This document shows positions 1 through 64,000 of a stretch of DNA of 64,000 nucleotides, one piece after another (position 1 is the first letter of the stretch; each line of letters opens with the position of its first letter). Under the pieces are notes generated by a model. The model worked only from the letters and a program-made list of their open reading frames with translations. It had not been told where the DNA came from and did no database searches. Source of the stretch: Frankiales bacterium (GTDB lineage: Bacteria; Actinomycetota; Actinomycetes; S36-B12; CAIYMF01); NCBI GenBank assembly GCA_016125335.1, contig WGLY01000025.1, forward strand, positions 1-64,000, written 5' to 3'. A program made the translations under genes and the position numbers.

Positions 1-90
1 CGGACCGACCGCCGCCTTCCCCAGCTCCAGGTAGATCTCCCAGTGCGAACCCGCAGGACCCGTGGTGTCCCGGTCGTCGAGGACGGTCAT
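1..90 (-). CDS. Unidentified protein, N-terminal 30 residues only (cut by window edge)
   Basis: The reading frame begins at the ATG at 90 on the minus strand and runs off the left edge. A good ribosome binding site (GGGAGGTG) lies 4 nt before the start. The visible N-terminus (MTVLDDRDTTGPAGSHWEIY...) is too short to assign a family. A sequence resembling the actinobacterial SOS operator lies about 30 bp upstream (120-135), so a DNA-damage-related gene, for instance a DUF222/HNH endonuclease, is possible, but that is inference from the site alone. Confidence 0.6.
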   Translation of the reverse strand, partial: MTVLDDRDTTGPAGSHWEIYLELGKAAVGP

Positions 91-119
91 CGGGCACCTC
101 CCACAGGTCCGGCTGGGGT

Positions 120-135
120 TCGAACGAATGTAGGA
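120..135 (-). promoter_or_regulatory. Possible LexA/SOS box
   Basis: TCGAACGAATGTAGGA has a perfect left half (TCGAAC) and a 4-of-6 right half of the actinobacterial LexA consensus TCGAAC-N4-GTTCGA. It sits 30 bp upstream of the start of the truncated gene at 90, a suitable place for a repressor. The right half is degenerate, so this is tentative. Confidence 0.35.
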
Positions 136-541
136 ATGCTATCGGAGACCACCGACAGGCACAACCCCAATCCCCAGTAATCCCAAGGGATTTCACCGAT
201 CTGCCGTCCACAGGCTGTGGACGGCGGAGGGCGTCGACAGCCCCCACCACGCTCCGGCCGCACCGGCTCGCTGCGGGCGCCGGCGTCCGGCGTTCGGGGA
301 GGGCGCGGGGCTCCGCCCGGCATCGTGAGCGCGGTCTTAGCCAACCGGCCCGCTGCGCCCGAGGCCGAGCCGTCGACGGCCGTGCAGTCGTACCCGCCGG
401 GAACGACCCACGACGTCGACGACCGCCCGCGCAGCGGGCGGCACCAGGTTGACGCCGCCCGGGCGCGCGGTCGCACCAGCTCGCACCGACCCACACAGAC
501 CGGGGATCCGGAAGGCTGCGGGGGCCGACGAGCGGTCGGGC
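136..541. other. Intergenic stretch, no gene recognised
   Basis: About 400 bp lie between the truncated left-edge gene and the peroxiredoxin stop codon. Open frames cross it on both strands, but none has a convincing start, ribosome binding site or recognisable protein. The first 70 bases are less GC-rich than the surroundings and probably hold the promoter of the left-edge gene. Confidence 0.5.
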
Positions 542-1000
542 TCAGAGCGCGGCGAGGGCCTCGCGGTAGTCCTCGGTGCGCCGGGCGTCGGCCGGGCTGT
601 TCACGACCGACCAGCGCAGCACGCCCTGCTTGTCGACGATGAACGTGCCACGCGTCGCGAAGCCGCGCGCCTCGAGGAACACGCCGTACGCAGTGGCCAC
701 CTCGCCGTGCGGCCAGAAGTCGCTGAGCAGGTCGAACTCGTACTTCTCCGTCTCGGCGAACACCTTGAGGGTCGCGTCGGTGTCGCAGGAGATGCCGAGC
801 ACCACGGTGTCGTCGTTCTCGAAGACGGTGTTCTCGTCGCGGATCGCGCACAGCTCGCTGGTGCAGGTCGCGGTGAAGGCCTTCGGGAAGAAGACCAGCA
901 CGACGTTCTTCTCGCCCCGGAAGGACGAGAGACGGACCGGGGTGCCGAACTGGTTGCGGAGCTCGAAGTCCGGGGCCTCCTGGCCGACCTCGACCGACAT
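542..1000 (-). CDS. Thiol peroxidase of the Bcp/AhpE peroxiredoxin family
   Basis: A 152-residue cytoplasmic peroxiredoxin that reduces hydrogen peroxide and organic hydroperoxides with a reactive cysteine. The motif PKAFTATCTSELC places the peroxidatic Cys at residue 46 after the conserved P-x3-T-x2-C pattern, with a second Cys at 51, the i+5 spacing of resolving cysteines in PrxQ/Bcp enzymes; one-Cys AhpE lacks it. The length is normal for the family. The frame remains open upstream to 1861, but the ATG at 1000 starts the conserved domain (MSVEVGQEAPDFEL). In actinobacteria this gene commonly neighbours DUF3052 and aceE, as here. It diverges from the gene starting at 1064. Confidence 0.9.
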   Translation of the reverse strand: MSVEVGQEAPDFELRNQFGTPVRLSSFRGEKNVVLVFFPKAFTATCTSELCAIRDENTVFENDDTVVLGISCDTDATLKVFAETEKYEFDLLSDFWPHGEVATAYGVFLEARGFATRGTFIVDKQGVLRWSVVNSPADARRTEDYREALAAL

Positions 1001-1063
1001 GCGCGACGTCCTCTCGTGACGGGGGATGCGGTGGGGCGGACGCGCCCACGGCAGGATGCGATC

Positions 1064-2008
1064 GTGACACAGCCCCCGCCCGCCCACGACCGGGGACCGG
1101 GCCCGCACGGTCTGGCCAGCACCGACCGCGGCCGGCTCGTCCGCGCGGTGGCCCGGTCGTGGGAGCTGTTCGCCGCGCTGGTCGACACCCTCGACCTCGA
1201 CGCACCCACCCGTGCGCGCGGGCTCACGGCTCGGGACGTCGTCGTGCCGCTCGGCGCGTGGCCCGACAACCGCCCGCTCGCCGACCTGCTCGACGACGCC
1301 CGCCGCGGCACCGGCGGCGTGCATGACCAGGGCGCGCTGGTCGACGCCGTGCGTGCCGCGCACCGCCACGAGCCCGACGACGCGGTGCGCGCGGCCGTGC
1401 GGCGGCAGGGCCGCGAGCTGTCCGGGTTCCTCGCCGGACCGGACCCGGACGGGCTGCTCGAGGCACCGGTGGCCTCGATGCTGGGCACCCTGCCGCTGGT
1501 GACCTTCCTGCACGCCGCGACCTACCCGCTCGCGACCTCCGCGCTCGACCTCGAGACCGCCGGCGCCACGGCGCCGGACGAGCTGCTCGAGAACGGGGTG
1601 GTGGGCCTGGCCGACACCGTGGGCGCGCTCGCGGCTCGCCAGGGCCTCTCCGCCGGCCTGACCGCCGTCACGCCCTCGTTCTCGGTGCGCACCGCCGCGC
1701 GCGACGGGGCGTGGACCACCGAGGTCGTCGGCCACGCTGCGCCGGGGCCCGACGGCACCTGGGGCCCCGCGGTGCTCGCGTCGTCGCGCGTGCTGCTCGA
1801 CGTCGCGGCGGGGCGCGCCGACGTCCCCACGGCCCTGGCGCGCCGCGACCTCACCGTGCACGACGTGCCGGGACTGCTGCGGCTCGCCCCCGTGGTGGAG
1901 CAGGTGCCGGGCATCCCGGGCCGCACGGCGCTGGTGGCGGCGATCCGGGCGACGCAGGCGGCCGGCGCGGTGTGGCGGCTGCTGCCCTTCGGCCGTCGCG
2001 ACGGCTGA
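1064..2008 (+). CDS. Mycothiol-dependent maleylpyruvate isomerase-like (DinB-fold) protein
   Basis: A 314-residue cytoplasmic protein. The N-terminal part (about 20-75) has the LVRAVARSWELFAALVDTL helix and the following W-P-D-N segment that resemble the four-helix N-terminal domain of mycothiol-dependent isomerases and DinB proteins. The rest is alanine-rich helical sequence I cannot assign. The GTG start is chosen because the hexamer CAGGAT ends 6 nt before it (1052-1057), the leaderless arrangement seen repeatedly in this window; no separate ribosome binding site is needed. The gene is divergent from the peroxiredoxin and convergent with DUF3052. Substrate unknown; family call moderate. 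Confidence 0.6.
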   Translation: MTQPPPAHDRGPGPHGLASTDRGRLVRAVARSWELFAALVDTLDLDAPTRARGLTARDVVVPLGAWPDNRPLADLLDDARRGTGGVHDQGALVDAVRAAHRHEPDDAVRAAVRRQGRELSGFLAGPDPDGLLEAPVASMLGTLPLVTFLHAATYPLATSALDLETAGATAPDELLENGVVGLADTVGALAARQGLSAGLTAVTPSFSVRTAARDGAWTTEVVGHAAPGPDGTWGPAVLASSRVLLDVAAGRADVPTALARRDLTVHDVPGLLRLAPVVEQVPGIPGRTALVAAIRATQAAGAVWRLLPFGRRDG

Positions 2009-2083
2009 CGCCGGCCGGCGGCGCGCCCAGCGGTCAGCAGCGGTGATACGGCGCCACGACGACGGCGGCTCGCACGGCGTTGC

Positions 2084-2515
2084 TCAGCGACGCGAGGCGC
2101 GCGGCGCGACGAGGCGGGTGCCCTGCCACTCGCGCGACGCCGAGATGGTGCTCGTGGCCTGAAGGCCGGCGGTGGGGGCGGCGTCGGAGATCTCGGCCGA
2201 CTCGACGTGGCCGTCGCGCCCGGGCTTGGGCGTGAACAGCCACACGACGCCCTGGTCGGCGAGGATCGCGATGGCGTCGACGAGCGTGTCGACCAGGTCG
2301 CCGTCCTCGTCGCGCCACCAGAGCAGCACGACGTCCACGACGTCGTCGTAGTCCTCGTCGACGAGCTCCTGGCCGGACACCAGCGCGACGCCGGCCCGGA
2401 CGTCGTGGTCGACGTCGTCGTCGTAGCCCAGCTCCTGGACCACCGCACCAGCGGTGATGCCCAGCTTCGCCGCCAGGGCGCGCCGGGCGTCCGCGGGGTC
2501 CGCGGTCGCGGTCAC
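2084..2515 (-). CDS. DUF3052 family protein
   Basis: A 143-residue protein of the actinobacterial DUF3052 family, function not established. Recognisable parts are the N-terminal ALAAKLGITAGAVVQELGYDDD, an acidic stretch around the middle, and VVLLWWRDEDGDLVDTLVDA followed by a VVWLFTPKPGRDG strand typical of the family. The GTG at 2515 follows a clear GGAGG ribosome binding site 8 nt upstream. The frame continues far upstream through aceE, but that is antisense shadow. Family members are usually next to aceE and a peroxiredoxin, and both are here. Confidence 0.85.
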   Translation of the reverse strand: MTATADPADARRALAAKLGITAGAVVQELGYDDDVDHDVRAGVALVSGQELVDEDYDDVVDVVLLWWRDEDGDLVDTLVDAIAILADQGVVWLFTPKPGRDGHVESAEISDAAPTAGLQATSTISASREWQGTRLVAPRASRR

Positions 2516-2860
2516 GACGTCCTCCGTCCCGTCCTCCGGGCGGCCGGCGGTGCGCCGGCATCCCGGGCTCGCCTGCGGTCCGGGAGCGCCGGACCTGCCC
2601 GCTCCCCCGTCGGGGGATGGGCGTAGTCCAGCCGACCCGCAGCACCGGACGCAAGCATCAGGGCCTGCTCGCGCGGCGCGTCGCGCCGAGACGCCGGGTC
2701 CCCGACACCCGTCCGCCCCCTCGCGGGTGCACCCACCGGACGCATGGTGAGACACCGGTACGACGCAACCCGCGGGTAACCGGCAGGATGGACGCCGTAC
2801 CGCGCCGCGACCCGGCCCAGGTGCGCAGGACCGGAACGACCGAGGAGTGGGATCCACCCG
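2516..2860. promoter_or_regulatory. Divergent promoter region of DUF3052 and aceE
   Basis: This 345-bp gap separates divergently transcribed DUF3052 and aceE and must hold both promoters. A CAGGAT hexamer at 2784-2789 could be an aceE -10 element, but no good -35 accompanies it. A short inverted repeat (CCCGTCGGGG) sits near 2611-2620. No gene is evident in it. Confidence 0.4.
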
Positions 2861-5608
2861 ATGGCACCAGGACGAGACCGCGAGCCGCTGATCGCCGGCG
2901 GGCTCCCGACGCAGTACGTCGACGTCGACCCCGACGAGACGGGCGAGTGGATCGACTCGTTCGACGCGCTGGTGGCCAACGCCGGGCCCTACCGGGCCCG
3001 CTACATCATGCTCTCGCTGCTGCGCCGCGCGGCCGAGCAGAACGTCGGCGTCCCGAGCCTGCGCAGCACGGACTACATCAACACGATCCCGCCCGAGCGC
3101 GAGCCGTGGTTCCCCGGCGACGAGGAGATCGAGCACCGCATCCGGCAGTACGCCCGCTGGAACGCCGCGATCATGGTCCACCGGGCGCAGCGCCCCGGCG
3201 TCGGCGTCGGCGGCCACATCTCCACCTACGCCTCCACCGCCTCGCTCTACGAGGTCGGCTACAACCACTTCTTCCGCGGCAAGGACCACCCCGGCGGCGG
3301 CGACCAGATCTTCTTCCAGGGCCACGGCTCGCCCGGCATGTACGCCCGCGCCTTCCTCGAGGGCCGGCTCAGCGAGACCCAGATGGACGGCTTCCGCCAG
3401 GAGCTCTCGCACCCCGGCGGCGGCCTGTCGTCCTACCCGCACCCTCGGCTCATGCCGGAGTTCTGGGAGTTCCCCACCGTGTCCATGGGCCTCGGCCCCA
3501 TCAACGCGATCTACCAGGCGCGGTTCAACCGCTACCTGCGCGACCGCGGCATCAAGGACACCAGCGACCAGCACGTGTGGGCCTTCCTCGGCGACGGCGA
3601 GATGGACGAGGTCGAGAGCCGCGGAGCGCTCCAACTCGCCGCCCAGGAGGAGCTCGACAACCTCACGTTCGTCGTCAACTGCAACCTGCAGCGGCTCGAC
3701 GGGCCGGTCCGCGGCAACGGCAAGATCATCCAGGAGCTCGAGTCGTTCTTCCGCGGGGCCGGGTGGAACGTCATCAAGGTGATCTGGGGTCGCCGCTGGG
3801 ACGAGCTGCTCGCGCAGGACTCCGACGGCGCGCTCGTCAACCTCATGAACCGCACGCCCGACGGCGACTTCCAGACCTACAAGGCCGAGAGCGGCGCCTA
3901 CGTCCGCGAGCACTTCTTCGGCCGCGACCCGCGCACGCGCAAGATGGTCGAGGACTGGACCGACGAGGAGGTGTGGTCGCTGCGCCGCGGCGGCCACGAC
4001 TACCGCAAGCTCTACGCCGCCTACTCGGCCGCGACCGAGCACACCGGCCAGCCCACCGTGATCCTCGCGAAGACCATCAAGGGCTGGACCCTGGGCAGCC
4101 ACTTCGAGGGCCGCAACGCCACGCACCAGATGAAGAAGCTCACCCTCGACGACCTCAAGGCCTTCCGCGACACCCTGCAGATCCCGATCAGCGACGACGA
4201 GCTCGACGCCAAGCTGCCGCCCTACTACCACCCGGGCATGGACCACGAGCACATCCAGTACATGCTCGAGCGGCGCCGCGCGCTCGGCGGCCCGATCCCC
4301 CAGCGCCGCACGGTGGCCAAGCCGCTGCCGCAGCCGCCGGACTCGTCGTACGACGCCGTGCGCCGCGGATCGGGCAAGCAGGCGGTGGCCACGACGATGG
4401 CCTTCGTCCGGCTGCTCAAGGACCTCATGCGCGACCCCGAGATCGGCCGGCGGTTCGTGCCGATCATCCCGGACGAGGCGCGCACGTTCGGGATGGACTC
4501 GATGTTCCCGACGTCGAAGATCTACTCGCCGCACGGCCAGACCTACACCTCGGTCGACCGCGACCTGGTGCTGGCCTACAAGGAGGCGACCACCGGCCAG
4601 ATCCTGCACGAGGGCATCAACGAGGCCGGGTCGGTCGCGTCGTTCACCGCCGTCGGGACGTCCTACGCCACGCACGGCGAGCCGATGATCCCGATCTACA
4701 TCTTCTACTCGATGTTCGGCTTCCAGCGCACGGGCGACGCCTTCTGGGCGGCGATGGACCAGATGGCGCGCGGGTTCGTCCTCGGCGCCACGGCCGGTCG
4801 CACCACCCTCAACGGCGAGGGCCTCCAGCACGAGGACGGGCACTCGCACGTCCTCGCCCTCACCAACCCCGCGGTCGTCGCGTACGACGCGGCGTACGGC
4901 TACGAGCTCGGGCACATCGTCAAGGACGGCCTGCGCCGGATGTACGGCGAGGGGCCGGACGGCCAGGGCGAGAACGTCTTCTACTACCTCACGATGTACA
5001 ACGAGCCCTACCCGCAGCCCGCGGAGCCCGAGGGCGTCGACGTCGAGGGGATCCTGCGCGGCCTCTACCTGCTGTCCCCCGCGACCGACGGCGACGGGCC
5101 GCGGGCGCAGATCCTGGCCTCCGGCGTCGCGGTGCCGTGGGCCCTGCGCGCCCAGGAGCTGCTCCTGGCCGACTGGGGCGTGCACGCGGACGTGTGGTCG
5201 GTGACGTCGTGGACCGAGCTGCGCCGCGACGGCCTGGCCGCGGACCGGCACAACCTGCTCGAGCCCACGGGCGAGCCGCGCACGGCGTACCTCGCCCAGA
5301 AGCTGGCCGGCCGCCCCGGCCCGTTCGTCGGCGTCTCGGACTACATGCGCGAGCTCCAGGACACCGTGCGGCCGTGGGTGCCCGGCGACTACGCCACCCT
5401 CGGCACCGACGGCTGGGGCATGTCCGACACCCGCGGGGCGCTGCGGCGCCACTTCCTGGTCGACGCCGAGAGCATCACGGTGCGCACCCTGGCCAGCCTG
5501 GCCGACCGCGGCGAGCTGCGGCGCGAGCAGGTGGCCGAGGCGATCGAGCGCTACCGCCTCACCGATCCCGCGGCCGCCGACGCCGGCAGCACGGAGGGCA
5601 GCGGGTGA
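2861..5608 (+). CDS. aceE: Pyruvate dehydrogenase E1 component (homodimeric type)
   Basis: A 915-residue thiamine-diphosphate enzyme that decarboxylates pyruvate and reductively acetylates the lipoyl domain of E2, feeding acetyl-CoA into the TCA cycle and lipid synthesis. The length matches homodimeric AceE. The cofactor motif GDGEMDE is at residues 244-250 and the following N-C-N at 273-275 closes the metal/ThDP site. Early conserved blocks ([20 protein letters not shown], residues 68-87) are typical of the family. The ATG follows GAGGAGTGG. E2 and E3 are not in the window, as is usual for actinobacteria, where AceE stands alone and partners SucB/DlaT-type E2 encoded elsewhere. The stop overlaps the next gene by 4 nt. 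Confidence 0.97.
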
Positions 5609-6312
5609 GCCCCGCCACGGGGGACGGTCCCGGCGGCGGGCGCACCGCGCTCGTCACCGGTGCCACGCGCGGCCTGGGTCGCGCGGTCGCCGAGCGGCTG
5701 CTCGGCCTGGGCTACCAGGTGCTCGTGGCCGGTCGCGACGCCGAGCTCGTGGCGGCCACCGCGGCCGAGATCGGCGCGGGGGCCGTCGTCCTCGACGCCG
5801 CCGACCCGGCCAGCATCGAGCGGCTCGTCGAGGACGTCGAGAGCGAGGGCCTCGAGGTCTCGGTGCTGGTCAACAACGCCGGGGTCTGCCTGCCCGACGG
5901 CCCCCTGGCCGTCGACGAGGCCGACCTCTCGCTCCAGATGGCCACGAACCTGTACGGGCCGTGGCTGCTCATGCGGGCGTTCGTGCCCGCCATGGTGGAG
6001 CGCGGGCACGGCCGCGTGGTGAACGTGTCCAGCGAGGCGGGCTCCTTCGCCGGCGGCCCGACGCTCGGCGCCTACGGCGTGAGCAAGGCCGCGCTCAACG
6101 CGCTCACGGTCACCGTCGCGGCCGAGGTGCCCAGCGACGTCGACGTGCTCGTCAACGCGGTGTGCCCCGGCTGGGTCGCCACGGACATGGGCGGGCCGGC
6201 CGCGCCGCGCACGGTGGAGCAGGGCGTCGAGGGGATCGTGTGGGCGGCCACGCTGCCCGCGGGCGGCCCTCGGGGCGGGTTCTTCCGCGACGGCGAGCCG
6301 CTGGCCTGGTGA
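5605..6312 (+). CDS. Short-chain dehydrogenase/reductase translationally coupled to aceE
   Basis: A 235-residue NAD(P)-dependent oxidoreductase of the classical SDR family. It has the TGATRGLG dinucleotide motif (residues 18-25), NNAG in the central sheet, the catalytic serine in VNVSSEAGS, the Y-x3-K pair in [13 protein letters not shown], and a CPGWVATDM segment after it. The sequence is close to the carbonyl-reductase branch (members with [14 protein letters not shown]-like segments). The GTG start is fixed by the GTGA overlap with the aceE stop, so it is made in step with AceE. Substrate unknown; whether it uses a product of pyruvate metabolism is speculation. Confidence 0.85.
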
Positions 6313-6336
6313 CGGGCGGGGCGATGGCCCCGCCCG
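6313..6336. terminator. Bidirectional hairpin terminator
   Basis: A perfect 10-bp GC stem (CGGGCGGGGC, loop GATG, GCCCCGCCCG) begins directly after the SDR stop codon and lies between convergent SDR and pirin genes. No T-run follows, as is common in high-GC actinobacteria. Confidence 0.75.
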
Positions 6337-6366
6337 CTCCACGAGCCGTGCAGACCGGGCCGGCCG

Positions 6367-7134
6367 TCAGCCGAGCCGGGCGTGCATCTCCCACACCAGC
6401 ACCTCGGCCGGGCCGCCGACGGCGCTCACCCGGCGTCCGTCCGACGCGGTGACGCGCGCGGCGTCGCCCGTGCCGAGCAGGCCCGTGCCCTCGAGCTCGA
6501 CGGCTCCGCGGGCCACGTAGAGGTGCACGAACGGGGCGGTGGGCAGCGTCACCGTCTCGGCGTCCGCGAGCCGGGCCGCGAGCAGCCCGGCGTGCGCGTT
6601 GCGGATCCGGATCGCCGTGTCGTCGGCGTGGCGCGCGAGGCCGGAGGCCACGGTCACCAGCCCGCCGCGCTCGAGCTCGGCGGTGATGTCGAGCTGCTCG
6701 TAGCCCGGGTCGATGCCCGCGGTGTCGGGCACGACCCACATCTGGACGAAGTGCACGGGCTCGGCGTGCTCAGGACCCCCGGTGATGCGCCAGGAGTCGT
6801 TCTTCTCCGAGTGCAGGATCCCGGTGCCCGCGGACATGCGCTGGGCGAGGCCGGGGTGGATGACGCCCGAGTGGCCCTCGGAGTCCTGGTGCACCAGCGC
6901 CCCGCCCAGCACCCAGGTGACGATCTCCATGTCGCGGTGCGGGTGCGTCTCGAAGCCGGTGCCGGGGGCGACGACGTCGTCGTTGGAGACCAGGAGCATG
7001 CCGAAGTGGGTGTTGGCCGGGTCGTAGTGGCGGCCGAAGGAGAAGCAGTGGCTGCTCTCCAGCCAGCCCGCGTCGGTCGAGAACCGGTCCGTGGCGCGGC
7101 GCACGTCCACGGTCGGGGCCAGGGAGGTGTCCAT
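6367..7134 (-). CDS. Pirin family protein (cupin)
   Basis: A 255-residue bicupin protein. Pirins are iron proteins with varied roles, including quercetinase activity and interaction with metabolic enzymes such as pyruvate dehydrogenase E1. The metal ligands of the N-terminal cupin are all present: THPHRDME gives His64 and His66, and GILHSEKND gives His108 and Glu110. The ATG at 7134 follows GGAAGGACGTC; an in-frame ATG 20 codons upstream lacks a ribosome binding site. The neighbouring aceE is notable because a pirin in Serratia is reported to bind PDH E1, but the two genes converge rather than form an operon. Confidence 0.9.
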   Translation of the reverse strand: MDTSLAPTVDVRRATDRFSTDAGWLESSHCFSFGRHYDPANTHFGMLLVSNDDVVAPGTGFETHPHRDMEIVTWVLGGALVHQDSEGHSGVIHPGLAQRMSAGTGILHSEKNDSWRITGGPEHAEPVHFVQMWVVPDTAGIDPGYEQLDITAELERGGLVTVASGLARHADDTAIRIRNAHAGLLAARLADAETVTLPTAPFVHLYVARGAVELEGTGLLGTGDAARVTASDGRRVSAVGGPAEVLVWEMHARLG

Positions 7135-7223
7135 GACGTCCTTCCGAAGTAGTTGCCCATTCAACCAGAGCGGGGGTTGTCGCATTCCACCAACGCGACG
7201 GGGCCAGGAACCCGACAGCGCCC

Positions 7224-7229
7224 TAGGCT
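7224..7229 (+). promoter_or_regulatory. -10 element for leaderless start of the FasR-like regulator
   Basis: TAGGCT lies 7 nt before the GTG at 7237, so transcription should begin at or next to the start codon. An identical TAGGCT with 7-nt spacing precedes the gene at 21113. Confidence 0.6.
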
Positions 7230-7236
7230 GCCGCAC

Positions 7237-8400
7237 GTGACCCCCCGGCAGCGAGCGGCGACCGTGCGCCGGCTCGAGCGGGCCACCGGGCGGCTGGCCA
7301 CGGCCGCCTCGGCCCGGATGGAGTCCGAGCTGCCGTGGTACGCCGCGATGTCCGCGGCGGACCGGTCGTGGGTCAACCTCGTCGCCCAGGCCGGCATCGC
7401 GGCCTTCGTGCAGTGGTTCCGCGAGCCGGAGGGCTCCCAGGCGATCACCGCGGACGTGTTCGGCACGGCGCCGCGCGAGCTCGTGCGCGCGGTCTCCCTC
7501 CAGCAGACCGTCGAGCTGGTGCGCACCACGATCAAGGTGGCCGAGGAGCACGTCGACGAGCTCGCCGGGCCGGACGACAGCGCCTGGCTGCGCGAGGGCC
7601 TGCTGCTCTACTCCCGCGAGATCGCGTTCGCCGCGGCCGAGGTCTACGCCCGGGCCGCCGAGGCGCGCGGCGCGTGGGACGCCCGGCTGGAGTCCCTCGT
7701 GCTCGACTCCCTGCTGCGCGACGACCTCGACGACGACGTCGTCTCCCGCGGCACCGCGCTGGGCTGGGGTGCCGTCTCCGGCGTCTGCGTCGTCACCGGG
7801 AACGCTCCTGCCGGCGACCCCGAGACCATCGCCGAGGCGGTCAAGCGCGCCGCCCGCCACCACCGCCTCGACGCGCTCACCGGCGTGCAGGGCCAGCGGC
7901 TGGTCGTGGTGCTGGGCAAGGCGGTGGACGCCGAGCGGGCCGCCCGCGCGGTGGTGAGCCAGTTCGCGCCGGGTCCGGTCGTGGTCGGCCCCCTCGTGCC
8001 CGGCCTCGCGCAGGCCTCGCGCAGCTCGCGCGAGAGCGTGGCGGGCTTCCGGGCGGCGGCCGGCTGGCCGGACGCGCCCCGCCCGGTCGCGGCGTCCGAC
8101 CTGCTGCCCGAGCGCGCCCTGGCCGGCGACCCCGAGGCCGTGGCCCGGCTGGTCGACGAGGTCTACGCGCGGCTGCTCGAGGAGGACCCGGCGCTGGTCG
8201 ACACCGTGTCGGCCTACCTCGAGCGCTCGGGCTCGCTCGAGGGGGCGGCGCGCGAGCTGTTCGTGCACCCCAACACCGTGCGCTACCGCCTGCGCCGCGT
8301 GGCCGACGTCACCGGGCTCACGCCCACGCTGCCGCGCGACGCCTGGAGCCTGCGGCTGGCCCTGGCCTACGGCCGCCTCGCTGCCGACCCGGCGTTGTAG
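7237..8400 (+). CDS. PucR/CdaR-type transcriptional regulator, FasR-like
   Basis: A 387-residue regulator. The C-terminus (about 320-380) carries the PucR-type helix-turn-helix, with YLERSGSLEGAARELFVHPNTVRYRLRRV. The central part has a GGDEF-like fold region typical of CdaR proteins. In Streptomyces the orthologous FasR sits immediately before fabD-fabH-acpP-fabF and activates it; synteny here is identical, so control of fatty-acid synthesis is the likely job. The GTG start is chosen over upstream codons because the TAGGCT hexamer gives a leaderless transcript. The gene is followed after 77 bp by fabD, a gap that contains an inverted repeat suitable as its binding site. Confidence 0.85.
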   Translation: MTPRQRAATVRRLERATGRLATAASARMESELPWYAAMSAADRSWVNLVAQAGIAAFVQWFREPEGSQAITADVFGTAPRELVRAVSLQQTVELVRTTIKVAEEHVDELAGPDDSAWLREGLLLYSREIAFAAAEVYARAAEARGAWDARLESLVLDSLLRDDLDDDVVSRGTALGWGAVSGVCVVTGNAPAGDPETIAEAVKRAARHHRLDALTGVQGQRLVVVLGKAVDAERAARAVVSQFAPGPVVVGPLVPGLAQASRSSRESVAGFRAAAGWPDAPRPVAASDLLPERALAGDPEAVARLVDEVYARLLEEDPALVDTVSAYLERSGSLEGAARELFVHPNTVRYRLRRVADVTGLTPTLPRDAWSLRLALAYGRLAADPAL

Positions 8401-8406
8401 GAAACC

Positions 8407-8432
8407 TCCAAACTTCGGCCGCCGACGTTGGA
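8407..8432. promoter_or_regulatory. Candidate FasR-type operator in front of fabD
   Basis: An imperfect inverted repeat, TCCAA-N16-TTGGA, sits in the AT-richer 77-bp gap between the regulator and fabD, 34-60 bp upstream of the presumed transcription start. Position suits an activator. The link to the regulator rests on synteny only. Confidence 0.4.
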
Positions 8433-8477
8433 CAGGTCGAAGGCGCAGGTCGGCGGCCCGTTCGACACGCTGGACCC

Positions 8478-9662
8478 GTGCTCGTCGTCGTCGCGCCCGG
8501 TCAGGGCTCCCAGACCCCCGGCTTCCTCACCCCGTGGCTGGAGGTGCCCGGCTTCGAGGACCGCCTGCGCTGGCTGTCCACCGTCGCCGGCGTCGACCTC
8601 GTCGGCCACGGCACGCAGAGCGACGCCGACACCATCCGCGACACCGCGGTGGCGCAGCCCCTCCTCGTGGGCGCCGGGCTCGTCTCGCTGCTGAGCCTGT
8701 TCCCCCACCCCTCGGACGCGTACGCCAAGATCGCGGCCGGCTCGGGCCACAGCGTGGGCGAGATCACCGCGGCCGTGGGCGCCGGCGTCATCACCGCCGA
8801 GCAGGCGATGGTGTTCGTGCGCGAGCGGGGCCGGGCGATGGCCGCGGCCTCCGCGGTGACCCCCACCGGCATGACCGCGGTGCTCGGCGGCGACCCGGAC
8901 GAGGTCGTGGCCAAGGCCGAGGCGCACGGCCTCACCCCGGCCAACCGCAACGGCGCCGGGCAGGTCGTGGTCGCGGGCACCCTCGAGCAGCTGGCCGCGT
9001 TCGCGGCCGACCCGCCCGAGAAGGCGCGGCTGCGGCCGCTGCAGGTGGCCGGCGCGTTCCACACCGCGCACATGGCACCGGCCGTCAGGGTGCTGGCCCA
9101 GCACGCGCGCTCGATCTACGTCCACAGCGCCCGGCTGCCCGTGATCAGCAACGCCGACGGCACCGTGGTGCACAGCGGCCGCGAGGTGCTCGCCCGGCTG
9201 GTCACCCAGGTGAGCAACCCGGTGCGCTGGGACCTCTGCATGCAGACCATGGCCGAGATGGGCGTGACCGCCCTGCTCGAGCTGCCGCCCGCCGGCACGC
9301 TGACGGGCCTGGCCAAGCGCGCGCTGCCCGGCGTCGAGACCGTCTCGCTGAGCACGCCGGACGACCTGCCCGCCGCGTGGGACCTCATCGAGCGCCACGC
9401 CACGCAGACGCACATGTCCGACTCCCCCACGTGGCGGCTGCTCGTGTCCCCCGCCAAGGGCACTTTCCGCCTCTCGGTGAGCAGCGAGGTGGGCGACGCC
9501 CTCGTCGCCGGCACCGCGGTCGGCTCGGTGGTCAACCTGCGCGACGAGCAGCCGATCGTCGCCGCCCACGGGGGTACGGTCGTCGAGTGGCTCGTCGAGG
9601 ACGGCGACCCCGTCGCCCCCGGCCAGCCGATCGTGCGACTCCACCCCGAGGCGGTCCACTGA
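8478..9662 (+). CDS. fabD: Malonyl-CoA:ACP transacylase with fused C-terminal lipoyl/biotinyl-like domain
   Basis: Transfers malonyl from CoA to ACP for type II fatty-acid synthesis. Residues 1-310 are a standard FabD: GQGSQ at 8-12, the nucleophile Ser92 in GHSVGE, and catalytic His195 in AFHTAHM. The protein is 394 residues against about 310 for the family, because the frame continues without a stop into residues 318-394. That tail has the hammerhead half-motif pattern of lipoyl/biotinyl domains (VSPAKGTF..., GGTVVEWLVEDGDPVAPGQPIV), but the hairpin that normally bears the modified lysine reads VNLRDEQ, with Arg355 in place of Lys. The GTG start is preceded by CACGCT-GGACCC, a leaderless arrangement. 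It overlaps fabH by 1 nt (TGATG). Confidence 0.93.
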   Translation: MLVVVAPGQGSQTPGFLTPWLEVPGFEDRLRWLSTVAGVDLVGHGTQSDADTIRDTAVAQPLLVGAGLVSLLSLFPHPSDAYAKIAAGSGHSVGEITAAVGAGVITAEQAMVFVRERGRAMAAASAVTPTGMTAVLGGDPDEVVAKAEAHGLTPANRNGAGQVVVAGTLEQLAAFAADPPEKARLRPLQVAGAFHTAHMAPAVRVLAQHARSIYVHSARLPVISNADGTVVHSGREVLARLVTQVSNPVRWDLCMQTMAEMGVTALLELPPAGTLTGLAKRALPGVETVSLSTPDDLPAAWDLIERHATQTHMSDSPTWRLLVSPAKGTFRLSVSSEVGDALVAGTAVGSVVNLRDEQPIVAAHGGTVVEWLVEDGDPVAPGQPIVRLHPEAVH

Positions 9663-10666
9663 TGACGCACACGCTCGCCATGCCCGCGCCCCGCGCAGGC
9701 AGCCGGATCCTCTCGGTCGGCTCCTACCGGCCGGCCCGCGTGGTCACCAACGACGAGATCGCCCCGCGCATCGACTCCTCGGACCAGTGGATCCGCGAGC
9801 GCTCGGGGATCGTCGAGCGCCGCTGGGCCGCGCCGGACGAGTCCGTGGTCGACATGGCGCTCGCCGCCTCGGGCAAGGCGCTCGCGGGCGCCGGCCTCGC
9901 CCCCGAGCAGATCGACATGGTGCTCGTCGCGACCGTGTCGCACCCCTACCAGACCCCGTCCGCGGCGGCCGAGCTCGGTGCCCGGCTCGGCGCCACCGGG
10001 GCGCCCGCGCTCGACGTCGCCGCCGCGTGCGCCGGCTTCTGCTACGCCCTCGCCCTGGCCGACTCCCTCGTCCGCACGGGCACCAGCGAGCACGTCCTCG
10101 TCGTCGGCGTCGAGAAGCTCTCGGACTTCCTCAACCTCGACGACCGCGGCTCGGCGTTCCTGTTCGCCGACGGCGCCGGCGCGGTCGTGGTCGGCCCCTC
10201 CGACCACCCCGGCATCGGTCCGGTGGTGTGGGGCGCCGACGGCGACCAGCGCGAGGCCATCACGATGACGCAGTCGTGGATCGAGTACCGCGACGAGCCC
10301 ACCGAGCAGTTCCCCGCCCTCACGATGTCCGGCCAGCAGGTGTTCCGCTGGGCGATCGGCGAGGTGTCCAAGGTGTGCCAGCAGGCCCTCGACGCCGCGG
10401 GGATCACGGTCGACGACCTCACCGCGTTCATCCCCCACCAGGCGAACATGCGCATCACCGACGCGATGCTCAAGCACCTGAAGATGCCCGAGCACGTCAT
10501 CGTGGCGCGCGACATCGCCACCACCGGCAACACCTCGGCAGCCTCGATCCCCCTCGCGCTCGACCGGCTCACCGAGGCCGGCGAGCTGCCCGGCGGGGGG
10601 CTCGCCCTGCTCGTCGGCTTCGGCGCGGGCCTCGCCTACGCCGCGCAGGTCGTCGAGCTGCCCTGA
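9662..10666 (+). CDS. fabH: Beta-ketoacyl-ACP synthase III
   Basis: A 334-residue condensing enzyme that starts fatty-acid chains by joining an acyl-CoA primer (often branched in actinobacteria) to malonyl-ACP. The catalytic triad is complete: Cys123 in AAACAGF, His259 in IPHQANMRI and Asn290 in TTGNTSAAS. The C-terminal GFGAGLAYAAQVV block is typical. The ATG overlaps the fabD stop (TGATG), so the two are translationally coupled. An N-terminal extension of about 12 residues (MTHTLAMPAPRAGSR) precedes the usual family start. Confidence 0.96.
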   Translation: MTHTLAMPAPRAGSRILSVGSYRPARVVTNDEIAPRIDSSDQWIRERSGIVERRWAAPDESVVDMALAASGKALAGAGLAPEQIDMVLVATVSHPYQTPSAAAELGARLGATGAPALDVAAACAGFCYALALADSLVRTGTSEHVLVVGVEKLSDFLNLDDRGSAFLFADGAGAVVVGPSDHPGIGPVVWGADGDQREAITMTQSWIEYRDEPTEQFPALTMSGQQVFRWAIGEVSKVCQQALDAAGITVDDLTAFIPHQANMRITDAMLKHLKMPEHVIVARDIATTGNTSAASIPLALDRLTEAGELPGGGLALLVGFGAGLAYAAQVVELP

Positions 10667-10749
10667 CCCAGACCCCCGGGGCCGCAGGCGACCGGGTGCA
10701 CGACCGCACGACCCCGTCCAGCACGCACGAGCAAGGAGACACCGCACCC

Positions 10750-10992
10750 ATGTCCAACCCCGAGATCCTCGAGGGCCTCGCCGCGATCGTGAACGAGGTC
10801 GCCGGAACCCCCGTGTCCGACATCACGCCCGAGAAGGCCTTCATCGACGACCTGGACATCGACTCGCTGTCGATGGTCGAGGTGGTCATGGCGTGCGAGG
10901 ACAAGTTCGGCGTCAGCATCCCCGACGGCGAGGTCAAGAACCTCAAGACCGTGGGCGACGCCGTCGCCTACATCGAGAAGGCATCGGCCTGA
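10750..10992 (+). CDS. acpP: Acyl carrier protein
   Basis: An 80-residue acidic four-helix carrier that holds growing acyl chains on 4'-phosphopantetheine attached to Ser39 in the DIDSLSMVE motif. An AAGGAGA ribosome binding site lies 8 nt before the ATG. It follows fabH after 83 bp, the longest gap in the operon, and is followed by a hairpin before fabF. That layout allows ACP to be made in excess of the enzymes. Confidence 0.97.
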   Translation: MSNPEILEGLAAIVNEVAGTPVSDITPEKAFIDDLDIDSLSMVEVVMACEDKFGVSIPDGEVKNLKTVGDAVAYIEKASA

Positions 10993-11024
10993 CCCAGGCC
11001 ACGACGTGACGGGCCGGCGCCCCC

Positions 11025-11047
11025 GACCGGGGCGCCGCCCGCACCTC
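11025..11047 (+). terminator. Intra-operon hairpin between acpP and fabF
   Basis: A perfect 9-bp stem (CGGCGCCCC, loop CGACC, GGGGCGCCG) in the acpP-fabF gap. It lacks a T-run, so it may be a partial terminator or an RNA-stabilising end that raises ACP relative to FabF. Confidence 0.5.
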
Positions 11048-11072
11048 CCTCGACCCCGTGCAAGGAGCCCGC

Positions 11073-12313
<1,241 letters not shown>

Positions 12314-12314
<1 letters not shown>

Positions 12315-13744
12315 TGACCGCAGTGGCCGCCGACGCCGGCATCGAGGTCGCGGACCTCGACCCGCGCCACCCCCTCGTCCGCATGCCCGCGTTCCTCGAC
12401 GACGGGACGATGGAGCTCATCACCGACGTCGACTCCTCCGGGGTCATCGCGGCGACGGGGACCGCCCTGGGCACCCCGGTGGTCGTGTTCTGCACCGACC
12501 CCACGGTGCAGGGCGGCGCGATGGGCATCGAGGGCTGCCGCGCGATCCTCGCCGCCTACCACCGCGCGCTCGAGGACGGCGTCCCGGTCGTGGGTCTCTG
12601 GCACTCCGGCGGCGCCCGGCTGCGCGAGGGGGTCGAGAGCCTGCACGCGGTCGGCGAGGTGTTCGCCATCATGACCCGCGTCTCCGGCCGGATCCCCCAG
12701 ATCTCCGTGGTGCTGGGGCCGGCCGCGGGCGGCGCGGCCTACGGCCCGGCGCTCACCGACGTCGTGGTCCTCGGCCCGGAGGGCCGGATCTTCGTCACCG
12801 GCCCGGACGTCGTGCGCTCGGTCACCGGCGAGGACGTCGACATGCTCCGCCTCGGCGGCCCGGAGCCGCACGGGCGGCGCAGCGGCGTCGTCCACGTCGT
12901 CGCCGCGAGCGAGCGCGAGGCGCTCGACGACGGCGCGCGGCTCGCGTCGCTGCTCGGCAGCCACGGCGACCTCGACCTCTCCGCGGTGCCCGACATCGAC
13001 CTCGCGGCGCTCATGCCCGAGAACAAGAAGCGAGCCTACGACGTCCACCCCCTCGTGGCCGGGATCCTCGACGACGACTCCGGGCTCGAGCTGCACGCCC
13101 GGTGGGCGCCCAACGTCGTGACCACCCTGGGCCGCGTCGGCGGCCGCGCCGTCGGCGTCATCGCGAACAACCCGCTGCGCCTCGGCGGCTGCCTCGACGC
13201 CACCAGCGCGGAGAAGGCGTCGCGGTTCGTGCGCATGTGCGACGCGTTCGGCCTGCCGCTCGTCGTCGTGGTCGACGTGCCCGGCTACCTGCCCGGCGTC
13301 GGCCAGGAGTGGGACGGCGTGGTGCGCCGCGGCGCCAAGCTGCTGCACGCCTTCGCCGAGGCCGAGGTCCCCCGGGTGACCGTGGTGACCCGCAAGGCCT
13401 TCGGCGGCGCCTACATCGCGATGAACTCGCGCTCGCTCGGGGCCACCCGCGTGTTCGCCTGGCCCGACGCCGAGATCGCGGTGATGGGCGCGGTCGCCGC
13501 GGTGCGCATCCTGCACCGGCGCAAGCTCGCCGACATCCCCGAGGACGCGCGCGCCGAGGTCGAGGCCGAGCTGGCCGAGGAGCACACCCGCATCGCCGGC
13601 GGGGTCGACAAGGCGGTCGCGATCGGCGTGGTCGACGAGGTGGTCGAGCCGGGCCGCACCCGCACCGCGCTCGCCCGCGCCCTGGCCGACGCCCTGGCCG
13701 CCGACCCGGACGTGCGCGGCCACCACGGCAACATCCCGCTGTAG
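12314..13744 (+). CDS. Acyl-CoA carboxylase, carboxyltransferase subunit
   Basis: A 476-residue carboxyltransferase of the acetyl/propionyl-CoA carboxylase type, which moves the carboxyl group from biotin to acyl-CoA to make malonyl- or methylmalonyl-CoA. Both crotonase-fold halves are present: the beta half has GPAAGGAAYGPALTD and the alpha half KAFGGAYIAMNSRSLG, each with an oxyanion-hole GG/GA pair. The biotin carboxylase/BCCP partner is not in the window. The ATG overlaps the fabF stop (TGATG); a GTG 3 nt earlier is an equal alternative. As last gene of the fab operon it probably supplies malonyl-CoA to FabD, so accD-type is the better guess, but substrate cannot be read from sequence alone. 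Confidence 0.9.
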
Positions 13745-13768
13745 CACTCCCCCACGAGGCACGACGCA

Positions 13769-13804
13769 CGACGGCCCCTCGCCGCACATGGCGAGGGGCC
13801 GTCG
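13769..13804. terminator. Strong bidirectional terminator after the fab operon
   Basis: A perfect 15-bp stem (CGACGGCCCCTCGCC, loop GCACAT, and its exact complement) between convergent carboxyltransferase and DUF3145 genes. Confidence 0.9.
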
Positions 13805-13840
13805 CGCTCCCTCAGGGAGGAGGGGTCCGGGGCGGCGCCG

Positions 13841-14380
13841 TCAGGAGACCACCTGGTGCAGCCAGCGCACGGCCGCACCGTCGCCGGCGTAGCGGAAGGG
13901 CTCGAGCTCGGCGTCCCAGGGCGCGCCGAGCAGGCGGGAGACCTCGTCCTCGAGCGGCGTGCCGGACAGCGCGGCCCGGGCCAGCGCGCCGCGCAGCCGC
14001 TCCTCGGGCACCTGGATGTCGCCGTGGACGCCGACCACCGCGCGGAAGACCCCGAGCGACGGGGTGACGGAGTAGCGCTCGCCCTCGGTGCGGGCGGTCG
14101 CCTCCTCGGTGACCTCGAAGCGCACCCGGCCCCAGCCGTGCAGCGTGGAGACGATCCGCGACGCCGTGCCCGTGGGGCCGCTCCAGCACAGCTCGGCCCG
14201 GGCGCTGCCGGCGGCCACCGGCTGGGCGCTCCAGTCGAGCGCGACCGGCCGGCCCAGGACGTCGGCGAGGGCCCACTCGACGTGGGCGGTGAGGGCCCGC
14301 GGGCAGGAATGCACGAAGACGACGCCGCGGGTCTCCCGCGCGCCTGAGGGCACGCCGCGCGTGCCGGTGGGGTCGGACAT
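13841..14380 (-). CDS. DUF3145 family protein
   Basis: A 179-residue conserved actinobacterial protein, function unknown. Family features are the early GVVFVHSCPRALTAHVEWAL block, the central W-S-A-Q/LDW segment, GWGRVRFEVTEE, and a C-terminal LLGAPWDAELEPFRYAGDGA block. The ATG follows GAGGAGG. The gene is usually found next to the fab/acc operon in actinobacteria, and it is here, on the opposite strand and sharing the terminator, so a link to lipid or envelope metabolism is plausible but unproven. Confidence 0.88.
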   Translation of the reverse strand: MSDPTGTRGVPSGARETRGVVFVHSCPRALTAHVEWALADVLGRPVALDWSAQPVAAGSARAELCWSGPTGTASRIVSTLHGWGRVRFEVTEEATARTEGERYSVTPSLGVFRAVVGVHGDIQVPEERLRGALARAALSGTPLEDEVSRLLGAPWDAELEPFRYAGDGAAVRWLHQVVS

Positions 14381-14517
14381 CGCCGGTCCTCCTCGGTGAG
14401 GGTCGCCTTCCCCAGCGGCCTCGCCCGGACCCGGGACGTCCGCGCTCACGATAACCCCGGCCGTACCGGCAGCACCACCCGTCACACCACCTCGCGCCAC
14501 GCGACTGAACGCACCGT

Positions 14518-14546
14518 GAGTGATCGATCACTCTGCGCAGTATTCT
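14518..14546 (+). promoter_or_regulatory. 16-bp perfect palindrome next to a -10 element
   Basis: GAGTGATCGATCACTC (14518-14533) is a perfect palindrome followed 7 bp later by TATTCT (14541-14546), a near-consensus -10 box on the plus strand. It lies between divergent DUF3145 and the gene at 14679, with the palindrome where a -35 would be, a typical repressor site. Confidence 0.5.
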
Positions 14547-14678
14547 GCTCCTCGCACCGCAGTTCACCCGGCATGGCGCTCAGGACCGGCGGGTCGCGCT
14601 GCCGATACAGCCCCCGACGGCTCGCGGAGCGGGCTGTCCCGGTCGCAACCGGAGAGCGTGAGGGGAGGGCACGTCGCC

Positions 14679-15104
14679 ATGGCCGACTCCGAGATCTTCA
14701 TGACGGAGATGTACGACGAGGGCGTGGTCACCGAGGTCATCCGACCTGCGGCGATCGTTCCGGAGGAGTCCGCGCGCGCGGTGCTGGTCGAGCTGGCGCT
14801 GCGCGACGTGCAGTACGGCGGGCTGTGGCTGTCCGACCCCTCGCGCTGGGCGCTCTACGACTCCCCCTGGAGCGCACCGGGCCAGCCGGGCACCGCCCAG
14901 CTCGTCGGGACCATCCAGGTGGCGTACGGCACGCCGACGCGCTACGAGATCACCATCTACCGGGCCACCATCACCCGGCGCGGCACCGAGCTGGGCTGGA
15001 CGGTCACCAAGCTGTGCGACGAGGCGCTCGGCTTCGGCAACCTCGACCTGGCCACCTGCCCGCGCGCCTCGCTCGCCGCACCGCCCAAGCCGTTCCACTT
15101 CTGA
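14679..15104 (+). CDS. Conserved hypothetical protein
   Basis: A 141-residue protein I cannot assign. It begins MADSEIFMTEMYDEGVVTEV, has no signal peptide or membrane segment, and looks like a compact alpha/beta fold with alternating hydrophobic strands (GTIQVAYGTPTRYEITIYRA). AGGGGAGGG 8 nt upstream supports the ATG at 14679; the frame is open back to 14520 but without a site there. A palindromic operator and TATTCT box lie 130-160 bp upstream. Short hydrophobic strands and the acidic N-terminus give no catalytic motif. Confidence 0.7.
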   Translation: MADSEIFMTEMYDEGVVTEVIRPAAIVPEESARAVLVELALRDVQYGGLWLSDPSRWALYDSPWSAPGQPGTAQLVGTIQVAYGTPTRYEITIYRATITRRGTELGWTVTKLCDEALGFGNLDLATCPRASLAAPPKPFHF

Positions 15105-15107
15105 CCG

Positions 15108-15128
15108 GCCGGTCCCGGCCGGACCGGC
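15108..15128. terminator. Weak hairpin between convergent small genes
   Basis: An 8-bp stem (GCCGGTCC, loop CGGCC, GGACCGGC) follows the stop at 15104 and precedes the stop of the minus-strand small gene at 15138. Confidence 0.4.
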
Positions 15129-15137
15129 GGCCGTCGG

Positions 15138-15239
15138 CTAGTACCAGTGCATCCCGAGGAAGACCGCGACCACCATCGAGCCGAGCAGCAGCAGCGACAC
15201 GGCGAGCACGACCCACCGGTTGCCGACGCGCGTGATCAC
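15138..15239 (-). CDS. 33-residue single-pass membrane microprotein
   Basis: A very short gene: GTG start, one hydrophobic helix (VVLAVSLLLLGSMVVAVFLG, residues 9-28), Arg/Asn-rich front and an HWY end. It is supported by a TAGGGT hexamer exactly 6 nt before the GTG (15246-15251 on the minus strand), the same leaderless spacing used by larger genes here. No homologous family is known to me. Function unknown; a membrane-protein partner or stress peptide is possible. Confidence 0.55.
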   Translation of the reverse strand: MITRVGNRWVVLAVSLLLLGSMVVAVFLGMHWY

Positions 15240-15245
15240 GTCCCG

Positions 15246-15251
15246 ACCCTA
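15246..15251 (-). promoter_or_regulatory. -10 element for leaderless 33-residue gene
   Basis: TAGGGT on the minus strand, separated by CGGGAC from the GTG at 15239. Confidence 0.5.
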
Positions 15252-15403
15252 ACCGGCCCGCGGCCCCGCCCGGGAGCGGGCCGGACCCGGCCGGACCGAG
15301 GCCCTGACCTGCGCCGACGGCCCTGTGGACTCCCGGCGAACTCACACCCGGACATCGCCCGTTCCACATCGTCCTCACAGGTTCGCCCGACACCGTGGTC
15401 ACC

Positions 15404-16843
15404 ATGAGCAGCAGGACCGCCGCGCGCCGCACGGCGCCCAGTGCGGGCCGCCTCGCCCCGCGCGGTGCCGGCCGCCCGGCCGCCCCGAAGGCGTACGACC
15501 GCGCCCCCACCGTCGCGCTCTGGCTGGCCGGGCTGGGCCTCGGCCTGGTCGTCGGCATCCAGCTGGCCACCCGCAGCCCGCTGTCGGGCGACGGCGCGCT
15601 GCTCATGGAGATCGGCCGCTGGAGCGGCCTGCTCGCGACGTACGGCGCGCTGCTCGTGATCGTGCTCATCGCCCGCGTCCCGGTGCTGGAGCGCTCGGTC
15701 GGCCTCGACCGGATGGTCGCCTGGCACCGGCGGCTCGGTCCGCTGGTGCTCGTGCTCCTCGTCGCGCACGTGCTGTTCGTGACGGCCGGGTACGCCGCCA
15801 GCGAGGCGGTCTCCTACCTCTCGGAGACCTGGACCTTCCTCACCACGTACCCGTGGCTGCTGCCCGCGGCGGCCGGCTTCGCGCTCATGCTCATGGCCGG
15901 GCTCACCTCGTGGCGGGTCGCCCGCCGCATGCTGGCCTACGAGACCTGGTGGGTGACCCACCTGTACTTCTACCTGGCGATCGCGCTGGCGTTCATGCAC
16001 CAGCTCACCATCGGCCAGCAGTTCGTGACGCACCGCTGGGCCCGCTGGATCTGGATCGCCCTGTACGTCGTGACCTTCGCGGCGCTGATCGGCTACCGCG
16101 TGGTGCGCCCGGTCGTCCGGTCGCGCCGCCACGACCTGCGCGTGCACGCCGTGACCCGCGAGTCGCGCGACACGGTGAGCGTGTGGATCTCCGGCCGCAA
16201 CCTCGACCGCATGCAGATCCGGGGCGGGCAGTTCTTCGGCTGGCGCTTCCTCACCCGCCAGATGTGGTGGCAGTCGCACCCCTACTCGCTCTCGGCCGGC
16301 CCGGACAACCGCTTCCTGCGCATCACGGTGCGCGACCTCGGCGACCACAGCCGGTCCCTGGCCCGGCTGCGCCCGGGCACCCGCATCGTGGCCGAGGGTC
16401 CGTACGGCGTGTTCACCGCCGAGTCGCGCCACGACGACCGGGTGGTGCTGGTGGCCGGCGGCGTCGGCGTCACGCCGATCCGCTCGGTGCTCGACGAGCT
16501 GCCGGACTCGGCGCGCGTCGACGTGCTGTTCCGCGCGCCGCGGGCCGACGCCCTGGTGCTGCGCAAGGAGCTCGACGCCATCGCCACGCAGCGCCCCAAC
16601 GTGCGGGTGCGCTACCTCGTGGGCAACCGGCACGACTACCCGGTCAACGCCCGCACGCTGCTGTTCCTCGTGCCCGACATCGCCTCGGCCGACATCTACG
16701 TGTGCGGGCCCACCGAGCTGGTCCACGCCGTCCGCGAGGCCGGCCACGTGCTCTCCGTGCCGGCGCACCGGATCCACGACGAGGCGTTCTCCTTCCACTC
16801 CCCCGACACGTACTCGTTCCTGACCCCGGAGGTCGCCCGATGA
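15404..16843 (+). CDS. Ferric-reductase-like membrane flavocytochrome with FAD/NAD(P)H domain
   Basis: A 479-residue fusion of a haem-binding membrane domain and a ferredoxin-reductase domain, related to Fre/NADPH-oxidase-like proteins; it should carry electrons from NAD(P)H through FAD and two b haems across the membrane. About six hydrophobic helices span residues 40-245. Haem ligands are likely His in HRRLGPLVLVLLVAHVLF and HLYFYLAIALAFMHQL. The soluble part has the FAD motif HPYSLS, GPYGVF, the NAD(P)H motif GGVGVTPIRSVL and CGP. CACCGT 7 nt before the ATG suggests leaderless transcription; a GTG three codons upstream is less likely. It overlaps the FMN-binding protein by 4 nt, its likely electron acceptor. 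Confidence 0.9.
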   Translation: MSSRTAARRTAPSAGRLAPRGAGRPAAPKAYDRAPTVALWLAGLGLGLVVGIQLATRSPLSGDGALLMEIGRWSGLLATYGALLVIVLIARVPVLERSVGLDRMVAWHRRLGPLVLVLLVAHVLFVTAGYAASEAVSYLSETWTFLTTYPWLLPAAAGFALMLMAGLTSWRVARRMLAYETWWVTHLYFYLAIALAFMHQLTIGQQFVTHRWARWIWIALYVVTFAALIGYRVVRPVVRSRRHDLRVHAVTRESRDTVSVWISGRNLDRMQIRGGQFFGWRFLTRQMWWQSHPYSLSAGPDNRFLRITVRDLGDHSRSLARLRPGTRIVAEGPYGVFTAESRHDDRVVLVAGGVGVTPIRSVLDELPDSARVDVLFRAPRADALVLRKELDAIATQRPNVRVRYLVGNRHDYPVNARTLLFLVPDIASADIYVCGPTELVHAVREAGHVLSVPAHRIHDEAFSFHSPDTYSFLTPEVAR

Positions 16844-17403
16844 AGCGCGCACTGGTGGTGGGCACCGGCACCGTCATGGGCGTGGCCGCCGTCCTCGCCC
16901 TCAACCCGGACGGCAGCTCGTCGGCCGTCGCGCTGCCCACGGCGGGCTCGGGCGGCACCGGCTCCACCGCGACCTCCGGCTCCACCGGCTCGTCCGGCCC
17001 GTCGTCGTCCGGGTCCTCGCACGCCTCGTCGAACGGGTCGTCGAACGCCGGCACCTCCCACGGCACGTCGGGGTCGTCCGGGTCGTCGGGCTCCTCCTCG
17101 GGCGGATCGGGCTCCTCGGGCACCACCTCCGCCACGGGCGCGGCGATCGACGTGGGCTACGGGATCGTGCAGGTCAAGGTCACGCTGACCGGCGGGAAGA
17201 TCACCGGGATCGACGCGGTGCAGCTGCCCCAGAACGACGGCCACAGCGCGCGCATCTCGCAGGTGGCGTGGCCGATGCTGGTCAACGAGGCCATGCAGGC
17301 GCAGAGCTCGCAGATCTCCGGCGTCTCCGGCGCGTCCTACACCTCGTACGGCTTCGCGCAGTCGCTCAAGGCGGCCCTCGTGTCGCTCGGGCACGCGGCA
17401 TGA
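16840..17403 (+). CDS. FMN-binding domain surface protein
   Basis: A 187-residue exported protein. Residues 1-22 form a signal/anchor helix, 35-100 a Ser/Gly/Thr-rich linker, and 101-187 an FMN-binding domain of the RnfG/NqrC type (VQVKVTLTGGKITGIDAVQLP and SGASYTSYGFAQSLKAAL). ApbE covalently attaches FMN in the S-G-A-T motif of this family; here it reads SGAS (163-166) and the usual upstream Asp is Ser160, so attachment would be through Ser166 or may be weak. The start overlaps the reductase stop (ATGA), implying direct transfer from the membrane flavocytochrome to an extracytoplasmic flavin. An ApbE is encoded at 30237. Confidence 0.88.
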   Translation: MKRALVVGTGTVMGVAAVLALNPDGSSSAVALPTAGSGGTGSTATSGSTGSSGPSSSGSSHASSNGSSNAGTSHGTSGSSGSSGSSSGGSGSSGTTSATGAAIDVGYGIVQVKVTLTGGKITGIDAVQLPQNDGHSARISQVAWPMLVNEAMQAQSSQISGVSGASYTSYGFAQSLKAALVSLGHAA

Positions 17404-17539
17404 GCACGCACGGCGCCGTCCCGGGCCCCGGACGCGGGGCGCGGGATGGCGGCACCAGGGCCACGGCACTGTCAGGATGGGCGGAGCACGGAATCGGCAC
17501 GGCGGCCCGCGGGCCGGGTGCCGAGGAGGGTGAGGAGTC

Positions 17540-18307
17540 ATGAGCATGACCAGCAGCGAGGAGACCGACCTCCCCCAGAGCTACCTGCGCGCCACCGACG
17601 GCATCGCGCCCATCCGGGTGCTCGTCGTCGACGACGAGCCCGACCTCGCCGACCTCGTGTCGACGGCGCTGCGCTTCGACGGCTGCCGCACCGCGACGGC
17701 CGGCGACGCGGACGAGGCGGTCCGCGTCGCGCGCGACCTGCGCCCGGACATCGCCGTCCTCGACATGATGCTGCCGGGCGACGACGGCGTGAAGCTGCTC
17801 GCGCGGCTGCGCTCCGAGCACCCCGACCTGCCCGCCGTGTTCCTCACCGCCCGCGGCGACACCCGCGACCGCATCGCCGGCCTGCGCGCCGGGGCCGACG
17901 ACTACATCGCCAAGCCGTTCAGCCTCGAGGAGCTGCTCGCGCGCCTGCAGGCGGTGCTGCGCCGCACCGGGCGCCTCGACGAGCGCGGCGCCGTGCTGCG
18001 GGTCTCCGACCTCACCCTCGACGAGCTCACCCGCGAGGTGCACCGCGCCGGCGAGCTGATCGACCTCACCCCCACCGAGTTCGACCTCCTGCGCTTCCTC
18101 ATGCAGAACGCGCGCACGGTCGTGAGCAAGGCGCAGATCCTCGACCGGGTCTGGCACTACGACTTCGCCGGACGCAGCAACATCGTCGAGCAGTACGTCG
18201 GCTACCTGCGCCGCAAGGTCGACGCCGACCGCGAGCCGCTGATCCACACCGTGCGCGGGGTCGGCTACGTGCTGCGGGCCCCGCGCGCCGGGGATGCCGG
18301 TGGCTGA
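17540..18307 (+). CDS. OmpR/PhoB-family response regulator
   Basis: A 255-residue DNA-binding response regulator. The receiver domain (24-140) has the acidic pair DDE at 31-33, phosphoacceptor Asp75 in VLDMMLPG and Lys125 in AKPFS. The C-terminal winged helix (about 155-248) ends with HTVRGVGYVLR, typical of the OmpR class. The ATG follows GAGGAG. An N-terminal extension of about 22 residues precedes the receiver. It overlaps the kinase gene by 14 nt and follows the redox pair after 136 bp on the same strand, so sensing of redox or envelope state is possible. Resembles the TrcR/PrrA group of actinobacteria. Confidence 0.93.
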   Translation: MSMTSSEETDLPQSYLRATDGIAPIRVLVVDDEPDLADLVSTALRFDGCRTATAGDADEAVRVARDLRPDIAVLDMMLPGDDGVKLLARLRSEHPDLPAVFLTARGDTRDRIAGLRAGADDYIAKPFSLEELLARLQAVLRRTGRLDERGAVLRVSDLTLDELTREVHRAGELIDLTPTEFDLLRFLMQNARTVVSKAQILDRVWHYDFAGRSNIVEQYVGYLRRKVDADREPLIHTVRGVGYVLRAPRAGDAGG

Positions 18308-19940
18308 CCGCGCCCGTTCCGCCTGGTCCTCGATGCCGCTGCGCCGGCGGCTCGTGCTCGGCCTGCTCGCCGTCATGTCCGCCACGCTCGTCGTGGTCGC
18401 CGCCGCGACGTTCGTCGGCGTGCGCAGCTGGATGGTCGAGCAGGTGGACGACAGCCTCAAGGCCGGCAAGGCCAGCGTCATCGGCGGCGGCAACTCCCAG
18501 GACCCCGACGTCGACAGCCGTCCCGGCCGGTCGCTCTACGACGCCTTCCAGCCGTGGACCGCCGCCGGCGCGAGCCTCTACCGGGTCAACGCCGACGGCA
18601 CCGCGGCGCCGCTGCTCGCCGCGGGCGGCACGGCGCAGCAGGCCTCGGCGTCCGACACGGCCGCCCTCGCGTCGGTGCCGCTGGGTCAGGACGTCGGGCC
18701 CGTCACGATCAGCCTCGACGCACTGGGCACCAGCCGCGCGGTGGCCGTGCCCGTCGTGGTCACGGACCTGCGCACCGGCCAGGTGACCGACCGCTACACC
18801 GCCGTGGCGGCGATCCCCACCTCGCGGGCCAACCAGGTCGCCGGCCGGCTGCTGCTCGTCGAGCTCGTCGCGATGGGCCTCGCGCTGCTCGTGGCCGGGC
18901 TCGTGGCGGCCTGGTTCATCCGCCGGTCGATGCGGCCGCTGCGCGACGTCACCGAGACCGCGGCCGAGGTGGCCCGGCTGCCGCTCGACTCCGGCGACGT
19001 GGCGATCCCGGCGCGCGTGCCGGACCCTGTCCCCACCACGGAGGTCGGGCAGGTGGGCCTGGCGGTGAACGCGATGCTCGACCACGTCGAGACCTCGCTG
19101 CAGGCGCGGGCCGACACCGAGGACCGGCTGCGCCGGTTCGTGTCCGACGCCGGTCACGAGCTGCGCACCCCGCTGGCCGCGGTGCGCGGCTACGCCGAGT
19201 TGATGCGCCGCGGGGCCGGCACCGACCCCGGCCAGTCGCTGCACGCCGCCGAGCGCATCGAGGCCGCGAGCAGCCGCATGGGCATGCTGGTGGAGGACCT
19301 GCTGCTGCTCGCCTCGCTCGACGAGCAGCGCCCGCTCGCGCGCGAGGCCGTCGACCTGCACGCGCTGCTGGCCGAGTCGCTGGCCGAGGCGGCCACCGCG
19401 GGCCCGGACCACTCGTGGGCCGCCGCCGGGCCCGAGGACCCCGTGGTCGTCGTCGGCGACCCCCTACGCCTGCACCAGGCGGTGGGCAACCTGCTGGCCA
19501 ACGCGCGGGCGCACACGCCCGCGGGGACGTCGGTGGTCGCCTCGATCCTCGAGGACGGCGACCTCGTGCACCTCGAGGTCGTCGACGACGGCCCCGGCTT
19601 CCCGGACTCGCTGCTGCCCCGGGTCACCGAGCGCTTCGCCCGTGGCGACGCCAGCCGGTCGCGCGCCACCGGGGGCAGCGGGCTGGGCCTGGCCATCGTC
19701 AAGGCCGTGGTGGAGGCGCACGGCGGCAGCGTCGAGGTGGGCAACCGCACCGACGGGCCGGGCGCCCGGGTGCGGCTCACCCTTCCCGTGTCCGGGCCGG
19801 ACACGCCGGGCGAGGACGAGTCGGCGGGCGACGACGACCTGCCCGTGCTCGGGCTGCGCGACGTGCTCGACTCGGCCCCCGAGCCCGACCCGGCCTCCCG
19901 CGTGCCCGGCCCCGCCCCCGTCGGGGGCAGCCACCACTGA
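18294..19940 (+). CDS. Sensor histidine kinase
   Basis: A 548-residue membrane kinase. Transmembrane helices at about 19-43 and 186-209 flank an extracytoplasmic sensor of about 140 residues. A HAMP segment follows, then the dimerisation domain with His288 in SDAGHELRTPLAAV, and an ATPase domain with NLLANARAHTP (N box), DDGPGFP (G1) and GGSGLGLAIVK (G2). A Pro/Asp-rich tail of about 50 residues follows the ATPase. The start lies inside the response-regulator gene, so the two are coupled. The signal it senses cannot be told from sequence. Confidence 0.93.
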   Translation: MPVADRARSAWSSMPLRRRLVLGLLAVMSATLVVVAAATFVGVRSWMVEQVDDSLKAGKASVIGGGNSQDPDVDSRPGRSLYDAFQPWTAAGASLYRVNADGTAAPLLAAGGTAQQASASDTAALASVPLGQDVGPVTISLDALGTSRAVAVPVVVTDLRTGQVTDRYTAVAAIPTSRANQVAGRLLLVELVAMGLALLVAGLVAAWFIRRSMRPLRDVTETAAEVARLPLDSGDVAIPARVPDPVPTTEVGQVGLAVNAMLDHVETSLQARADTEDRLRRFVSDAGHELRTPLAAVRGYAELMRRGAGTDPGQSLHAAERIEAASSRMGMLVEDLLLLASLDEQRPLAREAVDLHALLAESLAEAATAGPDHSWAAAGPEDPVVVVGDPLRLHQAVGNLLANARAHTPAGTSVVASILEDGDLVHLEVVDDGPGFPDSLLPRVTERFARGDASRSRATGGSGLGLAIVKAVVEAHGGSVEVGNRTDGPGARVRLTLPVSGPDTPGEDESAGDDDLPVLGLRDVLDSAPEPDPASRVPGPAPVGGSHH

Positions 19941-20038
19941 GTCGCGCCCCCGCGCGACGTACGTCCGCCAGGTCGACGCTCGACCGACGTCGGACGCCCT
20001 CCAGGCGCCAGGATGGTCCCGACCGCCGAGGAGGACCC

Positions 20039-20554
20039 ATGACCTGGACCGCACCCGCCGTCGAGCGCGCCCCGTCGCCCCACCTGGGCACCGAGCGCGA
20101 GAGCCTGCAGGGCTGGCTGGACTTCCAGCGCCAGACCCTGCTGTGGAAGTGCGCGGGCCTCACCCACGAGCAGCTCGCCACGCGCAGCGTCGAGCCCTCC
20201 ACGCTCTCGCTGCTCGGCCTGGTGCGGCACATGGCCGACGTCGAGCGCTGGTGGTTCCGCATCAACCTGCGCGGCGAGGACGTGGCCTGCTTCTTCGACC
20301 CGGACGAGACGGGCGCCGACTTCGACGACCTGGGCTCGCTGCCCGCCGAGGAGGTCTTCGCCGTCTTCGAGCGCGAGTGCGTCGACGCCGACGCCGCGGC
20401 CTACGGCCTGCCGCTCGAGCAGCGGTTCCGCACCCGTCGCGACAACGAGCTCGACCTGCGCTGGGTCTACCTGCACATGATCGAGGAGTACGCCCGGCAC
20501 AACGGGCACGCCGACCTGCTGCGCGAGCGGATCGACGGCCAGACCGGCGACTAG
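20039..20554 (+). CDS. DinB family protein (DUF664-like)
   Basis: A 171-residue four-helix-bundle protein of the DinB/DUF664 superfamily, which includes mycothiol- and bacillithiol-dependent transferases. Possible metal ligands are His in LVRHMADVERWWF and in HMIEEYARHNGHADLLRERIDG, the latter being the family's diagnostic C-terminal motif. The ATG follows GAGGAGGACCC. It converges with the PPOX gene with only 8 bp between stops. Confidence 0.85.
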   Translation: MTWTAPAVERAPSPHLGTERESLQGWLDFQRQTLLWKCAGLTHEQLATRSVEPSTLSLLGLVRHMADVERWWFRINLRGEDVACFFDPDETGADFDDLGSLPAEEVFAVFERECVDADAAAYGLPLEQRFRTRRDNELDLRWVYLHMIEEYARHNGHADLLRERIDGQTGD

Positions 20555-20562
20555 GACCGCCG

Positions 20563-21012
20563 TCAGGCGCCGTCGACGTGAGGCGGCTCGATCTCGGGCA
20601 GCTCCGCGTCGGGGGTCAGCCGGACCAGCAGCCACACGCGCCGGCGTCCCACCAGCCGCAGGGGCCAGCGCGCGGGCCACATGAGCGAGAAGTGCCGGCC
20701 GTACTTCGCCCGGTGGGCCCGCACGCCGGGCCGGAACTCGCTGCGGTCGAGCACCGTGGCGCGCCCGGCCACGTAGCGCGCCCCTGGCAGCAGCCGCCCC
20801 GGCCCGTCGCACGCGGCCACCGCCACCCGCGGGTCGGCCCGGATGCGGCGCACCTTGTGCGAGTGCCGGAACGTCGAGACGTAGAGCAGCTCGTCGTCAC
20901 CGCTCACCCACACCGGGGTGTGCGCCGCGGACCCGTCGGCGCGGAAGGACACCAGGTCGACGAACGGCTCGGCGCCCAGGGCCCGCGTCCAGCCCGTCGC
21001 GTCGAGGTCCAT
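20563..21012 (-). CDS. PPOX-class flavin-binding oxidoreductase (pyridoxamine-phosphate-oxidase fold)
   Basis: A 149-residue split-barrel protein binding FMN or F420. The pattern FVDLVSFRADGSAAHTPVWVSGDDELLYVSTFRHSHKVRRIRADPRVAVAAC, given here as residues 17-68, is typical of F420/FMN-dependent PPOX proteins of actinobacteria. The start is the ATG at 21012, with CAGAGT 6 nt upstream suggesting a leaderless mRNA. Substrate unknown. Confidence 0.82.
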   Translation of the reverse strand: MDLDATGWTRALGAEPFVDLVSFRADGSAAHTPVWVSGDDELLYVSTFRHSHKVRRIRADPRVAVAACDGPGRLLPGARYVAGRATVLDRSEFRPGVRAHRAKYGRHFSLMWPARWPLRLVGRRRVWLLVRLTPDAELPEIEPPHVDGA

Positions 21013-21099
21013 CCCCCGACTCTGCCACCCGCACCGCGGTCGGTGGCTGGTCGAGCCGACGGAGTGCCGTGAACCGGGACCTGGCTGCGGCGCACGCCG

Positions 21100-21105
21100 T
21101 AGGCT
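21100..21105 (+). promoter_or_regulatory. -10 element for leaderless membrane protein gene
   Basis: TAGGCT ends 7 nt before the ATG at 21113, identical in hexamer and spacing to that of the FasR-like regulator. Confidence 0.6.
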
Positions 21106-21112
21106 CCCCCGC

Positions 21113-22168
21113 ATGAGCGACGCCGCCCCCCGTCCTGCGCTGGACAAGCGCAAGACCACCATCGGCGCGATCATCGGCGTCGTCGCGCTGGTGCTGATCT
21201 TCGTCAAGGTCATCCCGCAGATCGGCTCCTACGCCGACGCGCTCACCGCGATCCAGGCGATGACCGCCTTCGACATCGCCCTCATCGTGCTCGCGGTCGT
21301 GGTCTACAACGGCGTCTACGGCCTGCCGTTCGTGGCGGCCACGCCGGGGCTGAGCTATCCCCGCGCCTTCCAGCTCAACCAGGGCGCGTTCGCGATCAGC
21401 AACGGCATCCCCGCCGGCGGTGCCTTCGGCCTCGGCGTGCAGTACGCGATGCTCGCCTCCTACGAGGTGCCGCCCACGGTCGCGACGGCGGCGATCGGCG
21501 CTGTGGGCGTGTGGAGCATCTTCGTCACCCTCGGCCTGCCGGTGTTCGGGCTGCTGAGCATGTGGGCGTCCGGCGCGGCCGACGTCGGGGCCTACATCTA
21601 CATCGGCGTCGTCGGCTTCGCGATCCTCGTCACGATGATCGTGGTCTTCGCGCTCGTCATGCGCAGCGCGCGGCTCGCCGAGCGGATCGGGGCGCTCACG
21701 ACCCGTCTCGCCGCCCCGCTGCTGCGCCGGTTCCGCCCGGGCACCGAGTTCGACGGCGTGGCCACCGTGCTGAAGTTCCGCGGCGACATCGTCGACCTGG
21801 TCACGCGCCGGTGGGCGGCGATCACCGCGGCTCAGGTGGGCGTGTCGGTGACGCAGTTCCTCATCTTCTTCGCCGCGCTGCGCGGGGTGGAGGGGTCCTC
21901 GACCCAGACGTCGATCCTCGTGGCGTTCGGGGCGTTCGCCGTGGCCCAGATCGGCATCATGATCCCGATCACGCCCGGGGGCCTGGGCACCGTCGACGCG
22001 CTCATGATCCAGCTGCTCGTGTCGATGGGGGTCGACGAGGGCGCCGCCACGGCGGCCACCCTGGTGTGGCGCGCGTCGTCGTTCGTGCCGCAGATCGCGA
22101 TCGGGGTGCTGAGCCTCGTGACGTGGAGCCGCCGGGCTGCGCGCACCTTCGCCGCCAGCGCCGGCTGA
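21113..22168 (+). CDS. YbhN/LPG-synthase-type integral membrane protein
   Basis: A 351-residue membrane protein with about eight hydrophobic helices, resembling the transmembrane (flippase-like) domain of lysylphosphatidylglycerol synthases and UPF0104/YbhN proteins. The motif FAISNGIPAGGAFGLGVQYAML and the late IPITPGGLGTVDALMIQLL block are characteristic. There is no soluble synthase domain. It ends 9 bp from the convergent DprE2 gene. A role in moving or modifying a lipid or polyprenyl-linked substrate would fit the neighbouring cell-wall module, but this is inference. Confidence 0.82.
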   Translation: MSDAAPRPALDKRKTTIGAIIGVVALVLIFVKVIPQIGSYADALTAIQAMTAFDIALIVLAVVVYNGVYGLPFVAATPGLSYPRAFQLNQGAFAISNGIPAGGAFGLGVQYAMLASYEVPPTVATAAIGAVGVWSIFVTLGLPVFGLLSMWASGAADVGAYIYIGVVGFAILVTMIVVFALVMRSARLAERIGALTTRLAAPLLRRFRPGTEFDGVATVLKFRGDIVDLVTRRWAAITAAQVGVSVTQFLIFFAALRGVEGSSTQTSILVAFGAFAVAQIGIMIPITPGGLGTVDALMIQLLVSMGVDEGAATAATLVWRASSFVPQIAIGVLSLVTWSRRAARTFAASAG

Positions 22169-22177
22169 CCTCTCGGG

Positions 22178-22936
22178 TCAGACGGGGAGGCGGCGGAAGA
22201 TCGGGCCGGGCACGTGGCGCAGGCCGGTCATCACCAGGCGCATCACGCGGGGCACGTAGACCACCGTCGACCCGCGGCGCAGCCCGTCGACGACGGCCGC
22301 GGCGACGTCGGCCGGCGTCACCGCCAGCGGCGCCGGGTCGAGGTGCTCGGTCATCGACGAGCGCACGAACCCGGGCCGCACGACGAGCACGTGGACACCG
22401 GTGCCGCGCAGGCTGTCGGCCAGGCCCCGCGCCAGGGAGTCCAGCCCCGCCTTGGACGAGCCGTAGACGAAGTTGGAGCGCCGCGGCCGGTCGCCGGCCA
22501 CGCTCGAGAGCACCACGATCGACCCGTGGCCCTGGCGGCGCAGCCGCTGCGCGGCCAGCAGGCACGACGACACCCCGCCGAGGTAGTTCACCCGGGCGAG
22601 CTCCACCGCGAGGTCGGGCGCCTCCTCGAGCTCGCGCTGCTCGCCGAGCACCCCGAAGGCGACGACCACGACGTCGACGTCGGGTCCGGCGAACACGGAG
22701 TCCAGCACCTGCGCGTGCGACGCGGTGTCGGCCGCGTCGAAGTCGCGCACGCACACCTCGGGCACGCCGGCCTCGGTCAGCTGCTCGACGGCCGCGTCGC
22801 GCGCCGGCGAGGGCCGCGCGGCGAGCACCACGCGGCGAAGGGCCGGCGACGCGAGGGCGCGCACGGTGGCGAGACCGATGTCGCTCGTGCCGCCCAGGAG
22901 AAGGACGGAGCTGGGTCGGTGCAGGGCGTCGCTCAC
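22178..22936 (-). CDS. dprE2: Decaprenylphospho-ribose 2-epimerase reductase subunit (DprE2-like SDR)
   Basis: A 252-residue SDR that reduces decaprenylphospho-2-keto-ribose to decaprenylphospho-arabinose, the donor for cell-wall arabinan. It has the N-terminal LLLGGTSDIG motif of DprE2, VVVAFGVLGEQ, the catalytic Ser in VVLSSVAGDRPRRSNFVYGSSKAGLD with Y-x3-K, and the C-terminal VPGPIFRRLPV. The GTG overlaps the dprE1 stop (GTGA), so the two subunits are co-translated as in mycobacteria. Confidence 0.88.
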   Translation of the reverse strand: MSDALHRPSSVLLLGGTSDIGLATVRALASPALRRVVLAARPSPARDAAVEQLTEAGVPEVCVRDFDAADTASHAQVLDSVFAGPDVDVVVVAFGVLGEQRELEEAPDLAVELARVNYLGGVSSCLLAAQRLRRQGHGSIVVLSSVAGDRPRRSNFVYGSSKAGLDSLARGLADSLRGTGVHVLVVRPGFVRSSMTEHLDPAPLAVTPADVAAAVVDGLRRGSTVVYVPRVMRLVMTGLRHVPGPIFRRLPV

Positions 22937-24285
22937 AGGTCGAGCCTCCTGGCGAGGTCGGAGACGAACACGCCGTCGGGGTCGACGTCGCGGCGCACGG
23001 CGCGGAACCGGTCCAGCTGCGGGTAGCCCGCGGCGATGGTGGCCGGCACGGCGCGGGAGTCCTTGGCCAGGTAGAGCCGCCCGCCGGCCTCGAGCACCTG
23101 CTCGTCGAGCCGGTCGAGCGCCCGGGCCAGGGCGGCGTCGCGCGCCGGCACGTCGACGGCGAGCGTCCAGCCGGCCATGGGGAACGACAGCGGCGACGCA
23201 TCGCGTCCCGGCCCGAACCGCTTGAGCACGGTCAGGTACGCGGGCACGCGGAGCGCGCGCAGCTGCTCGAGGGTGCGGCGCACCATCGCGGCGCCGGAGT
23301 CGGGCACCGCGAACTGGTACTGGAGGAACCCGGAGGGCCCGTAGAGCCGGTTCCAGCCGCCGACGGCGTCGAGCGGGTAGAAGAACGGGGCGAGCGGCGT
23401 GGGCTCCGCGATCCGGCGCCGGGGGGCGCGGCGGAACCACGCCTCGTTGAAGGCGGCCACCGCGTGGCGGTGCAGCGGGCTCACGGGGAGCGGGGGGACC
23501 CCGACCCGCGGCTCGCCGGGCGGCGGGGTGCGGTGCCGGGGGTCGCCGTCGCCCTCGGGGGCGTGGTCGCCGAAGGTGACGACCCCCCGGCCGAGCCGGG
23601 CGCCCGCCACGGTGCCGTCGACCCAGGCGACGGAGTACCGGTGCCGGTCGTCGCCCTCGGCCATGAGCGCCATGACGGTGTCGAGGTCGTCCGCGCGGTG
23701 GGTGTCGACCAGGATCGAGGCGGTGGGCGCGGGGACGGTGCCGAACTGCACCTCGGTCACGGCACCGGTGAGCCCCATGCCGCCCAGGGTCGCGTCGAGC
23801 AGCCGCTGCTCCGCCGGCGACCCGTCGCGGCAGAGCCGGCGCAGCGTGCCGTCGGCCGTGAGCAGGTCGAGGCGGCGCACGTGGGCGCCGAACGAGGAGT
23901 CCACGTGGTGGTTCTTGCCGTGGACGTCGGCGGCCACGGCACCGCCGACCGTGACGTACCTCGTGCCGGGCGTGACCGGCAGGAAGCGTCCACGGCGCAG
24001 CAGCACGGGCACCAGGTGCGCGAGCACGGCCCCGGCACCGGCCACCACGTCGCCGTCGTCGAGCACCCGCACGGACGAGAACGCCGACAGGTCGAGCACC
24101 GTGCCGCCGCCGTTCTGGGCGGCGTCGCCATAGCTGCGCCCGGCGCCGCGCACCAGCACGCCGCGCGGTCCCGCGTCGGCGACGACGGCGGCGAGCTCCT
24201 CGAGGGTGCCCGGATGCACGACGTGCGCACGGCTCGGCGCCGTGCCGCCCCACCCGTGCAGCAGCTCGTCGGTGCCTGGCGTCAC
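22933..24285 (-). CDS. dprE1: Decaprenylphospho-ribose oxidase (DprE1-like flavoprotein)
   Basis: A 450-residue FAD enzyme that oxidises the 2-OH of decaprenylphospho-ribose. The FAD domain has RGAGRSYGDAAQN (46-58) and GKNHHVDSSFGAHVRRLDLL (123-142); the substrate side has FGPG, PLSFPMAGW and the conserved Lys408 in YLAKDSR. In mycobacterial DprE1 the residue after GWNI is Cys387, the covalent target of benzothiazinones; here the aligned residue is Ala376 (GWTLAVD). Start and stop both overlap neighbours by 4 nt (GTGA), placing it in one operon with the phosphodiester glycosidase upstream and dprE2 downstream. Confidence 0.92.
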   Translation of the reverse strand: MTPGTDELLHGWGGTAPSRAHVVHPGTLEELAAVVADAGPRGVLVRGAGRSYGDAAQNGGGTVLDLSAFSSVRVLDDGDVVAGAGAVLAHLVPVLLRRGRFLPVTPGTRYVTVGGAVAADVHGKNHHVDSSFGAHVRRLDLLTADGTLRRLCRDGSPAEQRLLDATLGGMGLTGAVTEVQFGTVPAPTASILVDTHRADDLDTVMALMAEGDDRHRYSVAWVDGTVAGARLGRGVVTFGDHAPEGDGDPRHRTPPPGEPRVGVPPLPVSPLHRHAVAAFNEAWFRRAPRRRIAEPTPLAPFFYPLDAVGGWNRLYGPSGFLQYQFAVPDSGAAMVRRTLEQLRALRVPAYLTVLKRFGPGRDASPLSFPMAGWTLAVDVPARDAALARALDRLDEQVLEAGGRLYLAKDSRAVPATIAAGYPQLDRFRAVRRDVDPDGVFVSDLARRLDL

Positions 24286-25262
24286 CGGCTCTCCACCGCG
24301 ACGAAGTCCTTGTAGAACTGGTGGAAGTAGGTCGACGGCGGACGCACGACGCCGGGGTTGATCCGGGCGCCGGCCAGCCCCGAGCCGGTGTGGTGGTAGA
24401 CGAAGCCGGTGGGCCACGAGATGTTCATGTCGAGGTCGACCGCCTCCACCGCGCCGACGCGCACCAGCGCCCGGCCCAGGGTCAGCGCCGTGACGTCGTG
24501 CCCGTAGGCGAAGACCAGCGACCCGTCGGGCAGCCGCGCGAGCGCCGTCCGGTTGGCGAGGGGCCGGCCGCCGTTGGCGATCCCCCACGTGCTCGCGGAG
24601 TCCGACGGGCTGGCCGTCACGACGGCGTGGTCCACCAGCGGCCGCAGGTTCTCCCGCACGACGACGACGCTGCGCGACATCCGCAGGTCGCGACCCCACA
24701 CGCCGACGGAGAGCGTGCCGTCCTGGCGCACGACGAACGCCGCGAGACCGGTGCGCAGGGGCGACACGGTCCGGCCGCGGTAGTAGTAGCCGCCCACGTG
24801 GTCGCGCAGCTTGAACCCGCCGTTGAAGGCGGCGACGAGGTGGGCGGTCCAGGTGGACGGCGTGCGGTCGGCGGTCGTCACGGGACTGCCCTCGGGGATC
24901 GAGTACCCGGGCACGAAGCGGAACCGCAGCCGGGCAGGGTCCATCCACATGAGCGAGACGGAGCCGGAGTACTCCGTGGCCAGGCGCACGGCCGGCGAGG
25001 CCGTCGCGGCCCACCGCAGCCCGTGCGGCGGGGTGCGCGTCACCACGGCCGGGCGCGCCGGGGCCGCGGGTGCGCCGGGTGCGGCGGGGGCCGACACCGA
25101 GGGTGCCGACGCCGACACCGCGACGGGCGCGGCCGGGGCCACCGCCGCCGCGCTGCCGGGCGGCGGCGCGGCCGAGGCGGCCGCGGCGCACGCGGCAAGC
25201 AGCGGGAGGAGCGCCGCGAGGGCGCCGGCGCGGGCGCTCGCCAGGACGCGCGGTTGCGGCAT
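24282..25262 (-). CDS. Phosphodiester-glycosidase (NAGPA) domain lipoprotein
   Basis: A 326-residue exported protein. Residues 1-25 form a lipoprotein signal with LLAAC (Cys25), followed by an Ala/Pro/Ser-rich linker to about residue 70, then a NAGPA domain: LVAAFNGGFKLRDHVGGYYYRG, VWGRDLRMS, TWGIANGGRPLANRTALA, VEAVDLDMNISWP. The family cleaves sugar-1-phosphodiesters such as GlcNAc-1-P linkages. The stop overlaps dprE1 (GTGA). No clear ribosome binding site precedes the ATG at 25262, so the start is uncertain by a few codons. A paralogue lies at 27564 on the other side of the arabinose module. The operon link suggests action on polyprenyl- or wall-linked phosphodiesters. Confidence 0.85.
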   Translation of the reverse strand: MPQPRVLASARAGALAALLPLLAACAAAASAAPPPGSAAAVAPAAPVAVSASAPSVSAPAAPGAPAAPARPAVVTRTPPHGLRWAATASPAVRLATEYSGSVSLMWMDPARLRFRFVPGYSIPEGSPVTTADRTPSTWTAHLVAAFNGGFKLRDHVGGYYYRGRTVSPLRTGLAAFVVRQDGTLSVGVWGRDLRMSRSVVVVRENLRPLVDHAVVTASPSDSASTWGIANGGRPLANRTALARLPDGSLVFAYGHDVTALTLGRALVRVGAVEAVDLDMNISWPTGFVYHHTGSGLAGARINPGVVRPPSTYFHQFYKDFVAVESR

Positions 25263-25345
25263 GGTTGCATGCTGCTGGTCGTACCTGTGACGAACGTGTG
25301 AGGCCGCGGAGAGATCCTGTGCCCGTCCCCGCAGCGGGCCGCGGC

Positions 25346-25351
25346 TACCGT
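25346..25351 (+). promoter_or_regulatory. -10 element for leaderless hydrolase gene
   Basis: TACCGT is followed by 7 nt and the ATG at 25359. Confidence 0.55.
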
Positions 25352-25358
25352 GGTCGCC

Positions 25359-26354
25359 ATGACCGCACGCCGCGCCCGAGCCGCGCTGCGCGTCGTGGCG
25401 GCCGCCGTCGTGCTGGCTGCGCTGCTCGCCGCCACGAGCGGCACAGCCCGGATGGGCGACGACACCCCCAGCACCGCCCCTGCCGGTGTCCTGCCCCTCG
25501 TGCTCGCCGCGGCCGCCGGCAGCGCGCCCGCCCCGAGTCCGGCCGCGCCACCCCGGGTGCAGCGCCCGGGGGCCGCCGCCCCGGACTGGGAGCAGCACCG
25601 CGTGCGCGCCCTCGGCGTCACGCAGTGGATCGAGTGCGCCGGCAGCGGCCCGGTGACGATCGTGGTCGTCCCCGGGCTGGGGGCCGACCACCGCATGTGG
25701 TCGCGCGTGCTGGACCCGTTCGCGCGCACCACGCGCACCTGCGTGCTCGACCGGCCCGGGCTCGGCGGCAGCCCGCCGCGCTCGCCGCACCGCACGGTCG
25801 ACGCCGGCCGGCACGCCGACGAGCTCGCGGCGGCCCTCCAGCAGGTCGGCGTCACCGGCCCGCTGGTGGTGGTGGGCCACTCCTACGGCGGCCTGGTCGC
25901 CCGCGCGTTCACCGCCCGGCACCCGGCGCGCGTGGTCGGGCTCGCGCTCATCGAGGGGGTCGCCCCCTACGACCGCCTCTCGCCGTACTGGCACGAGGGC
26001 GGCGACCGCATCGACATGGTCGTGTCGTCCGCCGCGGCCGCGCGGCTGCACCGCGGCTCGCTGCCGCTGCTGGTCGAGGCAGCGCAGGACCCCGGCCGCG
26101 ACCGGTGGGTCGGTCCGTCGTACGGCGCCTCCGCCGGCGACCTCGACGACTGGAGAGCCCACCAGCGCGCCGCCGCCGGGCTGTCCACCGACTCCGCCTA
26201 CGTCGTCGTGCGGCGCTCGGCGCACGTCATCGAGCAGGACCGCCCGGACGCCGTCGTGGCGGGCGTGCGACTGCTCGTGCGCGCGGCCACCACCGGCACG
26301 CCGATGCCGCGGTGCGCGCTGGGGCGCTACGGCGCGCAGCCCCTCTGCGGCTGA
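25359..26354 (+). CDS. Secreted alpha/beta hydrolase
   Basis: A 331-residue exported serine hydrolase. An N-terminal signal helix (10-30) and a Pro/Ala-rich linker precede the alpha/beta domain from about 80. The nucleophile is Ser175 in VVGHSYGGLVAR, the oxyanion segment is VVPGLGADHRMW, and the catalytic His is in RRSAHVIEQD. Cys pairs near both ends of the mature domain (ECAGSGP, RTCVLD, PRCALGRYGAQPLCG) could form disulphides. Lipid-esterase activity on the envelope is possible given the surrounding cell-wall genes; substrate not determined. Convergent with ubiA. Confidence 0.85.
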   Translation: MTARRARAALRVVAAAVVLAALLAATSGTARMGDDTPSTAPAGVLPLVLAAAAGSAPAPSPAAPPRVQRPGAAAPDWEQHRVRALGVTQWIECAGSGPVTIVVVPGLGADHRMWSRVLDPFARTTRTCVLDRPGLGGSPPRSPHRTVDAGRHADELAAALQQVGVTGPLVVVGHSYGGLVARAFTARHPARVVGLALIEGVAPYDRLSPYWHEGGDRIDMVVSSAAAARLHRGSLPLLVEAAQDPGRDRWVGPSYGASAGDLDDWRAHQRAAAGLSTDSAYVVVRRSAHVIEQDRPDAVVAGVRLLVRAATTGTPMPRCALGRYGAQPLCG

Positions 26355-26372
26355 GCGCGCGGGCCGGCCGGA

Positions 26373-27410
26373 TCAGATGCCGGCCGAGCCCAGGGCGAAC
26401 ATGACCAGCCACACCACGGCGATCACCTGGAGCACGCGGTCGCCGAGGGCGATGTCCTCGGGGGCGCCGGCGTCGCCGCGGTCGACGTCGAGCGCGAAGC
26501 GCAGCACGGCGAGGATGAACGGCACGACCGACCACGCCGCGAGCGGCACGGCGCCACGGTCGCGCACCGAGAGCTGGAAGGCCCACAGGCAGTAGGCGGT
26601 CAGGACGATGGCCGCAGCGAGCGACCACACGAAGCGCAGGTAGGTCGCCGTGTAGCGCGCCAGCGCGGGGCGCGCGGCACGCCCCTCCTCGCCCAGCTGG
26701 ACGTACTCCGAGTAGCGCTTGCCCGCGGCCATGAACAGCGAGCCGAACGCCGCCACGGTGAGGAACCACGGCGACATCGGGATCCCCGTCGCCGTGCCGC
26801 CCGCGATGGCGCGCAGCACGAACCCGGCGGCGATCACCGCCAGCTCTATCACGGGCTCGTGCTTGAGCCCGTAGGAGTACGCGAGGGTCGCGATGAGGTA
26901 GACCGCGAGCGTGACCAGGAACCCGGGGTAGGTCGACAGGGCCGCGCCGAGCAGCCCGGCACCGGCCAGCAGCACCGCCCACACGACAGCCGCACGGCTC
27001 GACAGCTCGCCGGCGGCGATCGGTCGCAGCCGCTTGCGGGGATGGGCGCGGTCGGCCTCGACGTCGCGCACGTCGTTGAGCAGGTACGTCGCGCTCGCCA
27101 CCGCGCAGAAGCACAGGAAGGCCACGGTCGTGTCCGCGACGACGTCGCGGTCGCCGAGCTTCCCCGCAGCGAGGGGCACGGCGTACACGAGCAGGTTCTT
27201 CACCCACTGCCGCGGGCGCAGCGCGACGACGAGCGCGGCGACGCGGCCCCGCCGGCGGTGCGGGGCCGGGCCGGAGGGCTCGACCGTCGGAGCGGGTCCG
27301 ACCACCGCGGGCGGCGTCGGCGTCGCGGCGTCCTCGAGTGGCGCGGGGGGCTCGGGCACGGCGCCGCCGGTGGCCGGTGGCGTGGGAACGGTCCTGGACA
27401 TCGGCGTCAT
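26373..27410 (-). CDS. ubiA: Decaprenyl-phosphate phosphoribosyltransferase (UbiA family)
   Basis: A 345-residue membrane prenyltransferase that joins decaprenyl phosphate and PRPP to make decaprenylphosphoryl-5-phosphoribose, the precursor for DprE1/DprE2. The first Asp-rich motif is LLNDVRDVEADRAHPRKRLRP and the second region LAYSYGLKHEPVIELAVIAAG, both very close to mycobacterial UbiA (Rv3806c type). About eight to nine hydrophobic helices follow a Pro-rich cytoplasmic N-terminus of about 55 residues. The ATG at 27410 has a GAGG at a suitable distance; an ATG three codons later is an alternative. The 5-phosphatase of the pathway is not evident here. Confidence 0.92.
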   Translation of the reverse strand: MTPMSRTVPTPPATGGAVPEPPAPLEDAATPTPPAVVGPAPTVEPSGPAPHRRRGRVAALVVALRPRQWVKNLLVYAVPLAAGKLGDRDVVADTTVAFLCFCAVASATYLLNDVRDVEADRAHPRKRLRPIAAGELSSRAAVVWAVLLAGAGLLGAALSTYPGFLVTLAVYLIATLAYSYGLKHEPVIELAVIAAGFVLRAIAGGTATGIPMSPWFLTVAAFGSLFMAAGKRYSEYVQLGEEGRAARPALARYTATYLRFVWSLAAAIVLTAYCLWAFQLSVRDRGAVPLAAWSVVPFILAVLRFALDVDRGDAGAPEDIALGDRVLQVIAVVWLVMFALGSAGI

Positions 27411-27563
27411 CCTGGACCTCGCCGTGCCGCATCGGGTGTGAGCATCATGTGAGCGCCCTATGAATCGGTCTGCGCACCGGTTCTGGAGTTGTGCCGGGCC
27501 CGGGTCCTGGTCTCTGATGTGGCCGCGGGCACGATCGTGCCCCGACGAGAGACAGGAGCCGGA

Positions 27564-28733
27564 GTGCTGCGCCGACGCACGAGCTCCTACTCCCGCAGGC
27601 GCCGTCCCGCCTGGGTGTACTGGGTGCGGCGCACCGTGGTGCTCGCCGTCGCGGTGCTCGTGGTGGCGACCTCGTGGTCGATCCTCACCGCGCTGCGCGC
27701 ACCGGGGAACGACGGCACCTCGGTGAAGCTCGCCGAGTGGGCCCGCGACCATTACCTCGGCCCGGTGGTGACGCTGGCGGAGAACATCCAGTACCGGCTC
27801 AGCCCGCCGGCCACCGGCGGTACGCCCGACACCTCGCAGCTCGCCGCGGGCGCCAAGGAGACCCAGTCGCCCGCGGGCGCGCCCGCCGCCACGCACACCG
27901 CCGCTCCGACCATCCCCCTCCAGGCCCCGATCGTGCCGCCGGTGTCGCCGGCGCTCGCCGGCGAGGGCGTGTACGTGCCGGTCGTGAAGCGCAAGACCGG
28001 CGACCTCATCCAGGTCACCTACGTGCGGCCGGACAGCGTGCACACCTCGTACCTCACCGGCGTCGCATGGATGAGCCACACGTTGCGCTTCGTCCTCCAC
28101 CCCGGCTTCCAGGACCCCGGCACGTCGGGGATGTCGCAGCCCGACCTCGTGCCGCCGAGCGCGTTCCCCAACCTCGTCGCCACGTTCAACAGCGGGTTCA
28201 AGCTGAAGGACATCTCTGGGGGCTACTACGACCACGGCCATACGGTGGGCACGCTCACCGACGGCGCCGCCTCCCTCGTGATCTACAAGGACGGCCACGC
28301 GACGGTGGGCACCTGGGGCCAGGACGTGTCGATGACGCCCCAGGTGGCGTTCGTCCGGCAGAACCTCAAGCCGCTCATCACCAACGGGAAGGTCGCGGGC
28401 GACGTCAACGCCAACGTCGAGGCCACGTGGGGTGCCACCATCGGCGGCGCGGCCAACGTGTGGCGCTCCGGGATCGGCGTGACCGCCTCGGGCGACCTCG
28501 TGTACGCCATGGGCGACGCGATGTCCGTGGCCGACCTGGCCGACGTCCTGCAGCGGGCCGGCGCCGTCACCGCCATGCAGCTCGACATCAACGTCGCCTG
28601 GGTGTCGTACATGTGGTACTCGCACCCGACGCCGAGCACGGTCCGCCCGCACAAGATGGGGCAGTTCCAGCGCCCGGTCGACCGCTACCTGTCCGACACC
28701 AGCCGCGACTTCGTCGCCGTCTACGCGCCCTAG
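27564..28733 (+). CDS. Phosphodiester-glycosidase (NAGPA) domain membrane-anchored protein
   Basis: A 389-residue paralogue of the lipoprotein at 24282. An Arg-rich front (LRRRTSSYSRRRRPAW) precedes one membrane helix (about 25-45), then a linker and a NAGPA domain with LVATFNSGFKLKDISGGYYDHG, TWGQDVSMTP, TWGATIGGAANVWRSGIGVT and AMQLDINVAWVSYMW. The start is the GTG at 27564 with AGGAG 8 nt upstream. It is divergent from ubiA. The shared core motifs with the first copy (FN-GFKL-D--GGYY) show duplication; this copy is anchored by a helix rather than a lipid. Topology: catalytic domain outside. Confidence 0.85.
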   Translation: MLRRRTSSYSRRRRPAWVYWVRRTVVLAVAVLVVATSWSILTALRAPGNDGTSVKLAEWARDHYLGPVVTLAENIQYRLSPPATGGTPDTSQLAAGAKETQSPAGAPAATHTAAPTIPLQAPIVPPVSPALAGEGVYVPVVKRKTGDLIQVTYVRPDSVHTSYLTGVAWMSHTLRFVLHPGFQDPGTSGMSQPDLVPPSAFPNLVATFNSGFKLKDISGGYYDHGHTVGTLTDGAASLVIYKDGHATVGTWGQDVSMTPQVAFVRQNLKPLITNGKVAGDVNANVEATWGATIGGAANVWRSGIGVTASGDLVYAMGDAMSVADLADVLQRAGAVTAMQLDINVAWVSYMWYSHPTPSTVRPHKMGQFQRPVDRYLSDTSRDFVAVYAP

Positions 28734-28757
28734 CCGCGCGCGGATCGGCGCACCGAC

Positions 28758-29516
28758 TCAGGCGCGGCGCGCCCGGTGCAGGGCCACGATCCCGCCGTGG
28801 ATGTTCATCCACTCGACGCCGTCCCAGCCGGCCTCGCGGATCCGCTCCGCGAGCGTCGCCTGGTCCGGCCAGGCCTGGATCGACTCGGCCAGGTACACGT
28901 AGGCGTCGGGGTTGCTCGCGACCGCGCGCGCCACCGACGGGATGGCACCCATGAGGTACTCCGAGTACAGCTTGCGCAGCAGCCGGCGGCGCGGGTGGCT
29001 GAACTCGCACACCACCAGCCGACCGCCGGGGCGCACCACGCGCCGCAGCTCGGTCAGCGCGGTGATCGGGTCCACGACGTTGCGCAGGCCGAAGGAGATG
29101 GTGGCCGCGTCGAACACCGAGTCGCCGAACGGCAGGTGCAGCGCGTCGCCAGCGGTGAAGGGCAGCGCCGGCCGGCGCACGTGCCCGACCAGCAGCATCC
29201 CGGGCGAGAAGTCGCACGGGATCACCGTCGCTCCGCGGCCGGACAACGGCTCGCTGGACGAGCCGGTGCCGGCGGCGACGTCGAGGATCACCTCGCCGCG
29301 CAGCGGTGACACCGCCTCGACGAGCGCGCGGCGCCACACCCGGGTCTGCCCCAGGGCCAGCACCTCGTTGGCCACGTCGTAGCGGTCGGCGACGCCGTCG
29401 AACATCGACGCGACGTCGTCGGGGATCTTGTCGAGACTCGCCCTGACCCAGGTGGTCTCCGATGCTGGCGCCGGCATCGCCATGAACCGGCCGTTTCCCA
29501 GTGTCGCAGTGCTCAT
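28758..29516 (-). CDS. menG: Demethylmenaquinone methyltransferase
   Basis: A 252-residue SAM-dependent enzyme for the last step of menaquinone synthesis. It has [23 protein letters not shown], the UbiE/MenG signature start, the SAM motif [15 protein letters not shown], and [13 protein letters not shown], the diagnostic FGLRN motif. The first 24 residues are an extension compared with usual MenG proteins, so a later start is possible, although the ATG at 29516 has a GGGGGC site nearby. It lies divergent to the redox operon that follows, fitting supply of the quinone those proteins may use. Confidence 0.93.
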
Positions 29517-29875
29517 GTCCGCCCCCTAGACGGGAAGTTCTGCACCTCCAACCTAGGAACGCCGTACCTACGAAGCGCGCCCAGCGGTGATCGACATGTC
29601 ACATGTCTCGGACGTCACGTCGCGCCCTCGCCCGGGCCCACCAGTGGTAGGGCCCGGGCGCCGGGTGAGCGGCTGCGCAGCCGGGCCGGAGCGTCCGGAG
29701 AGGTTCCTGAGCGCCGCGCGCGTCGCTCGCACGGTCTCTCATGGAGCCCACACGTCGACCTCACGACCCGGACAGCGGGCCCTGCCACTGTTCCTCGTGC
29801 CGGACCGCAACCCCCGGCGAACGGCACCCCGCCGCCCGCCCCGCGGGACGACCACGAGACGCACCGGAGGTCGCG
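29517..29875. promoter_or_regulatory. Divergent regulatory region of menG and the redox operon, with tandem ACATGTC
   Basis: No gene is convincing here. GACATGTC, itself a palindrome (29593-29600), is followed directly by ACATGTC (29601-29607), a tandem arrangement between the divergent genes that suits a regulator. TAGGTT in the minus-strand sequence about 45 bp before menG is a possible -10. An open frame from 29741 would extend the next protein, but the ribosome binding site favours 29876. Confidence 0.4.
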
Positions 29876-30211
29876 ATGACCGAGCCCTGGACCCCGCGCA
29901 GCCGCGACGCGCTGCTCACGCGGATCACCCGCACGACGGTGATGTCCGGCGTCACGGCGCTCGTGGCCACCGCCGGCATCAGCTACGGCCTCGCCGCGAG
30001 CACCGGTGCGGTGCTCGCCTCCTCGGCCGACACCGCCTCGTCCGGCAGCACGTCTGCCGCGTCGACCACCGCTTCCACGACGTCCTCGACCAGCAGCACG
30101 GCGGCGAGCACCACGACCACGGGCTCCACCGCCGGCAGCGCCGCCTCGGCGACCACACCGGTCGTGAGCACCACCACCACGGTGCCCGTCGCGACCTCGG
30201 GCGGGTCCTGA
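29876..30211 (+). CDS. Ser/Thr-rich membrane-anchored small protein
   Basis: A 111-residue protein with a cytoplasmic front (MTEPWTPRSRDALLTRITRTT), one membrane helix (about 22-46) and a low-complexity Ser/Thr/Ala tail to the end. GGAGG sits 6 nt before the ATG. It is the first gene of the redox operon, 25 bp before apbE. Its Ser/Thr tail resembles the linker of the FMN-binding protein at 16840, but no flavin-binding domain is attached. It may be a spacer or a flavinylation-independent wall anchor; function unknown. Confidence 0.7.
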   Translation: MTEPWTPRSRDALLTRITRTTVMSGVTALVATAGISYGLAASTGAVLASSADTASSGSTSAASTTASTTSSTSSTAASTTTTGSTAGSAASATTPVVSTTTTVPVATSGGS

Positions 30212-30236
30212 GGCGGAGCAGGGACGGGAAACGACC

Positions 30237-31157
30237 ATGACCACGCGCAGCACCACGTTCGACCTGTGGGGCGGCACCGCGACCGTCGCCACGGTCGGCA
30301 CGGGCTCGCACGAGCAGGCTGTCGACGTCGTGCGGGCCTGGCTCGCCGAGGTGGACGCCGCCGCGAGCACCTACCGCGAGGACAGCGAGCTGTCGCGGCT
30401 CAACGCAGCCGCCGGTGAGCCCGTGCGCGTGGGCCCGGTGCTCGCCGAGGCGCTGCGCGTCGCGCTGCGCGCCGCGGAGCGCACGGCCGGCGCGGTCGAT
30501 CCCACCGTCGGCACGGTCACGCTGCGCGGCGCCGGCCCGTCCCTGCGCCGCAGCGGCAGCCACCGCGACGTGCTGCTCACCGACGACCCGTCCGGCGACG
30601 GCAGCGGCGCCCTGGTGGTGCTGCCGGCCGGGCTGCGCCTCGACCTCGGCGCCACCGCCAAGGCCTGGGCGGCCGACCGGGCCGCCGACGCCGTGCTGCG
30701 CGCCACCGGGCTCGGCGCCCTGGTCTCGCTCGCCGGCGACCTCGCGATCGCCGGCCCCTCCCCCGCCGGCGGGTGGTCGGTGCTGGTCACCGACGACCAC
30801 CGCGAGGGCGTCGCGTCCGCCAACGCCGTCGCCCAGCGGGTCAGCCTCGCCGCGGGCGGCCTCGCGACGTCGAGCACCACGGTGCGCCGCCGCACCACCC
30901 CGGACGGGCTCACCGTGGCCCACCTCGTCGACCCGCTCACCTGGCGACCGGTCGACCCTGTGTGGCGCACCGTGAGCGTGGCCGCGGGCGACTGCGTCAC
31001 CGCGAACACCGCGAGCACCGCGGCCGTGGTGCTGGCCTCCGGCGCCGTCGACTGGCTGCGCACCACCGGTCTGCCCTGCCGTCTCGTCGCCACCGACGGC
31101 TCGATCACCCGGCTCGGCAGCTGGCCCGCCCCCGACGCGCAAGGAGTCCCGGCATGA
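30237..31157 (+). CDS. apbE: FAD:protein FMN transferase
   Basis: A 306-residue ApbE-family enzyme that attaches FMN covalently to Ser/Thr in flavoproteins, using FAD and Mg2+. Recognisable parts are the early TYREDSELSRLN block, LDLGATAKAWAADRAADAV (the family's LD-G-KG motif, with Ala-Thr instead of Gly-Gly), VSLAGDLAIAG, HLVDPLTW and DCVTANTASTAAVVLA. No signal peptide is present, unlike many exported ApbE proteins. It is followed with a 4-nt overlap by the membrane cytochrome-like gene. The nearest candidate substrate is the FMN-binding protein at 16840. Confidence 0.92.
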   Translation: MTTRSTTFDLWGGTATVATVGTGSHEQAVDVVRAWLAEVDAAASTYREDSELSRLNAAAGEPVRVGPVLAEALRVALRAAERTAGAVDPTVGTVTLRGAGPSLRRSGSHRDVLLTDDPSGDGSGALVVLPAGLRLDLGATAKAWAADRAADAVLRATGLGALVSLAGDLAIAGPSPAGGWSVLVTDDHREGVASANAVAQRVSLAAGGLATSSTTVRRRTTPDGLTVAHLVDPLTWRPVDPVWRTVSVAAGDCVTANTASTAAVVLASGAVDWLRTTGLPCRLVATDGSITRLGSWPAPDAQGVPA

Positions 31158-31717
31158 ACCCGCTGTGGCTGGCCACCCGGGCCACCGGCGAGGTGTCCCT
31201 CGTCCTCTTCACGCTCGTGACGATCATGGGCGTCTCCACCACGAAGGGGTGGGCGAGCGCGCGCTGGCCCGAGTCCGTGGTGACGCTGATGCACCGCAAC
31301 GTCTCGCTGCTGTCGCTGGTGTTCCTCGGCGTCCACATCGCGACGACGGTGGTCGACGGCTACGTGCCGATCGGCTGGGTCGACGCGGTGATCCCGTTCC
31401 AGACCTCGTACCGCACGCTGTGGATCGGCCTGGGCACCATCGCCTTCGACCTCGTGCTCGCCGTGATCGTCACCAGCCTGCTGCGACGGCGGATCCCGCA
31501 GTCGCTGTGGAAGGGCATCCACTGGTCGTCGTACGGGCTGTGGGCCGTCGCCGTCGTCCACTCGCTGGGCGCCGGCACCGACCGGCTGCTCACCCGCATC
31601 CTCGCCGCACTGATGGTCGCGGCGGTCGCCGCGGCCGTCGCCGCACGGTTCATGACCCCGCACCGGCAGGACGACCCGGTCGTCTCGGTGCCCGCCAGGA
31701 TGGAGCTCGGCCGATGA
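31154..31717 (+). CDS. Ferric-reductase-like transmembrane (cytochrome b-type) protein
   Basis: A 187-residue membrane protein with about five to six helices and no soluble domain. Likely haem ligands are the His of LMHRNVSLLSLVFLGVHIA and of KGIHWSSYGLWAVAVVHSL, two pairs in a ferric-reductase-like arrangement. AAGGAGT precedes the ATG, which overlaps the apbE stop (ATGA). It resembles the membrane half of the protein at 15404; here the cytoplasmic electron donor would be the NuoF-like protein and ferredoxin encoded directly downstream. Confidence 0.88.
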   Translation: MNPLWLATRATGEVSLVLFTLVTIMGVSTTKGWASARWPESVVTLMHRNVSLLSLVFLGVHIATTVVDGYVPIGWVDAVIPFQTSYRTLWIGLGTIAFDLVLAVIVTSLLRRRIPQSLWKGIHWSSYGLWAVAVVHSLGAGTDRLLTRILAALMVAAVAAAVAARFMTPHRQDDPVVSVPARMELGR

Positions 31718-33057
31718 CGCGATCGCCCGCGAACCCGCCCGCGGACGCCCCGCCCGTCGGAGCCGCCCGGCTCCTCGGCGACGACGTCGGGCCGGACCTG
31801 GGACGCCACCTCAGCGTCCACGGCGCCCCGCCCCAGCTGGGCCGGGTCAAGCGTGGCCACGCCGGCCCGCTCGTCGCCGAGGTGGAGCGCTCCGGGCTCG
31901 CCGGGCGCGGCGGCGGCTGGTTCCCGACCGGCCGCAAGATGCACGCGGTGGTCACCGCGGCGCGCACCGCGCGCAAGGAGCCGGTCGTCGTCGTGAACGC
32001 CATGGAGGGCGAGCCCGCGGCGAGCAAGGACGCCGTGCTGGCCCAGCGCAACCCGCACCTCGTCCTCGACGGCGCCGTGCTGGCCGCGGAGTCGATCGGC
32101 GCGTCGACGGTCACGGTGGCCGCACACCGCGGCGGACGGGCGCTCGGCCTGCTCGAGCGCGCCGCCGAGCAGCGGCGCTCGCGCGGCCTCGACAGCGTCG
32201 AGCTGCGCGTGGTCGACGCCCCGGCCCGCTACGTCGCCAGCGAGGAGAGCGCGCTCGCGCACTTCGTGGGCGACGGCGTCGCGCTGCCGGTCAGCGTGCC
32301 ACCGCGCGTCTACGAGTCCGGCGTCCGACGCCGCCCCACGCTGCTGTCGAATGCCGAGACCTTCGCCCACCTCGCGCTCATCGCGCGACACGGCGCGGAC
32401 TGGTTCCGCCGCGTCGGGGTCGCAGAGGCACCCGGCACGATGCTCATCTCGGTCACCGGCGCGGTCGGCCACCCCGGCGTCCTCGAGGTCCCCACCGGCA
32501 CCACCGTGCGCCAGATCCTCGGCCTCGCCGGCGGCACGACCGGTCCGGTGCACGGACTGGTCACGGGCGGCTACGGCGGCGCGTGGGTCGCCGCCGGCGG
32601 CGTCCTGGACTCGCCGTGGTCGGTCGACGGGCTGCGCCCGTCCGGCGGCGTGCCCGGCGCGGGCGTGCTGGCCGTGCTGCCCGCGGAGGTGTGCGGCCTG
32701 GCCGAGACCGCGCGCGTGGTGCGGTGGATGGCCGGGCAGGGCGCCGGCCAGTGCGGGCCATGCCGCTTCGGGCTGGCCGCCGTCGCCACCGACATGGACA
32801 TGCTCGCCGCGGGACGTCTCAACTCGAGCGGGCTCAAGAACCTCCAGCGGCGGATCGGGATCATCCCCGGCCGCGGCGCGTGCCGGCACCCTGACGGAGC
32901 GGTGCGCTTCGCGGGGACCGCCCTCCAGGTGTTCGACGAGGAGGTGCGCGCCCACGTGCGCGGCCGATGCTCGTCCGGACGGCGCATCGCGGTGCTGCCC
33001 GTCCCCGCCTCGACCGGCGCGCTGCCGGTCGACCGTCCCGGTGAGGAGTGGAGATGA
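31714..33057 (+). CDS. NuoF-like FMN/iron-sulfur oxidoreductase
   Basis: A 447-residue soluble protein related to the 51-kDa NADH-binding subunit of complex I. FMN/NADH motifs are AGRGGGWFPTGRKM (63-76) and NAMEGEPAASKD (95-106). It has SLBB-like and C-terminal Fe-S domains. The usual four-cysteine site (S-C-G-x-C-x-x-C ... C) is reduced here to Cys347, Cys350 and Cys390; the first Cys position is Ala. Cys327 upstream could substitute. Start overlaps the previous stop (ATGA) and the stop overlaps the ferredoxin start, so these genes are one translational unit. It probably links NAD(P)H or ferredoxin to the membrane haems. Confidence 0.88.
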   Translation: MTRSPANPPADAPPVGAARLLGDDVGPDLGRHLSVHGAPPQLGRVKRGHAGPLVAEVERSGLAGRGGGWFPTGRKMHAVVTAARTARKEPVVVVNAMEGEPAASKDAVLAQRNPHLVLDGAVLAAESIGASTVTVAAHRGGRALGLLERAAEQRRSRGLDSVELRVVDAPARYVASEESALAHFVGDGVALPVSVPPRVYESGVRRRPTLLSNAETFAHLALIARHGADWFRRVGVAEAPGTMLISVTGAVGHPGVLEVPTGTTVRQILGLAGGTTGPVHGLVTGGYGGAWVAAGGVLDSPWSVDGLRPSGGVPGAGVLAVLPAEVCGLAETARVVRWMAGQGAGQCGPCRFGLAAVATDMDMLAAGRLNSSGLKNLQRRIGIIPGRGACRHPDGAVRFAGTALQVFDEEVRAHVRGRCSSGRRIAVLPVPASTGALPVDRPGEEWR

Positions 33058-33287
33058 GCGGCCACGTCCTGCGCATCGACCGGATCGCGTGCGACGGCTT
33101 CGGCACGTGCGCGCAGTTGCTGCCCGAGCGCGTGACGCTCGACGAGTGGGGCTACCCGGTCATCGACCCGGCACCGGTCCACGGCGCCGAGCACAGCCAC
33201 GCCAAGCGCGCGGTCAGCGCCTGCCCGCGCCTGGCCCTGCGGCTCGAGAAGGTCCACGACCCCGCCCCGGCGCGCTCCGCGCGCTGA
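33054..33287 (+). CDS. Single-cluster ferredoxin, probably [3Fe-4S]
   Basis: A 77-residue ferredoxin. Cysteines are Cys13 and Cys19 in ACDGFGTC and Cys57 in SACP, the C-x5-C...CP pattern with a non-Cys residue at the place of the second ligand, as in [3Fe-4S] ferredoxins of actinobacteria that often serve P450s or reductases. ATGA overlap with the NuoF-like gene makes it the partner of that protein. It is the last gene before two terminators. Confidence 0.88.
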   Translation: MSGHVLRIDRIACDGFGTCAQLLPERVTLDEWGYPVIDPAPVHGAEHSHAKRAVSACPRLALRLEKVHDPAPARSAR

Positions 33288-33297
33288 CCCCCGACCG

Positions 33298-33337
33298 CAC
33301 CGCCCGCCGCCCTGTCCCCCCGGTGCGGCGGGCGGTG
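33298..33337 (+). terminator. Terminator of the redox operon
   Basis: A perfect 13-bp stem (CACCGCCCGCCGC and complement) with a 14-nt loop, 10 bp after the ferredoxin stop. Confidence 0.85.
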
Positions 33338-33367
33338 CTCCATCCCGGCGCCGCGCGCACCACAGAG

Positions 33368-33400
33368 GGGTGGCTCGGGACCCCCCGGTCCGAGCCACCC
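33368..33400 (+). terminator. Second tandem terminator hairpin
   Basis: An 11-bp perfect stem (GGGTGGCTCGG, 11-nt loop, CCGAGCCACCC) 30 bp beyond the first. Tandem hairpins isolate the sigma-factor gene from read-through. Confidence 0.75.
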
Positions 33401-33706
33401 CTCGGGTGTGTGTGGCGAGCTGTTCAGTTGTGGGCCGTGCTATCGAGTGCGATCTGAGGGCTGGGACGAGATGAAGAGGCCCTCACCCCGGTAGTCGCGG
33501 CAGGTGCCCGCTCCATTACGTGCCCGGTCCCGCATTCACCCTGACGGACCAGTGCGGGCGCGCGGAGCGCTCCTCGAGTCGCGCGACCGGGTGAATCGGC
33601 ACGCGCGGCGTCAGGGGACCGGCCCCTCCTGACGACATCGTGGGCAGGGAGAGCCGGGGTCCGGCGTCCCGTGTGTGCAGGGTTGCCCAGGACGACGGAG
33701 CCGCAG
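33401..33706 (+). promoter_or_regulatory. Upstream region of the ECF sigma gene, no gene seen
   Basis: About 300 bp, somewhat less GC-rich, between the tandem terminators and the sigma gene. It contains a direct repeat GTGCCCG-N9-GTGCCCG near 33506-33528. It should hold the sigma-factor promoter; I cannot assign the boxes. Confidence 0.35.
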
Positions 33707-34261
33707 GTGTCCACCACCGAGGTCGAGCAGTGGCTGTCGCAGGCCGCGCTCGGTGACCGCGAGGCGATCGGTCGCCTCGTGGCCGTGGTGCGCCCTGCCG
33801 TCTTCCGGTTCTGCAGGGCGCGCCTGTGGGACGTCGAGACCGCGGAGGACGTGACGCAGGACGTGCTGCTCGCCGTCTTCCGCGCCCTGCCCGCGCAGCA
33901 GGAGCCCGTCCGCGACCTCGAGGCGTTCTCCATCGCGATCGCCTCGCGTCACGTGGCCACGGCCCACCGGCGCCGGGCCGCGCGTCCCGAGCTGGAGCAG
34001 GACGAGATCCCCGACGTCGTCGACTCGGCACCGACGCCCGACGACGTCATCGTGCTGCACGACGACGTGCGCGCCCTCCAGGCGCTGCTCGAGCACCTGA
34101 CCCCCGTGCAGCGCGACGTCGTGCTGCTCCGCGTCGTCAACGGGCTGTCCGCCGAGGACACGGGCACAGCGCTCGGGCTCACCCCCGGCAACGTCCGCGT
34201 CCTCCAGCACCGCGCGCTGCTGCGGCTGCGCGCCCTCGCGGGACAGGGGGTGCCGGCATGA
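33707..34261 (+). CDS. ECF-type RNA polymerase sigma factor (SigD-like)
   Basis: A 184-residue group 4 sigma factor. Region 2 includes RLWDVETAEDVTQDVLLAVFRALP and region 4 LTPVQRDVVLLRVVNGLSAEDTGTALGLTPGNVRVLQHRALLRLRAL, the latter as residues about 130-177. The GTG at 33707 follows ACGGAG; an upstream in-frame GTG at 33671 would add 12 residues and has no site. The stop overlaps the following gene (ATGA), whose product is a probable anti-sigma factor. Region 4 with G-L-T-P-G-N-V-R-V-L-Q-H-R-A resembles SigD/SigK-type actinobacterial sigmas. Confidence 0.92.
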   Translation: MSTTEVEQWLSQAALGDREAIGRLVAVVRPAVFRFCRARLWDVETAEDVTQDVLLAVFRALPAQQEPVRDLEAFSIAIASRHVATAHRRRAARPELEQDEIPDVVDSAPTPDDVIVLHDDVRALQALLEHLTPVQRDVVLLRVVNGLSAEDTGTALGLTPGNVRVLQHRALLRLRALAGQGVPA

Positions 34262-35427
34262 CCACCGACCACGACAGCGCTGATGTGTTCGACCTGCGCG
34301 AGCTCGCCGAGTCCGACGCATGGTTCGACGCCGCCGCGTCCGGTGCACTCGGCCCGGCCGACCCGCTCGGGCCCGCGGTCGGCTCGATGCTCGGCCAGCT
34401 CGAGCGCGAGCTCGCGGCGCTGGCGCCGGTCGACGGCGCGACCGTGACGGCACTGCTCGACGCCTTCCAGGAGGGGGTGCGCGAGCAGGCCGCGGCCTCG
34501 GCCGACACCGGTGAGCCCGCCGCGGAGCGGGCAGCACGGCGACCTCGCCGCACCCCGGTGCAGCGCCTGCGCCGCCACCTGCTGGTGGCCGGGACGGCTA
34601 CCGCGCTCGTGGTGGCGGCGAGCGGTGTCGCGGCGGCCGCACCCGGCTCGTTCCTGTTCCCGCTGCACGAGGTGGTGTTCGGGGGCGCCGCGGCCGACGG
34701 CGCCGCAGGCGTCGACCTCGCGATGATCGAGCACCAGCTCGACGTCGTCGAGGTGCGCATCGTGGAGGCGCAGCAGGCCGGCGGGGTGGCCGACGACGTC
34801 CGCGGGACGATCGTGCGCCGCCTCGGCGTGCTGCACCCCATCGTCGAGGCGGTCCCCGGCGACGCCGGCGACGCGCTGCGGTCGCGGTGGCAGCGCGACT
34901 ACCTGGTGGTGATCGCGCTCGTGAGTCTCGACGCCGACGGCAACCCGGTGCCTCCGCCGGGCACCACGGGCGACCCGGTGACCCCGCCGACGGCGGCGGA
35001 CCCCGGTCCGACCGCGGCGCCCGAGTCCCCCGCCTCCCCCGCGGCGTCGCGGCCGTCGTCGCGACCCGACTCGCCCGGGCGGTCGGGCACGCACCCCTCC
35101 GGACCGTCCTCCGCGCCGCGCCACGAGCCGTCGTCCTCGGACCGGCACTCCGGCTCGTCGGACTCCTCGGGCCCCTCCCGGTCCGGGTCCGGCCCGACGT
35201 CCGAGCACTCGACACCCTCGGCGCCCACGTCGTCGTCCGGGGGCGAGGACGGCCGGCACACGGCGACACCCGCACCGTCGGCCACGTCGACGGCGACCGC
35301 GCCGGCGCCCACCACGAGCGCCGCACCGGCGCCCACCACCTCGTCGTCGCCTACGCCGACCCCGACGTCGACCGGGCGCCCATGGGGGCACCACGACCAC
35401 GGCGGCACGGACGGCCACCACGACTGA
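34258..35427 (+). CDS. Membrane-anchored anti-sigma factor-like protein with Pro/Ser-rich His tail
   Basis: A 389-residue protein. The N-terminal VFDLRELAESDAWFDAAASG (9-28) resembles the short sigma-binding segment of RsdA-type anti-sigma-D factors. A single membrane helix (about 107-127) follows Arg-rich sequence, then an extracytoplasmic helical part to about 230, a Pro/Ser/Thr-rich low-complexity tail, and a terminal His/Gly/Asp cluster (GHHDHGG...GHHD). Overlap with the sigma gene supports a sigma/anti-sigma pair. The external part may sense a signal; the His-rich end could bind metal. Anti-sigma function is inferred from context and topology. Confidence 0.7.
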   Translation: MTTDHDSADVFDLRELAESDAWFDAAASGALGPADPLGPAVGSMLGQLERELAALAPVDGATVTALLDAFQEGVREQAAASADTGEPAAERAARRPRRTPVQRLRRHLLVAGTATALVVAASGVAAAAPGSFLFPLHEVVFGGAAADGAAGVDLAMIEHQLDVVEVRIVEAQQAGGVADDVRGTIVRRLGVLHPIVEAVPGDAGDALRSRWQRDYLVVIALVSLDADGNPVPPPGTTGDPVTPPTAADPGPTAAPESPASPAASRPSSRPDSPGRSGTHPSGPSSAPRHEPSSSDRHSGSSDSSGPSRSGSGPTSEHSTPSAPTSSSGGEDGRHTATPAPSATSTATAPAPTTSAAPAPTTSSSPTPTPTSTGRPWGHHDHGGTDGHHD

Positions 35428-35436
35428 CCGGCCGGA

Positions 35437-36207
35437 TCAGCCCGCGATCGCGACGTCGCGCGGCGGCACGGCCGCGAGCCGTCGCCGCAGCAGGTCGAGC
35501 GTGCCGGGGTCCATGCCGCGGTCGAGCAGCCAACGTGCTGCCCCGCCCTCGCGCTCGAGGCCGCACAGGAACAGCGCCATGACCTCCGCCGAGGGCATCT
35601 GGGCGTCCCAGTCCGGCTCGGCCAGGTGCCGGTAGGCCGGGCGCGACCCCAGCCGCGCGACGACGTCGCGCACCGCGTCGGCCGAGGCGACGTGGTCGGC
35701 CACCACCGCGTCGTCGCCGGCGCCGGCGAGCTTGAGCAGCAGGGCACACACGACGGAGGTGCGGTCCTTGCCGGCCGCGCAGTGGACGTACATCGCAGAG
35801 TCCGACCACGCGAAGCGCGCGAGCGCGGCCGCCAGCGCCGCACCGCCGTGCCGGAGGTAGCGCTGGTAGGACTCGGCGACGACCCGCGGGTCGCGGTCCG
35901 GGGCGACGGGGTCGACCGGCCATCGCTCGAGGCCGATGAGGGGCACCCGCTCGTGGGCGACCTCGCCGCGCCGGTAGAGCTCCGCCAGCGGCCCGACGCC
36001 GTCCTCGGCCGCCTCGCCCGCCTCGCGCAGGTCGAGCACCCGCTCCACCCCGAGCTCGCGCAGCTGCTCGAGGCCACGCGGCGTCAGGTGCGCCACGGTC
36101 TCCCCGCGCACCACGAGCCGGTGGGGGAACACTCCGCCGGCCACGGGCAGGCCGCCGAGGTCGCGCGCGTTGCGCATCCCGTCGAGGGCGAGCCGCCGGT
36201 CGGTCAT
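35437..36207 (-). CDS. Tyrosine/serine protein phosphatase (DSP-like)
   Basis: A 256-residue phosphatase of the PtpB/Y-phosphatase-3 family. The P-loop VHCAAGKDRTS has the nucleophile Cys143 and Arg149, with the Lys-Asp signature of lipid/atypical phosphatases such as mycobacterial MptpB. Early RNARDLGGLPVAGG and later RVLDLREAGE are family motifs. The ATG at 36207 is preceded by CACGCT-GGACCC, the same 12 bases that precede fabD, so it is probably leaderless. It is divergent from a methyltransferase gene. Confidence 0.9.
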   Translation of the reverse strand: MTDRRLALDGMRNARDLGGLPVAGGVFPHRLVVRGETVAHLTPRGLEQLRELGVERVLDLREAGEAAEDGVGPLAELYRRGEVAHERVPLIGLERWPVDPVAPDRDPRVVAESYQRYLRHGGAALAAALARFAWSDSAMYVHCAAGKDRTSVVCALLLKLAGAGDDAVVADHVASADAVRDVVARLGSRPAYRHLAEPDWDAQMPSAEVMALFLCGLEREGGAARWLLDRGMDPGTLDLLRRRLAAVPPRDVAIAG

Positions 36208-36331
36208 GGGTCCAGCGTGACCCGTGTGACGCACGGGGCCGGGAGGCGAGCGTGAACGTCGTGCGAACTCTCGGCGTACTCGCGGTGCGCGGCCGACGGC
36301 CGCGAGGAGGATGCCGGGCCGCGCGGACGGC

Positions 36332-36337
36332 TACCGT
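36332..36337 (+). promoter_or_regulatory. -10 element for leaderless methyltransferase gene
   Basis: TACCGT with 6 nt to the ATG at 36344. Confidence 0.55.
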
Positions 36338-36343
36338 GCGGCC

Positions 36344-37156
36344 ATGACCTCCGCGGCGCAGCGCTGGCGCGACGACCTCGCGTCCTGGGCGATCCCGGAC
36401 GAGATCCTCGCCGCCGCGCCCGAGTCCCCCTGGATCCTGCCCGCGCCCATGTTCACCGTGCCGAGCGCCGGCGTCCCGGACTCGCCGTCGCACGCCCGGG
36501 CGCGCGAGGCGCTCCCCGCCGGCGGCTCGGTGCTCGACGTCGGCTGCGGCGGCGGGCGGGCCGCGATGGCCCTCGTCCCGCCTGCCGCACGGGTGATCGG
36601 CGTCGACGAGCGGGCCTCGATGCTGGAGCTGTTCGCGACGGCGGCCCGCGAGCGCGAAGTCGCCCACCAGGTCGTCGAGGGCCGGTGGCCGGACGCGGCG
36701 CCGGGGACGCCTGTGGCCGACGTCGTGGTGTGCCACCACGTCGTCTACAACGTCGCGGACCTCCCGCCGTTCCTGCACGCGCTCACCGCGCACGCCCGCA
36801 GCCGCGTGGTGGTCGAGCTGCCCGTGCACCACCCCCTCACGCACATGGCACCCCTGTGGCGTGAGTTCTGGGGGCTCGAGCGGCCGACGGTGCCCACCGC
36901 GCAGGACTGCCTCGAGGTGGCCCGCGAGGCCGGCATCGACGCGCGGCTCGAGACCTGGCTCGAGGACCCGTTCGAGTCGCGCACCGCCTTGACGCCCGAG
37001 GAGCACGCCCGCGCCATGCGCATCCGGCTGTGCCTGCCCGCCGAGCGCGAGCCCGAGGTGGCCCGCTTCCTCGAGGCGCACCGAGGCGAGGGCCCGCGCG
37101 AGACGGCGACCCTGTGGTGGGACGCCGCCCCGGCGCCCGACGAGGCCGTGTCCTGA
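36344..37156 (+). CDS. Class I SAM-dependent methyltransferase
   Basis: A 270-residue methyltransferase. The SAM motif is VLDVGCGGGRAAMAL (about 63-77), followed by VIGVDERASMLELF and VVVCHHVVYNVADLP. The 40 residues before the motif and the 120 after do not identify the substrate. An upstream in-frame ATG at 36311 is ruled out by lack of a usable ribosome binding site, while TACCGT 6 nt before 36344 supports the leaderless start. Confidence 0.85.
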   Translation: MTSAAQRWRDDLASWAIPDEILAAAPESPWILPAPMFTVPSAGVPDSPSHARAREALPAGGSVLDVGCGGGRAAMALVPPAARVIGVDERASMLELFATAAREREVAHQVVEGRWPDAAPGTPVADVVVCHHVVYNVADLPPFLHALTAHARSRVVVELPVHHPLTHMAPLWREFWGLERPTVPTAQDCLEVAREAGIDARLETWLEDPFESRTALTPEEHARAMRIRLCLPAEREPEVARFLEAHRGEGPRETATLWWDAAPAPDEAVS

Positions 37157-37266
37157 CCCGCAGCGGTCCCCGTCCCCGTGGCGATCGCTTCGCCGAGGTC
37201 CGTCGGCACCGGTAGGGTCCGGGGCGTCACGCATCACCAGGCATCACGACAGGAGAGTCACGACCC

Positions 37267-37671
37267 ATGAGCACGCTTGCCGAGTTCGGGACCGGTCAGG
37301 TCCTGTGGTCCATCATCTGGATCGCGCTGTTCTTCCTCTGGATCTACGTCCTCATCACCGTCTTCGGCGACATCTTCCGCAGCGACGACCTCGGGGGCTG
37401 GGGCAAGGCCCTCTGGATCGTGTTCATCATCATCCTGCCCTGGCTCGGCGTGCTGGTGTACCTCATCGCGCGCGGCAAGGGCATGCAGGAGCGCCAGATC
37501 GCGGCGATGGCGGCGGCCGAGAAGGCCACCCGCGCCTACATCCAGGACGTCGCGGGCTCGCAGGGCCGCAGCCCCGCGGAGGAGATCGCGCGCCTCAACG
37601 AGCTGAAGAGCTCGGGCGCCATCTCGGAGGAGGAGTTCAACGCCCTGAAGGCCAAGGCGATCAACGGCTGA
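37267..37671 (+). CDS. Phospholipase D-nuclease-like N-terminal/SHOCT membrane protein
   Basis: A 134-residue protein with two membrane helices (about 10-35 and 45-70) of the PLDc_N type (W-I-V-F-I-I-I-L-P-W-L-G-V-L-V-Y-L) and a C-terminal SHOCT motif (EEIARLNELKSSGAISEEEFNALKAKAI), a short bihelical oligomerisation module. CAGGAG precedes the ATG; TAGGGT near 37213 is a probable -10 box. Small proteins of this build are common in actinobacteria; function unknown. Confidence 0.85.
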   Translation: MSTLAEFGTGQVLWSIIWIALFFLWIYVLITVFGDIFRSDDLGGWGKALWIVFIIILPWLGVLVYLIARGKGMQERQIAAMAAAEKATRAYIQDVAGSQGRSPAEEIARLNELKSSGAISEEEFNALKAKAING

Positions 37672-37691
37672 CACGGACGACTCGTCGTACT

Positions 37692-37727
37692 GACGGGCGC
37701 GGGGCGGATCGCCGCTCCGCGCCCGTC
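37692..37727. terminator. Bidirectional terminator
   Basis: An 11-bp perfect outer stem (GACGGGCGCGG with CCGCGCCCGTC) plus 4 inner pairs, between the convergent SHOCT and GGDEF-EAL genes. Confidence 0.8.
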
Positions 37728-37745
37728 GTGCGTGCGGGGTCGGTC

Positions 37746-39701
37746 TCAGGGCACGCGGACGGCGACGTCGTCGGCGAGCACCGTCCTCAGGTCGGCCAGC
37801 GGCACGGGCCGGCTGTAGAGGAACCCCTGCGCCAGGTCGCACCCGACGTCGCGCAGCGCGCTCGAGGCGGCCGTCGTCTCGACGCCCTCCGCCACCACGC
37901 GCAGCGCGAGGCTGTGCGCGAGGTCGACGATGGAGCGCACGATGGCGGCGTGCGTGTGGTCGTCGACCATGTCCGTCACGAAGCCCCGGTCGATCTTGAG
38001 CTCGTCGACCGGCAGCGAGGCGAGGTGGGCCAGCGACGTCTGGCCGACGCCGAAGTCGTCGAGGCTCACCCGTACGCCGAGCTCGCTCAGCGCCAGCAGC
38101 ACCACGGCCGCACGGGCCGGGTCGCTCAGCAGGGCCGTCTCCGTGATCTCCACGACGAGCCGGTCCGCGGGCACGCCGGAGGTGGTGAGCGCCGCCGCCA
38201 CCCGCTCGGCGAAGTCGAGGCGCGACAGGTTGCGCGCCGACACGTTGACCGCCACCGTCAGGTCGCGGCGGCCGCCGAGGGAGGCGAGGTCGCCCAGCGC
38301 TCGGTGCAGCACCCACTCGGTGAGCTCGTCGATGAGGTCGGTCTGCTCCACGAGCGGCACGAAGCGGTCCGGCGCCAGCGTTCCGAGGGTGGGGTGCTCC
38401 CAGCGCACCAGCGACTCGATGGCCACGACGCCGCCGTCCTCGAGCCGCACCTTCGGCTGGTAGTGCAGCACGAGCTCGTTCTCCCGCAGTGCGCGCCGCA
38501 CCTCGTAGAGCAGCTCGAGGTTCTCCGCGTCGTGGTGGTCGAGCGCCTCGTCGTAGCGCACGACGCCGAGGTGGCGTGACTTGGCGACGTACATCGCGAC
38601 GTCGGCGCGCTGGAGCAGCGCGTCGGGCTCGCGGCCGTCGGCGGGGGCTACGGCGTAGCCGATGGAGGAGTTGAGCGAGATCGGGAGCCCGTCGATGCGC
38701 ACCTCGCTCTCGATCACCTCCCGCACCCGCCACAGCGCCGCGTCCGGGTCGGCGGCGTCGCGCAGCACCACGCCGAACTCGTCGCCGCCGAGCCGGGCCA
38801 CGCGGTCCCGGCCGCAGATGTGCGACCGGAGCCGGTCGGCGAGCTCGGTGAGCAGGTGGTCGCCGTACTGGTGCCCGAGGGTGTCGTTGACCTCCTTGAA
38901 CCGGTCGAGGTCGACGATGGCCACCGCCACCGGTCCGTCGCCGGCGGCCACGGCACGGGCCACGAGCTCGCGGAAGGCGGCGCGGTTGGGGAGGTCGGTC
39001 AGCGGGTCGTGCTCGGCGAGGTGGCGGTTGAGCCGCAGCTGGCTGCGCAGGCCGCGGCTCACGGCCAGCGAGACGAGGAAGAGCCCCACCCACAGCAGCA
39101 GCAGGCCCACGGCGAGGTCGCGGTAGAGCCGGCCCATCCCGGACTCCACCTCGGTGACGATCGGCCCGTACGGCAGGTAGATCTCGAGCACGCCGAGCTG
39201 GTGCAGCGGGCTCCCGCCGTGGAGGGGTGCGTACACCTCGATCGCCTCGACGCCCGTGGCCGGCACGTCCTGGCCATCGGCACCGAGCCGCGTGATCCGG
39301 GCGACGGTCCGTCCGCGGGCGGCCTCGAGCACCTCGTCGTCGGGCGCGGCCATGTAGCCGAGGCCGTCGTCGCTCCACACCACGTGGCCGGACAGGTCGC
39401 GCAGGCGCAGCCGCAGCATGTCGCCGGAGGCGATCGCGCGGCGGGCGACCGTCTCGAGGTTGGCCACCTCGGAGGTCGACAGCGGCTCGGTGAAGGCCCG
39501 GCCGTCGAGGTGGGCCTCGATCGCGGTGCGCCCGAGCAGCAGCGCCTCGGCCACGCCCTGGTCGATCCCGCGCCGCTCGGTCTCGGCGCGCAGGTTGGCG
39601 GCGAGCACCGCGCCGAGCAGCGCCACGAGGACCAGGCTCACGGCCGCGTACACGCCGAAGAGCCTGACCGTCGACGTCACACGGACCCGGCCAGCCGCCA
39701 C
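37746..39701 (-). CDS. Membrane GGDEF-EAL cyclic-di-GMP enzyme
   Basis: A 651-residue protein that may make and/or degrade cyclic di-GMP. Two membrane helices (about 13-36 and 195-215) flank an external sensor of about 155 residues. The GGDEF domain (about 225-385) has intact LGGDEFG and DLDRFKEVND. The EAL domain (about 395-640) has ESL in place of EAL but keeps the catalytic set: Asn in AVNVSARN, Glu in EITETAL, Asp pair in LDDFGVG, Lys in ELKIDRGFV and Glu in AEGVET, so both activities are possible. The GTG at 39701 lacks a strong ribosome binding site; starts a few codons later are possible. A promoter is suggested at 39744-39772. Confidence 0.9.
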   Translation of the reverse strand: MAAGRVRVTSTVRLFGVYAAVSLVLVALLGAVLAANLRAETERRGIDQGVAEALLLGRTAIEAHLDGRAFTEPLSTSEVANLETVARRAIASGDMLRLRLRDLSGHVVWSDDGLGYMAAPDDEVLEAARGRTVARITRLGADGQDVPATGVEAIEVYAPLHGGSPLHQLGVLEIYLPYGPIVTEVESGMGRLYRDLAVGLLLLWVGLFLVSLAVSRGLRSQLRLNRHLAEHDPLTDLPNRAAFRELVARAVAAGDGPVAVAIVDLDRFKEVNDTLGHQYGDHLLTELADRLRSHICGRDRVARLGGDEFGVVLRDAADPDAALWRVREVIESEVRIDGLPISLNSSIGYAVAPADGREPDALLQRADVAMYVAKSRHLGVVRYDEALDHHDAENLELLYEVRRALRENELVLHYQPKVRLEDGGVVAIESLVRWEHPTLGTLAPDRFVPLVEQTDLIDELTEWVLHRALGDLASLGGRRDLTVAVNVSARNLSRLDFAERVAAALTTSGVPADRLVVEITETALLSDPARAAVVLLALSELGVRVSLDDFGVGQTSLAHLASLPVDELKIDRGFVTDMVDDHTHAAIVRSIVDLAHSLALRVVAEGVETTAASSALRDVGCDLAQGFLYSRPVPLADLRTVLADDVAVRVP

Positions 39702-39743
39702 GAGGGAAGGATCGGCAGGACCTGAGGGTCACCTGAGCAACGC

Positions 39744-39772
39744 AGAGTAGTCATTCGGGCGACTACGGTCAC
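39744..39772 (-). promoter_or_regulatory. Promoter and dyad upstream of the GGDEF-EAL gene
   Basis: On the minus strand GTGACC (-35) and TACTCT (-10) are separated by 17 bp. An inverted repeat GTAGTC-N8-GACTAC (39747-39766) fills the spacer, so a repressor could sit between the two boxes. Confidence 0.5.
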
Positions 39773-39851
39773 TCTGCGTCGATGTTCCCCCGCGTGTGCA
39801 CCGCGGGACACGGGCTCACCTGGTCCGGCCGCCCGGCCCCGGCTCCCCCGC

Positions 39852-41219
39852 TCACCCGAGGGCCGTGCGCCACCCGGCGATGCCGTCGAGCACCTCGGCC
39901 ACCCGGTCGGGGTCGGTGCGCGGGTTCACGAAGGCCAGGCGCAGGGCCGTCGCGCCCTCCCACGTGGTGGGCAGGCACAGGACGATGCCCTCACGTGCCA
40001 TCCGGCCCGACCAGTCCTGGTAGTCCTGCTCGCCCCACCCGGGGACGTCGAACAGCACGACGCTCAACGTCGGCTCGCGCAGCAGGCGCAGGTGCGGGCT
40101 GGCCTCGATGTGCGCGGCCACGGCCCGCGCGGTCGCGAGCGAGGCCTCGACGGCGGCGGCGTACCGCTCGGTGCCGTGGGTGGCCAGGCTGAACCAGAAC
40201 GGCAGGCCGCGGGCCCGGCGGGTGAGGTGGATGGCGAGGTCGGCCGGGTTGTAGGCCTCGCGGTCGATGACGTCGAGGTAGCTCGCCGTCTGGGCGTGCG
40301 CGGCGCGAGCCGGGGCGAGGTCGCGGTAGACGAGGGCGCAGCTGTCGTAGGGCGCGAACAGCCACTTGTGCGGGTCGACGATGAAGCTGTCGGCGCGCTC
40401 GATGCCGGCGAACAGGTGCCGCGCGCTGGGCGCCGCCAGGGCGGCGCCGCCATAGGCGCCGTCGACGTGCAGCCACACCCAGCGCTCCGCGCAGACGCGC
40501 GAGGTGGAGTCGAGGTCGTCGACGATGCCGGCGTTCGTGGTGCCGGCGCTGGCCACCACGGCGGCCACGCCGTCGTCCTCGTCGAGCACGCGGCCGACGG
40601 CGTCGCCCGTGAGCCGCCCCTGCTCGTCCGAGGGCACCACGCGCAGCCGGACGTCGAGCACCGAGGCGGCGGCCCGGATCGACGAGTGGGCGCCCTCGGT
40701 GCACAGGACAGCCCAGCCGTTCTCGGGCCGCGCCCCGCGCCGAGCTGCCGCGCTGGTGCGGGCGGCGTGCAGGGCCGCGAGGTTGCCGGACGTGCCGCCG
40801 GCGACGAACGTGCCGCCGGCGGTGTCCGGCCACCCGAGCAGCTCGCGGATCCAGCCCAGGGCCTCGTTCTCCGCGAAGATCGCGCCCGCGCCGGTCTCCC
40901 ACAGGCCCGCGAAGACGTTGGCGGCGCTCGTGGCGAGGTCGAAGGCGATCGCGGCCCGGGTCGGTGCGCTGGGGATGTAGGCGAGGTTCATCTCGTCGTC
41001 CTGGGCGCGGGTCGCGGGCACCAGCACCCGGTCGAACACCTCCAGCGCGGCTGCGGCACCGATCCCCTGCGGTGTGATCGTGCGACCGGCGGCGGCGTGC
41101 AGCTGGTCGGGAGGGACGGCGGAGGTCTTGGGGTCGCTGGGCTGCACCACGCGTCGCGACACCCATCCCATGACCAGCTCGGTGATCTCGGTCTCGTCTC
41201 CCCACGGCGGCTCGTGCAT
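39852..41219 (-). CDS. Pyridoxal-phosphate-dependent amino-acid decarboxylase (group II)
   Basis: A 455-residue enzyme related to aromatic-L-amino-acid, tyrosine and glutamate decarboxylases. PLP-binding Lys285 lies in SFIVDPHKWLFAPYDS; His178 (EGAHSS) should stack on the cofactor and Asp253 (HVDGAYG) bind its nitrogen. The sequence after Lys (YDSCALVYRD) is closer to aromatic-amino-acid decarboxylases. GAGACT 7 nt before the ATG suggests a leaderless transcript. Divergent from the amidohydrolase gene. Substrate unproven. Confidence 0.88.
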   Translation of the reverse strand: MHEPPWGDETEITELVMGWVSRRVVQPSDPKTSAVPPDQLHAAAGRTITPQGIGAAAALEVFDRVLVPATRAQDDEMNLAYIPSAPTRAAIAFDLATSAANVFAGLWETGAGAIFAENEALGWIRELLGWPDTAGGTFVAGGTSGNLAALHAARTSAAARRGARPENGWAVLCTEGAHSSIRAAASVLDVRLRVVPSDEQGRLTGDAVGRVLDEDDGVAAVVASAGTTNAGIVDDLDSTSRVCAERWVWLHVDGAYGGAALAAPSARHLFAGIERADSFIVDPHKWLFAPYDSCALVYRDLAPARAAHAQTASYLDVIDREAYNPADLAIHLTRRARGLPFWFSLATHGTERYAAAVEASLATARAVAAHIEASPHLRLLREPTLSVVLFDVPGWGEQDYQDWSGRMAREGIVLCLPTTWEGATALRLAFVNPRTDPDRVAEVLDGIAGWRTALG

Positions 41220-41310
41220 GCCCCGCAGTCTCCCCGCCCCGGCACCCGGATGTCCGGCGTCCCCCCGGAACGCGGGCATCGGCGGACCACCCGCGCCGTG
41301 CTCGGCCGTC

Positions 41311-41316
41311 TACGCT
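41311..41316 (+). promoter_or_regulatory. -10 element for a leaderless upstream ORF
   Basis: TACGCT lies 6 nt before the GTG at 41323, as in the other leaderless genes, but this GTG opens an 8-codon ORF rather than the enzyme gene. Confidence 0.55.
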
Positions 41317-41322
41317 GCGGGC

Positions 41323-41349
41323 GTGATCGCGACGGGAGCCACGCCATGA
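41323..41349 (+). CDS. Leaderless 8-codon upstream ORF overlapping the amidohydrolase start
   Basis: GTG-ATC-GCG-ACG-GGA-GCC-ACG-CCA-TGA encodes VIATGATP. It starts at the predicted transcription start and its TGA overlaps the ATG of the next gene (ATGA). Translation of this leader would deliver ribosomes to the main start and could regulate it. The peptide itself probably has no function. Confidence 0.45.
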   Translation: MIATGATP

Positions 41350-42581
41350 GCACCTTCGACGGGCTGTGGGCCGAGCTCGCTCCCCTCGGCCGGGACGCCG
41401 GCACCGGCGGCTACCGCCGCTTCGCGTTCGAGCGGGCCGAGCTCGACTGCCGCGAGTGGTTCGTCGCCACCGCGCGGGCGCGCGGGCTCGACGTCGAGGT
41501 CGACCGCAACACCAACCTGTGGGCCTGGTGGGTGCCGGCCGGCGTCGACCCCTCCGCTCCGGCGCTCGTCCTCGGGTCGCACCTCGACTCGGTGCCGGAC
41601 GGCGGCGCCTACGACGGGCCGCTGGGCGTGGTGTCGGCCTTCGCCGCGCTCGACGCCGTGCGCGCGGCGGACGTGGCCCCGGACCGCCCGGTGGCGGTCG
41701 TCGCGTTCGCCGACGAGGAGGGCGCCCGCTTCGGCATCGCGTGCGCGGGCTCCCGGCTGATGACCGGGGCGCTCGACGCCGACCGCGCACGCGGCCTCAT
41801 GGGCCGCGACGGACGCACGATGGCCGAGGCGATGTCCGCCGCCGGGTTCGACCCGGGGTCGCTGGGGCCGGACCCGGAGCGGGTCGCACGGATCGGCGAG
41901 TTCGTCGAGCTGCACATCGAGCAGGGCCGCAACCTCGTCGACCAGGGCGTGCCGGTCGGCGTCGCGGAGTCGATCTGGCCGCACGGGCGCTACCGGCTCA
42001 CGTTCCGCGGCGTGGCCGACCACGCCGGCACCACGCGGATGCAGGACCGGCACGACCCGATGCTCGCGTACGCGCGCACGGCGATCGCGGCCGAGCAGGC
42101 CGCGCGGGCGGCCGACGCCCGGGCCACCTTCGGCCGGCTCGAGGTCGAGCCGAACGGCACCAACGCCGTGCCCTCCGTGGTGCGGGCCTGGCTCGACGCC
42201 CGTGCCGCCGACCAGGCTGCGCTCGACGACCTCGTGGGCCGGATCGGCACGTCCGCCGCCGACGGCGCGCGGGCGAACGGCACGCAGGTCGAGGTGGTCA
42301 CGGAGTCGACCACGCCGCTGCTGACGTTCGACCTGCCGCTGCGCGAGCGCGTGCGCGCGCTGGCCGGTTCCGCGGTCGGGCCGGTGCCCGTGCTCCCCAC
42401 CGCCGCGGGGCACGACGCCGGCATCCTCACCGACGCAGGGGTCCCGGCGGCGATGCTCTTCGTCCGCAACCCCACGGGGATCTCCCACTCCCCCGACGAG
42501 CACGCCGAGGCCGAGGACTGCCACGAGGGCGTGCGCGCCCTCGCCGCCGTCGTGGGCGCGCTCGCGACGGGCGCGTCGTGA
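41346..42581 (+). CDS. M20-family amidohydrolase, probable alternative N-formylglutamate deformylase
   Basis: A 411-residue metal-dependent amidohydrolase of the allantoate amidohydrolase/N-carbamoyl-amino-acid hydrolase family. Metal-binding motifs are VLGSHLDSVPDGGAYDG (His, then bridging Asp), AFADEEGARFG (Glu-Glu), and ELHIEQG (His); a later HDAGIL supplies the last ligand. The GGGAG site before the ATG is adequate. The 4-nt overlap with hutF points to the histidine-degradation step after HutF, where this family is annotated as an alternative form of N-formylglutamate deformylase in several actinobacteria. Allantoate or carbamoyl amino acids are the alternative substrates. Confidence 0.85.
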   Translation: MSTFDGLWAELAPLGRDAGTGGYRRFAFERAELDCREWFVATARARGLDVEVDRNTNLWAWWVPAGVDPSAPALVLGSHLDSVPDGGAYDGPLGVVSAFAALDAVRAADVAPDRPVAVVAFADEEGARFGIACAGSRLMTGALDADRARGLMGRDGRTMAEAMSAAGFDPGSLGPDPERVARIGEFVELHIEQGRNLVDQGVPVGVAESIWPHGRYRLTFRGVADHAGTTRMQDRHDPMLAYARTAIAAEQAARAADARATFGRLEVEPNGTNAVPSVVRAWLDARAADQAALDDLVGRIGTSAADGARANGTQVEVVTESTTPLLTFDLPLRERVRALAGSAVGPVPVLPTAAGHDAGILTDAGVPAAMLFVRNPTGISHSPDEHAEAEDCHEGVRALAAVVGALATGAS

Positions 42582-43918
42582 CGGTCTACCGCTGCGCCGC
42601 CGCGTGGGTCGGCGACGGCGTCGCGACCGACGTCGACATCGTCGTGAGCGCGGGGCGGGTGACCGCGGTGCGCCCGCGGTCCGACGTCGTCGACGACGAG
42701 GTGGTCGAGCTGCCCGGCGTCGTGCTCCCGGGCTTCGCCAACGCGCACTCGCACGCCTTCCACCGCGCGCTGCGCGGCCGCACCCACGGCGACGGCGGCA
42801 CGTTCTGGACCTGGCGCGAGCGCATGTACCGGCTGGCCCGCGTGCTCGACCCGGACCGCTACGCGCGGCTGGCCCGCGCGGTCTTCGCCGAGATGGTGCT
42901 CGCCGGCGTCACGTGCGTCGGCGAGTTCCACTACGTGCACCACGCGGCCGACGGCACGCCCTACGCCGACCCCAACGCGATGGGCGAGGCGGTGCGCCAG
43001 GCCGCACGCGAGGCGGGGCTGCGGCTCACGCTGCTCGACACGTGCTACCTCGCGGGCGGCCTCGGCGACGACGGTCACGTGCCGCTCGCGCCGGAGCAGC
43101 GCAGGTTCGGCGACGGCGACGCGCACGCCTGGGCCGAGCGCTGGCACCTGCTCGCCGACGACGCCACCACGCGGATCGGCGCCGCGGTGCACTCGGTGCG
43201 CGCCGTGCCGCGCGACCAGGTTCCCGCGGTGGTGGCGGCGGTGGGCGAGCGGCCGCTGCACGTGCACCTTTCCGAGCAGGTCGCGGAGAACCGGTCGTGC
43301 CTGGCGCACTACGGGCTCACGCCCACGGAGCTGCTGCACGAGGCCGGTGCGCTCGGGCCGGGCACCACCGCGGTCCACGCCACGCACCTCACGGCTCGCG
43401 ACATCGCGCTGCTGGGGTCGACCCGCACGTCGAGCTGCTTCTGCCCGACGACCGAGCGCGACCTCGCCGACGGGATCGGGCCCGCGGTGGCGCTGCGCGA
43501 CGCCGGCTCGCCGCTGTGCCTCGGGTCCGACCAGCACGCGGTGATCGACCTGATCGAGGACGCGCGCGCCCTCGAGATGCACGAACGGCTGGTGAGCCAC
43601 CAGCGGGGACGCTTCGCACCGGACGAGCTCGTCACTGCCCTCACCGTGGCCGGGCACCGGTCGCTGGGCTGGCCCGACGCCGGGCGCATCGAGCCGGGGA
43701 TGCGCGCCGACCTCGTCGCCGTGCGCCTCGACACCGTCCGCACCGCTGGGAGCGACCCGGCGCAGGTGCTGCTCACGGCGTTCGCGTCCGACGTCGACAC
43801 CGTCGTCGTGGACGGCCGGCTGGTGGTCTCCGGCGGCCGGCATGCGTCGATCGACGTCGCCGGCGAGCTCGACACCACGATCCGCGAGCTGTGGCGGGAC
43901 GCCGACGACCCCCGGTGA
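42578..43918 (+). CDS. hutF: Formimidoylglutamate deiminase
   Basis: A 446-residue amidohydrolase that converts N-formimino-L-glutamate to N-formylglutamate and ammonia. Zinc ligands lie in GFANAHSHAFHRALRG, the signature of HutF, then HLSEQ, and a later Asp in GSDQHAVIDL. FHYVHH and the FCPTTERDLADG substrate segment also match the family. The GTG overlaps the stop of the preceding amidohydrolase (GTGA). HutH, HutU and HutI are not in the window, so only the lower end of the pathway is encoded here. Confidence 0.93.
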   Translation: MTVYRCAAAWVGDGVATDVDIVVSAGRVTAVRPRSDVVDDEVVELPGVVLPGFANAHSHAFHRALRGRTHGDGGTFWTWRERMYRLARVLDPDRYARLARAVFAEMVLAGVTCVGEFHYVHHAADGTPYADPNAMGEAVRQAAREAGLRLTLLDTCYLAGGLGDDGHVPLAPEQRRFGDGDAHAWAERWHLLADDATTRIGAAVHSVRAVPRDQVPAVVAAVGERPLHVHLSEQVAENRSCLAHYGLTPTELLHEAGALGPGTTAVHATHLTARDIALLGSTRTSSCFCPTTERDLADGIGPAVALRDAGSPLCLGSDQHAVIDLIEDARALEMHERLVSHQRGRFAPDELVTALTVAGHRSLGWPDAGRIEPGMRADLVAVRLDTVRTAGSDPAQVLLTAFASDVDTVVVDGRLVVSGGRHASIDVAGELDTTIRELWRDADDPR

Positions 43919-43934
43919 TCACCGGGGGTCGTCG
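43903..43934. terminator. Terminator overlapping the hutF stop codon
   Basis: A perfect 14-bp arm pair around GATC, starting inside the last codons of hutF. It also serves the convergent DUF6458 gene. Confidence 0.85.
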
Positions 43935-43954
43935 ACCGGGGTCCTGCGCCAGTA

Positions 43955-44230
43955 CTAGAGGCCGTCGGGGTTGCGCACCTCGTCGACGGCGACGGGCTCG
44001 TCGGCCACCGGGCGCCGGGTGACGACCGTGTCGGCCACGGAGTGGCGCGGCTCGACGACCACCTCACGGCGCCGCGAGACGAGGATGAGCGACCAGATCA
44101 GCCCGAGGACGCCCGCGCCCATCAGGATCCAGCCGACCGTGTGGATGTCCACGCCGGCGACCGTGGCGTCGACGGCGAACGCGAGGATCGCGCCCGCGGC
44201 GAGGAGCAGGATGCTGAAGCCGATACCCAT
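43955..44230 (-). CDS. DUF6458 family small membrane protein
   Basis: A 91-residue protein with two membrane helices (about 4-22 and 31-50) and a basic/acidic C-terminal tail. The GIGFSILLLAAGAILAFAV and WILMGAGVLGLIWSLILV segments are typical of actinobacterial DUF6458 proteins. CAGGAGG precedes the ATG. It opens the block of small stress-type genes. No stress-type promoter could be found directly upstream. Confidence 0.8.
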   Translation of the reverse strand: MGIGFSILLLAAGAILAFAVDATVAGVDIHTVGWILMGAGVLGLIWSLILVSRRREVVVEPRHSVADTVVTRRPVADEPVAVDEVRNPDGL

Positions 44231-44415
44231 GGTGTACCTCCTGTGCGGTTCTCACTCGGGGTCGGGGCCGCTCGGCACGATCGGCGGTCCCGTGTCGGGT
44301 GGTGGCGTCTGTGCGGTCTGCCCGAGGCCGGGCCCGGGCTCGACGACGCCGGGCCGCGGGCCGGGGCGGACCGGTAGGGGAAGCACCGGCCGGCGGATCC
44401 GAACCTTGACGCGTC

Positions 44416-44865
44416 TCACGGCGGCCCGCCGTCGTCGTCGGTGCTCCCGGCGGCGCGGGTCGCGACGTCGGGGTCGCGGGCCCCGAGCCCGAGCGGGCGC
44501 GCGTCCTCGGCCAGGAGCCCCTCGGCGTCGTCGACGGAGTCCGCGTAGAGCAGGAGCCGGTCGATCTGGGTGACCGACAGCACCCTGCGCACGGCGCCGC
44601 GGGCGCCGGCCAGGACGAGCCGGCCGCCCTCGGCGTCGTGCCGCCGCGCGGCCTGGAGCAGCCGCGAGAGCGTCACGCTGTCGACGAAACGCGCCGCGGC
44701 GAGATCGACGACGACGTCGCCCGCCGGGTCGACCGCGCGCAGGGCCACGTCGGTCATGTCCACGTTGGCGATGTCGAGATCGCCCTCCAGGTGCACCCGG
44801 GGGGCGCGGCCGGTCGGCCGGTCGACGAACGACCGGCCGACCGGATGGTCCGAGCTGCGGGCCAT
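44416..44865 (-). CDS. STAS-domain anti-sigma-factor antagonist
   Basis: A 149-residue protein with one STAS domain: VHLEGDLDIANVDMTDVAL, then VVVDLAAARFVDSVTLSRLLQAARRH, where Ser63 is in the place of the phosphorylated serine of SpoIIAA/RsbV proteins, and RRVLSVTQIDRLLLYADSVDDA at the end of the domain. A disordered tail follows. It would compete with a sigma factor for binding to an RsbW-like kinase. The start is inside or directly after the CsbD stop (TAGTGATG), so both are transcribed from the promoter at 45075-45099. Confidence 0.85.
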   Translation of the reverse strand: MARSSDHPVGRSFVDRPTGRAPRVHLEGDLDIANVDMTDVALRAVDPAGDVVVDLAAARFVDSVTLSRLLQAARRHDAEGGRLVLAGARGAVRRVLSVTQIDRLLLYADSVDDAEGLLAEDARPLGLGARDPDVATRAAGSTDDDGGPP

Positions 44866-44867
44866 CA

Positions 44868-45041
44868 CTACTCGCTCACGGCGTCCTTGAGCTTCTCGCC
44901 GCTCTGCTTGAGATCGGCCTTGGCCTGGTCGAGCTTGCCCTCGGCGCGCATCGAGTCGTCGCCGGTGACCTTCCCGACCGTCTCCTTCGTCGCGCCCGTG
45001 GCCTTCTCGGTGGCGTTCTTGAGCTTGTCCTCGGTGCTCAT
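44868..45041 (-). CDS. CsbD-like stress protein
   Basis: A 57-residue, highly charged helical protein of the CsbD/YjbJ family, general stress markers of unknown biochemical function. It shows the family repeats of Lys/Glu-rich helices with A-T-G-x-x-K-E-x-x-G-K-V-T-G-D and A-E-G-K-L-D-Q-A-K-A-D. GAGAGGAG precedes the ATG. A SigB/SigF-type promoter (GTTT-N15-GGGTAG) lies 35-60 bp upstream, as with csbD in other Gram-positive bacteria. Confidence 0.9.
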   Translation of the reverse strand: MSTEDKLKNATEKATGATKETVGKVTGDDSMRAEGKLDQAKADLKQSGEKLKDAVSE

Positions 45042-45074
45042 GAGTGCTCCTCTCGTCTCGGGTGCGGGCGTTGG

Positions 45075-45099
45075 CTACCCGCGGTCGAACTCGCTAAAC
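45075..45099 (-). promoter_or_regulatory. SigB/SigF-type promoter of the csbD-STAS operon
   Basis: Minus strand GTTT (45096-45099), 15 bp, GGGTAG (45075-45080). The -35 overlaps the stop codon of the upstream Pro-rich gene. Confidence 0.75.
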
Positions 45100-45390
45100 C
45101 GGTTGGGGCACACCGGGTTCGGGCTCCTCCGGGGGTGTCGGCGACGGGTGGAACGGCGGCCCGACGGGGCCCGGCGGCACCTCACCCGGGATGTCCGGCT
45201 CGGTGGGGACGTCCGGGATGTCCGGACCGGGCGTCGCCGGACCGGGGACGCCGGGCACGCTCGGGCGCTCGGGCTCGAGCGGACCTGCGGCCGCGCGCCG
45301 GAGAGCGGACGTGGCGCCCGTCCGCGCCGGAGGCACCCGGGTGCGGCGCTCGTACGCGTGCTCGACCTTGCTGACGTGCATGGCGTGCAT
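45094..45390 (-). CDS. Small proline-rich hypothetical protein
   Basis: A 98-residue protein with a His/Met-rich start (MHAMHVSKVEHAYERRTR) and a Pro/Gly/Glu-rich C-terminal half (repeats of PGP, PD-P, P-EP). GGAGG 5 nt before the ATG supports translation. The ATGCACGCC unit is duplicated at the start (MHA-MHV). No family recognised; no signal peptide. It lies between a glycosyltransferase operon and csbD on the same strand. Confidence 0.6.
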   Translation of the reverse strand: MHAMHVSKVEHAYERRTRVPPARTGATSALRRAAAGPLEPERPSVPGVPGPATPGPDIPDVPTEPDIPGEVPPGPVGPPFHPSPTPPEEPEPGVPQPV

Positions 45391-45430
45391 GGCGTGCCTC
45401 CGTCCTGTCGTGTGTCGCGGGTGCGGCTCG

Positions 45431-46507
45431 TCAGGCGATGCGGGCCACCGCCTCCTCCGCCCGGGCCGGTGGTGCCTCGTCGTCCGACTCGTCGGCCTCC
45501 TCCGGCCCGTCGTCCGCATCGCTCCCCTGCCCACCACGGGCGCTGTCGAGGCACCGCGAGTACGCGCTGGCCGTCTCGACGGCCACGCGCTCCCACGAGC
45601 ACCGGCCCAGGGCGCGGTCCGAGCCCGCCAGCCCGAACGCCTCGACCGCGAAGTCGTCCGCGACGAGGTCGCGCAGGGCGTGCACCACCGCGGCGGTGTC
45701 GTGCTCCCGGACGTGCAGCCCCGTGACGCCGTGCACCACGAGGTCGCGCTGCGCCTCCACCGGCGTGGCCACCACGGCGACCCCGCACGCCATCGCCTCG
45801 GCCACGAACTCCGGCCGCCCCGGGGCGGGGTCGAGCGCGAGCGCGGCGTGCGCGGACCTGATCCACCAGGCCTTCTCGCGCGCGTCGTGCGGCCAGGCGA
45901 CCACCACGCGGTCCCCCGCGCCCGCGGCCCTGGCCGCGGTGCGGAGATGCTCGGCGGGCTCGGCGAGAGCGCGCATGGCGTCGTGGCGCGCGAGCACGAC
46001 CAGCTCGACCGACTCGTCGGCCGCCACCGCCTCGACGGCGCAGGCGAGCGCGGCCGGGTCGGCCGCGAGCTCGGCCACCAGCCGATGGCGGTGCGTGCGG
46101 TTGGCCATGGCACCGCGCCGCGTGAAGGTCTCGGTGTCGACGCCGACGGGCAGCACGGCGGCCCGGGCCTGCGGCACGCCGGCCCGCACGAGCCGGTCGC
46201 TCAGCGCACTGCTGCGCAGCAGCACCGCCGCCGCGCGGCGCACGGCGTCGACGGCGGACGCGAGGTCGTCCGCGCTGCCCTCGCGCAGCGAGACGACGAC
46301 GGCCGTGCCGGGGGCGGCCCGGGACAGGACCTCCTCGGCCGCACGCCGGCCGAAGGCATGCACGACGTCCGCCCCGTCGAGCGACGGCCCGGACTGAAGC
46401 ACCACGGGGTGGCCGAGCGCGCGCAGGGCGCCGCCCAGCAGGTCCAGGCGCCACGGGGGCGGCGGGTCCCGCGGGTCGACGACGAGGGCGATGCTCGGCG
46501 ACGTCAC
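45431..46507 (-). CDS. GT4-like glycosyltransferase
   Basis: A 358-residue protein with a weak N-terminal Rossmann half (IALVVDPRDPPPPWRLDLLGGALRALGH) and a clear C-terminal GT-B nucleotide-sugar half: ALDPAPGRPEFVAEAMACGVAVVATPVEAQRDLVVHGVTGLHV, where E-F-V-A-E-A-M-A-C-G is the GT4 motif (given here across residues about 245-290). A long acidic tail (DSARGGQGSDADDGPEEADESDD) is unusual. GTG start overlaps the stop of the ATPase gene (GTGA). Acceptor unknown. Confidence 0.8.
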   Translation of the reverse strand: MTSPSIALVVDPRDPPPPWRLDLLGGALRALGHPVVLQSGPSLDGADVVHAFGRRAAEEVLSRAAPGTAVVVSLREGSADDLASAVDAVRRAAAVLLRSSALSDRLVRAGVPQARAAVLPVGVDTETFTRRGAMANRTHRHRLVAELAADPAALACAVEAVAADESVELVVLARHDAMRALAEPAEHLRTAARAAGAGDRVVVAWPHDAREKAWWIRSAHAALALDPAPGRPEFVAEAMACGVAVVATPVEAQRDLVVHGVTGLHVREHDTAAVVHALRDLVADDFAVEAFGLAGSDRALGRCSWERVAVETASAYSRCLDSARGGQGSDADDGPEEADESDDEAPPARAEEAVARIA

Positions 46508-46983
46508 GCGCCGTCCTCCGGGGCCGTCGCGAACCGGGCCCACACGGTCTTGCCCGCTGCCTCGCCCGGCTCCGGCCGCCAGCCCCACGAGTCGGCGAGG
46601 CGGTTCACGATCTCCAGCCCCCGGCCCCGGTCGGCGTGGGCCGCGAGCGGGTGCGGAGCACCCATGGACGCACGCCGGTCCCTCACCTCGACGAGCACGT
46701 GGTCCGGGGAGCCGGACACGTGCAGCCGCTCGACGCCGCCGCCGTGCTCGACGCCGTTGGACACGAGCTCGCCGGCGACGACGACCACGTCGTCGGGCCG
46801 CTCGAGACCTCCGAACGCCACCAGCACCTCGCACAGCTCGGACCGCCACGTGGACGGCCGGTCGAAGGAGGCGGGCGCGTCGTACTCGAACGAGACGACG
46901 GAGCCCGCGCGCAGCGTCTGCCGGTCCATGCGGCTGCCGGTACCCGTCGGCCGTGGGGCGAAACGCGTCGACGGGGCGGTCAT
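46504..46983 (-). CDS. RsbW-like serine kinase/anti-sigma ATPase
   Basis: A 159-residue HATPase_c_2 protein. N box VVAGELVSNGVEHG, G1-like VEVRDRRAS, and DRGRGLEIVNRLADSWG identify the GHKL anti-sigma-type ATPase fold used by RsbW/SpoIIAB. The longest form starts at 46983 (ATGA overlap with the upstream glycosyltransferase). A second in-frame ATG at 46929 lies just after an internal SigB-type promoter, and could start a 141-residue form. Together with the STAS protein at 44416 and the SpoIIE phosphatase at 56371 it could form a partner-switching system. Confidence 0.88.
   Translation of the reverse strand: MTAPSTRFAPRPTGTGSRMDRQTLRAGSVVSFEYDAPASFDRPSTWRSELCEVLVAFGGLERPDDVVVVAGELVSNGVEHGGGVERLHVSGSPDHVLVEVRDRRASMGAPHPLAAHADRGRGLEIVNRLADSWGWRPEPGEAAGKTVWARFATAPEDGA
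46940..46964 (-). promoter_or_regulatory. Internal SigB/SigF-type promoter for the RsbW-like gene
   Basis: Minus strand GTTT (46961-46964), 15 bp, GGGTAC (46940-46945). It lies inside the 5' end of the ATPase frame; transcription would begin just before the ATG at 46929. Confidence 0.65.
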
Positions 46984-48119
46984 CGGCCGCCCCGCACGGC
47001 GACGGCGACCGGCGCGCCGGCCGCCGCATAGGACTCCAGCGTGCCGTCCGCGATGCGCGCCTGGTCGAACAGCTCGCGCGCCCGCTTGCGCGAGGCACGC
47101 GACATGGAGGAGCGCACCTCCGGCGCGTCGTCGAGGATCCGCACTGCGGACGCGATGCGCCGCGGGTCGCCGGGCGGGATGCACAGGCCGGTGACGCCGT
47201 GCTCGACCAGCTCGTCGGTGCCCCCGAGGCTCGTGACGAGCGCCGGCACGCCGCACGCCATCGCGGCCGAGACGACCCGCAGCGAGGGGTCGCGCCGCGG
47301 CGTGTAGGCGACCAGGTCGGCCCGGCACAGCGCGTCGTGCACCCGGGAGGGCGTCGCGTCCGGGAGGACGCTGATCCGGTCGGCGACGTGGAACTGGGCC
47401 CCGAGCACGCGCAGGTCCGCGAGCGCGGCGCTGGTGCCGCCGCGCGAGCGCTGCCACGCCACCGTGAGGTGCGCCGCGGGGAGGTTGGGCAGGGCGCGGA
47501 CGAGGTCCGCGAGCCCCTCGCCCGTGTCGTCGGCGACGGTCGCGATCCGCGACGCGCGGTTCGCGATCGAGGGCTCGAGGTAGGAGCCGCGCACGTCGCC
47601 GACGATGCTCAGCGGGACGACGTCGCACTTGTCCCGGGGCACGCCGTCGCGTGCGAGCACGTCGACCTCCCACGACGTCGAGACGATGATGCGGTCCGCG
47701 CCGGCGGGACAGAACCGCTCGGTCCCCTCGATCTGCGCCGGCGCGCCGTCACGACGGGTCCACACCCACGGCACGCGCAGGCTGCGGGCGACCCGCTCGG
47801 CCACGCGTCCGGCGGCGGCGCCGAACGCGTGGATGAGATCGGGGCGGCGCGCGCGCAACGAGGTGCACAGCCCGTCGAGCCGCCCGTTCGGCAGGCTCTC
47901 GCGGTGCCCCACCCGCAGCACGTCCAGGCGGGCGCTCGACTCGTGCTCGTACGACAGCGTCATCCCGGTGGGTTCGCACATCGTCACGATGGACACGTCG
48001 TACCCGCGCGCCACGAGCTCCCCAGCCAGGCCGGTCACCGGCGTGCCGAGGCTTTCTCCGGCGGGCACAGCCCACTCAGCTGTCGCGTCCTCGTCCAAGG
48101 ACACCAAGGCCACGTGCAT
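46980..48119 (-). CDS. GT4-family glycosyltransferase
   Basis: A 379-residue GT-B glycosyltransferase. The N-terminal half has TPVTGLAGELVARGYDVSIVTM and DLIHAFGAAAGRVAERVARSLRVPWVWTRRD; the C-terminal half has the donor-site pattern RRDPSLRVVSAAMACGVPALVTSLGGTDELVEHGVTGLCIPPGDP (about residues 285-330). GAAGGATC precedes the ATG. First gene of a three-gene operon with the ATPase and second glycosyltransferase. A SigB-type promoter lies 127-151 bp upstream, which would make its product (perhaps an osmoprotective or surface glycan) stress-induced. Confidence 0.85.
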   Translation of the reverse strand: MHVALVSLDEDATAEWAVPAGESLGTPVTGLAGELVARGYDVSIVTMCEPTGMTLSYEHESSARLDVLRVGHRESLPNGRLDGLCTSLRARRPDLIHAFGAAAGRVAERVARSLRVPWVWTRRDGAPAQIEGTERFCPAGADRIIVSTSWEVDVLARDGVPRDKCDVVPLSIVGDVRGSYLEPSIANRASRIATVADDTGEGLADLVRALPNLPAAHLTVAWQRSRGGTSAALADLRVLGAQFHVADRISVLPDATPSRVHDALCRADLVAYTPRRDPSLRVVSAAMACGVPALVTSLGGTDELVEHGVTGLCIPPGDPRRIASAVRILDDAPEVRSSMSRASRKRARELFDQARIADGTLESYAAAGAPVAVAVRGGR

Positions 48120-48245
48120 GATCGATCCTTCGTCCGGCGCGCGGCGCGCGCTGCGGGCCGACGACGTCAGGGCGCCGGCGTACTGCTCGTCCCGGGGTCC
48201 GGGCGGGACTCCGCCCGCGGGCAGCGATCACGACAACGCCCCGGC

Positions 48246-48270
48246 GTACCCCTCACCTCGGACCGGAAAC
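48246..48270 (-). promoter_or_regulatory. SigB/SigF-type promoter of the glycosyltransferase-ATPase operon
   Basis: Minus strand GTTT (48267-48270), 15 bp, GGGTAC (48246-48251). It leaves a 5' UTR of about 120 nt. Confidence 0.7.
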
Positions 48271-48351
48271 CGTGCACCGTGTGGCGAATCCCACCGGCCC
48301 GCGTCGGGTGTCCACCATCCGGACCAGGGCTGATGCCGGGCGCCGGGCACC

Positions 48352-48376
48352 GTTTCGCCGATCGGGTCCGGGGAAA
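48352..48376 (+). promoter_or_regulatory. SigB/SigF-like promoter of the 48.45-kb operon
   Basis: GTTT (48352-48355), 15 bp, GGGAAA (48371-48376), on the plus strand, 76 bp before the GTG at 48452 and back to back with the minus-strand promoter. Confidence 0.55.
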
Positions 48377-48451
48377 GGGCCCGATCGACCAGGGCGGCGT
48401 CGACGCCGTCCGCACGTTCGGCCCTGCGCCGACCGGAGGAAGGGGACTCCT

Positions 48452-48748
48452 GTGAAGAAGCTCGTGCTGCTGCTGACCCTCGGCGGAGCCGTCGGCTACG
48501 TGCTGGGAGCGCGCGCCGGACGGCCGGCCTACGACAAGATCCTCGACACCTACCACCGCACGGCGGACGCCGTGGGCCTCGACCAGGCGAGCCAGTCGGT
48601 CCGGTCCGCGAGCGCCGACCTGCGCGACGCCGTGGCCGAGCGGGCGGGCGCCACCGTGCGCGAGGCCGGCGACACCGCGGTCTCGGGGCTGCACGACGCG
48701 GCGGACCAGGTGCGCGAGGACCCCGGGGTGCACCGGATGCCCTCGTGA
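48452..48748 (+). CDS. YtxH-like small membrane-anchored protein
   Basis: A 98-residue protein with one short N-terminal helix (KKLVLLLTLGGAVGYVLGARAGRPAYDKI) and an amphipathic helical tail (QSVRSASADLRDAVAERAG...). The GYVLGARAGR block after the helix is typical of YtxH-type stress-associated membrane proteins of actinobacteria. GGAGGAAGGGGA precedes the GTG. First gene of an operon with two disordered acidic proteins. Confidence 0.8.
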   Translation: MKKLVLLLTLGGAVGYVLGARAGRPAYDKILDTYHRTADAVGLDQASQSVRSASADLRDAVAERAGATVREAGDTAVSGLHDAADQVREDPGVHRMPS

Positions 48749-48990
48749 CCCACACCCCATCGTCCACCGGCCGCGGGGGCGCCGCGCACGAACCGTTGCG
48801 CCCCCGCGGCCCGGACGACCCGCGCGACGAGCGCCTGCGGCGCGAGCGCGAGCACCGCGACCGGGTCGCCGACGACGGCCACGAGCCGGTCGCGGGCGAC
48901 GAGCGCGAGTCCGGCTACACGACGGAGCGGGAGCAGGGCGCCGCGCAGCCGGGCCCGGCACGACCGGACAGCGAGGAGGACGGCGCATGA
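48745..48990 (+). CDS. Highly charged, probably disordered small protein
   Basis: An 81-residue protein very rich in Arg, Glu, Asp, Gly and Pro, without hydrophobic core (RDERLRREREHRDRVADDGH). GTG start overlaps the previous stop (GTGA) and the stop overlaps the next gene (ATGA), which supports real translation. No family recognised. Such charged proteins are common in stress operons. Confidence 0.65.
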   Translation: MTHTPSSTGRGGAAHEPLRPRGPDDPRDERLRREREHRDRVADDGHEPVAGDERESGYTTEREQGAAQPGPARPDSEEDGA

Positions 48991-49319
48991 GCCAGGACGA
49001 CGTACGCGGCGACCTCGCCGACCAGGCGGACGCGTCGATCGCGTCGTTCGAGCAGGGGGCCATCGAGGCCGCGCTCGCGGGACGCCGGCGCGAGGAGGAC
49101 GACGACGACCTCGCCCGGCCCGACCGCGTGGCCGACGAGCCGGTGCTCGACCTCGGCGACGGGGACGACAGCGACGACCCTGCGCACGCCGGCGGCGACG
49201 ACGTCGCCGTCACGAGCACCGGGTCCCCGCAGGAGCCCGACGACGTCGCGGTCCGCGACGGCGAGGAGCTCGCCCGCACCCTGGCCGAGCGCACCGACGA
49301 GCAGGCGGGCGACGCCTGA
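48987..49319 (+). CDS. Acidic, probably disordered small protein
   Basis: A 110-residue protein dominated by Asp, Glu and Ala (DEPVLDLGDGDDSDDPAHAGGDD). It has a short potentially helical front (ADQADASIASFEQGAIEAALAGRRR) and no recognised domain. Coupled to the upstream gene through an ATGA overlap. It is the last gene of the three-gene operon. Confidence 0.65.
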   Translation: MSQDDVRGDLADQADASIASFEQGAIEAALAGRRREEDDDDLARPDRVADEPVLDLGDGDDSDDPAHAGGDDVAVTSTGSPQEPDDVAVRDGEELARTLAERTDEQAGDA

Positions 49320-49384
49320 CGGCTGCCGTCCCGTCCCCTGACGGCGACACCTGAGAGCAGCGCGGAACCCTTGCCAGCGTTGAT

Positions 49385-49409
49385 GTTTCGAGGCCTCGTG
49401 ATCGGGAAC
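49385..49409 (+). promoter_or_regulatory. SigB/SigF-like promoter of the DUF6131-like gene
   Basis: GTTT (49385-49388), 15 bp, GGGAAC (49404-49409), 45 bp before the ATG at 49454. Confidence 0.55.
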
Positions 49410-49453
49410 CCGCAACCAGCGGCGACGCGGGTCGCCGGGAGAAGGAGCGAGTC

Positions 49454-49609
49454 ATGATCGTGCTCGGAGTGATCCTGCTCATCATCGGGCTCATCGCGAA
49501 GATCGCCTGGCTGTGGACCATCGGCATCATCCTGCTCGTCGTGGGGGCCGTCCTGGCGCTGGTCGGCACGACCGGCCGGACCATCGGCGGCCGTACCCAC
49601 TGGTACTGA
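49454..49609 (+). CDS. DUF6131-like small membrane protein
   Basis: A 51-residue hydrophobic protein with two close helices (IVLGVILLIIGLIAKIAWLW and IIGIILLVVGAVLALVG-like) and a GGRTHWY end. Such short proteins are conserved in actinobacteria and often associated with stress. AAGGAGCGAGTC precedes the ATG. It has its own stress-type promoter. Confidence 0.8.
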   Translation: MIVLGVILLIIGLIAKIAWLWTIGIILLVVGAVLALVGTTGRTIGGRTHWY

Positions 49610-49633
49610 TCGGTCCGCCGCACCCCGCGGTCT

Positions 49634-49674
49634 GCCGGAGCGCGTCGCACGCCCCACGTGCGGCGCGCTCCGGC
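49634..49674. terminator. Bidirectional terminator
   Basis: An 18-bp stem with one G-T wobble and a 5-nt loop, between the convergent DUF6131-like and PAP2 genes; the longest hairpin of the window. Confidence 0.9.
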
Positions 49675-49738
49675 GCGTCCGGCGACGTGCGCAGCACGGG
49701 AGCCGACGGGTCCGGTCGTCGCAGGGGGTCGGTGGCGG

Positions 49739-50611
49739 TCAGCCGTCGTGCGCTCCCGGCGAGTCGCGGTCGTCGCCGCGCTCCCTCCACCAGCTCGCCA
49801 CCGCCACGGCGACGGCGCACCACGCCGTCGCGAACAGCCATCCCCCGACCACGTCGCTGGGCCAGTGGACGCCGAGCCACACCCGCGACCAGCCCACCGC
49901 GAGCGCGTACGCCGCGGCGCCGGCCCACAGCAGGCGGCGCCGCCGGGTGCCGGTGACGCGGGCCGAGAGGGCCCACGCCGCGCACAGCGCGACGAGCGTC
50001 GCCGTCGTGGTGTGGCCGGAGGGGAACGACGGACCGCCGGCGGCGCCGGCCCAGTCCACCTCGGGCGGTCGCGCCCGGCCGGTGGCGTGGTTGACCAGGA
50101 GGCCGACGTACACGCCGGCGCTGGCGACCGCGGCCAGCAGCAGGCCGGCGCCGAGCCTGGCCCGCACGGACCGGCGGCCGGGCAGCGCGAGCGCCCCCAC
50201 GACGCCCACTGCCGGGAGGGTCCAGGTGGTGACGCCGCCGATCGTCACGGCGTTCGCCACGGCGACGTCGACCGACCCCCGCACGCCCACGACCCACGCG
50301 TGCACGTCGTCGTCCCAGCCGGTGAGCACTCCCCCGTGCCCCACCACGGCGAGGGTGAGGACGCCGAGGGCGCAGGCGCACGCGACCCCGACCCCGAGCG
50401 AGACGCGCACCGTGGGCGCGCGGCGCGAGACGACCTGCTCGAGGTCGAGCACCACGCCGGAGCCCTCACGGTGGCCGGGCGCCGTCGGCGAGACGGCTTC
50501 CTCGACCGCGCCCTCCACGGTGGTCGCGAGGTCGTCCGCCCCGCCGGCGCCGGCTGCGTCGTCGGGCTCGCGTTCCGCGGGTGAGGCCCGGCGGTGGCGC
50601 TGCGGTCTCAC
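49739..50611 (-). CDS. PAP2-family membrane phosphatase
   Basis: A 290-residue membrane phosphatase that may act on polyprenyl or phosphatidyl phosphates. Catalytic motifs: NHATGRARP (K/N-x6-RP variant), PSFPSGHTTT, and GWSRVWLGVHWPSDVVGG (S-R-x5-H-x3-D). About five helices; the first 75 residues are soluble and acidic. The GTG overlaps the stop of the other PAP2 gene (GTGA), so it is the last gene of the four-gene operon starting at 52399. Confidence 0.88.
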   Translation of the reverse strand: MRPQRHRRASPAEREPDDAAGAGGADDLATTVEGAVEEAVSPTAPGHREGSGVVLDLEQVVSRRAPTVRVSLGVGVACACALGVLTLAVVGHGGVLTGWDDDVHAWVVGVRGSVDVAVANAVTIGGVTTWTLPAVGVVGALALPGRRSVRARLGAGLLLAAVASAGVYVGLLVNHATGRARPPEVDWAGAAGGPSFPSGHTTTATLVALCAAWALSARVTGTRRRRLLWAGAAAYALAVGWSRVWLGVHWPSDVVGGWLFATAWCAVAVAVASWWRERGDDRDSPGAHDG

Positions 50612-51420
50612 GCGGCGGGCACCTCGCGCACGTCGACGTCCTCCTCAGGTCCGGGCGGGCCGGCCTCGGCCAGCCTGCCCGCGGGCATCAGGGTGGTGAC
50701 CACGATCGCGAGCCAGATCCCTCCGCCGATCGCGCCCATCACCACGTCCGAGGGATGGTGCATCCCGCGGTAGACCCGCGACAGCGCGACGTAGACCGGG
50801 ATCGCGGCGCACAACGTCACGATGATCGCCGCGAGCGTGCGCCGACGCACGTTGCGCCACACGATGACCGCGATGCACCCGTAGATCGCGACGGCGGCGG
50901 CCGTGTGCCCGGAGGGGAAGCTGGACGTCGGCGGGGCGGCGTCGAGGTGGCGCACGTCGGGCCGGTCGCGCTGCACGAGGAACGTCACGGCGAGGAAGAC
51001 GAGCAGCTCGCCGACGATCGCCGCGACCAGCACCCACGACTCGGTCCACCGGCCCAGCCACACGCGCAGCAGCAGCCCGACCACGACGAGCACGCTGATG
51101 ACCGTCACGGTGTCGGCGACCCGGCTGCCGAGCCAGCTCACCTGGTCGAGCGTGGGAGTCGACATCGACACCGCGCCCTCGTTGACCGAGTCCTCCCAGC
51201 GCGTGAACGCGGACGGGGTCAGGAGGTCCACGATCAGCCAGCCGACGAGGCACAGGCCCAGCGTGAGCGCGACCGCGCCCCCGAGGATGCGTCCGGCCGC
51301 TGCCCAGGGGCCGCGCCGCGCGACCTCGTCCGACGGCGACGGCGGGGTGGCGCTGTGCCGGCCGACGACCTCGCGGTTCCCGACGTCCGAGCCCGCCGAC
51401 CCGGCGGGACGCGCCGTCAT
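50608..51420 (-). CDS. PAP2-family membrane phosphatase
   Basis: A 270-residue membrane phosphatase. Motifs: LVQRDRPDVRHL (first motif), SSFPSGHTAAA and ALSRVYRGMHHPSDVVMG, with all catalytic His and Arg. Six predicted helices. Sequence differs from its neighbour enough that a recent duplication is unlikely. ATG overlaps the DUF1206 stop (ATGA). Having two such phosphatases under one stress promoter suggests recycling of a polyprenyl-phosphate carrier or lipid remodelling during stress. Confidence 0.88.
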   Translation of the reverse strand: MTARPAGSAGSDVGNREVVGRHSATPPSPSDEVARRGPWAAAGRILGGAVALTLGLCLVGWLIVDLLTPSAFTRWEDSVNEGAVSMSTPTLDQVSWLGSRVADTVTVISVLVVVGLLLRVWLGRWTESWVLVAAIVGELLVFLAVTFLVQRDRPDVRHLDAAPPTSSFPSGHTAAAVAIYGCIAVIVWRNVRRRTLAAIIVTLCAAIPVYVALSRVYRGMHHPSDVVMGAIGGGIWLAIVVTTLMPAGRLAEAGPPGPEEDVDVREVPAA

Positions 51421-52244
51421 CGCACGTCCTCGTCGCTGACGCGGCGCCACCGTGCCTCCGCGAGCGCGTACACGCCGAAGAGCATGAGCCCCGCGCCGAG
51501 CGCGAGCACGAGCCACGTGCCGTAGGGCTGGTCGAGCAAGGTGCGGGTGGCCGTGTCGATGCCGCCGGCCTTGGCCGGGTTGGTGTCGAGCGCCGCCTGC
51601 ACGACGAGCCCACCCGTCACGGCGAAGACCAGGCCGCGGGCGATGGTCCCCACGCGGCCGAGCAGCACGACGGCGCCGCGGGCGCGGGGTGGCAGGTAGC
51701 CGAAGTAGCGCAGGAACTTCTTGCTCCACCCCTCGATCACCATGCTGACCCCGACCGCGACGACGGCCACGCCGGCTCCTCCCACGAGCCAGCGCCCCCC
51801 GGGCTGGCTCATGACGTGGGCGGCGATGCGCCCCTGCTGGCCGGCCTGCGTCTGGCGGGCGCCGTGCAGCACCGACACCGCGGTGAACGCCAGCACGCCG
51901 TAGGCGATCGCGCGCACGAGGGACTTGAGCCGGGCGCCCCAGGTGTCGCGCTCGCCGCTCGGACCGGCGACGGCCTCCACGAGCCGCCACACGGCGTACG
52001 CCGCGAGCCCGACGGCCAGCACGATCACCAGCACGGTGCCGAACGGCTGCGAGATCAGCGTGGTGATCACGCCGCGCTGGTCTACCGGGTGGTGGTCGCC
52101 CGTGGCCAGCAGGATCGCCAGCCAGCCCATGACCAGGTACACGACCCCCCTCGCCGTCAGGCCGAGGCGGGCCAGCCATCCCATGGGACGGCTGTTGGCC
52201 GCGGCGTCCGCGCCCTGCGACACCTGCGAGGCGACGTCGGTCAT
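51417..52244 (-). CDS. DUF1206 family membrane protein
   Basis: A 275-residue protein with six to seven helices arranged as three repeats of the DUF1206 unit (WLARLGLTARGVVYLVMGWLA at the first, SLVRAIAYGVLAFTAVS at the second, GTIARGLVFAVTGGLVVQAAL at the third). The family is conserved, function unknown. ATG overlaps the stop of the 52-residue gene (ATGA). Part of the stress operon. Confidence 0.9.
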   Translation of the reverse strand: MTDVASQVSQGADAAANSRPMGWLARLGLTARGVVYLVMGWLAILLATGDHHPVDQRGVITTLISQPFGTVLVIVLAVGLAAYAVWRLVEAVAGPSGERDTWGARLKSLVRAIAYGVLAFTAVSVLHGARQTQAGQQGRIAAHVMSQPGGRWLVGGAGVAVVAVGVSMVIEGWSKKFLRYFGYLPPRARGAVVLLGRVGTIARGLVFAVTGGLVVQAALDTNPAKAGGIDTATRTLLDQPYGTWLVLALGAGLMLFGVYALAEARWRRVSDEDVR

Positions 52245-52399
52245 GACCGCACCCCCGTCCGGCCCGAGCGCACCACGGCAGCGACGATCCCGGCCACCAG
52301 CAGCACGAGCGCCGCCACGAAGAGCCACCAGGCGGCTGTCCCCAGCCCGATCACCGCCAGCACGACAGCAGCCAGCACGAGCATCAACCACACAGCCAT
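52241..52399 (-). CDS. Small hydrophobic membrane protein
   Basis: A 52-residue protein with two helices (VWLMLVLAAVVLAVIGLG and WLFVAALVLLVAGIVAAVV) and a basic end (RSGRTGVRS), resembling the DUF6131-like gene at 49454. GAGGAG precedes the ATG. First gene of the operon that continues with DUF1206 and two PAP2 phosphatases. Confidence 0.78.
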   Translation of the reverse strand: MAVWLMLVLAAVVLAVIGLGTAAWWLFVAALVLLVAGIVAAVVRSGRTGVRS

Positions 52400-52460
52400 C
52401 GGACTCTCCTCGGTCGCGTCGGGCGTCGTCGCGACCGCAGCCGCGCCGACCGCGCGCCGT

Positions 52461-52485
52461 CTACCCGCACGAGCCGTGCTCAATC
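52461..52485 (-). promoter_or_regulatory. SigB/SigF-type promoter of the DUF1206-PAP2 operon
   Basis: Minus strand GATT (52482-52485), 15 bp, GGGTAG (52461-52466), about 60 bp before the ATG at 52399. Confidence 0.7.
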
Positions 52486-52577
52486 CCCGTCCGCGTCCAG
52501 GATCCGTCCACCATCCGGTGGGAAGCCGGGCGAGCACGCGATCCTCGCGGACCGCTGCGCGGCCTCGCGGTGCGGCG

Positions 52578-52583
52578 CATACT
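52578..52583 (+). promoter_or_regulatory. -10 element for the polyketide cluster
   Basis: CATACT with 7 nt to the ATG at 52591, the leaderless spacing. Confidence 0.5.
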
Positions 52584-52590
52584 GGCGGGC

Positions 52591-53361
52591 ATGAGCGGAC
52601 GGGCGCCTGCTCAGCATCCGAGGACCTCGCAGGACGAGGTCCTCGTCCGTTCTGCGCCGGTGCGCCCGCGCAACGACCCCGAGCAGTACGTCGACCTGCG
52701 CGGCGAGTGGTGGGCCCCGCGGGGCAAGTTCGCGATGCTGCACTGGATCGCGGCCGCCCGCGCCCGGCTCGTCCCCGTCGCGGCGCGCGAGGGCTCGGTG
52801 CTCGTCGACCTCGGCTGCGGGGGCGGGGTGCTCGCGCCGCACCTGCGCGACCACGGCCACCACGTCGTCGGCGTCGACCTGGTCGCCGTCTCGGCGGCGA
52901 TCGCACGTGGGCACGGCGTCACAGCGGTGGTGGGCGACGTGCACGCGCTCCCGCTCGCCGACGAGGTGGCCGACGTCGTCGTGGTGGGCGAGCTGCTCGA
53001 GCACGTCGCAGCCGCGGACACCGTGCTGCGCGAGGCGGTGCGCGTGCTGCGCCCCGGGGGCACGCTCGTCATCGACACCATCGCGGACACGTGGTGGGGG
53101 CGCTTCTCCGCCATCACCGTGGGCGAGCGCATGCCCGCCGGCCCGCCGCCGCGCCTGCACGATGGCGACCTGTTCGTCGACCGCGCGGCCATGGTGGCGC
53201 TCTGCGAGCAGCTCGGCGTGCCGTTGTCGCTGCACGGGCTGCGCCCCTCGGCGCGCGACTACGTCGCCTGGCTGCGCGGCCGGCGGCCCGACGTCCGCAT
53301 GCTGCCCACCCGCTCGACCGCAGGACTGTTCCAGGCGCACGGACGGAAGGCGGCCCCATGA
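52591..53361 (+). CDS. UbiG-like SAM-dependent methyltransferase
   Basis: A 256-residue methyltransferase related to UbiG-type O-methyltransferases. SAM motif VLVDLGCGGGVLAPHLRDHGHHVVGVDL, given as residues about 70-97; then VVGDVHALPLADEVADVVVVGELLEHV and LRPGGTLVIDTI. W-W-A-P-R-G-K-F early is a UbiG feature. ATGA overlap joins it to an acyl-CoA-dehydrogenase-like gene and then a type III polyketide synthase; it is therefore a likely tailoring O- or C-methyltransferase on a phenolic product. Confidence 0.88.
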   Translation: MSGRAPAQHPRTSQDEVLVRSAPVRPRNDPEQYVDLRGEWWAPRGKFAMLHWIAAARARLVPVAAREGSVLVDLGCGGGVLAPHLRDHGHHVVGVDLVAVSAAIARGHGVTAVVGDVHALPLADEVADVVVVGELLEHVAAADTVLREAVRVLRPGGTLVIDTIADTWWGRFSAITVGERMPAGPPPRLHDGDLFVDRAAMVALCEQLGVPLSLHGLRPSARDYVAWLRGRRPDVRMLPTRSTAGLFQAHGRKAAP

Positions 53362-54551
53362 GCACCACGAGTCCCACGAGCGCCCGCCCCGCGACGCCGC
53401 TCGAGGCGCTGGCCGCGGCACGCTCGCTGGTGCCCGCCCTCGCGGAACGTGCGGACGAGCACGACCGCACGGGGCGGTTCCCGGTCGAGGACGTCGCGGA
53501 CCTGCGCGCAGCCGGCCTGCTCGGACTCATGGCCCCGACGCGGCTCGGCGGCGCCGGGGCCGGGTTCGCCGACTACGCCGAGGTGGCCATGGCGCTCGCC
53601 TCGGGGGCGGGCGCGACCGCCCTGGTCTACAACATGCACTGCTCCGTCACCGGAGCGCTCGCGTCGACGCCCGACGACGTGGCACGCGCGATGGGCGTCC
53701 CCGACTCGTACTTCGCCATGCGCGACCGCGTGCTCTCCGCCGCCGTCGGCGGCGCGTTCTTCGGCGTCGCCATGTCCGAGCGCGGTGCGGGCTCGCGGCT
53801 GTCCGCGATCACGACGTCGTACGAGCCGGTCGAGGGCGGCTTCCGCATCCGCGGCTCCAAGACCTTCTGCTCCGGGGCCGGTCACGCGGACGCCTACCTC
53901 GTCGCAGCACGCCGCGGCGAGCTGCTCAGCTACTTCCTCGTGCCTGCCGGTCCCGGCGTGGTCGTCGAGGAGACCTGGGACTCGATGGGCATGCGCGCCA
54001 CGGGATCCCACGACCTGCACCTCGACGTCGTGGTCTCCCCCGACACCCTCGTGGGCGGTGTCGAGGGCATCGCGCTGCTGCTCGCCCAGGTGATGCCGCA
54101 GTGGCTCGTCGCGTCCTACGCCGCGGTGTACGTCGGCGTGGCGCAGTCCGCGATCGACGCCGGCGTCGAGCACGCGCGCACGCGCGGGCTCGAGCGCCTG
54201 CCCGCTGTGCGTGCCCGCCTCGGGCGGGCCGAGGCGCGCGTCGCCGCGGCCAGGCTCGTGGTGCTGGAAGCCGCGCGGCGGGTCGACGAGGCGCCGGGCG
54301 ACCCGGACACCAACCGGTGGGTGTGGCGGGCGAAGCTCACCGCCGGCGAGACAGCCATGGACGTCGCGGCGTCCGTGCTGGAGGCGGCGGGCACCTCGGC
54401 CACGCGGCGCGGCAACCCGCTGGAGCGCATCTTCCGCGACGCGCGCTGCGGCTCGCTCCAGCCGGCCACCAGCGACGTGTGCGCGGACTGGCTCGGCACC
54501 GCGGTGCTCGGCGTCGATCCCGACAACGCGGCGCAGGTGCCGCGATGGTGA
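53358..54551 (+). CDS. Acyl-CoA-dehydrogenase-fold flavoprotein
   Basis: A 397-residue flavoprotein of the acyl-CoA dehydrogenase superfamily: GLLGLMAPTRLGGAGAGF, the FAD-contact block FFGVAMSERGAGSRLSAI, the middle domain FRIRGSKTFCSGAGHADAY and a C-terminal four-helix domain. In the C-terminal segment where dehydrogenases have the catalytic Glu before G-T-S (YEGTS), this protein reads LQPATSD, so the usual base is absent. That is the situation in flavin-dependent monooxygenases of this fold (group D). As partner of a type III PKS it is more likely a ring hydroxylase than a dehydrogenase. ATG coupled to the methyltransferase; stop overlaps the PKS start by 7 nt. Confidence 0.8.
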   Translation: MSTTSPTSARPATPLEALAAARSLVPALAERADEHDRTGRFPVEDVADLRAAGLLGLMAPTRLGGAGAGFADYAEVAMALASGAGATALVYNMHCSVTGALASTPDDVARAMGVPDSYFAMRDRVLSAAVGGAFFGVAMSERGAGSRLSAITTSYEPVEGGFRIRGSKTFCSGAGHADAYLVAARRGELLSYFLVPAGPGVVVEETWDSMGMRATGSHDLHLDVVVSPDTLVGGVEGIALLLAQVMPQWLVASYAAVYVGVAQSAIDAGVEHARTRGLERLPAVRARLGRAEARVAAARLVVLEAARRVDEAPGDPDTNRWVWRAKLTAGETAMDVAASVLEAAGTSATRRGNPLERIFRDARCGSLQPATSDVCADWLGTAVLGVDPDNAAQVPRW

Positions 54552-55615
54552 GCGCCGCGGTCGTGGGCCGCGGGTTCGCCGTGCCGCCGCGGATGGACCA
54601 GCAGCAGCTGTGGGACGGCTTCTTCGAGCAGCACTGGTCCGGCAACCGCGTGGCCCGCGCGGTGTGGGCGTCGTCGGGGGTGCGCACGCGGCACGGCGTC
54701 GTCGACCCGAGGGTGGAGGACGTGAGCGGCTGGTCGACGGCCGCGCGGATGTCCCGCTTCGCCGACGAGGCGCTGCCCCTCGCCAAGGGCGCCGCGTCCG
54801 CGGCGCTCGAGGACAGCGGCACCGACGCGGCCGAGGTGGGCCTGCTCACCGTGGTCTCGTGCACCGGCTACGCGACGCCGGGCATCGACCTCATGCTCGC
54901 GCGCGACCTCGGGCTCGCGGACAGCGTCCAGCGGCTCTTCGTGGGCCACATGGGCTGCTACGCAGCACTCCCCGGGCTCGGCGCCGTCGCGGACTACGCG
55001 GTGGCCCGGGAGCGGCCGGCGCTGATGCTGTGCGTGGAGCTCACGAGCCTGCACGCCCAGCCCGCGGCGCCCACCACGACGGCGCGCCACGCCGACGAGG
55101 ACGAGCTCGAGCAGATGGTCGCGCACGCGCTGTTCGGCGACGCCGCCGCCGCCGTCGTGGTGTCGCCCTCGGGCCCCGGTGTCGAGGTCGTCGACGTCGT
55201 GGCGCTCACCGACCACGCGACCGGCGACCACATGACGTGGGACGTGACCGACCTCGGCTTCCGGATGGGCCTCTCGCCGCGCGTGCCCGACGTCCTCGCG
55301 CTGCACGTGCGCGGCGTGGTCGACGACCTGCTCGGCCGGCACGGCACGAGCATCGACCAGGTCGCCGGCTGGGCGGTGCACCCCGGCGGCCCGCGCATCC
55401 TCGACGTCGTGCAGGACCGGCTCGGGCTGCCTGACGACGCGCTCGCGGAGTCGCGAGAGACGCTGGGCGAGTTCGGCAACTGCTCGAGCGCCACGGTGCT
55501 GCTCGTGCTCGACCGGGTGCTCACCGCACGGCGTCCGGCCTCGGGCTCGCACCTGGTGGTGATGGCGTTCGGCCCCGGTCTCACGCTCTACGCCGCGCTG
55601 CTGCGCGTGCGCTGA
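54545..55615 (+). CDS. Type III polyketide synthase
   Basis: A 356-residue chalcone-synthase-like enzyme that extends an acyl-CoA starter with malonyl-CoA and cyclises the chain. The catalytic triad is complete: Cys138 in FVGHMGCYAALPGL, His279 in WAVHPGGPRILD and Asn312 in FGNCSSATVLL; the C-terminal AFGPGLTLYAALL matches the conserved GFGPG loop with Ala for Gly. Starts inside the preceding gene. Related actinobacterial enzymes make alkylresorcinols, alkylpyrones or tetrahydroxynaphthalene; which of these applies cannot be read from the sequence. Confidence 0.93.
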   Translation: MVSAAVVGRGFAVPPRMDQQQLWDGFFEQHWSGNRVARAVWASSGVRTRHGVVDPRVEDVSGWSTAARMSRFADEALPLAKGAASAALEDSGTDAAEVGLLTVVSCTGYATPGIDLMLARDLGLADSVQRLFVGHMGCYAALPGLGAVADYAVARERPALMLCVELTSLHAQPAAPTTTARHADEDELEQMVAHALFGDAAAAVVVSPSGPGVEVVDVVALTDHATGDHMTWDVTDLGFRMGLSPRVPDVLALHVRGVVDDLLGRHGTSIDQVAGWAVHPGGPRILDVVQDRLGLPDDALAESRETLGEFGNCSSATVLLVLDRVLTARRPASGSHLVVMAFGPGLTLYAALLRVR

Positions 55616-55630
55616 GGCGCGCGACCGCGG

Positions 55631-56125
55631 TCACTCCCCGAGGACGGCCTCCGGCGAGGGGGCGACGTAGTTCGTCATGTCGACACCGGTGACCACGATG
55701 TAGGGGGTCGGCTCGGTGTGCAGCTCGCGGTCGACCAGCGGGTGCATAGCGATGTCGATGAGGCCCTCGCGGCCGTCGCCGTGGAAGAAGGCGGTGACGA
55801 CGCGCAGGCTCTGCCCCGTGGTGAGCACCTGCTCCACCCAGCCGTGCACGGCCGCCGCCAGGTCGGGGTCGGGCGACCACCAGCCGCACTCCCAGAAGCG
55901 CACGCCCAGGACGGCGGCGCGGTCGTGCCCGAGCCCCTCGACCGACGTGTGGTTCGCGTCGAGGACCCGGCCGTGCTCGTCGAGCATGCCGGAGAACAGC
56001 AGAGGGGTCTCGTAGAGCGCCTGGAACCACAGGACGGACAGGTCGCCGCTGATGGGGCGGCCCACCTCGAACATGCCTCGGCCCGGTCCGGGCGACCAGC
56101 GTTCGACTCCCTTGTAGCGGCGCAC
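55631..56125 (-). CDS. PAS-domain signalling protein
   Basis: A 164-residue protein consisting mainly of a PAS-like fold: LWFQALYETPLLFSGMLDEHGRVLDANHTSVEGLGHDRAAVLGVRFWECGWWSPD covers residues about 30-84, where N-H-T-S-V-E-G-L-G and R-F-W-E-C-G-W-W are typical of PAS N-caps and helices. No output domain. GGAGGAG precedes the GTG. It is divergent from the GAF-SpoIIE phosphatase, so it may feed a light, redox or ligand signal into that switch. Confidence 0.75.
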   Translation of the reverse strand: MRRYKGVERWSPGPGRGMFEVGRPISGDLSVLWFQALYETPLLFSGMLDEHGRVLDANHTSVEGLGHDRAAVLGVRFWECGWWSPDPDLAAAVHGWVEQVLTTGQSLRVVTAFFHGDGREGLIDIAMHPLVDRELHTEPTPYIVVTGVDMTNYVAPSPEAVLGE

Positions 56126-56370
56126 GTGCTCTCCTCCTGCTGCTGCCCGGCGGTCCGGTGCCGGACCGCCCGACCTCACACCGGCGGGACCCCCACCCTC
56201 GCATCGCCGTCCGTTTTCCGGAAGGTTGCGCGGAGCGCCGGACGGCGAGCACGGAGAGTGGGCACTGTCGACCCGGGTGTGCCGAGCGACGGTGCGACGG
56301 CACGACCCTGTGCCGACGCGTCTGCACGACGATCCTGGTGGAACCGACCCGAGCGCGACAGGGGTGATAG

Positions 56371-58623
56371 GTGGCGACCTCCGAGCAGCTGTCCCTTCCC
56401 CCACGACGCGACATCGCCCCGGCACTGCTCGCGCTCACCTCCCGGCTGGCCGCCGCCGGCGACCCGTCCGAGGTCCTCGACGTCCTCCTCGAGCACTGCC
56501 CGTCGCTGCTCGGGGCCGACCTGGTCAACGTCTCGCTGCTCGACCCCGACGGCGACACCTTGCGGCTGGTGTCCTCGCGCAGCACCTCGCTGGAGGTGGC
56601 CGAGGAGTTCGCCGCGTACCCGCTCGACGCGCCCCTGCCCACCCGCGACGCCATGGCGGGCGAGGGCCGCACGGTGGTGCTGCGCTCCCTCGCCGAGCGC
56701 GACGCGCGCTACCCGGCGCTGGCCGGGGTGGAGGTGGCGCACGAGGCGTTCCTGGTCACACCCCTGCGCACGGCCCGGGTGCGGGTCGGGGCGCTCGGAC
56801 TGGGCTGGCTGTCGTCCGCCGACCTCACCGACGAGGTCGTGGCCGTCAGCGAGTCGGTGGCCGAGCTCGTCGCCTCGGCGCTCGAGCGCGCCCTCGCCGC
56901 CCGCGACGAGATGCGCGCACGCCGGCGCGCGCAGGGGGCGCTGCTGAAGCTCCAGAGCCTCCAGCAGCTCACCAGCGACCTGGCGCACACGACGGACGTC
57001 CGTGAGGCGGGCGACCTCGTGGCCCAGAGCGCCTGCGACGAGCTCGGGGCCGACGCGGCGACGATCCACATGCTCGACGCCTCCGGCACGTGGGCAACGC
57101 AGCTGGCCACCTGCGGGCTGGACTCCGAGGAGGTCACGCGCCGCACCACGTGGCCGGTGACCGACTCGGACGTCGCGCTCGAGCTGCTCGAGACGGGCGA
57201 GCCGGTCGTGGTGCGCTCGCGACGCGAGCGCGACGAGCGCTTCCCCTCGTTCCAGGCCCGCCGCATCACGCAGCAGGCGTGGGTCACGGTGCTCCTCACC
57301 GTGGGCGGCCGGGCGGTGGGGATCGCGGCTTTCGGGTGGGACGAGCCCCACGACGTCGACGACGACGAGCTCGTGCTGCTCCAGGCCCTGGCCGGGCACG
57401 CCGCGGCAGCGATCGACCGCGCCCGGCTGATCGAGGACGAGCAGGCCCAGCGGCACCGGGCCGAGCGCGGGCGCGAGCGGCTCGTGCTGCTGTCCGAGGT
57501 GGGCCGGGTGCTCGACTCCGCGGCGGACGCCGACCGGGCGGTGGCGATGGTGCGCCGAGCAGTGCTGGCCGGCCGGGCCGACTGGTGCCGCTTCGAGGGG
57601 GCTTGCGACGACGCCCCGGTCGAGCCCGGGTCGCCGCTGCACTCCGAGGAGGCGAACGCCGCAGCGCAGACCGCGGCCCACGAGCGGGCCGTCGTCGCGT
57701 TCACGGTCCTCGAGGATGGTCGGCCCAGCCGGGAGGGCCTCGCGGTGCCGGTGCGGTGGTCCGGTCCCCGCCCCCTGGTGATGCTCGTCGCCGTCGAGCC
57801 CGGGCACGAGCTCGCGGAGTCCGACCGTGGCGCCTACGAGGAGGTCTGCCGCCGCCTGGCCGCCCGGCTGGACAACCTCGCCCTCCTCGAGGAGCAGACC
57901 CGGATCGCCGAGCGGCTCCAGGAGTCGCTGCTGCCCGCTCCGTTCCCGGAGGTCCCCTGGCTGACCCTCGGCTCGGCGTACGAGCCCGCGGACACCTCGC
58001 TCGACGTGTGCGGCGACTTCCTCGACGTGTTCGAGGCCGACGACGGCGACCTCGTGCTCGTCATCGGCGACGTCGTCGGCCGAGGCGTGGAGGCGGCCGG
58101 GCTCACCGGGCTCGCCCGGCACACCCTGCGCGCGCTGGCCGGCGACCTGAGCCCGGACCGCGCCCTGCGCCGGCTGAACGGCACGCTGCTCGGCACGGCG
58201 TCGCGGGACGAGGCGCCCTCGCTGCTCACCGCGGCGTGCCTGCGGCTGCGGCGCACGGAGGGGGGCGCACGGCTCACCCTCGCGCTGGGCGGGCACTGCC
58301 AGCCGGTGCTCGTCCAGGACGGACGGGTCTCGCTGTTCGGCGAGCCGGGCACGCTGCTGGGCGCGTTCGACACCGTGTCGCACCCGCTGACCACCGTGGA
58401 CCTGGCGCCGGGGGACGTCGTCGTGCTCTACACCGACGGCGTGATCGAGGCGAAGGGGGCGGAGGTGGCGGACCAGTTCGGCGACGAGCGGCTGATCGAG
58501 CTGCTCGTGGAGCAGACCGACCACGACCCCGCCCACCTCGCGCGCGAGGTGATCGGCACGGTGCGCCGCTTCCGCCGCTCGGCGCCGGACGACATGGCCG
58601 TCCTCGTCGTGCGGATCGACTGA
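56371..58623 (+). CDS. GAF-domain SpoIIE-type (PP2C) serine phosphatase
   Basis: A 750-residue signalling phosphatase. Two to three GAF-type sensor domains (about 20-185, 205-350 and a weaker one 370-510) are linked by charged helices; the C-terminal PP2C/SpoIIE domain (about 520-750) has LQESLLPAPFPEVPWL, DVCGDFLDVF (metal Asp), VIGDVVGRGVEAAGL (metal Asp), FGEPGTLLGAF and YTDGVIEAKG, ending in DDMAVLVVR. The enzyme would dephosphorylate a STAS antagonist and so release a sigma factor. The GTG has a weak AGGGGTG site; its promoter was not identified. The STAS and RsbW-like proteins at 44-47 kb are candidate partners. Confidence 0.92.
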   Translation: MATSEQLSLPPRRDIAPALLALTSRLAAAGDPSEVLDVLLEHCPSLLGADLVNVSLLDPDGDTLRLVSSRSTSLEVAEEFAAYPLDAPLPTRDAMAGEGRTVVLRSLAERDARYPALAGVEVAHEAFLVTPLRTARVRVGALGLGWLSSADLTDEVVAVSESVAELVASALERALAARDEMRARRRAQGALLKLQSLQQLTSDLAHTTDVREAGDLVAQSACDELGADAATIHMLDASGTWATQLATCGLDSEEVTRRTTWPVTDSDVALELLETGEPVVVRSRRERDERFPSFQARRITQQAWVTVLLTVGGRAVGIAAFGWDEPHDVDDDELVLLQALAGHAAAAIDRARLIEDEQAQRHRAERGRERLVLLSEVGRVLDSAADADRAVAMVRRAVLAGRADWCRFEGACDDAPVEPGSPLHSEEANAAAQTAAHERAVVAFTVLEDGRPSREGLAVPVRWSGPRPLVMLVAVEPGHELAESDRGAYEEVCRRLAARLDNLALLEEQTRIAERLQESLLPAPFPEVPWLTLGSAYEPADTSLDVCGDFLDVFEADDGDLVLVIGDVVGRGVEAAGLTGLARHTLRALAGDLSPDRALRRLNGTLLGTASRDEAPSLLTAACLRLRRTEGGARLTLALGGHCQPVLVQDGRVSLFGEPGTLLGAFDTVSHPLTTVDLAPGDVVVLYTDGVIEAKGAEVADQFGDERLIELLVEQTDHDPAHLAREVIGTVRRFRRSAPDDMAVLVVRID

Positions 58624-58660
58624 GCCGCACGGGCTCTCGCGGCAGCGACGTCTCAGCCGC

Positions 58661-59167
58661 TCAGGACTGCGTGGCCGAGTCGGCCGCGGCCTCGAGGTCG
58701 GCCACCACGATGCGGGTCATGCCGAACATCGCCTGCAGCGCGGCACCGGCCCGCGCCGGGTCGCGGTCGGCGAGCAGCTCGCCGAGCCGGTCCGGCACGA
58801 TCTGCCACGACACGCCCCAGCGGTCCTTGAGCCAGCCGCACGGGCCCTCCTCGCCGCCGTCGGCGACCAGCGCGTCCCAGTACCGGTCGACCTCGGCCTG
58901 GTCCGCGCACGCCACCGACAGCGAGAACGCCTCCGTGGGCCCGAACTCGGCCGGACCGCCGATGGCGCGGTACTCGACGCCACCGAGGGTGAAGCCGGCG
59001 AGCAGCGTGGCCTCGCCGTCGGGGCCGGGCGAGTACTGCAGCGAGGTGATCTGCGAGCCCGGGACGAGCGAGGTGTACAGGCGCAGCGCCGCCTCGCCGT
59101 CGGTGCGGAACCAGAGGCAGGGCGTGACCTTCTGCCGAGCCGCGCCGGGGGCGTCGTCGTCGCTCAT
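58661..59167 (-). CDS. VOC superfamily protein (PhnB-like)
   Basis: A 168-residue glyoxalase/bleomycin-resistance-fold protein of the PhnB branch (KVTPCLWFRTDGEAALRLYTSLVPGSQI, FTLGGVEYRAIGGP, EVDRYWDALVADGGEEGPCGWLKDRWGVSWQIVP). Function in this branch is unknown; some members are mislabelled as demethylubiquinone methyltransferase. AGGAGA precedes the ATG. Stop lies 37 bp from the convergent phosphatase stop. Confidence 0.88.
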   Translation of the reverse strand: MSDDDAPGAARQKVTPCLWFRTDGEAALRLYTSLVPGSQITSLQYSPGPDGEATLLAGFTLGGVEYRAIGGPAEFGPTEAFSLSVACADQAEVDRYWDALVADGGEEGPCGWLKDRWGVSWQIVPDRLGELLADRDPARAGAALQAMFGMTRIVVADLEAAADSATQS

Positions 59168-59241
59168 GCCGCGAGTCTCCTGTCACCGTCGGCAGGACTG
59201 TCAACCGGTCCGGTCCCGGCCTCCGGGCCCGGCGGACGCCG

Positions 59242-59769
59242 TCAGCCCGCGGCTGCCGGGCCCGCTGCCGCACGGGAGGCGTCGTCCGACGCCCGGGTGA
59301 GCGTCGCGGTCACCCGCCCCTCGGGGTCCACGCGGGCGAGGATGGCGTCGGCGATGGCGCGCAGCTCGTCGAGCTGCTCGCCGGTGAGGGCGTCCACGAC
59401 GTGGCCGCGCACCGCCTCGAGGTGCCCCGGCGCGGCCTCGCGGACCACCTCCCAGCCGGCGTCGGTCAGGCGCGCGTTGGTGGCCCGGCCGTCCTCGGGG
59501 CACGGGAACCGCTCCACCAGGCCGCGGCCCTCGAGGCGCGAGACCACGTGCGAGAGGCGGGGCAGCGTCCCGCTGGTGCGCGAGGCGAGTGAGCTCATCC
59601 GCAGGGTGCGCTCGGGCGCCTCGGAGAGCATCGCGAGCACCCAGTACTCGAAGTGGGTGAGGTCCGAGTCGCGGCGCAGCTGCTGGTCGAGGACGCCCGG
59701 CAGCAGCTCCATCACAGCCGCGAGGCGCACCCAGGCGGCCATCTCGCGCTCGTCCAGCCAGCGGGTCAT
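59242..59769 (-). CDS. MarR-family transcriptional regulator
   Basis: A 175-residue winged-helix regulator. Residues 38-105 carry LTHFEYWVLAMLSEAPERTLRMSSLA, then SRTSGTLPRLSHVVSRLEGRGLVER (recognition helix) and EDGRATNARLTDAG (wing). It is leaderless: TAGGAT lies 6 nt before the ATG. It is divergent from the oxidoreductase gene at 59860 and its operator region contains a perfect inverted repeat, so it probably represses itself and that gene. Confidence 0.9.
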   Translation of the reverse strand: MTRWLDEREMAAWVRLAAVMELLPGVLDQQLRRDSDLTHFEYWVLAMLSEAPERTLRMSSLASRTSGTLPRLSHVVSRLEGRGLVERFPCPEDGRATNARLTDAGWEVVREAAPGHLEAVRGHVVDALTGEQLDELRAIADAILARVDPEGRVTATLTRASDDASRAAAGPAAAG

Positions 59770-59775
59770 GGCCGC

Positions 59776-59830
59776 ATCCTACCGCTTACTTGACACGACA
59801 ACTAATTCCTCGTAGCCTCAGATTTAGTTG
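59776..59830. promoter_or_regulatory. Divergent promoters and MarR-type operator
   Basis: For the plus strand TTGACA (59790-59795), 17 bp, TAGCCT (59813-59818) is a near-consensus promoter. For the minus strand TAGGAT (59776-59781) lies 6 nt before the MarR start. A perfect repeat CAACTAA (59799-59805) ... TTAGTTG (59824-59830) overlaps the plus-strand spacer and start site, where a repressor would block RNA polymerase. The stretch is strikingly AT-rich for this genome. Confidence 0.75.
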
Positions 59831-59859
59831 ATGCGACAATCTTCTACCCGGAGGTCCCC

Positions 59860-60435
59860 ATGAGCACCGTCACCATCCTCGGCAAGGGCAACATCGGCTC
59901 CGCCCTCGCCGGCATCGCCGGCAAGGCCGGCCGCGAGGTCCAGGTCCTCGACACCGACAGCGCCGACACCCCCGTCACCGGCGACGTCGTCGTGCTCGCC
60001 GTCCCGTTCGCCGCCGTGGACTCGGTGGTCGCGCAGCGCGGCGAGCAGCTCGCCGGCAAGGTCGTGGTGGACGTCACCAACCCGGTCGACTTCGCGACCT
60101 TCGACGGCCTCGTGGTGCCGGCCGACTCCTCGGCCGCCGCTCACCTGCAGGCCGCGCTGCCGGAGTCGAAGGTCGTGAAGGCCTTCAACACCACCTTCGC
60201 CGCGACCCTGGCCTCGGGCTCGGTCGGCGACTCGACGACCACCATCCTGATCGCCGGCGACGACGCGGAGGCCAAGTCCGCTGTGTCCGCGCTCGTCACC
60301 GACGGCGGGCTGAAGGCCCTCGACGCCGGGTCCCTCAAGCGGGCGCGGGAGCTCGAGGCGCTCGGGTTCCTCCAGATCACGCTCGCGGCCTCGGAGCAGG
60401 TCGGCTGGGACGGCGGCTTCGCGGTCGTCGCCTGA
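59860..60435 (+). CDS. NAD(P)-binding oxidoreductase (F420/NADP-reductase-like)
   Basis: A 191-residue Rossmann-fold protein like the NADP-binding half of F420-dependent NADP reductases and related COG2085 proteins: TVTILGKGNIGSALAGIA dinucleotide motif, VVVLAVPFAAVDSVV, VVVDVTNPVDF, KVVKAFNTTFA, GFLQITLAASEQVGWDGGF. GGAGG precedes the ATG. Regulated by the adjacent MarR in all likelihood. The exact redox partner (F420, NADP or another hydride acceptor) is unknown. Confidence 0.88.
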   Translation: MSTVTILGKGNIGSALAGIAGKAGREVQVLDTDSADTPVTGDVVVLAVPFAAVDSVVAQRGEQLAGKVVVDVTNPVDFATFDGLVVPADSSAAAHLQAALPESKVVKAFNTTFAATLASGSVGDSTTTILIAGDDAEAKSAVSALVTDGGLKALDAGSLKRARELEALGFLQITLAASEQVGWDGGFAVVA

Positions 60436-60453
60436 CCCTCTCCCCCGCACGCC

Positions 60454-60488
60454 CGATCGGCCCGGCACCCCGCGTGCCGGGCCGATCG
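60454..60488 (+). terminator. Terminator after the oxidoreductase gene
   Basis: A perfect 15-bp stem (CGATCGGCCCGGCAC, loop CCCGC, and complement). Confidence 0.9.
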
Positions 60489-60572
60489 CCGTGGGGCCGG
60501 CGAGGTCGCTCCTCGTCGGGCGTCGTCGAGGCCGGTCGTGCCAGGGTGAGGACCACGACACCGGAGGCACCG

Positions 60573-60995
60573 ATGGCACACCCACGCGTCGCAGCACTCG
60601 TCCTCGCCGCCGGCCTGGTCCTGTCCGGGTGCGGCTCCACCGGGTCCACGCAGCCGACCGCCGAGCAGCAGGTCTGCAGCGCGCGGGCCGACGTGCAGAA
60701 GGCCTACGACACCCTCGTCACCCAGGTGCAGGCGCTCAACTTCGGCGATGCCAAGACGACGCTGTCGCAGCTCACGTCGGCGGTCGACGGGCTCGTGGAC
60801 GCGGAGAAGAACCTGGCGACCGAGAAGCGGGCGGCGATCGAGCCTCAGGTGACCGCGCTGAAGGCCACGCTGCAGGGGCTCTCGCAGGCCACCACGGCCG
60901 CCGAGCTCGGCGCCGGGCTCACGACCGCCAAGCAGCAGTTCACCGACGTGCTCTCCACCGTCGCGACGACGGCCGACTGCAGCACCTCGACCTGA
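60573..60995 (+). CDS. Small lipoprotein
   Basis: A 140-residue exported lipoprotein with signal AALVLAAGLVLSGC (Cys20) and a mature helical part rich in Ala, Thr and Gln (AYDTLVTQVQALNFGDAKTTLSQLTSAVDGL), with Cys in QQVCSAR and TADCSTST possibly paired by a disulphide. GGAGG precedes the ATG. No named family recognised; the helix-hairpin character suggests a structural or binding role at the outer face of the membrane. Confidence 0.82.
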   Translation: MAHPRVAALVLAAGLVLSGCGSTGSTQPTAEQQVCSARADVQKAYDTLVTQVQALNFGDAKTTLSQLTSAVDGLVDAEKNLATEKRAAIEPQVTALKATLQGLSQATTAAELGAGLTTAKQQFTDVLSTVATTADCSTST

Positions 60996-61046
60996 GGCCT
61001 CGGCTCCCGCTCCCCGCCACCATGCGGTCCGGGGTCCTCCCGCCGC

Positions 61047-61070
61047 GCCCGCCGGCGACCTCCGGCGGGC
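61047..61070 (+). terminator. Terminator after the lipoprotein gene
   Basis: A 9-bp perfect stem (GCCCGCCGG, loop CGACCT, CCGGCGGGC), 50 bp after the stop. Confidence 0.7.
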
Positions 61071-61076
61071 CGGGAG

Positions 61077-61116
61077 TGTCAGGCATCAGCCGAAACAGCT
61101 GTCAGGCATGAGCCGA
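61077..61116. repeat. Tandem 17-bp repeat resembling an insertion-sequence end
   Basis: TGTCAGGCATCAGCCGA (61077-61093) and TGTCAGGCATGAGCCGA (61100-61116) differ by one base and are 23 bp apart. Similar TGTCAGGCATC repeats flank IS481-type transposase genes in actinobacteria as I recall them. No transposase is present, so this could be a remnant end. It marks the border where GC content falls. Confidence 0.5.
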
Positions 61117-61258
61117 CGACGTGCCACGCGTCAAACGCTATTGGACGTGTCTGGAGTGTGGGCCACGGCAGCGGCGTACACACAGAGAATCAAGGCGAAA
61201 TGGATCAAGAAGGTCGCCGCGCAGTAGCGTCAACGCCCACGAGAGGGAGGTCAGACCG

Positions 61259-61888
61259 GTGGACGAGGCCGACGAGCCGCAGCAGTTCAGTGAGCAGACG
61301 AGTGGAGCAATCAACGCCGCTGTGGACGCATTGGTTGATGCGCTTCGATCCCACGCTGCCTTCGTCGGGGCGTTGCGAGGAGGCAGCAGCGAGATGCCAT
61401 CCCTGTTTGCCGCCAACGAGGCTGTCGAACGTTTGATCACAGAGTGGAGCGAGCGCGTCTTCGATCACACGGGGACGTTCCCTGCGGTGCTGGTTGGTGA
61501 CCCGGACCTCGATGGCTCAGATGACGACGAGGACGGCTGGGAGGAGTTGACGGAGGGTGACCCGCTGACCGTCGTCTCCCGGTGGGACCTGGCGCTGGTC
61601 GACCCAGGGGCCTTGCTCGACGCGGGACGTGCAGCGCATCGTCGCAATCGTGACGAGGAGACGGACGAGGATGCCGCCATGGCTATCGCAACTCCCGCCA
61701 ACGCCCTGTATGCGATCCTCCACGAGTCCGGGGAACCCTGGTACCGGATCCCGGGTGTGGAAGTGATCAAGGGAGCCCGCTTGTTCATCCGCCCTGATGA
61801 GCAACCCGCTCCGCTGTCGGCCGATGACGAGGGCGACGACGTCGGCCAGCCAGCCGGTGAGGTTCTGTTCGGCGAGAGTTGGGCTTGA
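61259..61888 (+). CDS. Hypothetical protein of the low-GC segment
   Basis: A 209-residue acidic protein without recognised domain. The front (EQTSGAINAAVDALVDALRSHAAFVG) looks helical; the middle is Asp/Glu-rich (DGSDDDEDGWEELTEGDPLT); a strand-rich C-terminal part includes ALYAILHESGEPWYRIPGVEVI. GGGAGG 8 nt before the GTG and TAGCGT at 61225-61230 (a possible -10) support expression. Codon use is less GC-biased than in the rest of the window, which suggests transfer with the adjoining attachment site. The frame extends upstream to 61121 without a start signal. Confidence 0.65.
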   Translation: MDEADEPQQFSEQTSGAINAAVDALVDALRSHAAFVGALRGGSSEMPSLFAANEAVERLITEWSERVFDHTGTFPAVLVGDPDLDGSDDDEDGWEELTEGDPLTVVSRWDLALVDPGALLDAGRAAHRRNRDEETDEDAAMAIATPANALYAILHESGEPWYRIPGVEVIKGARLFIRPDEQPAPLSADDEGDDVGQPAGEVLFGESWA

Positions 61889-61993
61889 CGCCCAGCCCGG
61901 CTCGCGGGGACTTCACGGGCTCGCCGCGGGCCTTTCGGAGTGCTGGCCCGACTCACAGGGACCTGATTCGGGTATCGGCCCTGGAAGGGCCTG

Positions 61994-62034
61994 TGGGGCG
62001 GGTGGGGCTCGAACCCACGACCTGACGGGTCGAA
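61994..62034 (-). other. Attachment-site-like tRNA 3' end fragment
   Basis: Read on the minus strand, bases 61994-62034 give the 3' part of a tRNA: variable-loop CAGGTC, TpsiC arm GTGGGTTCGAGCCCCAC and acceptor CCGCCCCA. The 5' half (D arm, anticodon) is absent upstream, where the sequence is AT-richer and unrelated. Such orphan 3' ends are the direct repeats left by integration of an element into a tRNA gene, so this is a probable attL/attR. Confidence 0.65.
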
Positions 62035-62134
62035 AAGGCGGGTTCTGGCCGGTTCAAGCAAGTACGAGATTTCCAGTATTTGCCACGCTTTTCGTCGCTT
62101 GACGTCCAGGAACATCTGGGACTGTTTGACCAGC

Positions 62135-62156
62135 GTTGGTGTCACGGTTGGTGTCA
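62135..62156 (+). repeat. Tandem GTTGGTGTCA repeat, possible integrase arm site
   Basis: GTTGGTGTCA occurs at 62135-62144 and again at 62147-62156, a 12-bp period, 100 bp from the tRNA-end fragment. Repeated decamers near att sites are typical arm-type binding sites of tyrosine integrases. Confidence 0.5.
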
Positions 62157-62255
62157 AATGATCTTGGCGCTAGCGTCGAGATCGGCGGGGTCATGGATCG
62201 TCCGCACCCGCATCTCCGGTGTGGCCCTTCCGAGCTGTGCCGGCCGCCCCGCTCA

Positions 62256-63392
62256 TCATCGTCGCCAGACGAGGCCGCTGCGCACTCCGCGAACTGTTCC
62301 GGCGCTGACCACGACCCAGAAGGTGAGGAGGCCGGCGTAGAGCAGGACGCCGAACCACTCGATGAGGCTGGTGTCCCAGGCTCGGGCGAGCGTCAAGGTG
62401 GCGACGGTGAATGCGCCGAGGGGGAAGGTGAATCCCCACCAGCCCAGGTTGTAGGGCAGTGCGCCGGCTCGCAGGTAGCGCACGAGCAGCGCTACCGCCG
62501 CGGCGAGCCACCAGATCCCGAATCCCCACAGCCCGGTTGCTGCGAGCTGGCTGATGAGTGTGACCGTCGCTGCGCTTGATCCGAACAGGGGTGCTCCGGC
62601 GTGGGCTAGCGCGAGGAGGGCGAGCACTCCGACTCCGACCGGGCCGAGGCCGATCCACAGCGATGGGGCCATCGGTGCGCCTGGGAGGGGGTGCAGAACG
62701 AGGCGGTCGTGGAGCAGGCTCATGACGAGCAGGAACAGCAGGAACCCCATGCCGTAGAGCGCGTACCCGAGCATCAGGAGCTGCCGCGCGGTGCCGGAAG
62801 TGACGTGGGGCATCAGTGGGACGAGCGCCATCGGGATGATGATCGTCACGACCGGTGGGATGAACCAGCCGCCGTTGACCATGGCGGCCGGTGCCTCGCC
62901 GGTGAACAGGACGTAGGCGAACGTCACGCTGATCGCGAGCGCGAGGACACCGCCGACGACGGCGAGCGTGGCGATGATCGCTGTCACAGCGGAGTCGGAA
63001 AGTACGGTCGGTCCGATGACCGAGGTCATGACAGCGAGGACCAGCAGTCCACCGGGAACGGTCCCGTAGAGGGCTCCCATCACCGGGTGTCGCAGGTCCG
63101 CGATCGCCGCGTCGGTGTGCCGGATCCAACGGGCGGCATACGCGAGGGACAACACGGCGGCGATCAGGTAGGCGAGGACCGCGATCACGACGCCGGCCGC
63201 GTGCGCGGCGCTCTGGAGGGCGGCGACGTTTCCGGGGTTGTCGTAGGTGGCGACTGCGAGGATCGCGGTCCCCATGACCGCGGCGAACCAGCCCGGGTGC
63301 AGCCCGCGCAGGCGCTGCAGTCCCTCGGGCGGCGTCGCGGTGGGCGTGGGTGGTGCCGAGTTCGTCATCTGAGCGTTCTGCTCAGTTCTCAT
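62256..63392 (-). CDS. TDT-family (SLAC1/TehA-like) anion or dicarboxylate transporter
   Basis: A 378-residue membrane protein with ten hydrophobic helices, of the tellurite-resistance/dicarboxylate transporter (TDT) family, whose members move malate, sulfite or other anions. Helix blocks include GLHPGWFAAVMGTAILAVAT (first helix with the pore-lining Gly/Phe pattern), GGWFIPPVVTIIIPMALVP and LPYNLGWWGFTFPLGAFTVATLTLA, the strongest family motif. AGGA precedes the ATG. Two adjacent TGA codons end it. It belongs to the lower-GC, probably acquired segment and precedes no gene in operon here; 30 bp upstream lies the CDF transporter on the same strand. Confidence 0.9.
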   Translation of the reverse strand: MRTEQNAQMTNSAPPTPTATPPEGLQRLRGLHPGWFAAVMGTAILAVATYDNPGNVAALQSAAHAAGVVIAVLAYLIAAVLSLAYAARWIRHTDAAIADLRHPVMGALYGTVPGGLLVLAVMTSVIGPTVLSDSAVTAIIATLAVVGGVLALAISVTFAYVLFTGEAPAAMVNGGWFIPPVVTIIIPMALVPLMPHVTSGTARQLLMLGYALYGMGFLLFLLVMSLLHDRLVLHPLPGAPMAPSLWIGLGPVGVGVLALLALAHAGAPLFGSSAATVTLISQLAATGLWGFGIWWLAAAVALLVRYLRAGALPYNLGWWGFTFPLGAFTVATLTLARAWDTSLIEWFGVLLYAGLLTFWVVVSAGTVRGVRSGLVWRR

Positions 63393-63422
63393 CGCGGGTT
63401 CCTGTTCGTGTGTGCGGAGGAG

Positions 63423-64000
63423 TCATTCCCTGATGTCGGTGGCGCATTCGAGCTCGAGAGCCATGTGGGTGAGGGCGAAGTGCTCGGTCAAGGTGGTGCG
63501 CACGCTCTCGGCGGTGCGCTGGGCCTCGCGGAGGCTGGGCCCTCCGGCGAGCACGAGGTGCGCGGACAAGGTGGGGATGTCGGAGGCGAGGTTCCACAGG
63601 TGGAGGTGGTGCACGTCGGTGACTGCGTCGACGGCGAGGATCGCGTCCCGGACCCGTTCGCTGTCGATGCCACGTGGGGTGCCTTCCATCAGCACGTGAG
63701 TGGTGTCGCGGAGCAGACCCCAGCCGGCCCAGAGCACGAGCAGTGCGGTGGCCATGGACACCAGGGAGTCGGCGCGCAGCCAGCCGAAGCTGAGGATGAG
63801 CAGACCAGCCAGGACGGCGCCGAGGGATCCGGCGGCGTCGGTGGCCAGGTGGACGAACGAGGCCCGCATGTTCAGGCTCTCGCCCTGGGAGCGGTGGACG
63901 AGGAGCGCACTTCCGAGGTTGATGACCAGACCGAAGGAGGCCACGGCGGCCAGCCCGGCACCGTCGACGGGAACCGGGTCGGTGAGTCGGGTGATGCTCT
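63423..64000 (-). CDS. Cation diffusion facilitator (CzcD-type) transporter, C-terminal part (cut by window edge)
   Basis: The frame enters from the right edge and ends at 63423, giving the last 192 residues. Visible are a transmembrane helix with SLNMRASFVHLATDAAGSLG, which carries the H-x3-D metal site of CDF helix V, a further helix pair (AVLAGLLILSF and SMATALLVLWAGWGLL), and the cytoplasmic ferredoxin-like domain (AVTDVHHLHLWNLASDIPTLSAHLVL). Expected role: efflux of zinc, cadmium, cobalt or related ions in exchange for protons. The stop is 30 bp from the TDT gene start, so both are probably co-transcribed. Confidence 0.92.
   Translation of the reverse strand, partial: SITRLTDPVPVDGAGLAAVASFGLVINLGSALLVHRSQGESLNMRASFVHLATDAAGSLGAVLAGLLILSFGWLRADSLVSMATALLVLWAGWGLLRDTTHVLMEGTPRGIDSERVRDAILAVDAVTDVHHLHLWNLASDIPTLSAHLVLAGGPSLREAQRTAESVRTTLTEHFALTHMALELECATDIRE

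What the first reader, a model, noticed from the sequence alone, without database searches (positions are those of the whole stretch)
43955..52485. Six promoters with identical SigB/SigF architecture across an 8.5-kb stress block
GTTT or GATT followed by exactly 15 bp and GGGTA or GGGAA occurs before csbD (45075), inside the RsbW-like gene (46940), before the glycosyltransferase operon (48246), before the 48452 operon (48352), before the DUF6131-like gene (49385), and before the DUF1206-PAP2 operon (52461). The genes they drive are typical general-stress functions, so this is an unusually compact sigma-B-type regulon that includes its own STAS and ATPase regulators.
Basis: seen in the sequence. 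Interest (0 to 1): 0.75.

Follow-up and report, generated by a model that had tools for sequence, protein, structure and literature searches.

The report
Conserved sigma-B-type stress-gene island
Six genes or operons packed into one short stretch of an uncultured actinobacterium's genome share the same rare stress-type on-switch, and relatives keep the same switches in front of many of the same genes, so this is a real but broadly familiar kind of stress-response island with an unusual built-in regulator.

Summary
G[TA]TT-N15-GGG[TA]A occurs six times in the window (0.09 expected), all at the stated places, and 13 times in the 3.93-Mb genome against 0 for the reversed pattern. Spacer 15 is the genome-wide peak. 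17 of 19 GTTT-N14-16 sites lie just upstream of a gene start, against 5 of 20 at other spacings. Three relatives carry the motif before orthologous genes; in one, all nine GTTT-N15-GGGTA sites of a 4.2-Mb assembly lie within 15.6 kb. The genome has one SigB/F/G-family sigma gene over cut-off, on another contig beside a weakly matching RsbW-like gene.

Corrections: the 46,941 site lies 11 nt before the ATPase's conserved start, not inside the gene. Seven of 13 strict sites lie elsewhere. The block's STAS and ATPase are accessory partner-switch proteins, not the sigma-adjacent pair. The ATPase keeps an N-box Asn that the sigma-adjacent protein lacks, suggesting a feedback kinase (inferred). M. 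smegmatis has a comparable SigF island with a SigF-driven RsbW3 that did not phosphorylate RsfB. Against: 13 of 17 family genomes show no clear motif excess.

The parts
45076..45099 (-). SigB-type promoter, GTTT-N15-GGGTA, 34 nt before csbD
   Evidence: a GTTT-N15-GGGTA site also precedes csbD in G002, G006 and G008
46941..46964 (-). SigB-type promoter, GTTT-N15-GGGTA, 11 nt before the HATPase ATG
   Evidence: same site 10-11 nt before the ATG in G002, G006, G008
48247..48270 (-). SigB-type promoter, GTTT-N15-GGGTA, 127 nt before the glycosyltransferase operon
   Evidence: G006 has a site before its GTb homologue
48352..48375 (+). SigB-type promoter, GTTT-N15-GGGAA, 76 nt before the 48452 operon, divergent from the previous one
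   Evidence: the divergent pair is also seen in G006
49385..49408 (+). SigB-type promoter, GTTT-N15-GGGAA, 45 nt before the DUF6131 gene
   Evidence: sites before DUF6131 homologues in G006 and, inside the neighbouring called gene, in G008
52462..52485 (-). SigB-type promoter, GATT-N15-GGGTA, 62 nt before the 52241 small gene and the DUF1206-PAP2 operon
   Evidence: GGTT-N15 or GATT-N16 variants in G002, G006 and G009, 3 of 6 relatives with DUF1206
43955..44230 (-). DUF6458 small membrane protein
   Evidence: Pfam PF20059
44252..44419 (-). proline-rich small ORF, not called by my gene caller
   Evidence: no Pfam match
44416..44868 (-). STAS protein (anti-anti-sigma-like), FVDSVTLS conserved
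   Evidence: Pfam STAS_2 and STAS, alignment
44868..45041 (-). CsbD
   Evidence: Pfam PF05532
45431..46507 (-). glycosyltransferase (GTb)
   Evidence: Pfam
46504..46929 (-). RsbW/SpoIIAB-like HATPase (HATP), N-box Asn kept
   Evidence: Pfam HATPase_c_2 on the longer ORF, alignment, model search
46980..48119 (-). glycosyltransferase (GTa)
   Evidence: Pfam
48452..48748 (+). small protein, no family
   Evidence: homologues in G006 and G008
48745..48990 (+). small protein, no family
   Evidence: homologues in G006 and G008
48987..49319 (+). small acidic protein, no family
49454..49609 (+). DUF6131 small membrane protein
   Evidence: Pfam PF19626
49739..50611 (-). PAP2 phosphatase
   Evidence: Pfam
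50608..51420 (-). PAP2 phosphatase
   Evidence: Pfam
51417..52244 (-). DUF1206 membrane protein
   Evidence: Pfam PF06724
52241..52399 (-). small membrane protein, first gene of the operon
   Evidence: no Pfam match (on 52241-52402); homologue in G006
56371..58623 (+). GAF-SpoIIE (RsbU-like) phosphatase near the block, no SigB-type site found
   Evidence: Pfam SpoIIE and GAF; scan

Best explanation
The six motifs are promoters for the genome's SigB/SigF-family sigma factor, which is encoded on another contig next to an RsbW-like gene. They make 43955-52485 a general-stress island: CsbD, small membrane proteins, PAP2 phosphatases, two glycosyltransferases and an accessory partner-switch pair (HATPase and STAS) are switched on together when the sigma factor is released. 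Shown by sequence: motif, spacing, placement, conservation. Inferred: transcription by this sigma factor. Further inferred and less certain (about 0.4): the HATPase is made from a near-leaderless mRNA as part of the response and, with its intact N-box, phosphorylates STAS antagonist(s) so that the sigma-adjacent RsbW, which lacks the N-box Asn, can recapture the sigma factor, that is, a feedback kinase. The confidence given is for the promoter/regulon part.
For: 6 sites against 0.09 expected in the window; 13 against 0 genome-wide. Of 39 GTTT-N8-24-GGGWA sites, 11 have N15, 3 N14, 5 N16, and 20 are spread over the 14 other spacings. 17 of 19 N14-16 sites, but 5 of 20 others, are outside called genes and at most 250 nt upstream of a same-strand start (Fisher p 7e-5). 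GTTT-N15-GGGTA counts in G002 8, G006 12, G008 9, reversed controls 0 in each, placed before csbD and HATP in all three and before other orthologues in part, with differing spacer sequences. One SigBFG gene over cut-off, 307 bits. Published consensus GTTTAA-N12-14-GGG(A/T)A(A/T) for B. subtilis SigB (PMC8346170) and GTTT-N14-19-GGGTA for M. smegmatis SigF (PMC4694148). Model of the HATPase (mean pLDDT 64) matches UsfX, SigF-bound anti-sigma, SpoIIAB and RsbW structures best; N-box Asn in 4 of 4.
Against: No expression data. 13 of 17 family genomes show no clear strict-motif excess (33 sites against 58 reversed; largest single excess G012, 3 against 0), although 10 of these 13 carry a SigBFG gene over cut-off. 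The looser GNTT-N14-16 pattern is not enriched (55 against 85). The whole N8-24 pattern has 18 reversed-control hits against 39. The sigma-adjacent RsbW-like protein matches no Pfam family and NCBIfam RsbW models only far below cut-off (28.1 bits against 145). G009 has HATP next to GTb but no such promoter before HATP. Kinase activity and partners are untested; the near-leaderless reading rests on predicted starts.
Confidence: 0.87

Rival explanations
1. The HATPase is a booster like M. smegmatis RsbW3: induced by the sigma factor, it pairs with the sigma-adjacent RsbW and disables it, giving positive feedback.
For: RsbW3 is SigF-driven (GTTT-N17-GGGTAA), lies near rsfA in a SigF-dependent cluster, and raises SigF output when overexpressed (PMC7693655 passages). 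The island HATPase is likewise SigB-driven and shares an island with a STAS gene.
Against: RsbW3 is reported closer to RsbW1 and did not phosphorylate RsfB, whereas the island HATPase keeps the N-box Asn and had no match to the sigma-adjacent gene at E 1e-3 in a tblastn of L020.
Confidence: 0.2
2. The HATPase-STAS pair is a separate partner switch that gates the neighbouring glycosyltransferases or another output and does not act on SigB; SigB only supplies its transcription.
For: HATPase lies next to GTb in G000, G002, G008 and G009 and between two glycosyltransferases in G000 and G008.
Against: The fold search gives anti-sigma factors first. In three Streptacidiphilus loci (L056-L058) the closest homologues lie with a STAS match within about 2.5 kb of a sigB homologue, which favours a sigma role.
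Confidence: 0.15
3. The motifs are a chance or composition effect picked out after the fact.
Against: The strict pattern is 13 to 0 genome-wide; spacing, placement and conservation tests were made after the pattern was fixed.
Confidence: 0.03
4. The promoters are read by another alternative sigma factor (WhiG/FliA type or ECF) of this genome.
For: The genome has further sigma-70 matches: seven in all at E 0.001 or better with the SigBFG model.
Against: Only one is over the SigBFG cut-off, and the motif equals the SigB/SigF consensus of the papers read. That other sigma classes prefer other sequences is recalled, not tested.
Confidence: 0.06

Closest known systems
Mycobacterium smegmatis SigF regulon cluster MSMEG_1766-1804 with RsbW3 and RsfA (PMC4694148, PMC7693655; passages read)
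   Same: Many neighbouring genes behind GTTT-N15/16-GGGTA-type sites; a sigma-driven RsbW homologue near a STAS antagonist gene; ChaB in that cluster and in the G008 island; hemerythrin in both regulons.
   Different: There sigF and rsbW lie in the cluster; here the sigma gene is on another contig with no G[TA]TT-N13-18-GGG[TA]A site in 18 kb around it. RsbW3 did not phosphorylate RsfB, whereas the island HATPase keeps the N-box. Here HATP adjoins glycosyltransferase genes. In G008 all nine strict sites found are in one locus.
SigB regulons of Bacillus subtilis and Streptomyces coelicolor (PMC8346170; passages read)
   Same: Promoter form: GTTTAA-N12-14-GGG(A/T)A(A/T) equals GTTT-N14-16-GGG(A/T)A.
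   Different: S. coelicolor has nine SigB homologues (abstract start); here one SigBFG gene over cut-off.
RsbW/SpoIIAB/UsfX anti-sigma factors and SpoIIAA/RsfB antagonists
   Same: Fold of the HATPase model and sequence profile of the STAS protein.
   Different: Neither passes an NCBIfam cut-off; the STAS motif is FVDSVTLS, where another STAS of this genome has FLDSTGLS.

Membership tests
SigB/SigF-type regulon | Promoters of the form GTTT-N14-16-GGG(A/T)A before the genes | tested here: met
   (one of the six has GATT)
SigB/SigF-type regulon | A SigB/F/G-family sigma factor in the genome | tested here: met
   C3:105541-106215, 307.2 bits against cut-off 234.35
SigB/SigF-type regulon | Expression depends on that sigma factor | not testable with these tools
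   no transcript or mutant data
M. smegmatis-type SigF island | Many sigma-dependent transcription units clustered, with an RsbW homologue and a STAS gene among them | tested here: met
   six sites in 7.4 kb with HATP and STAS genes; similar in G002, G006, G008
M. smegmatis-type SigF island | rsbW-sigF inside the cluster | tested here: not met
   the sigma gene is on C3, the block on C25; G002, G006 and G008 also have it on other contigs
RsbW/SpoIIAB kinase family (HATP) | GHKL ATPase domain with N-box Asn | tested here: met
   Pfam HATPase_c_2 32.4 bits over 27.4; Asn in 4 of 4
RsbW/SpoIIAB kinase family (HATP) | Passes a curated anti-sigma model cut-off | tested here: not met
   best NCBIfam RsbA_anti_sig 40.5 bits against 210
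RsbW/SpoIIAB kinase family (HATP) | Fold of RsbW/SpoIIAB | tested here: met
   model of mean pLDDT 64; the 12 best PDB matches are UsfX, SigF-anti-sigma, SpoIIAB or RsbW complexes
RsbW/SpoIIAB kinase family (HATP) | Binds a sigma factor or phosphorylates a STAS protein | not testable with these tools
   needs biochemistry
Anti-anti-sigma STAS family | STAS domain with a phosphorylatable Ser | tested here: inconclusive
   Pfam STAS_2 and STAS met; Ser after FVD in 4 of 4; but TIGR00377 49.0 bits against 53.45
RsbW/UsfX (sigma-adjacent gene on C3) | Recognised by Pfam or NCBIfam anti-sigma models | tested here: inconclusive
   no Pfam match; RsbW models at E about 1e-6 but far below cut-off; position beside sigB in G000, G002, G006 and G008

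The most novel reading that the evidence does not exclude
In this lineage the general-stress regulon has partly condensed into a conserved island (all nine strict promoters found in one 4.2-Mb relative lie in 15.6 kb), and within it a kinase-competent RsbW-type protein, made from a near-leaderless SigB mRNA placed inside a glycosyltransferase operon, feeds back on the response or gates envelope glycan synthesis: a partner switch encoded in the output of the response rather than in its input.
Probability: 0.25. Interest if true: 0.65.

Novelty: new variant of a known kind. Interest (0 to 1): 0.5.

Why it matters
It gives a little-studied actinobacterial lineage a concrete, testable general-stress regulon whose promoters can be found by an exact pattern. 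It points to a wiring, a SigB-driven RsbW paralogue with an intact N-box, that differs from the studied M. smegmatis RsbW3, and it ties small families of unknown function (DUF6131, DUF6458, DUF1206 and the 48452 and 48745 families) to the stress response.

Tried and rejected
Looser patterns (GNTT-N14-16-GGGWA) do not separate from the reversed control genome-wide (55 against 85), so the claim rests on the strict form. Presence of a SigBFG gene does not predict a strict-motif excess across 17 family genomes, so I do not use it as support. GTa as an anchor found only two weak homologues among 16 relatives. Sequence search of PDB with the HATP profile was weak (best 3ke6, E 0.0038). No SigB-type site was found for the 56371 phosphatase. 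The order-wide HATP search scored at most 18 first-look candidates per genome, so its absences are not exhaustive. Literature: six searches; from their listings (titles and abstract starts) no paper on this island was recognised; passages were read in three papers only (PMC7693655, PMC4694148, PMC8346170).
Full report
WHAT WAS CHECKED. The pattern G[TA]TT-N15-GGG[TA]A has six matches in the 64-kb window, at the six reported places, against 0.09 expected from dinucleotide shuffles. The whole genome (3,930,387 bases, 41 contigs) has 13 matches and none for the reversed pattern. With one mismatch allowed (GGG kept) and spacers 14-16, the window shows only these six places plus three shifted readings of the same sites.

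SPACING AND PLACEMENT. GTTT-N(8-24)-GGGWA has 39 matches genome-wide, 18 reversed: N14 3, N15 11, N16 5, and 20 over the 14 other spacings. With a simple gene caller of my own, 11 of 11 N15 sites and 17 of 19 N14-16 sites lie outside called genes and at most 250 nt upstream of a same-strand start; at the other spacings 5 of 20 do (Fisher p 7e-5; all 39 sites examined). The two exceptions are C2:179660 and C15:629. The looser GNTT-N14-16-GGGWA is not enriched (55 against 85 reversed).

CORRECTION AT 46,941. In the window and in G002, G006 and G008 the site ends 10-11 nt before an ATG, with no clear Shine-Dalgarno sequence by eye. Another site in this genome (C6:143212, N16) lies 10 nt before a possible GTG start of a second small HATPase. 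HATPase genes in G106, G107 and G024, in two other families of the order, have GTTT-N15-GGGTA 10 nt before a possible start (in G106 and G107 a GTG 4 nt away is also possible). Of 22 HATP matches in 21 genomes, 7 have such a site just before the start.

THE SIGMA FACTOR. The SigBFG model gives seven matches in the genome at E 0.001 or better and one over its cut-off (C3:105541-106215, 307.2 bits). Directly upstream, overlapping by four bases, is a 129-aa RsbW-like gene; it has no Pfam match and matches NCBIfam RsbW models at about 1e-6 but far below cut-off, so its name rests on that weak match and its place. No G[TA]TT-N13-18-GGG[TA]A site lies in the 18 kb fetched around it. The genome has 15 HATPase_c_2 and 8 STAS_2 matches over cut-off.

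CONSERVATION. In G006, csbD, a GTb homologue and the divergent 48452-type gene each have GTTT-N15-GGGTA, and a second contig carries nine more sites, before a DUF6131 gene, a 48745-type gene, a GAF-SpoIIE phosphatase, the HATPase, a gene pair ending in STAS, and others. In G008 the order GTa-HATP-GTb-csbD-STAS-DUF6458 is kept (with two further genes in between) with sites before HATP, csbD and DUF6458; in G002 HATP-GTb-csbD-STAS-DUF6458 with sites before HATP and csbD. GTTT-N15-GGGTA counts are G000 7, G002 8, G006 12, G008 9, reversed controls 0 in each. G008's nine all lie in C333:13699-29339; G006's twelve lie in C30:7164-19831 (nine) and C138:10500-11889 (three). These are draft assemblies (88-95% complete; G008 9% contamination). 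Spacer sequences differ between genomes. Against this, the other 13 of 17 family genomes show no clear excess (33 against 58 in sum; G012 3 against 0), though 10 of them have the sigma gene. DUF1206 is found in 6 of 16 relatives; a GGTT-N15 (G002, G006) or GATT-N16 (G009) variant precedes that gene set in 3 of the 6. A diacylglycerol-kinase-like gene, by eye, lies beside DUF1206 in several relatives; in the window's genome a Pfam DAGK gene is on C22 with its own GTTT-N16-GGGTA.

REST OF THE REGULON. Other N14-16 sites precede a short-chain dehydrogenase, a hemerythrin, a luciferase-like monooxygenase, a TPP enzyme, a molybdopterin oxidoreductase and a DAGK protein; four of the ten proteins scanned had no Pfam family. 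Four of these sites lie within about 7 kb on C4, a second, looser group.

THE PARTNER-SWITCH PAIR. The HATPase is GHKL-type by Pfam. Its model (mean pLDDT 64) matches UsfX, SigF-bound anti-sigma, SpoIIAB and RsbW structures best. The N-box Asn is kept in 4 of 4 orthologues, whereas the sigma-adjacent protein has none at that place in 4 of 4, read by eye. The STAS protein resembles TM1442, SpoIIAA and RsfB and keeps FVDSVTLS in 4 of 4. In three Streptacidiphilus loci of the 36 found, the closest HATP homologue lies with a STAS match within about 2.5 kb of a sigB homologue (L056-L058), which favours a sigma-related role. A GAF-SpoIIE phosphatase lies at 56371-58623 without a SigB-type site. My preferred mechanism is a feedback kinase; an RsbW3-like booster and a switch on the glycosyltransferases remain open.

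COMPARISON. Promoter type and clustering are known from M. smegmatis: a table of SigF-dependent genes lists many units from MSMEG_1766 to MSMEG_1804 with GTTT-N15/16-GGGTA-type sites, among them rsbW3 (MSMEG_1787), chaB and sigF (PMC4694148, passages). RsbW3 is SigF-driven, lies near rsfA, binds RsbW1 and did not phosphorylate RsfB, while RsbW2 did (PMC7693655, passages). Different here: the sigma pair is outside the island, the island's RsbW-type protein has the N-box Asn, it adjoins glycosyltransferases, and in G008 all strict sites found lie in one locus. Hence a new variant of a known kind.

TAXONOMY. The record with G002's contig is titled Candidatus Nanopelagicales bacterium and that of G008 Actinomycetes bacterium. 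An uncultured actinobacterial lineage is inferred.

Noticed in passing
L024 7082-14090 (G000:C4:105081-112089): Second, looser group of SigB-type sites: before a short-chain dehydrogenase (N15), divergent before a hemerythrin (N16) and a 73-aa protein (N14), and before a luciferase-like monooxygenase (N14).
   Followed up: partly
L025 5213-5622 (G000:C6:143212): GTTT-N16-GGGTA 10 nt before a possible GTG start of a second small N-box-bearing HATPase.
   Followed up: partly
window 44252-44419 and 45094-45393 (-): Two proline-rich small ORFs without Pfam match; the csbD promoter overlaps the 3' end of the second. They may not be genes.
   Followed up: no
L102 8280-18824 (G006:C30): The G006 island also holds a GAF-SpoIIE phosphatase with a SigB-type site, a second STAS gene, a protein-kinase-domain gene and a second HATPase: nearly a full partner-switch set.
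   Followed up: partly
L056-L058 (Streptacidiphilus): HATP homologue, a STAS match, a further HATPase and a sigB homologue within about 2.7 kb, with a DUF6458 match nearby in L057 and L058.
   Followed up: no
L034 5617-5683 (G000:C2:179616-179684): Overlapping, nearly palindromic GTTT/GGTT...GGGAA sites on both strands; no called gene start downstream within 250 nt, so probably not promoters of this class.
   Followed up: no
window 54545-55615 (+): By eye a chalcone-synthase-like (type III polyketide synthase) protein; not scanned.
   Followed up: no
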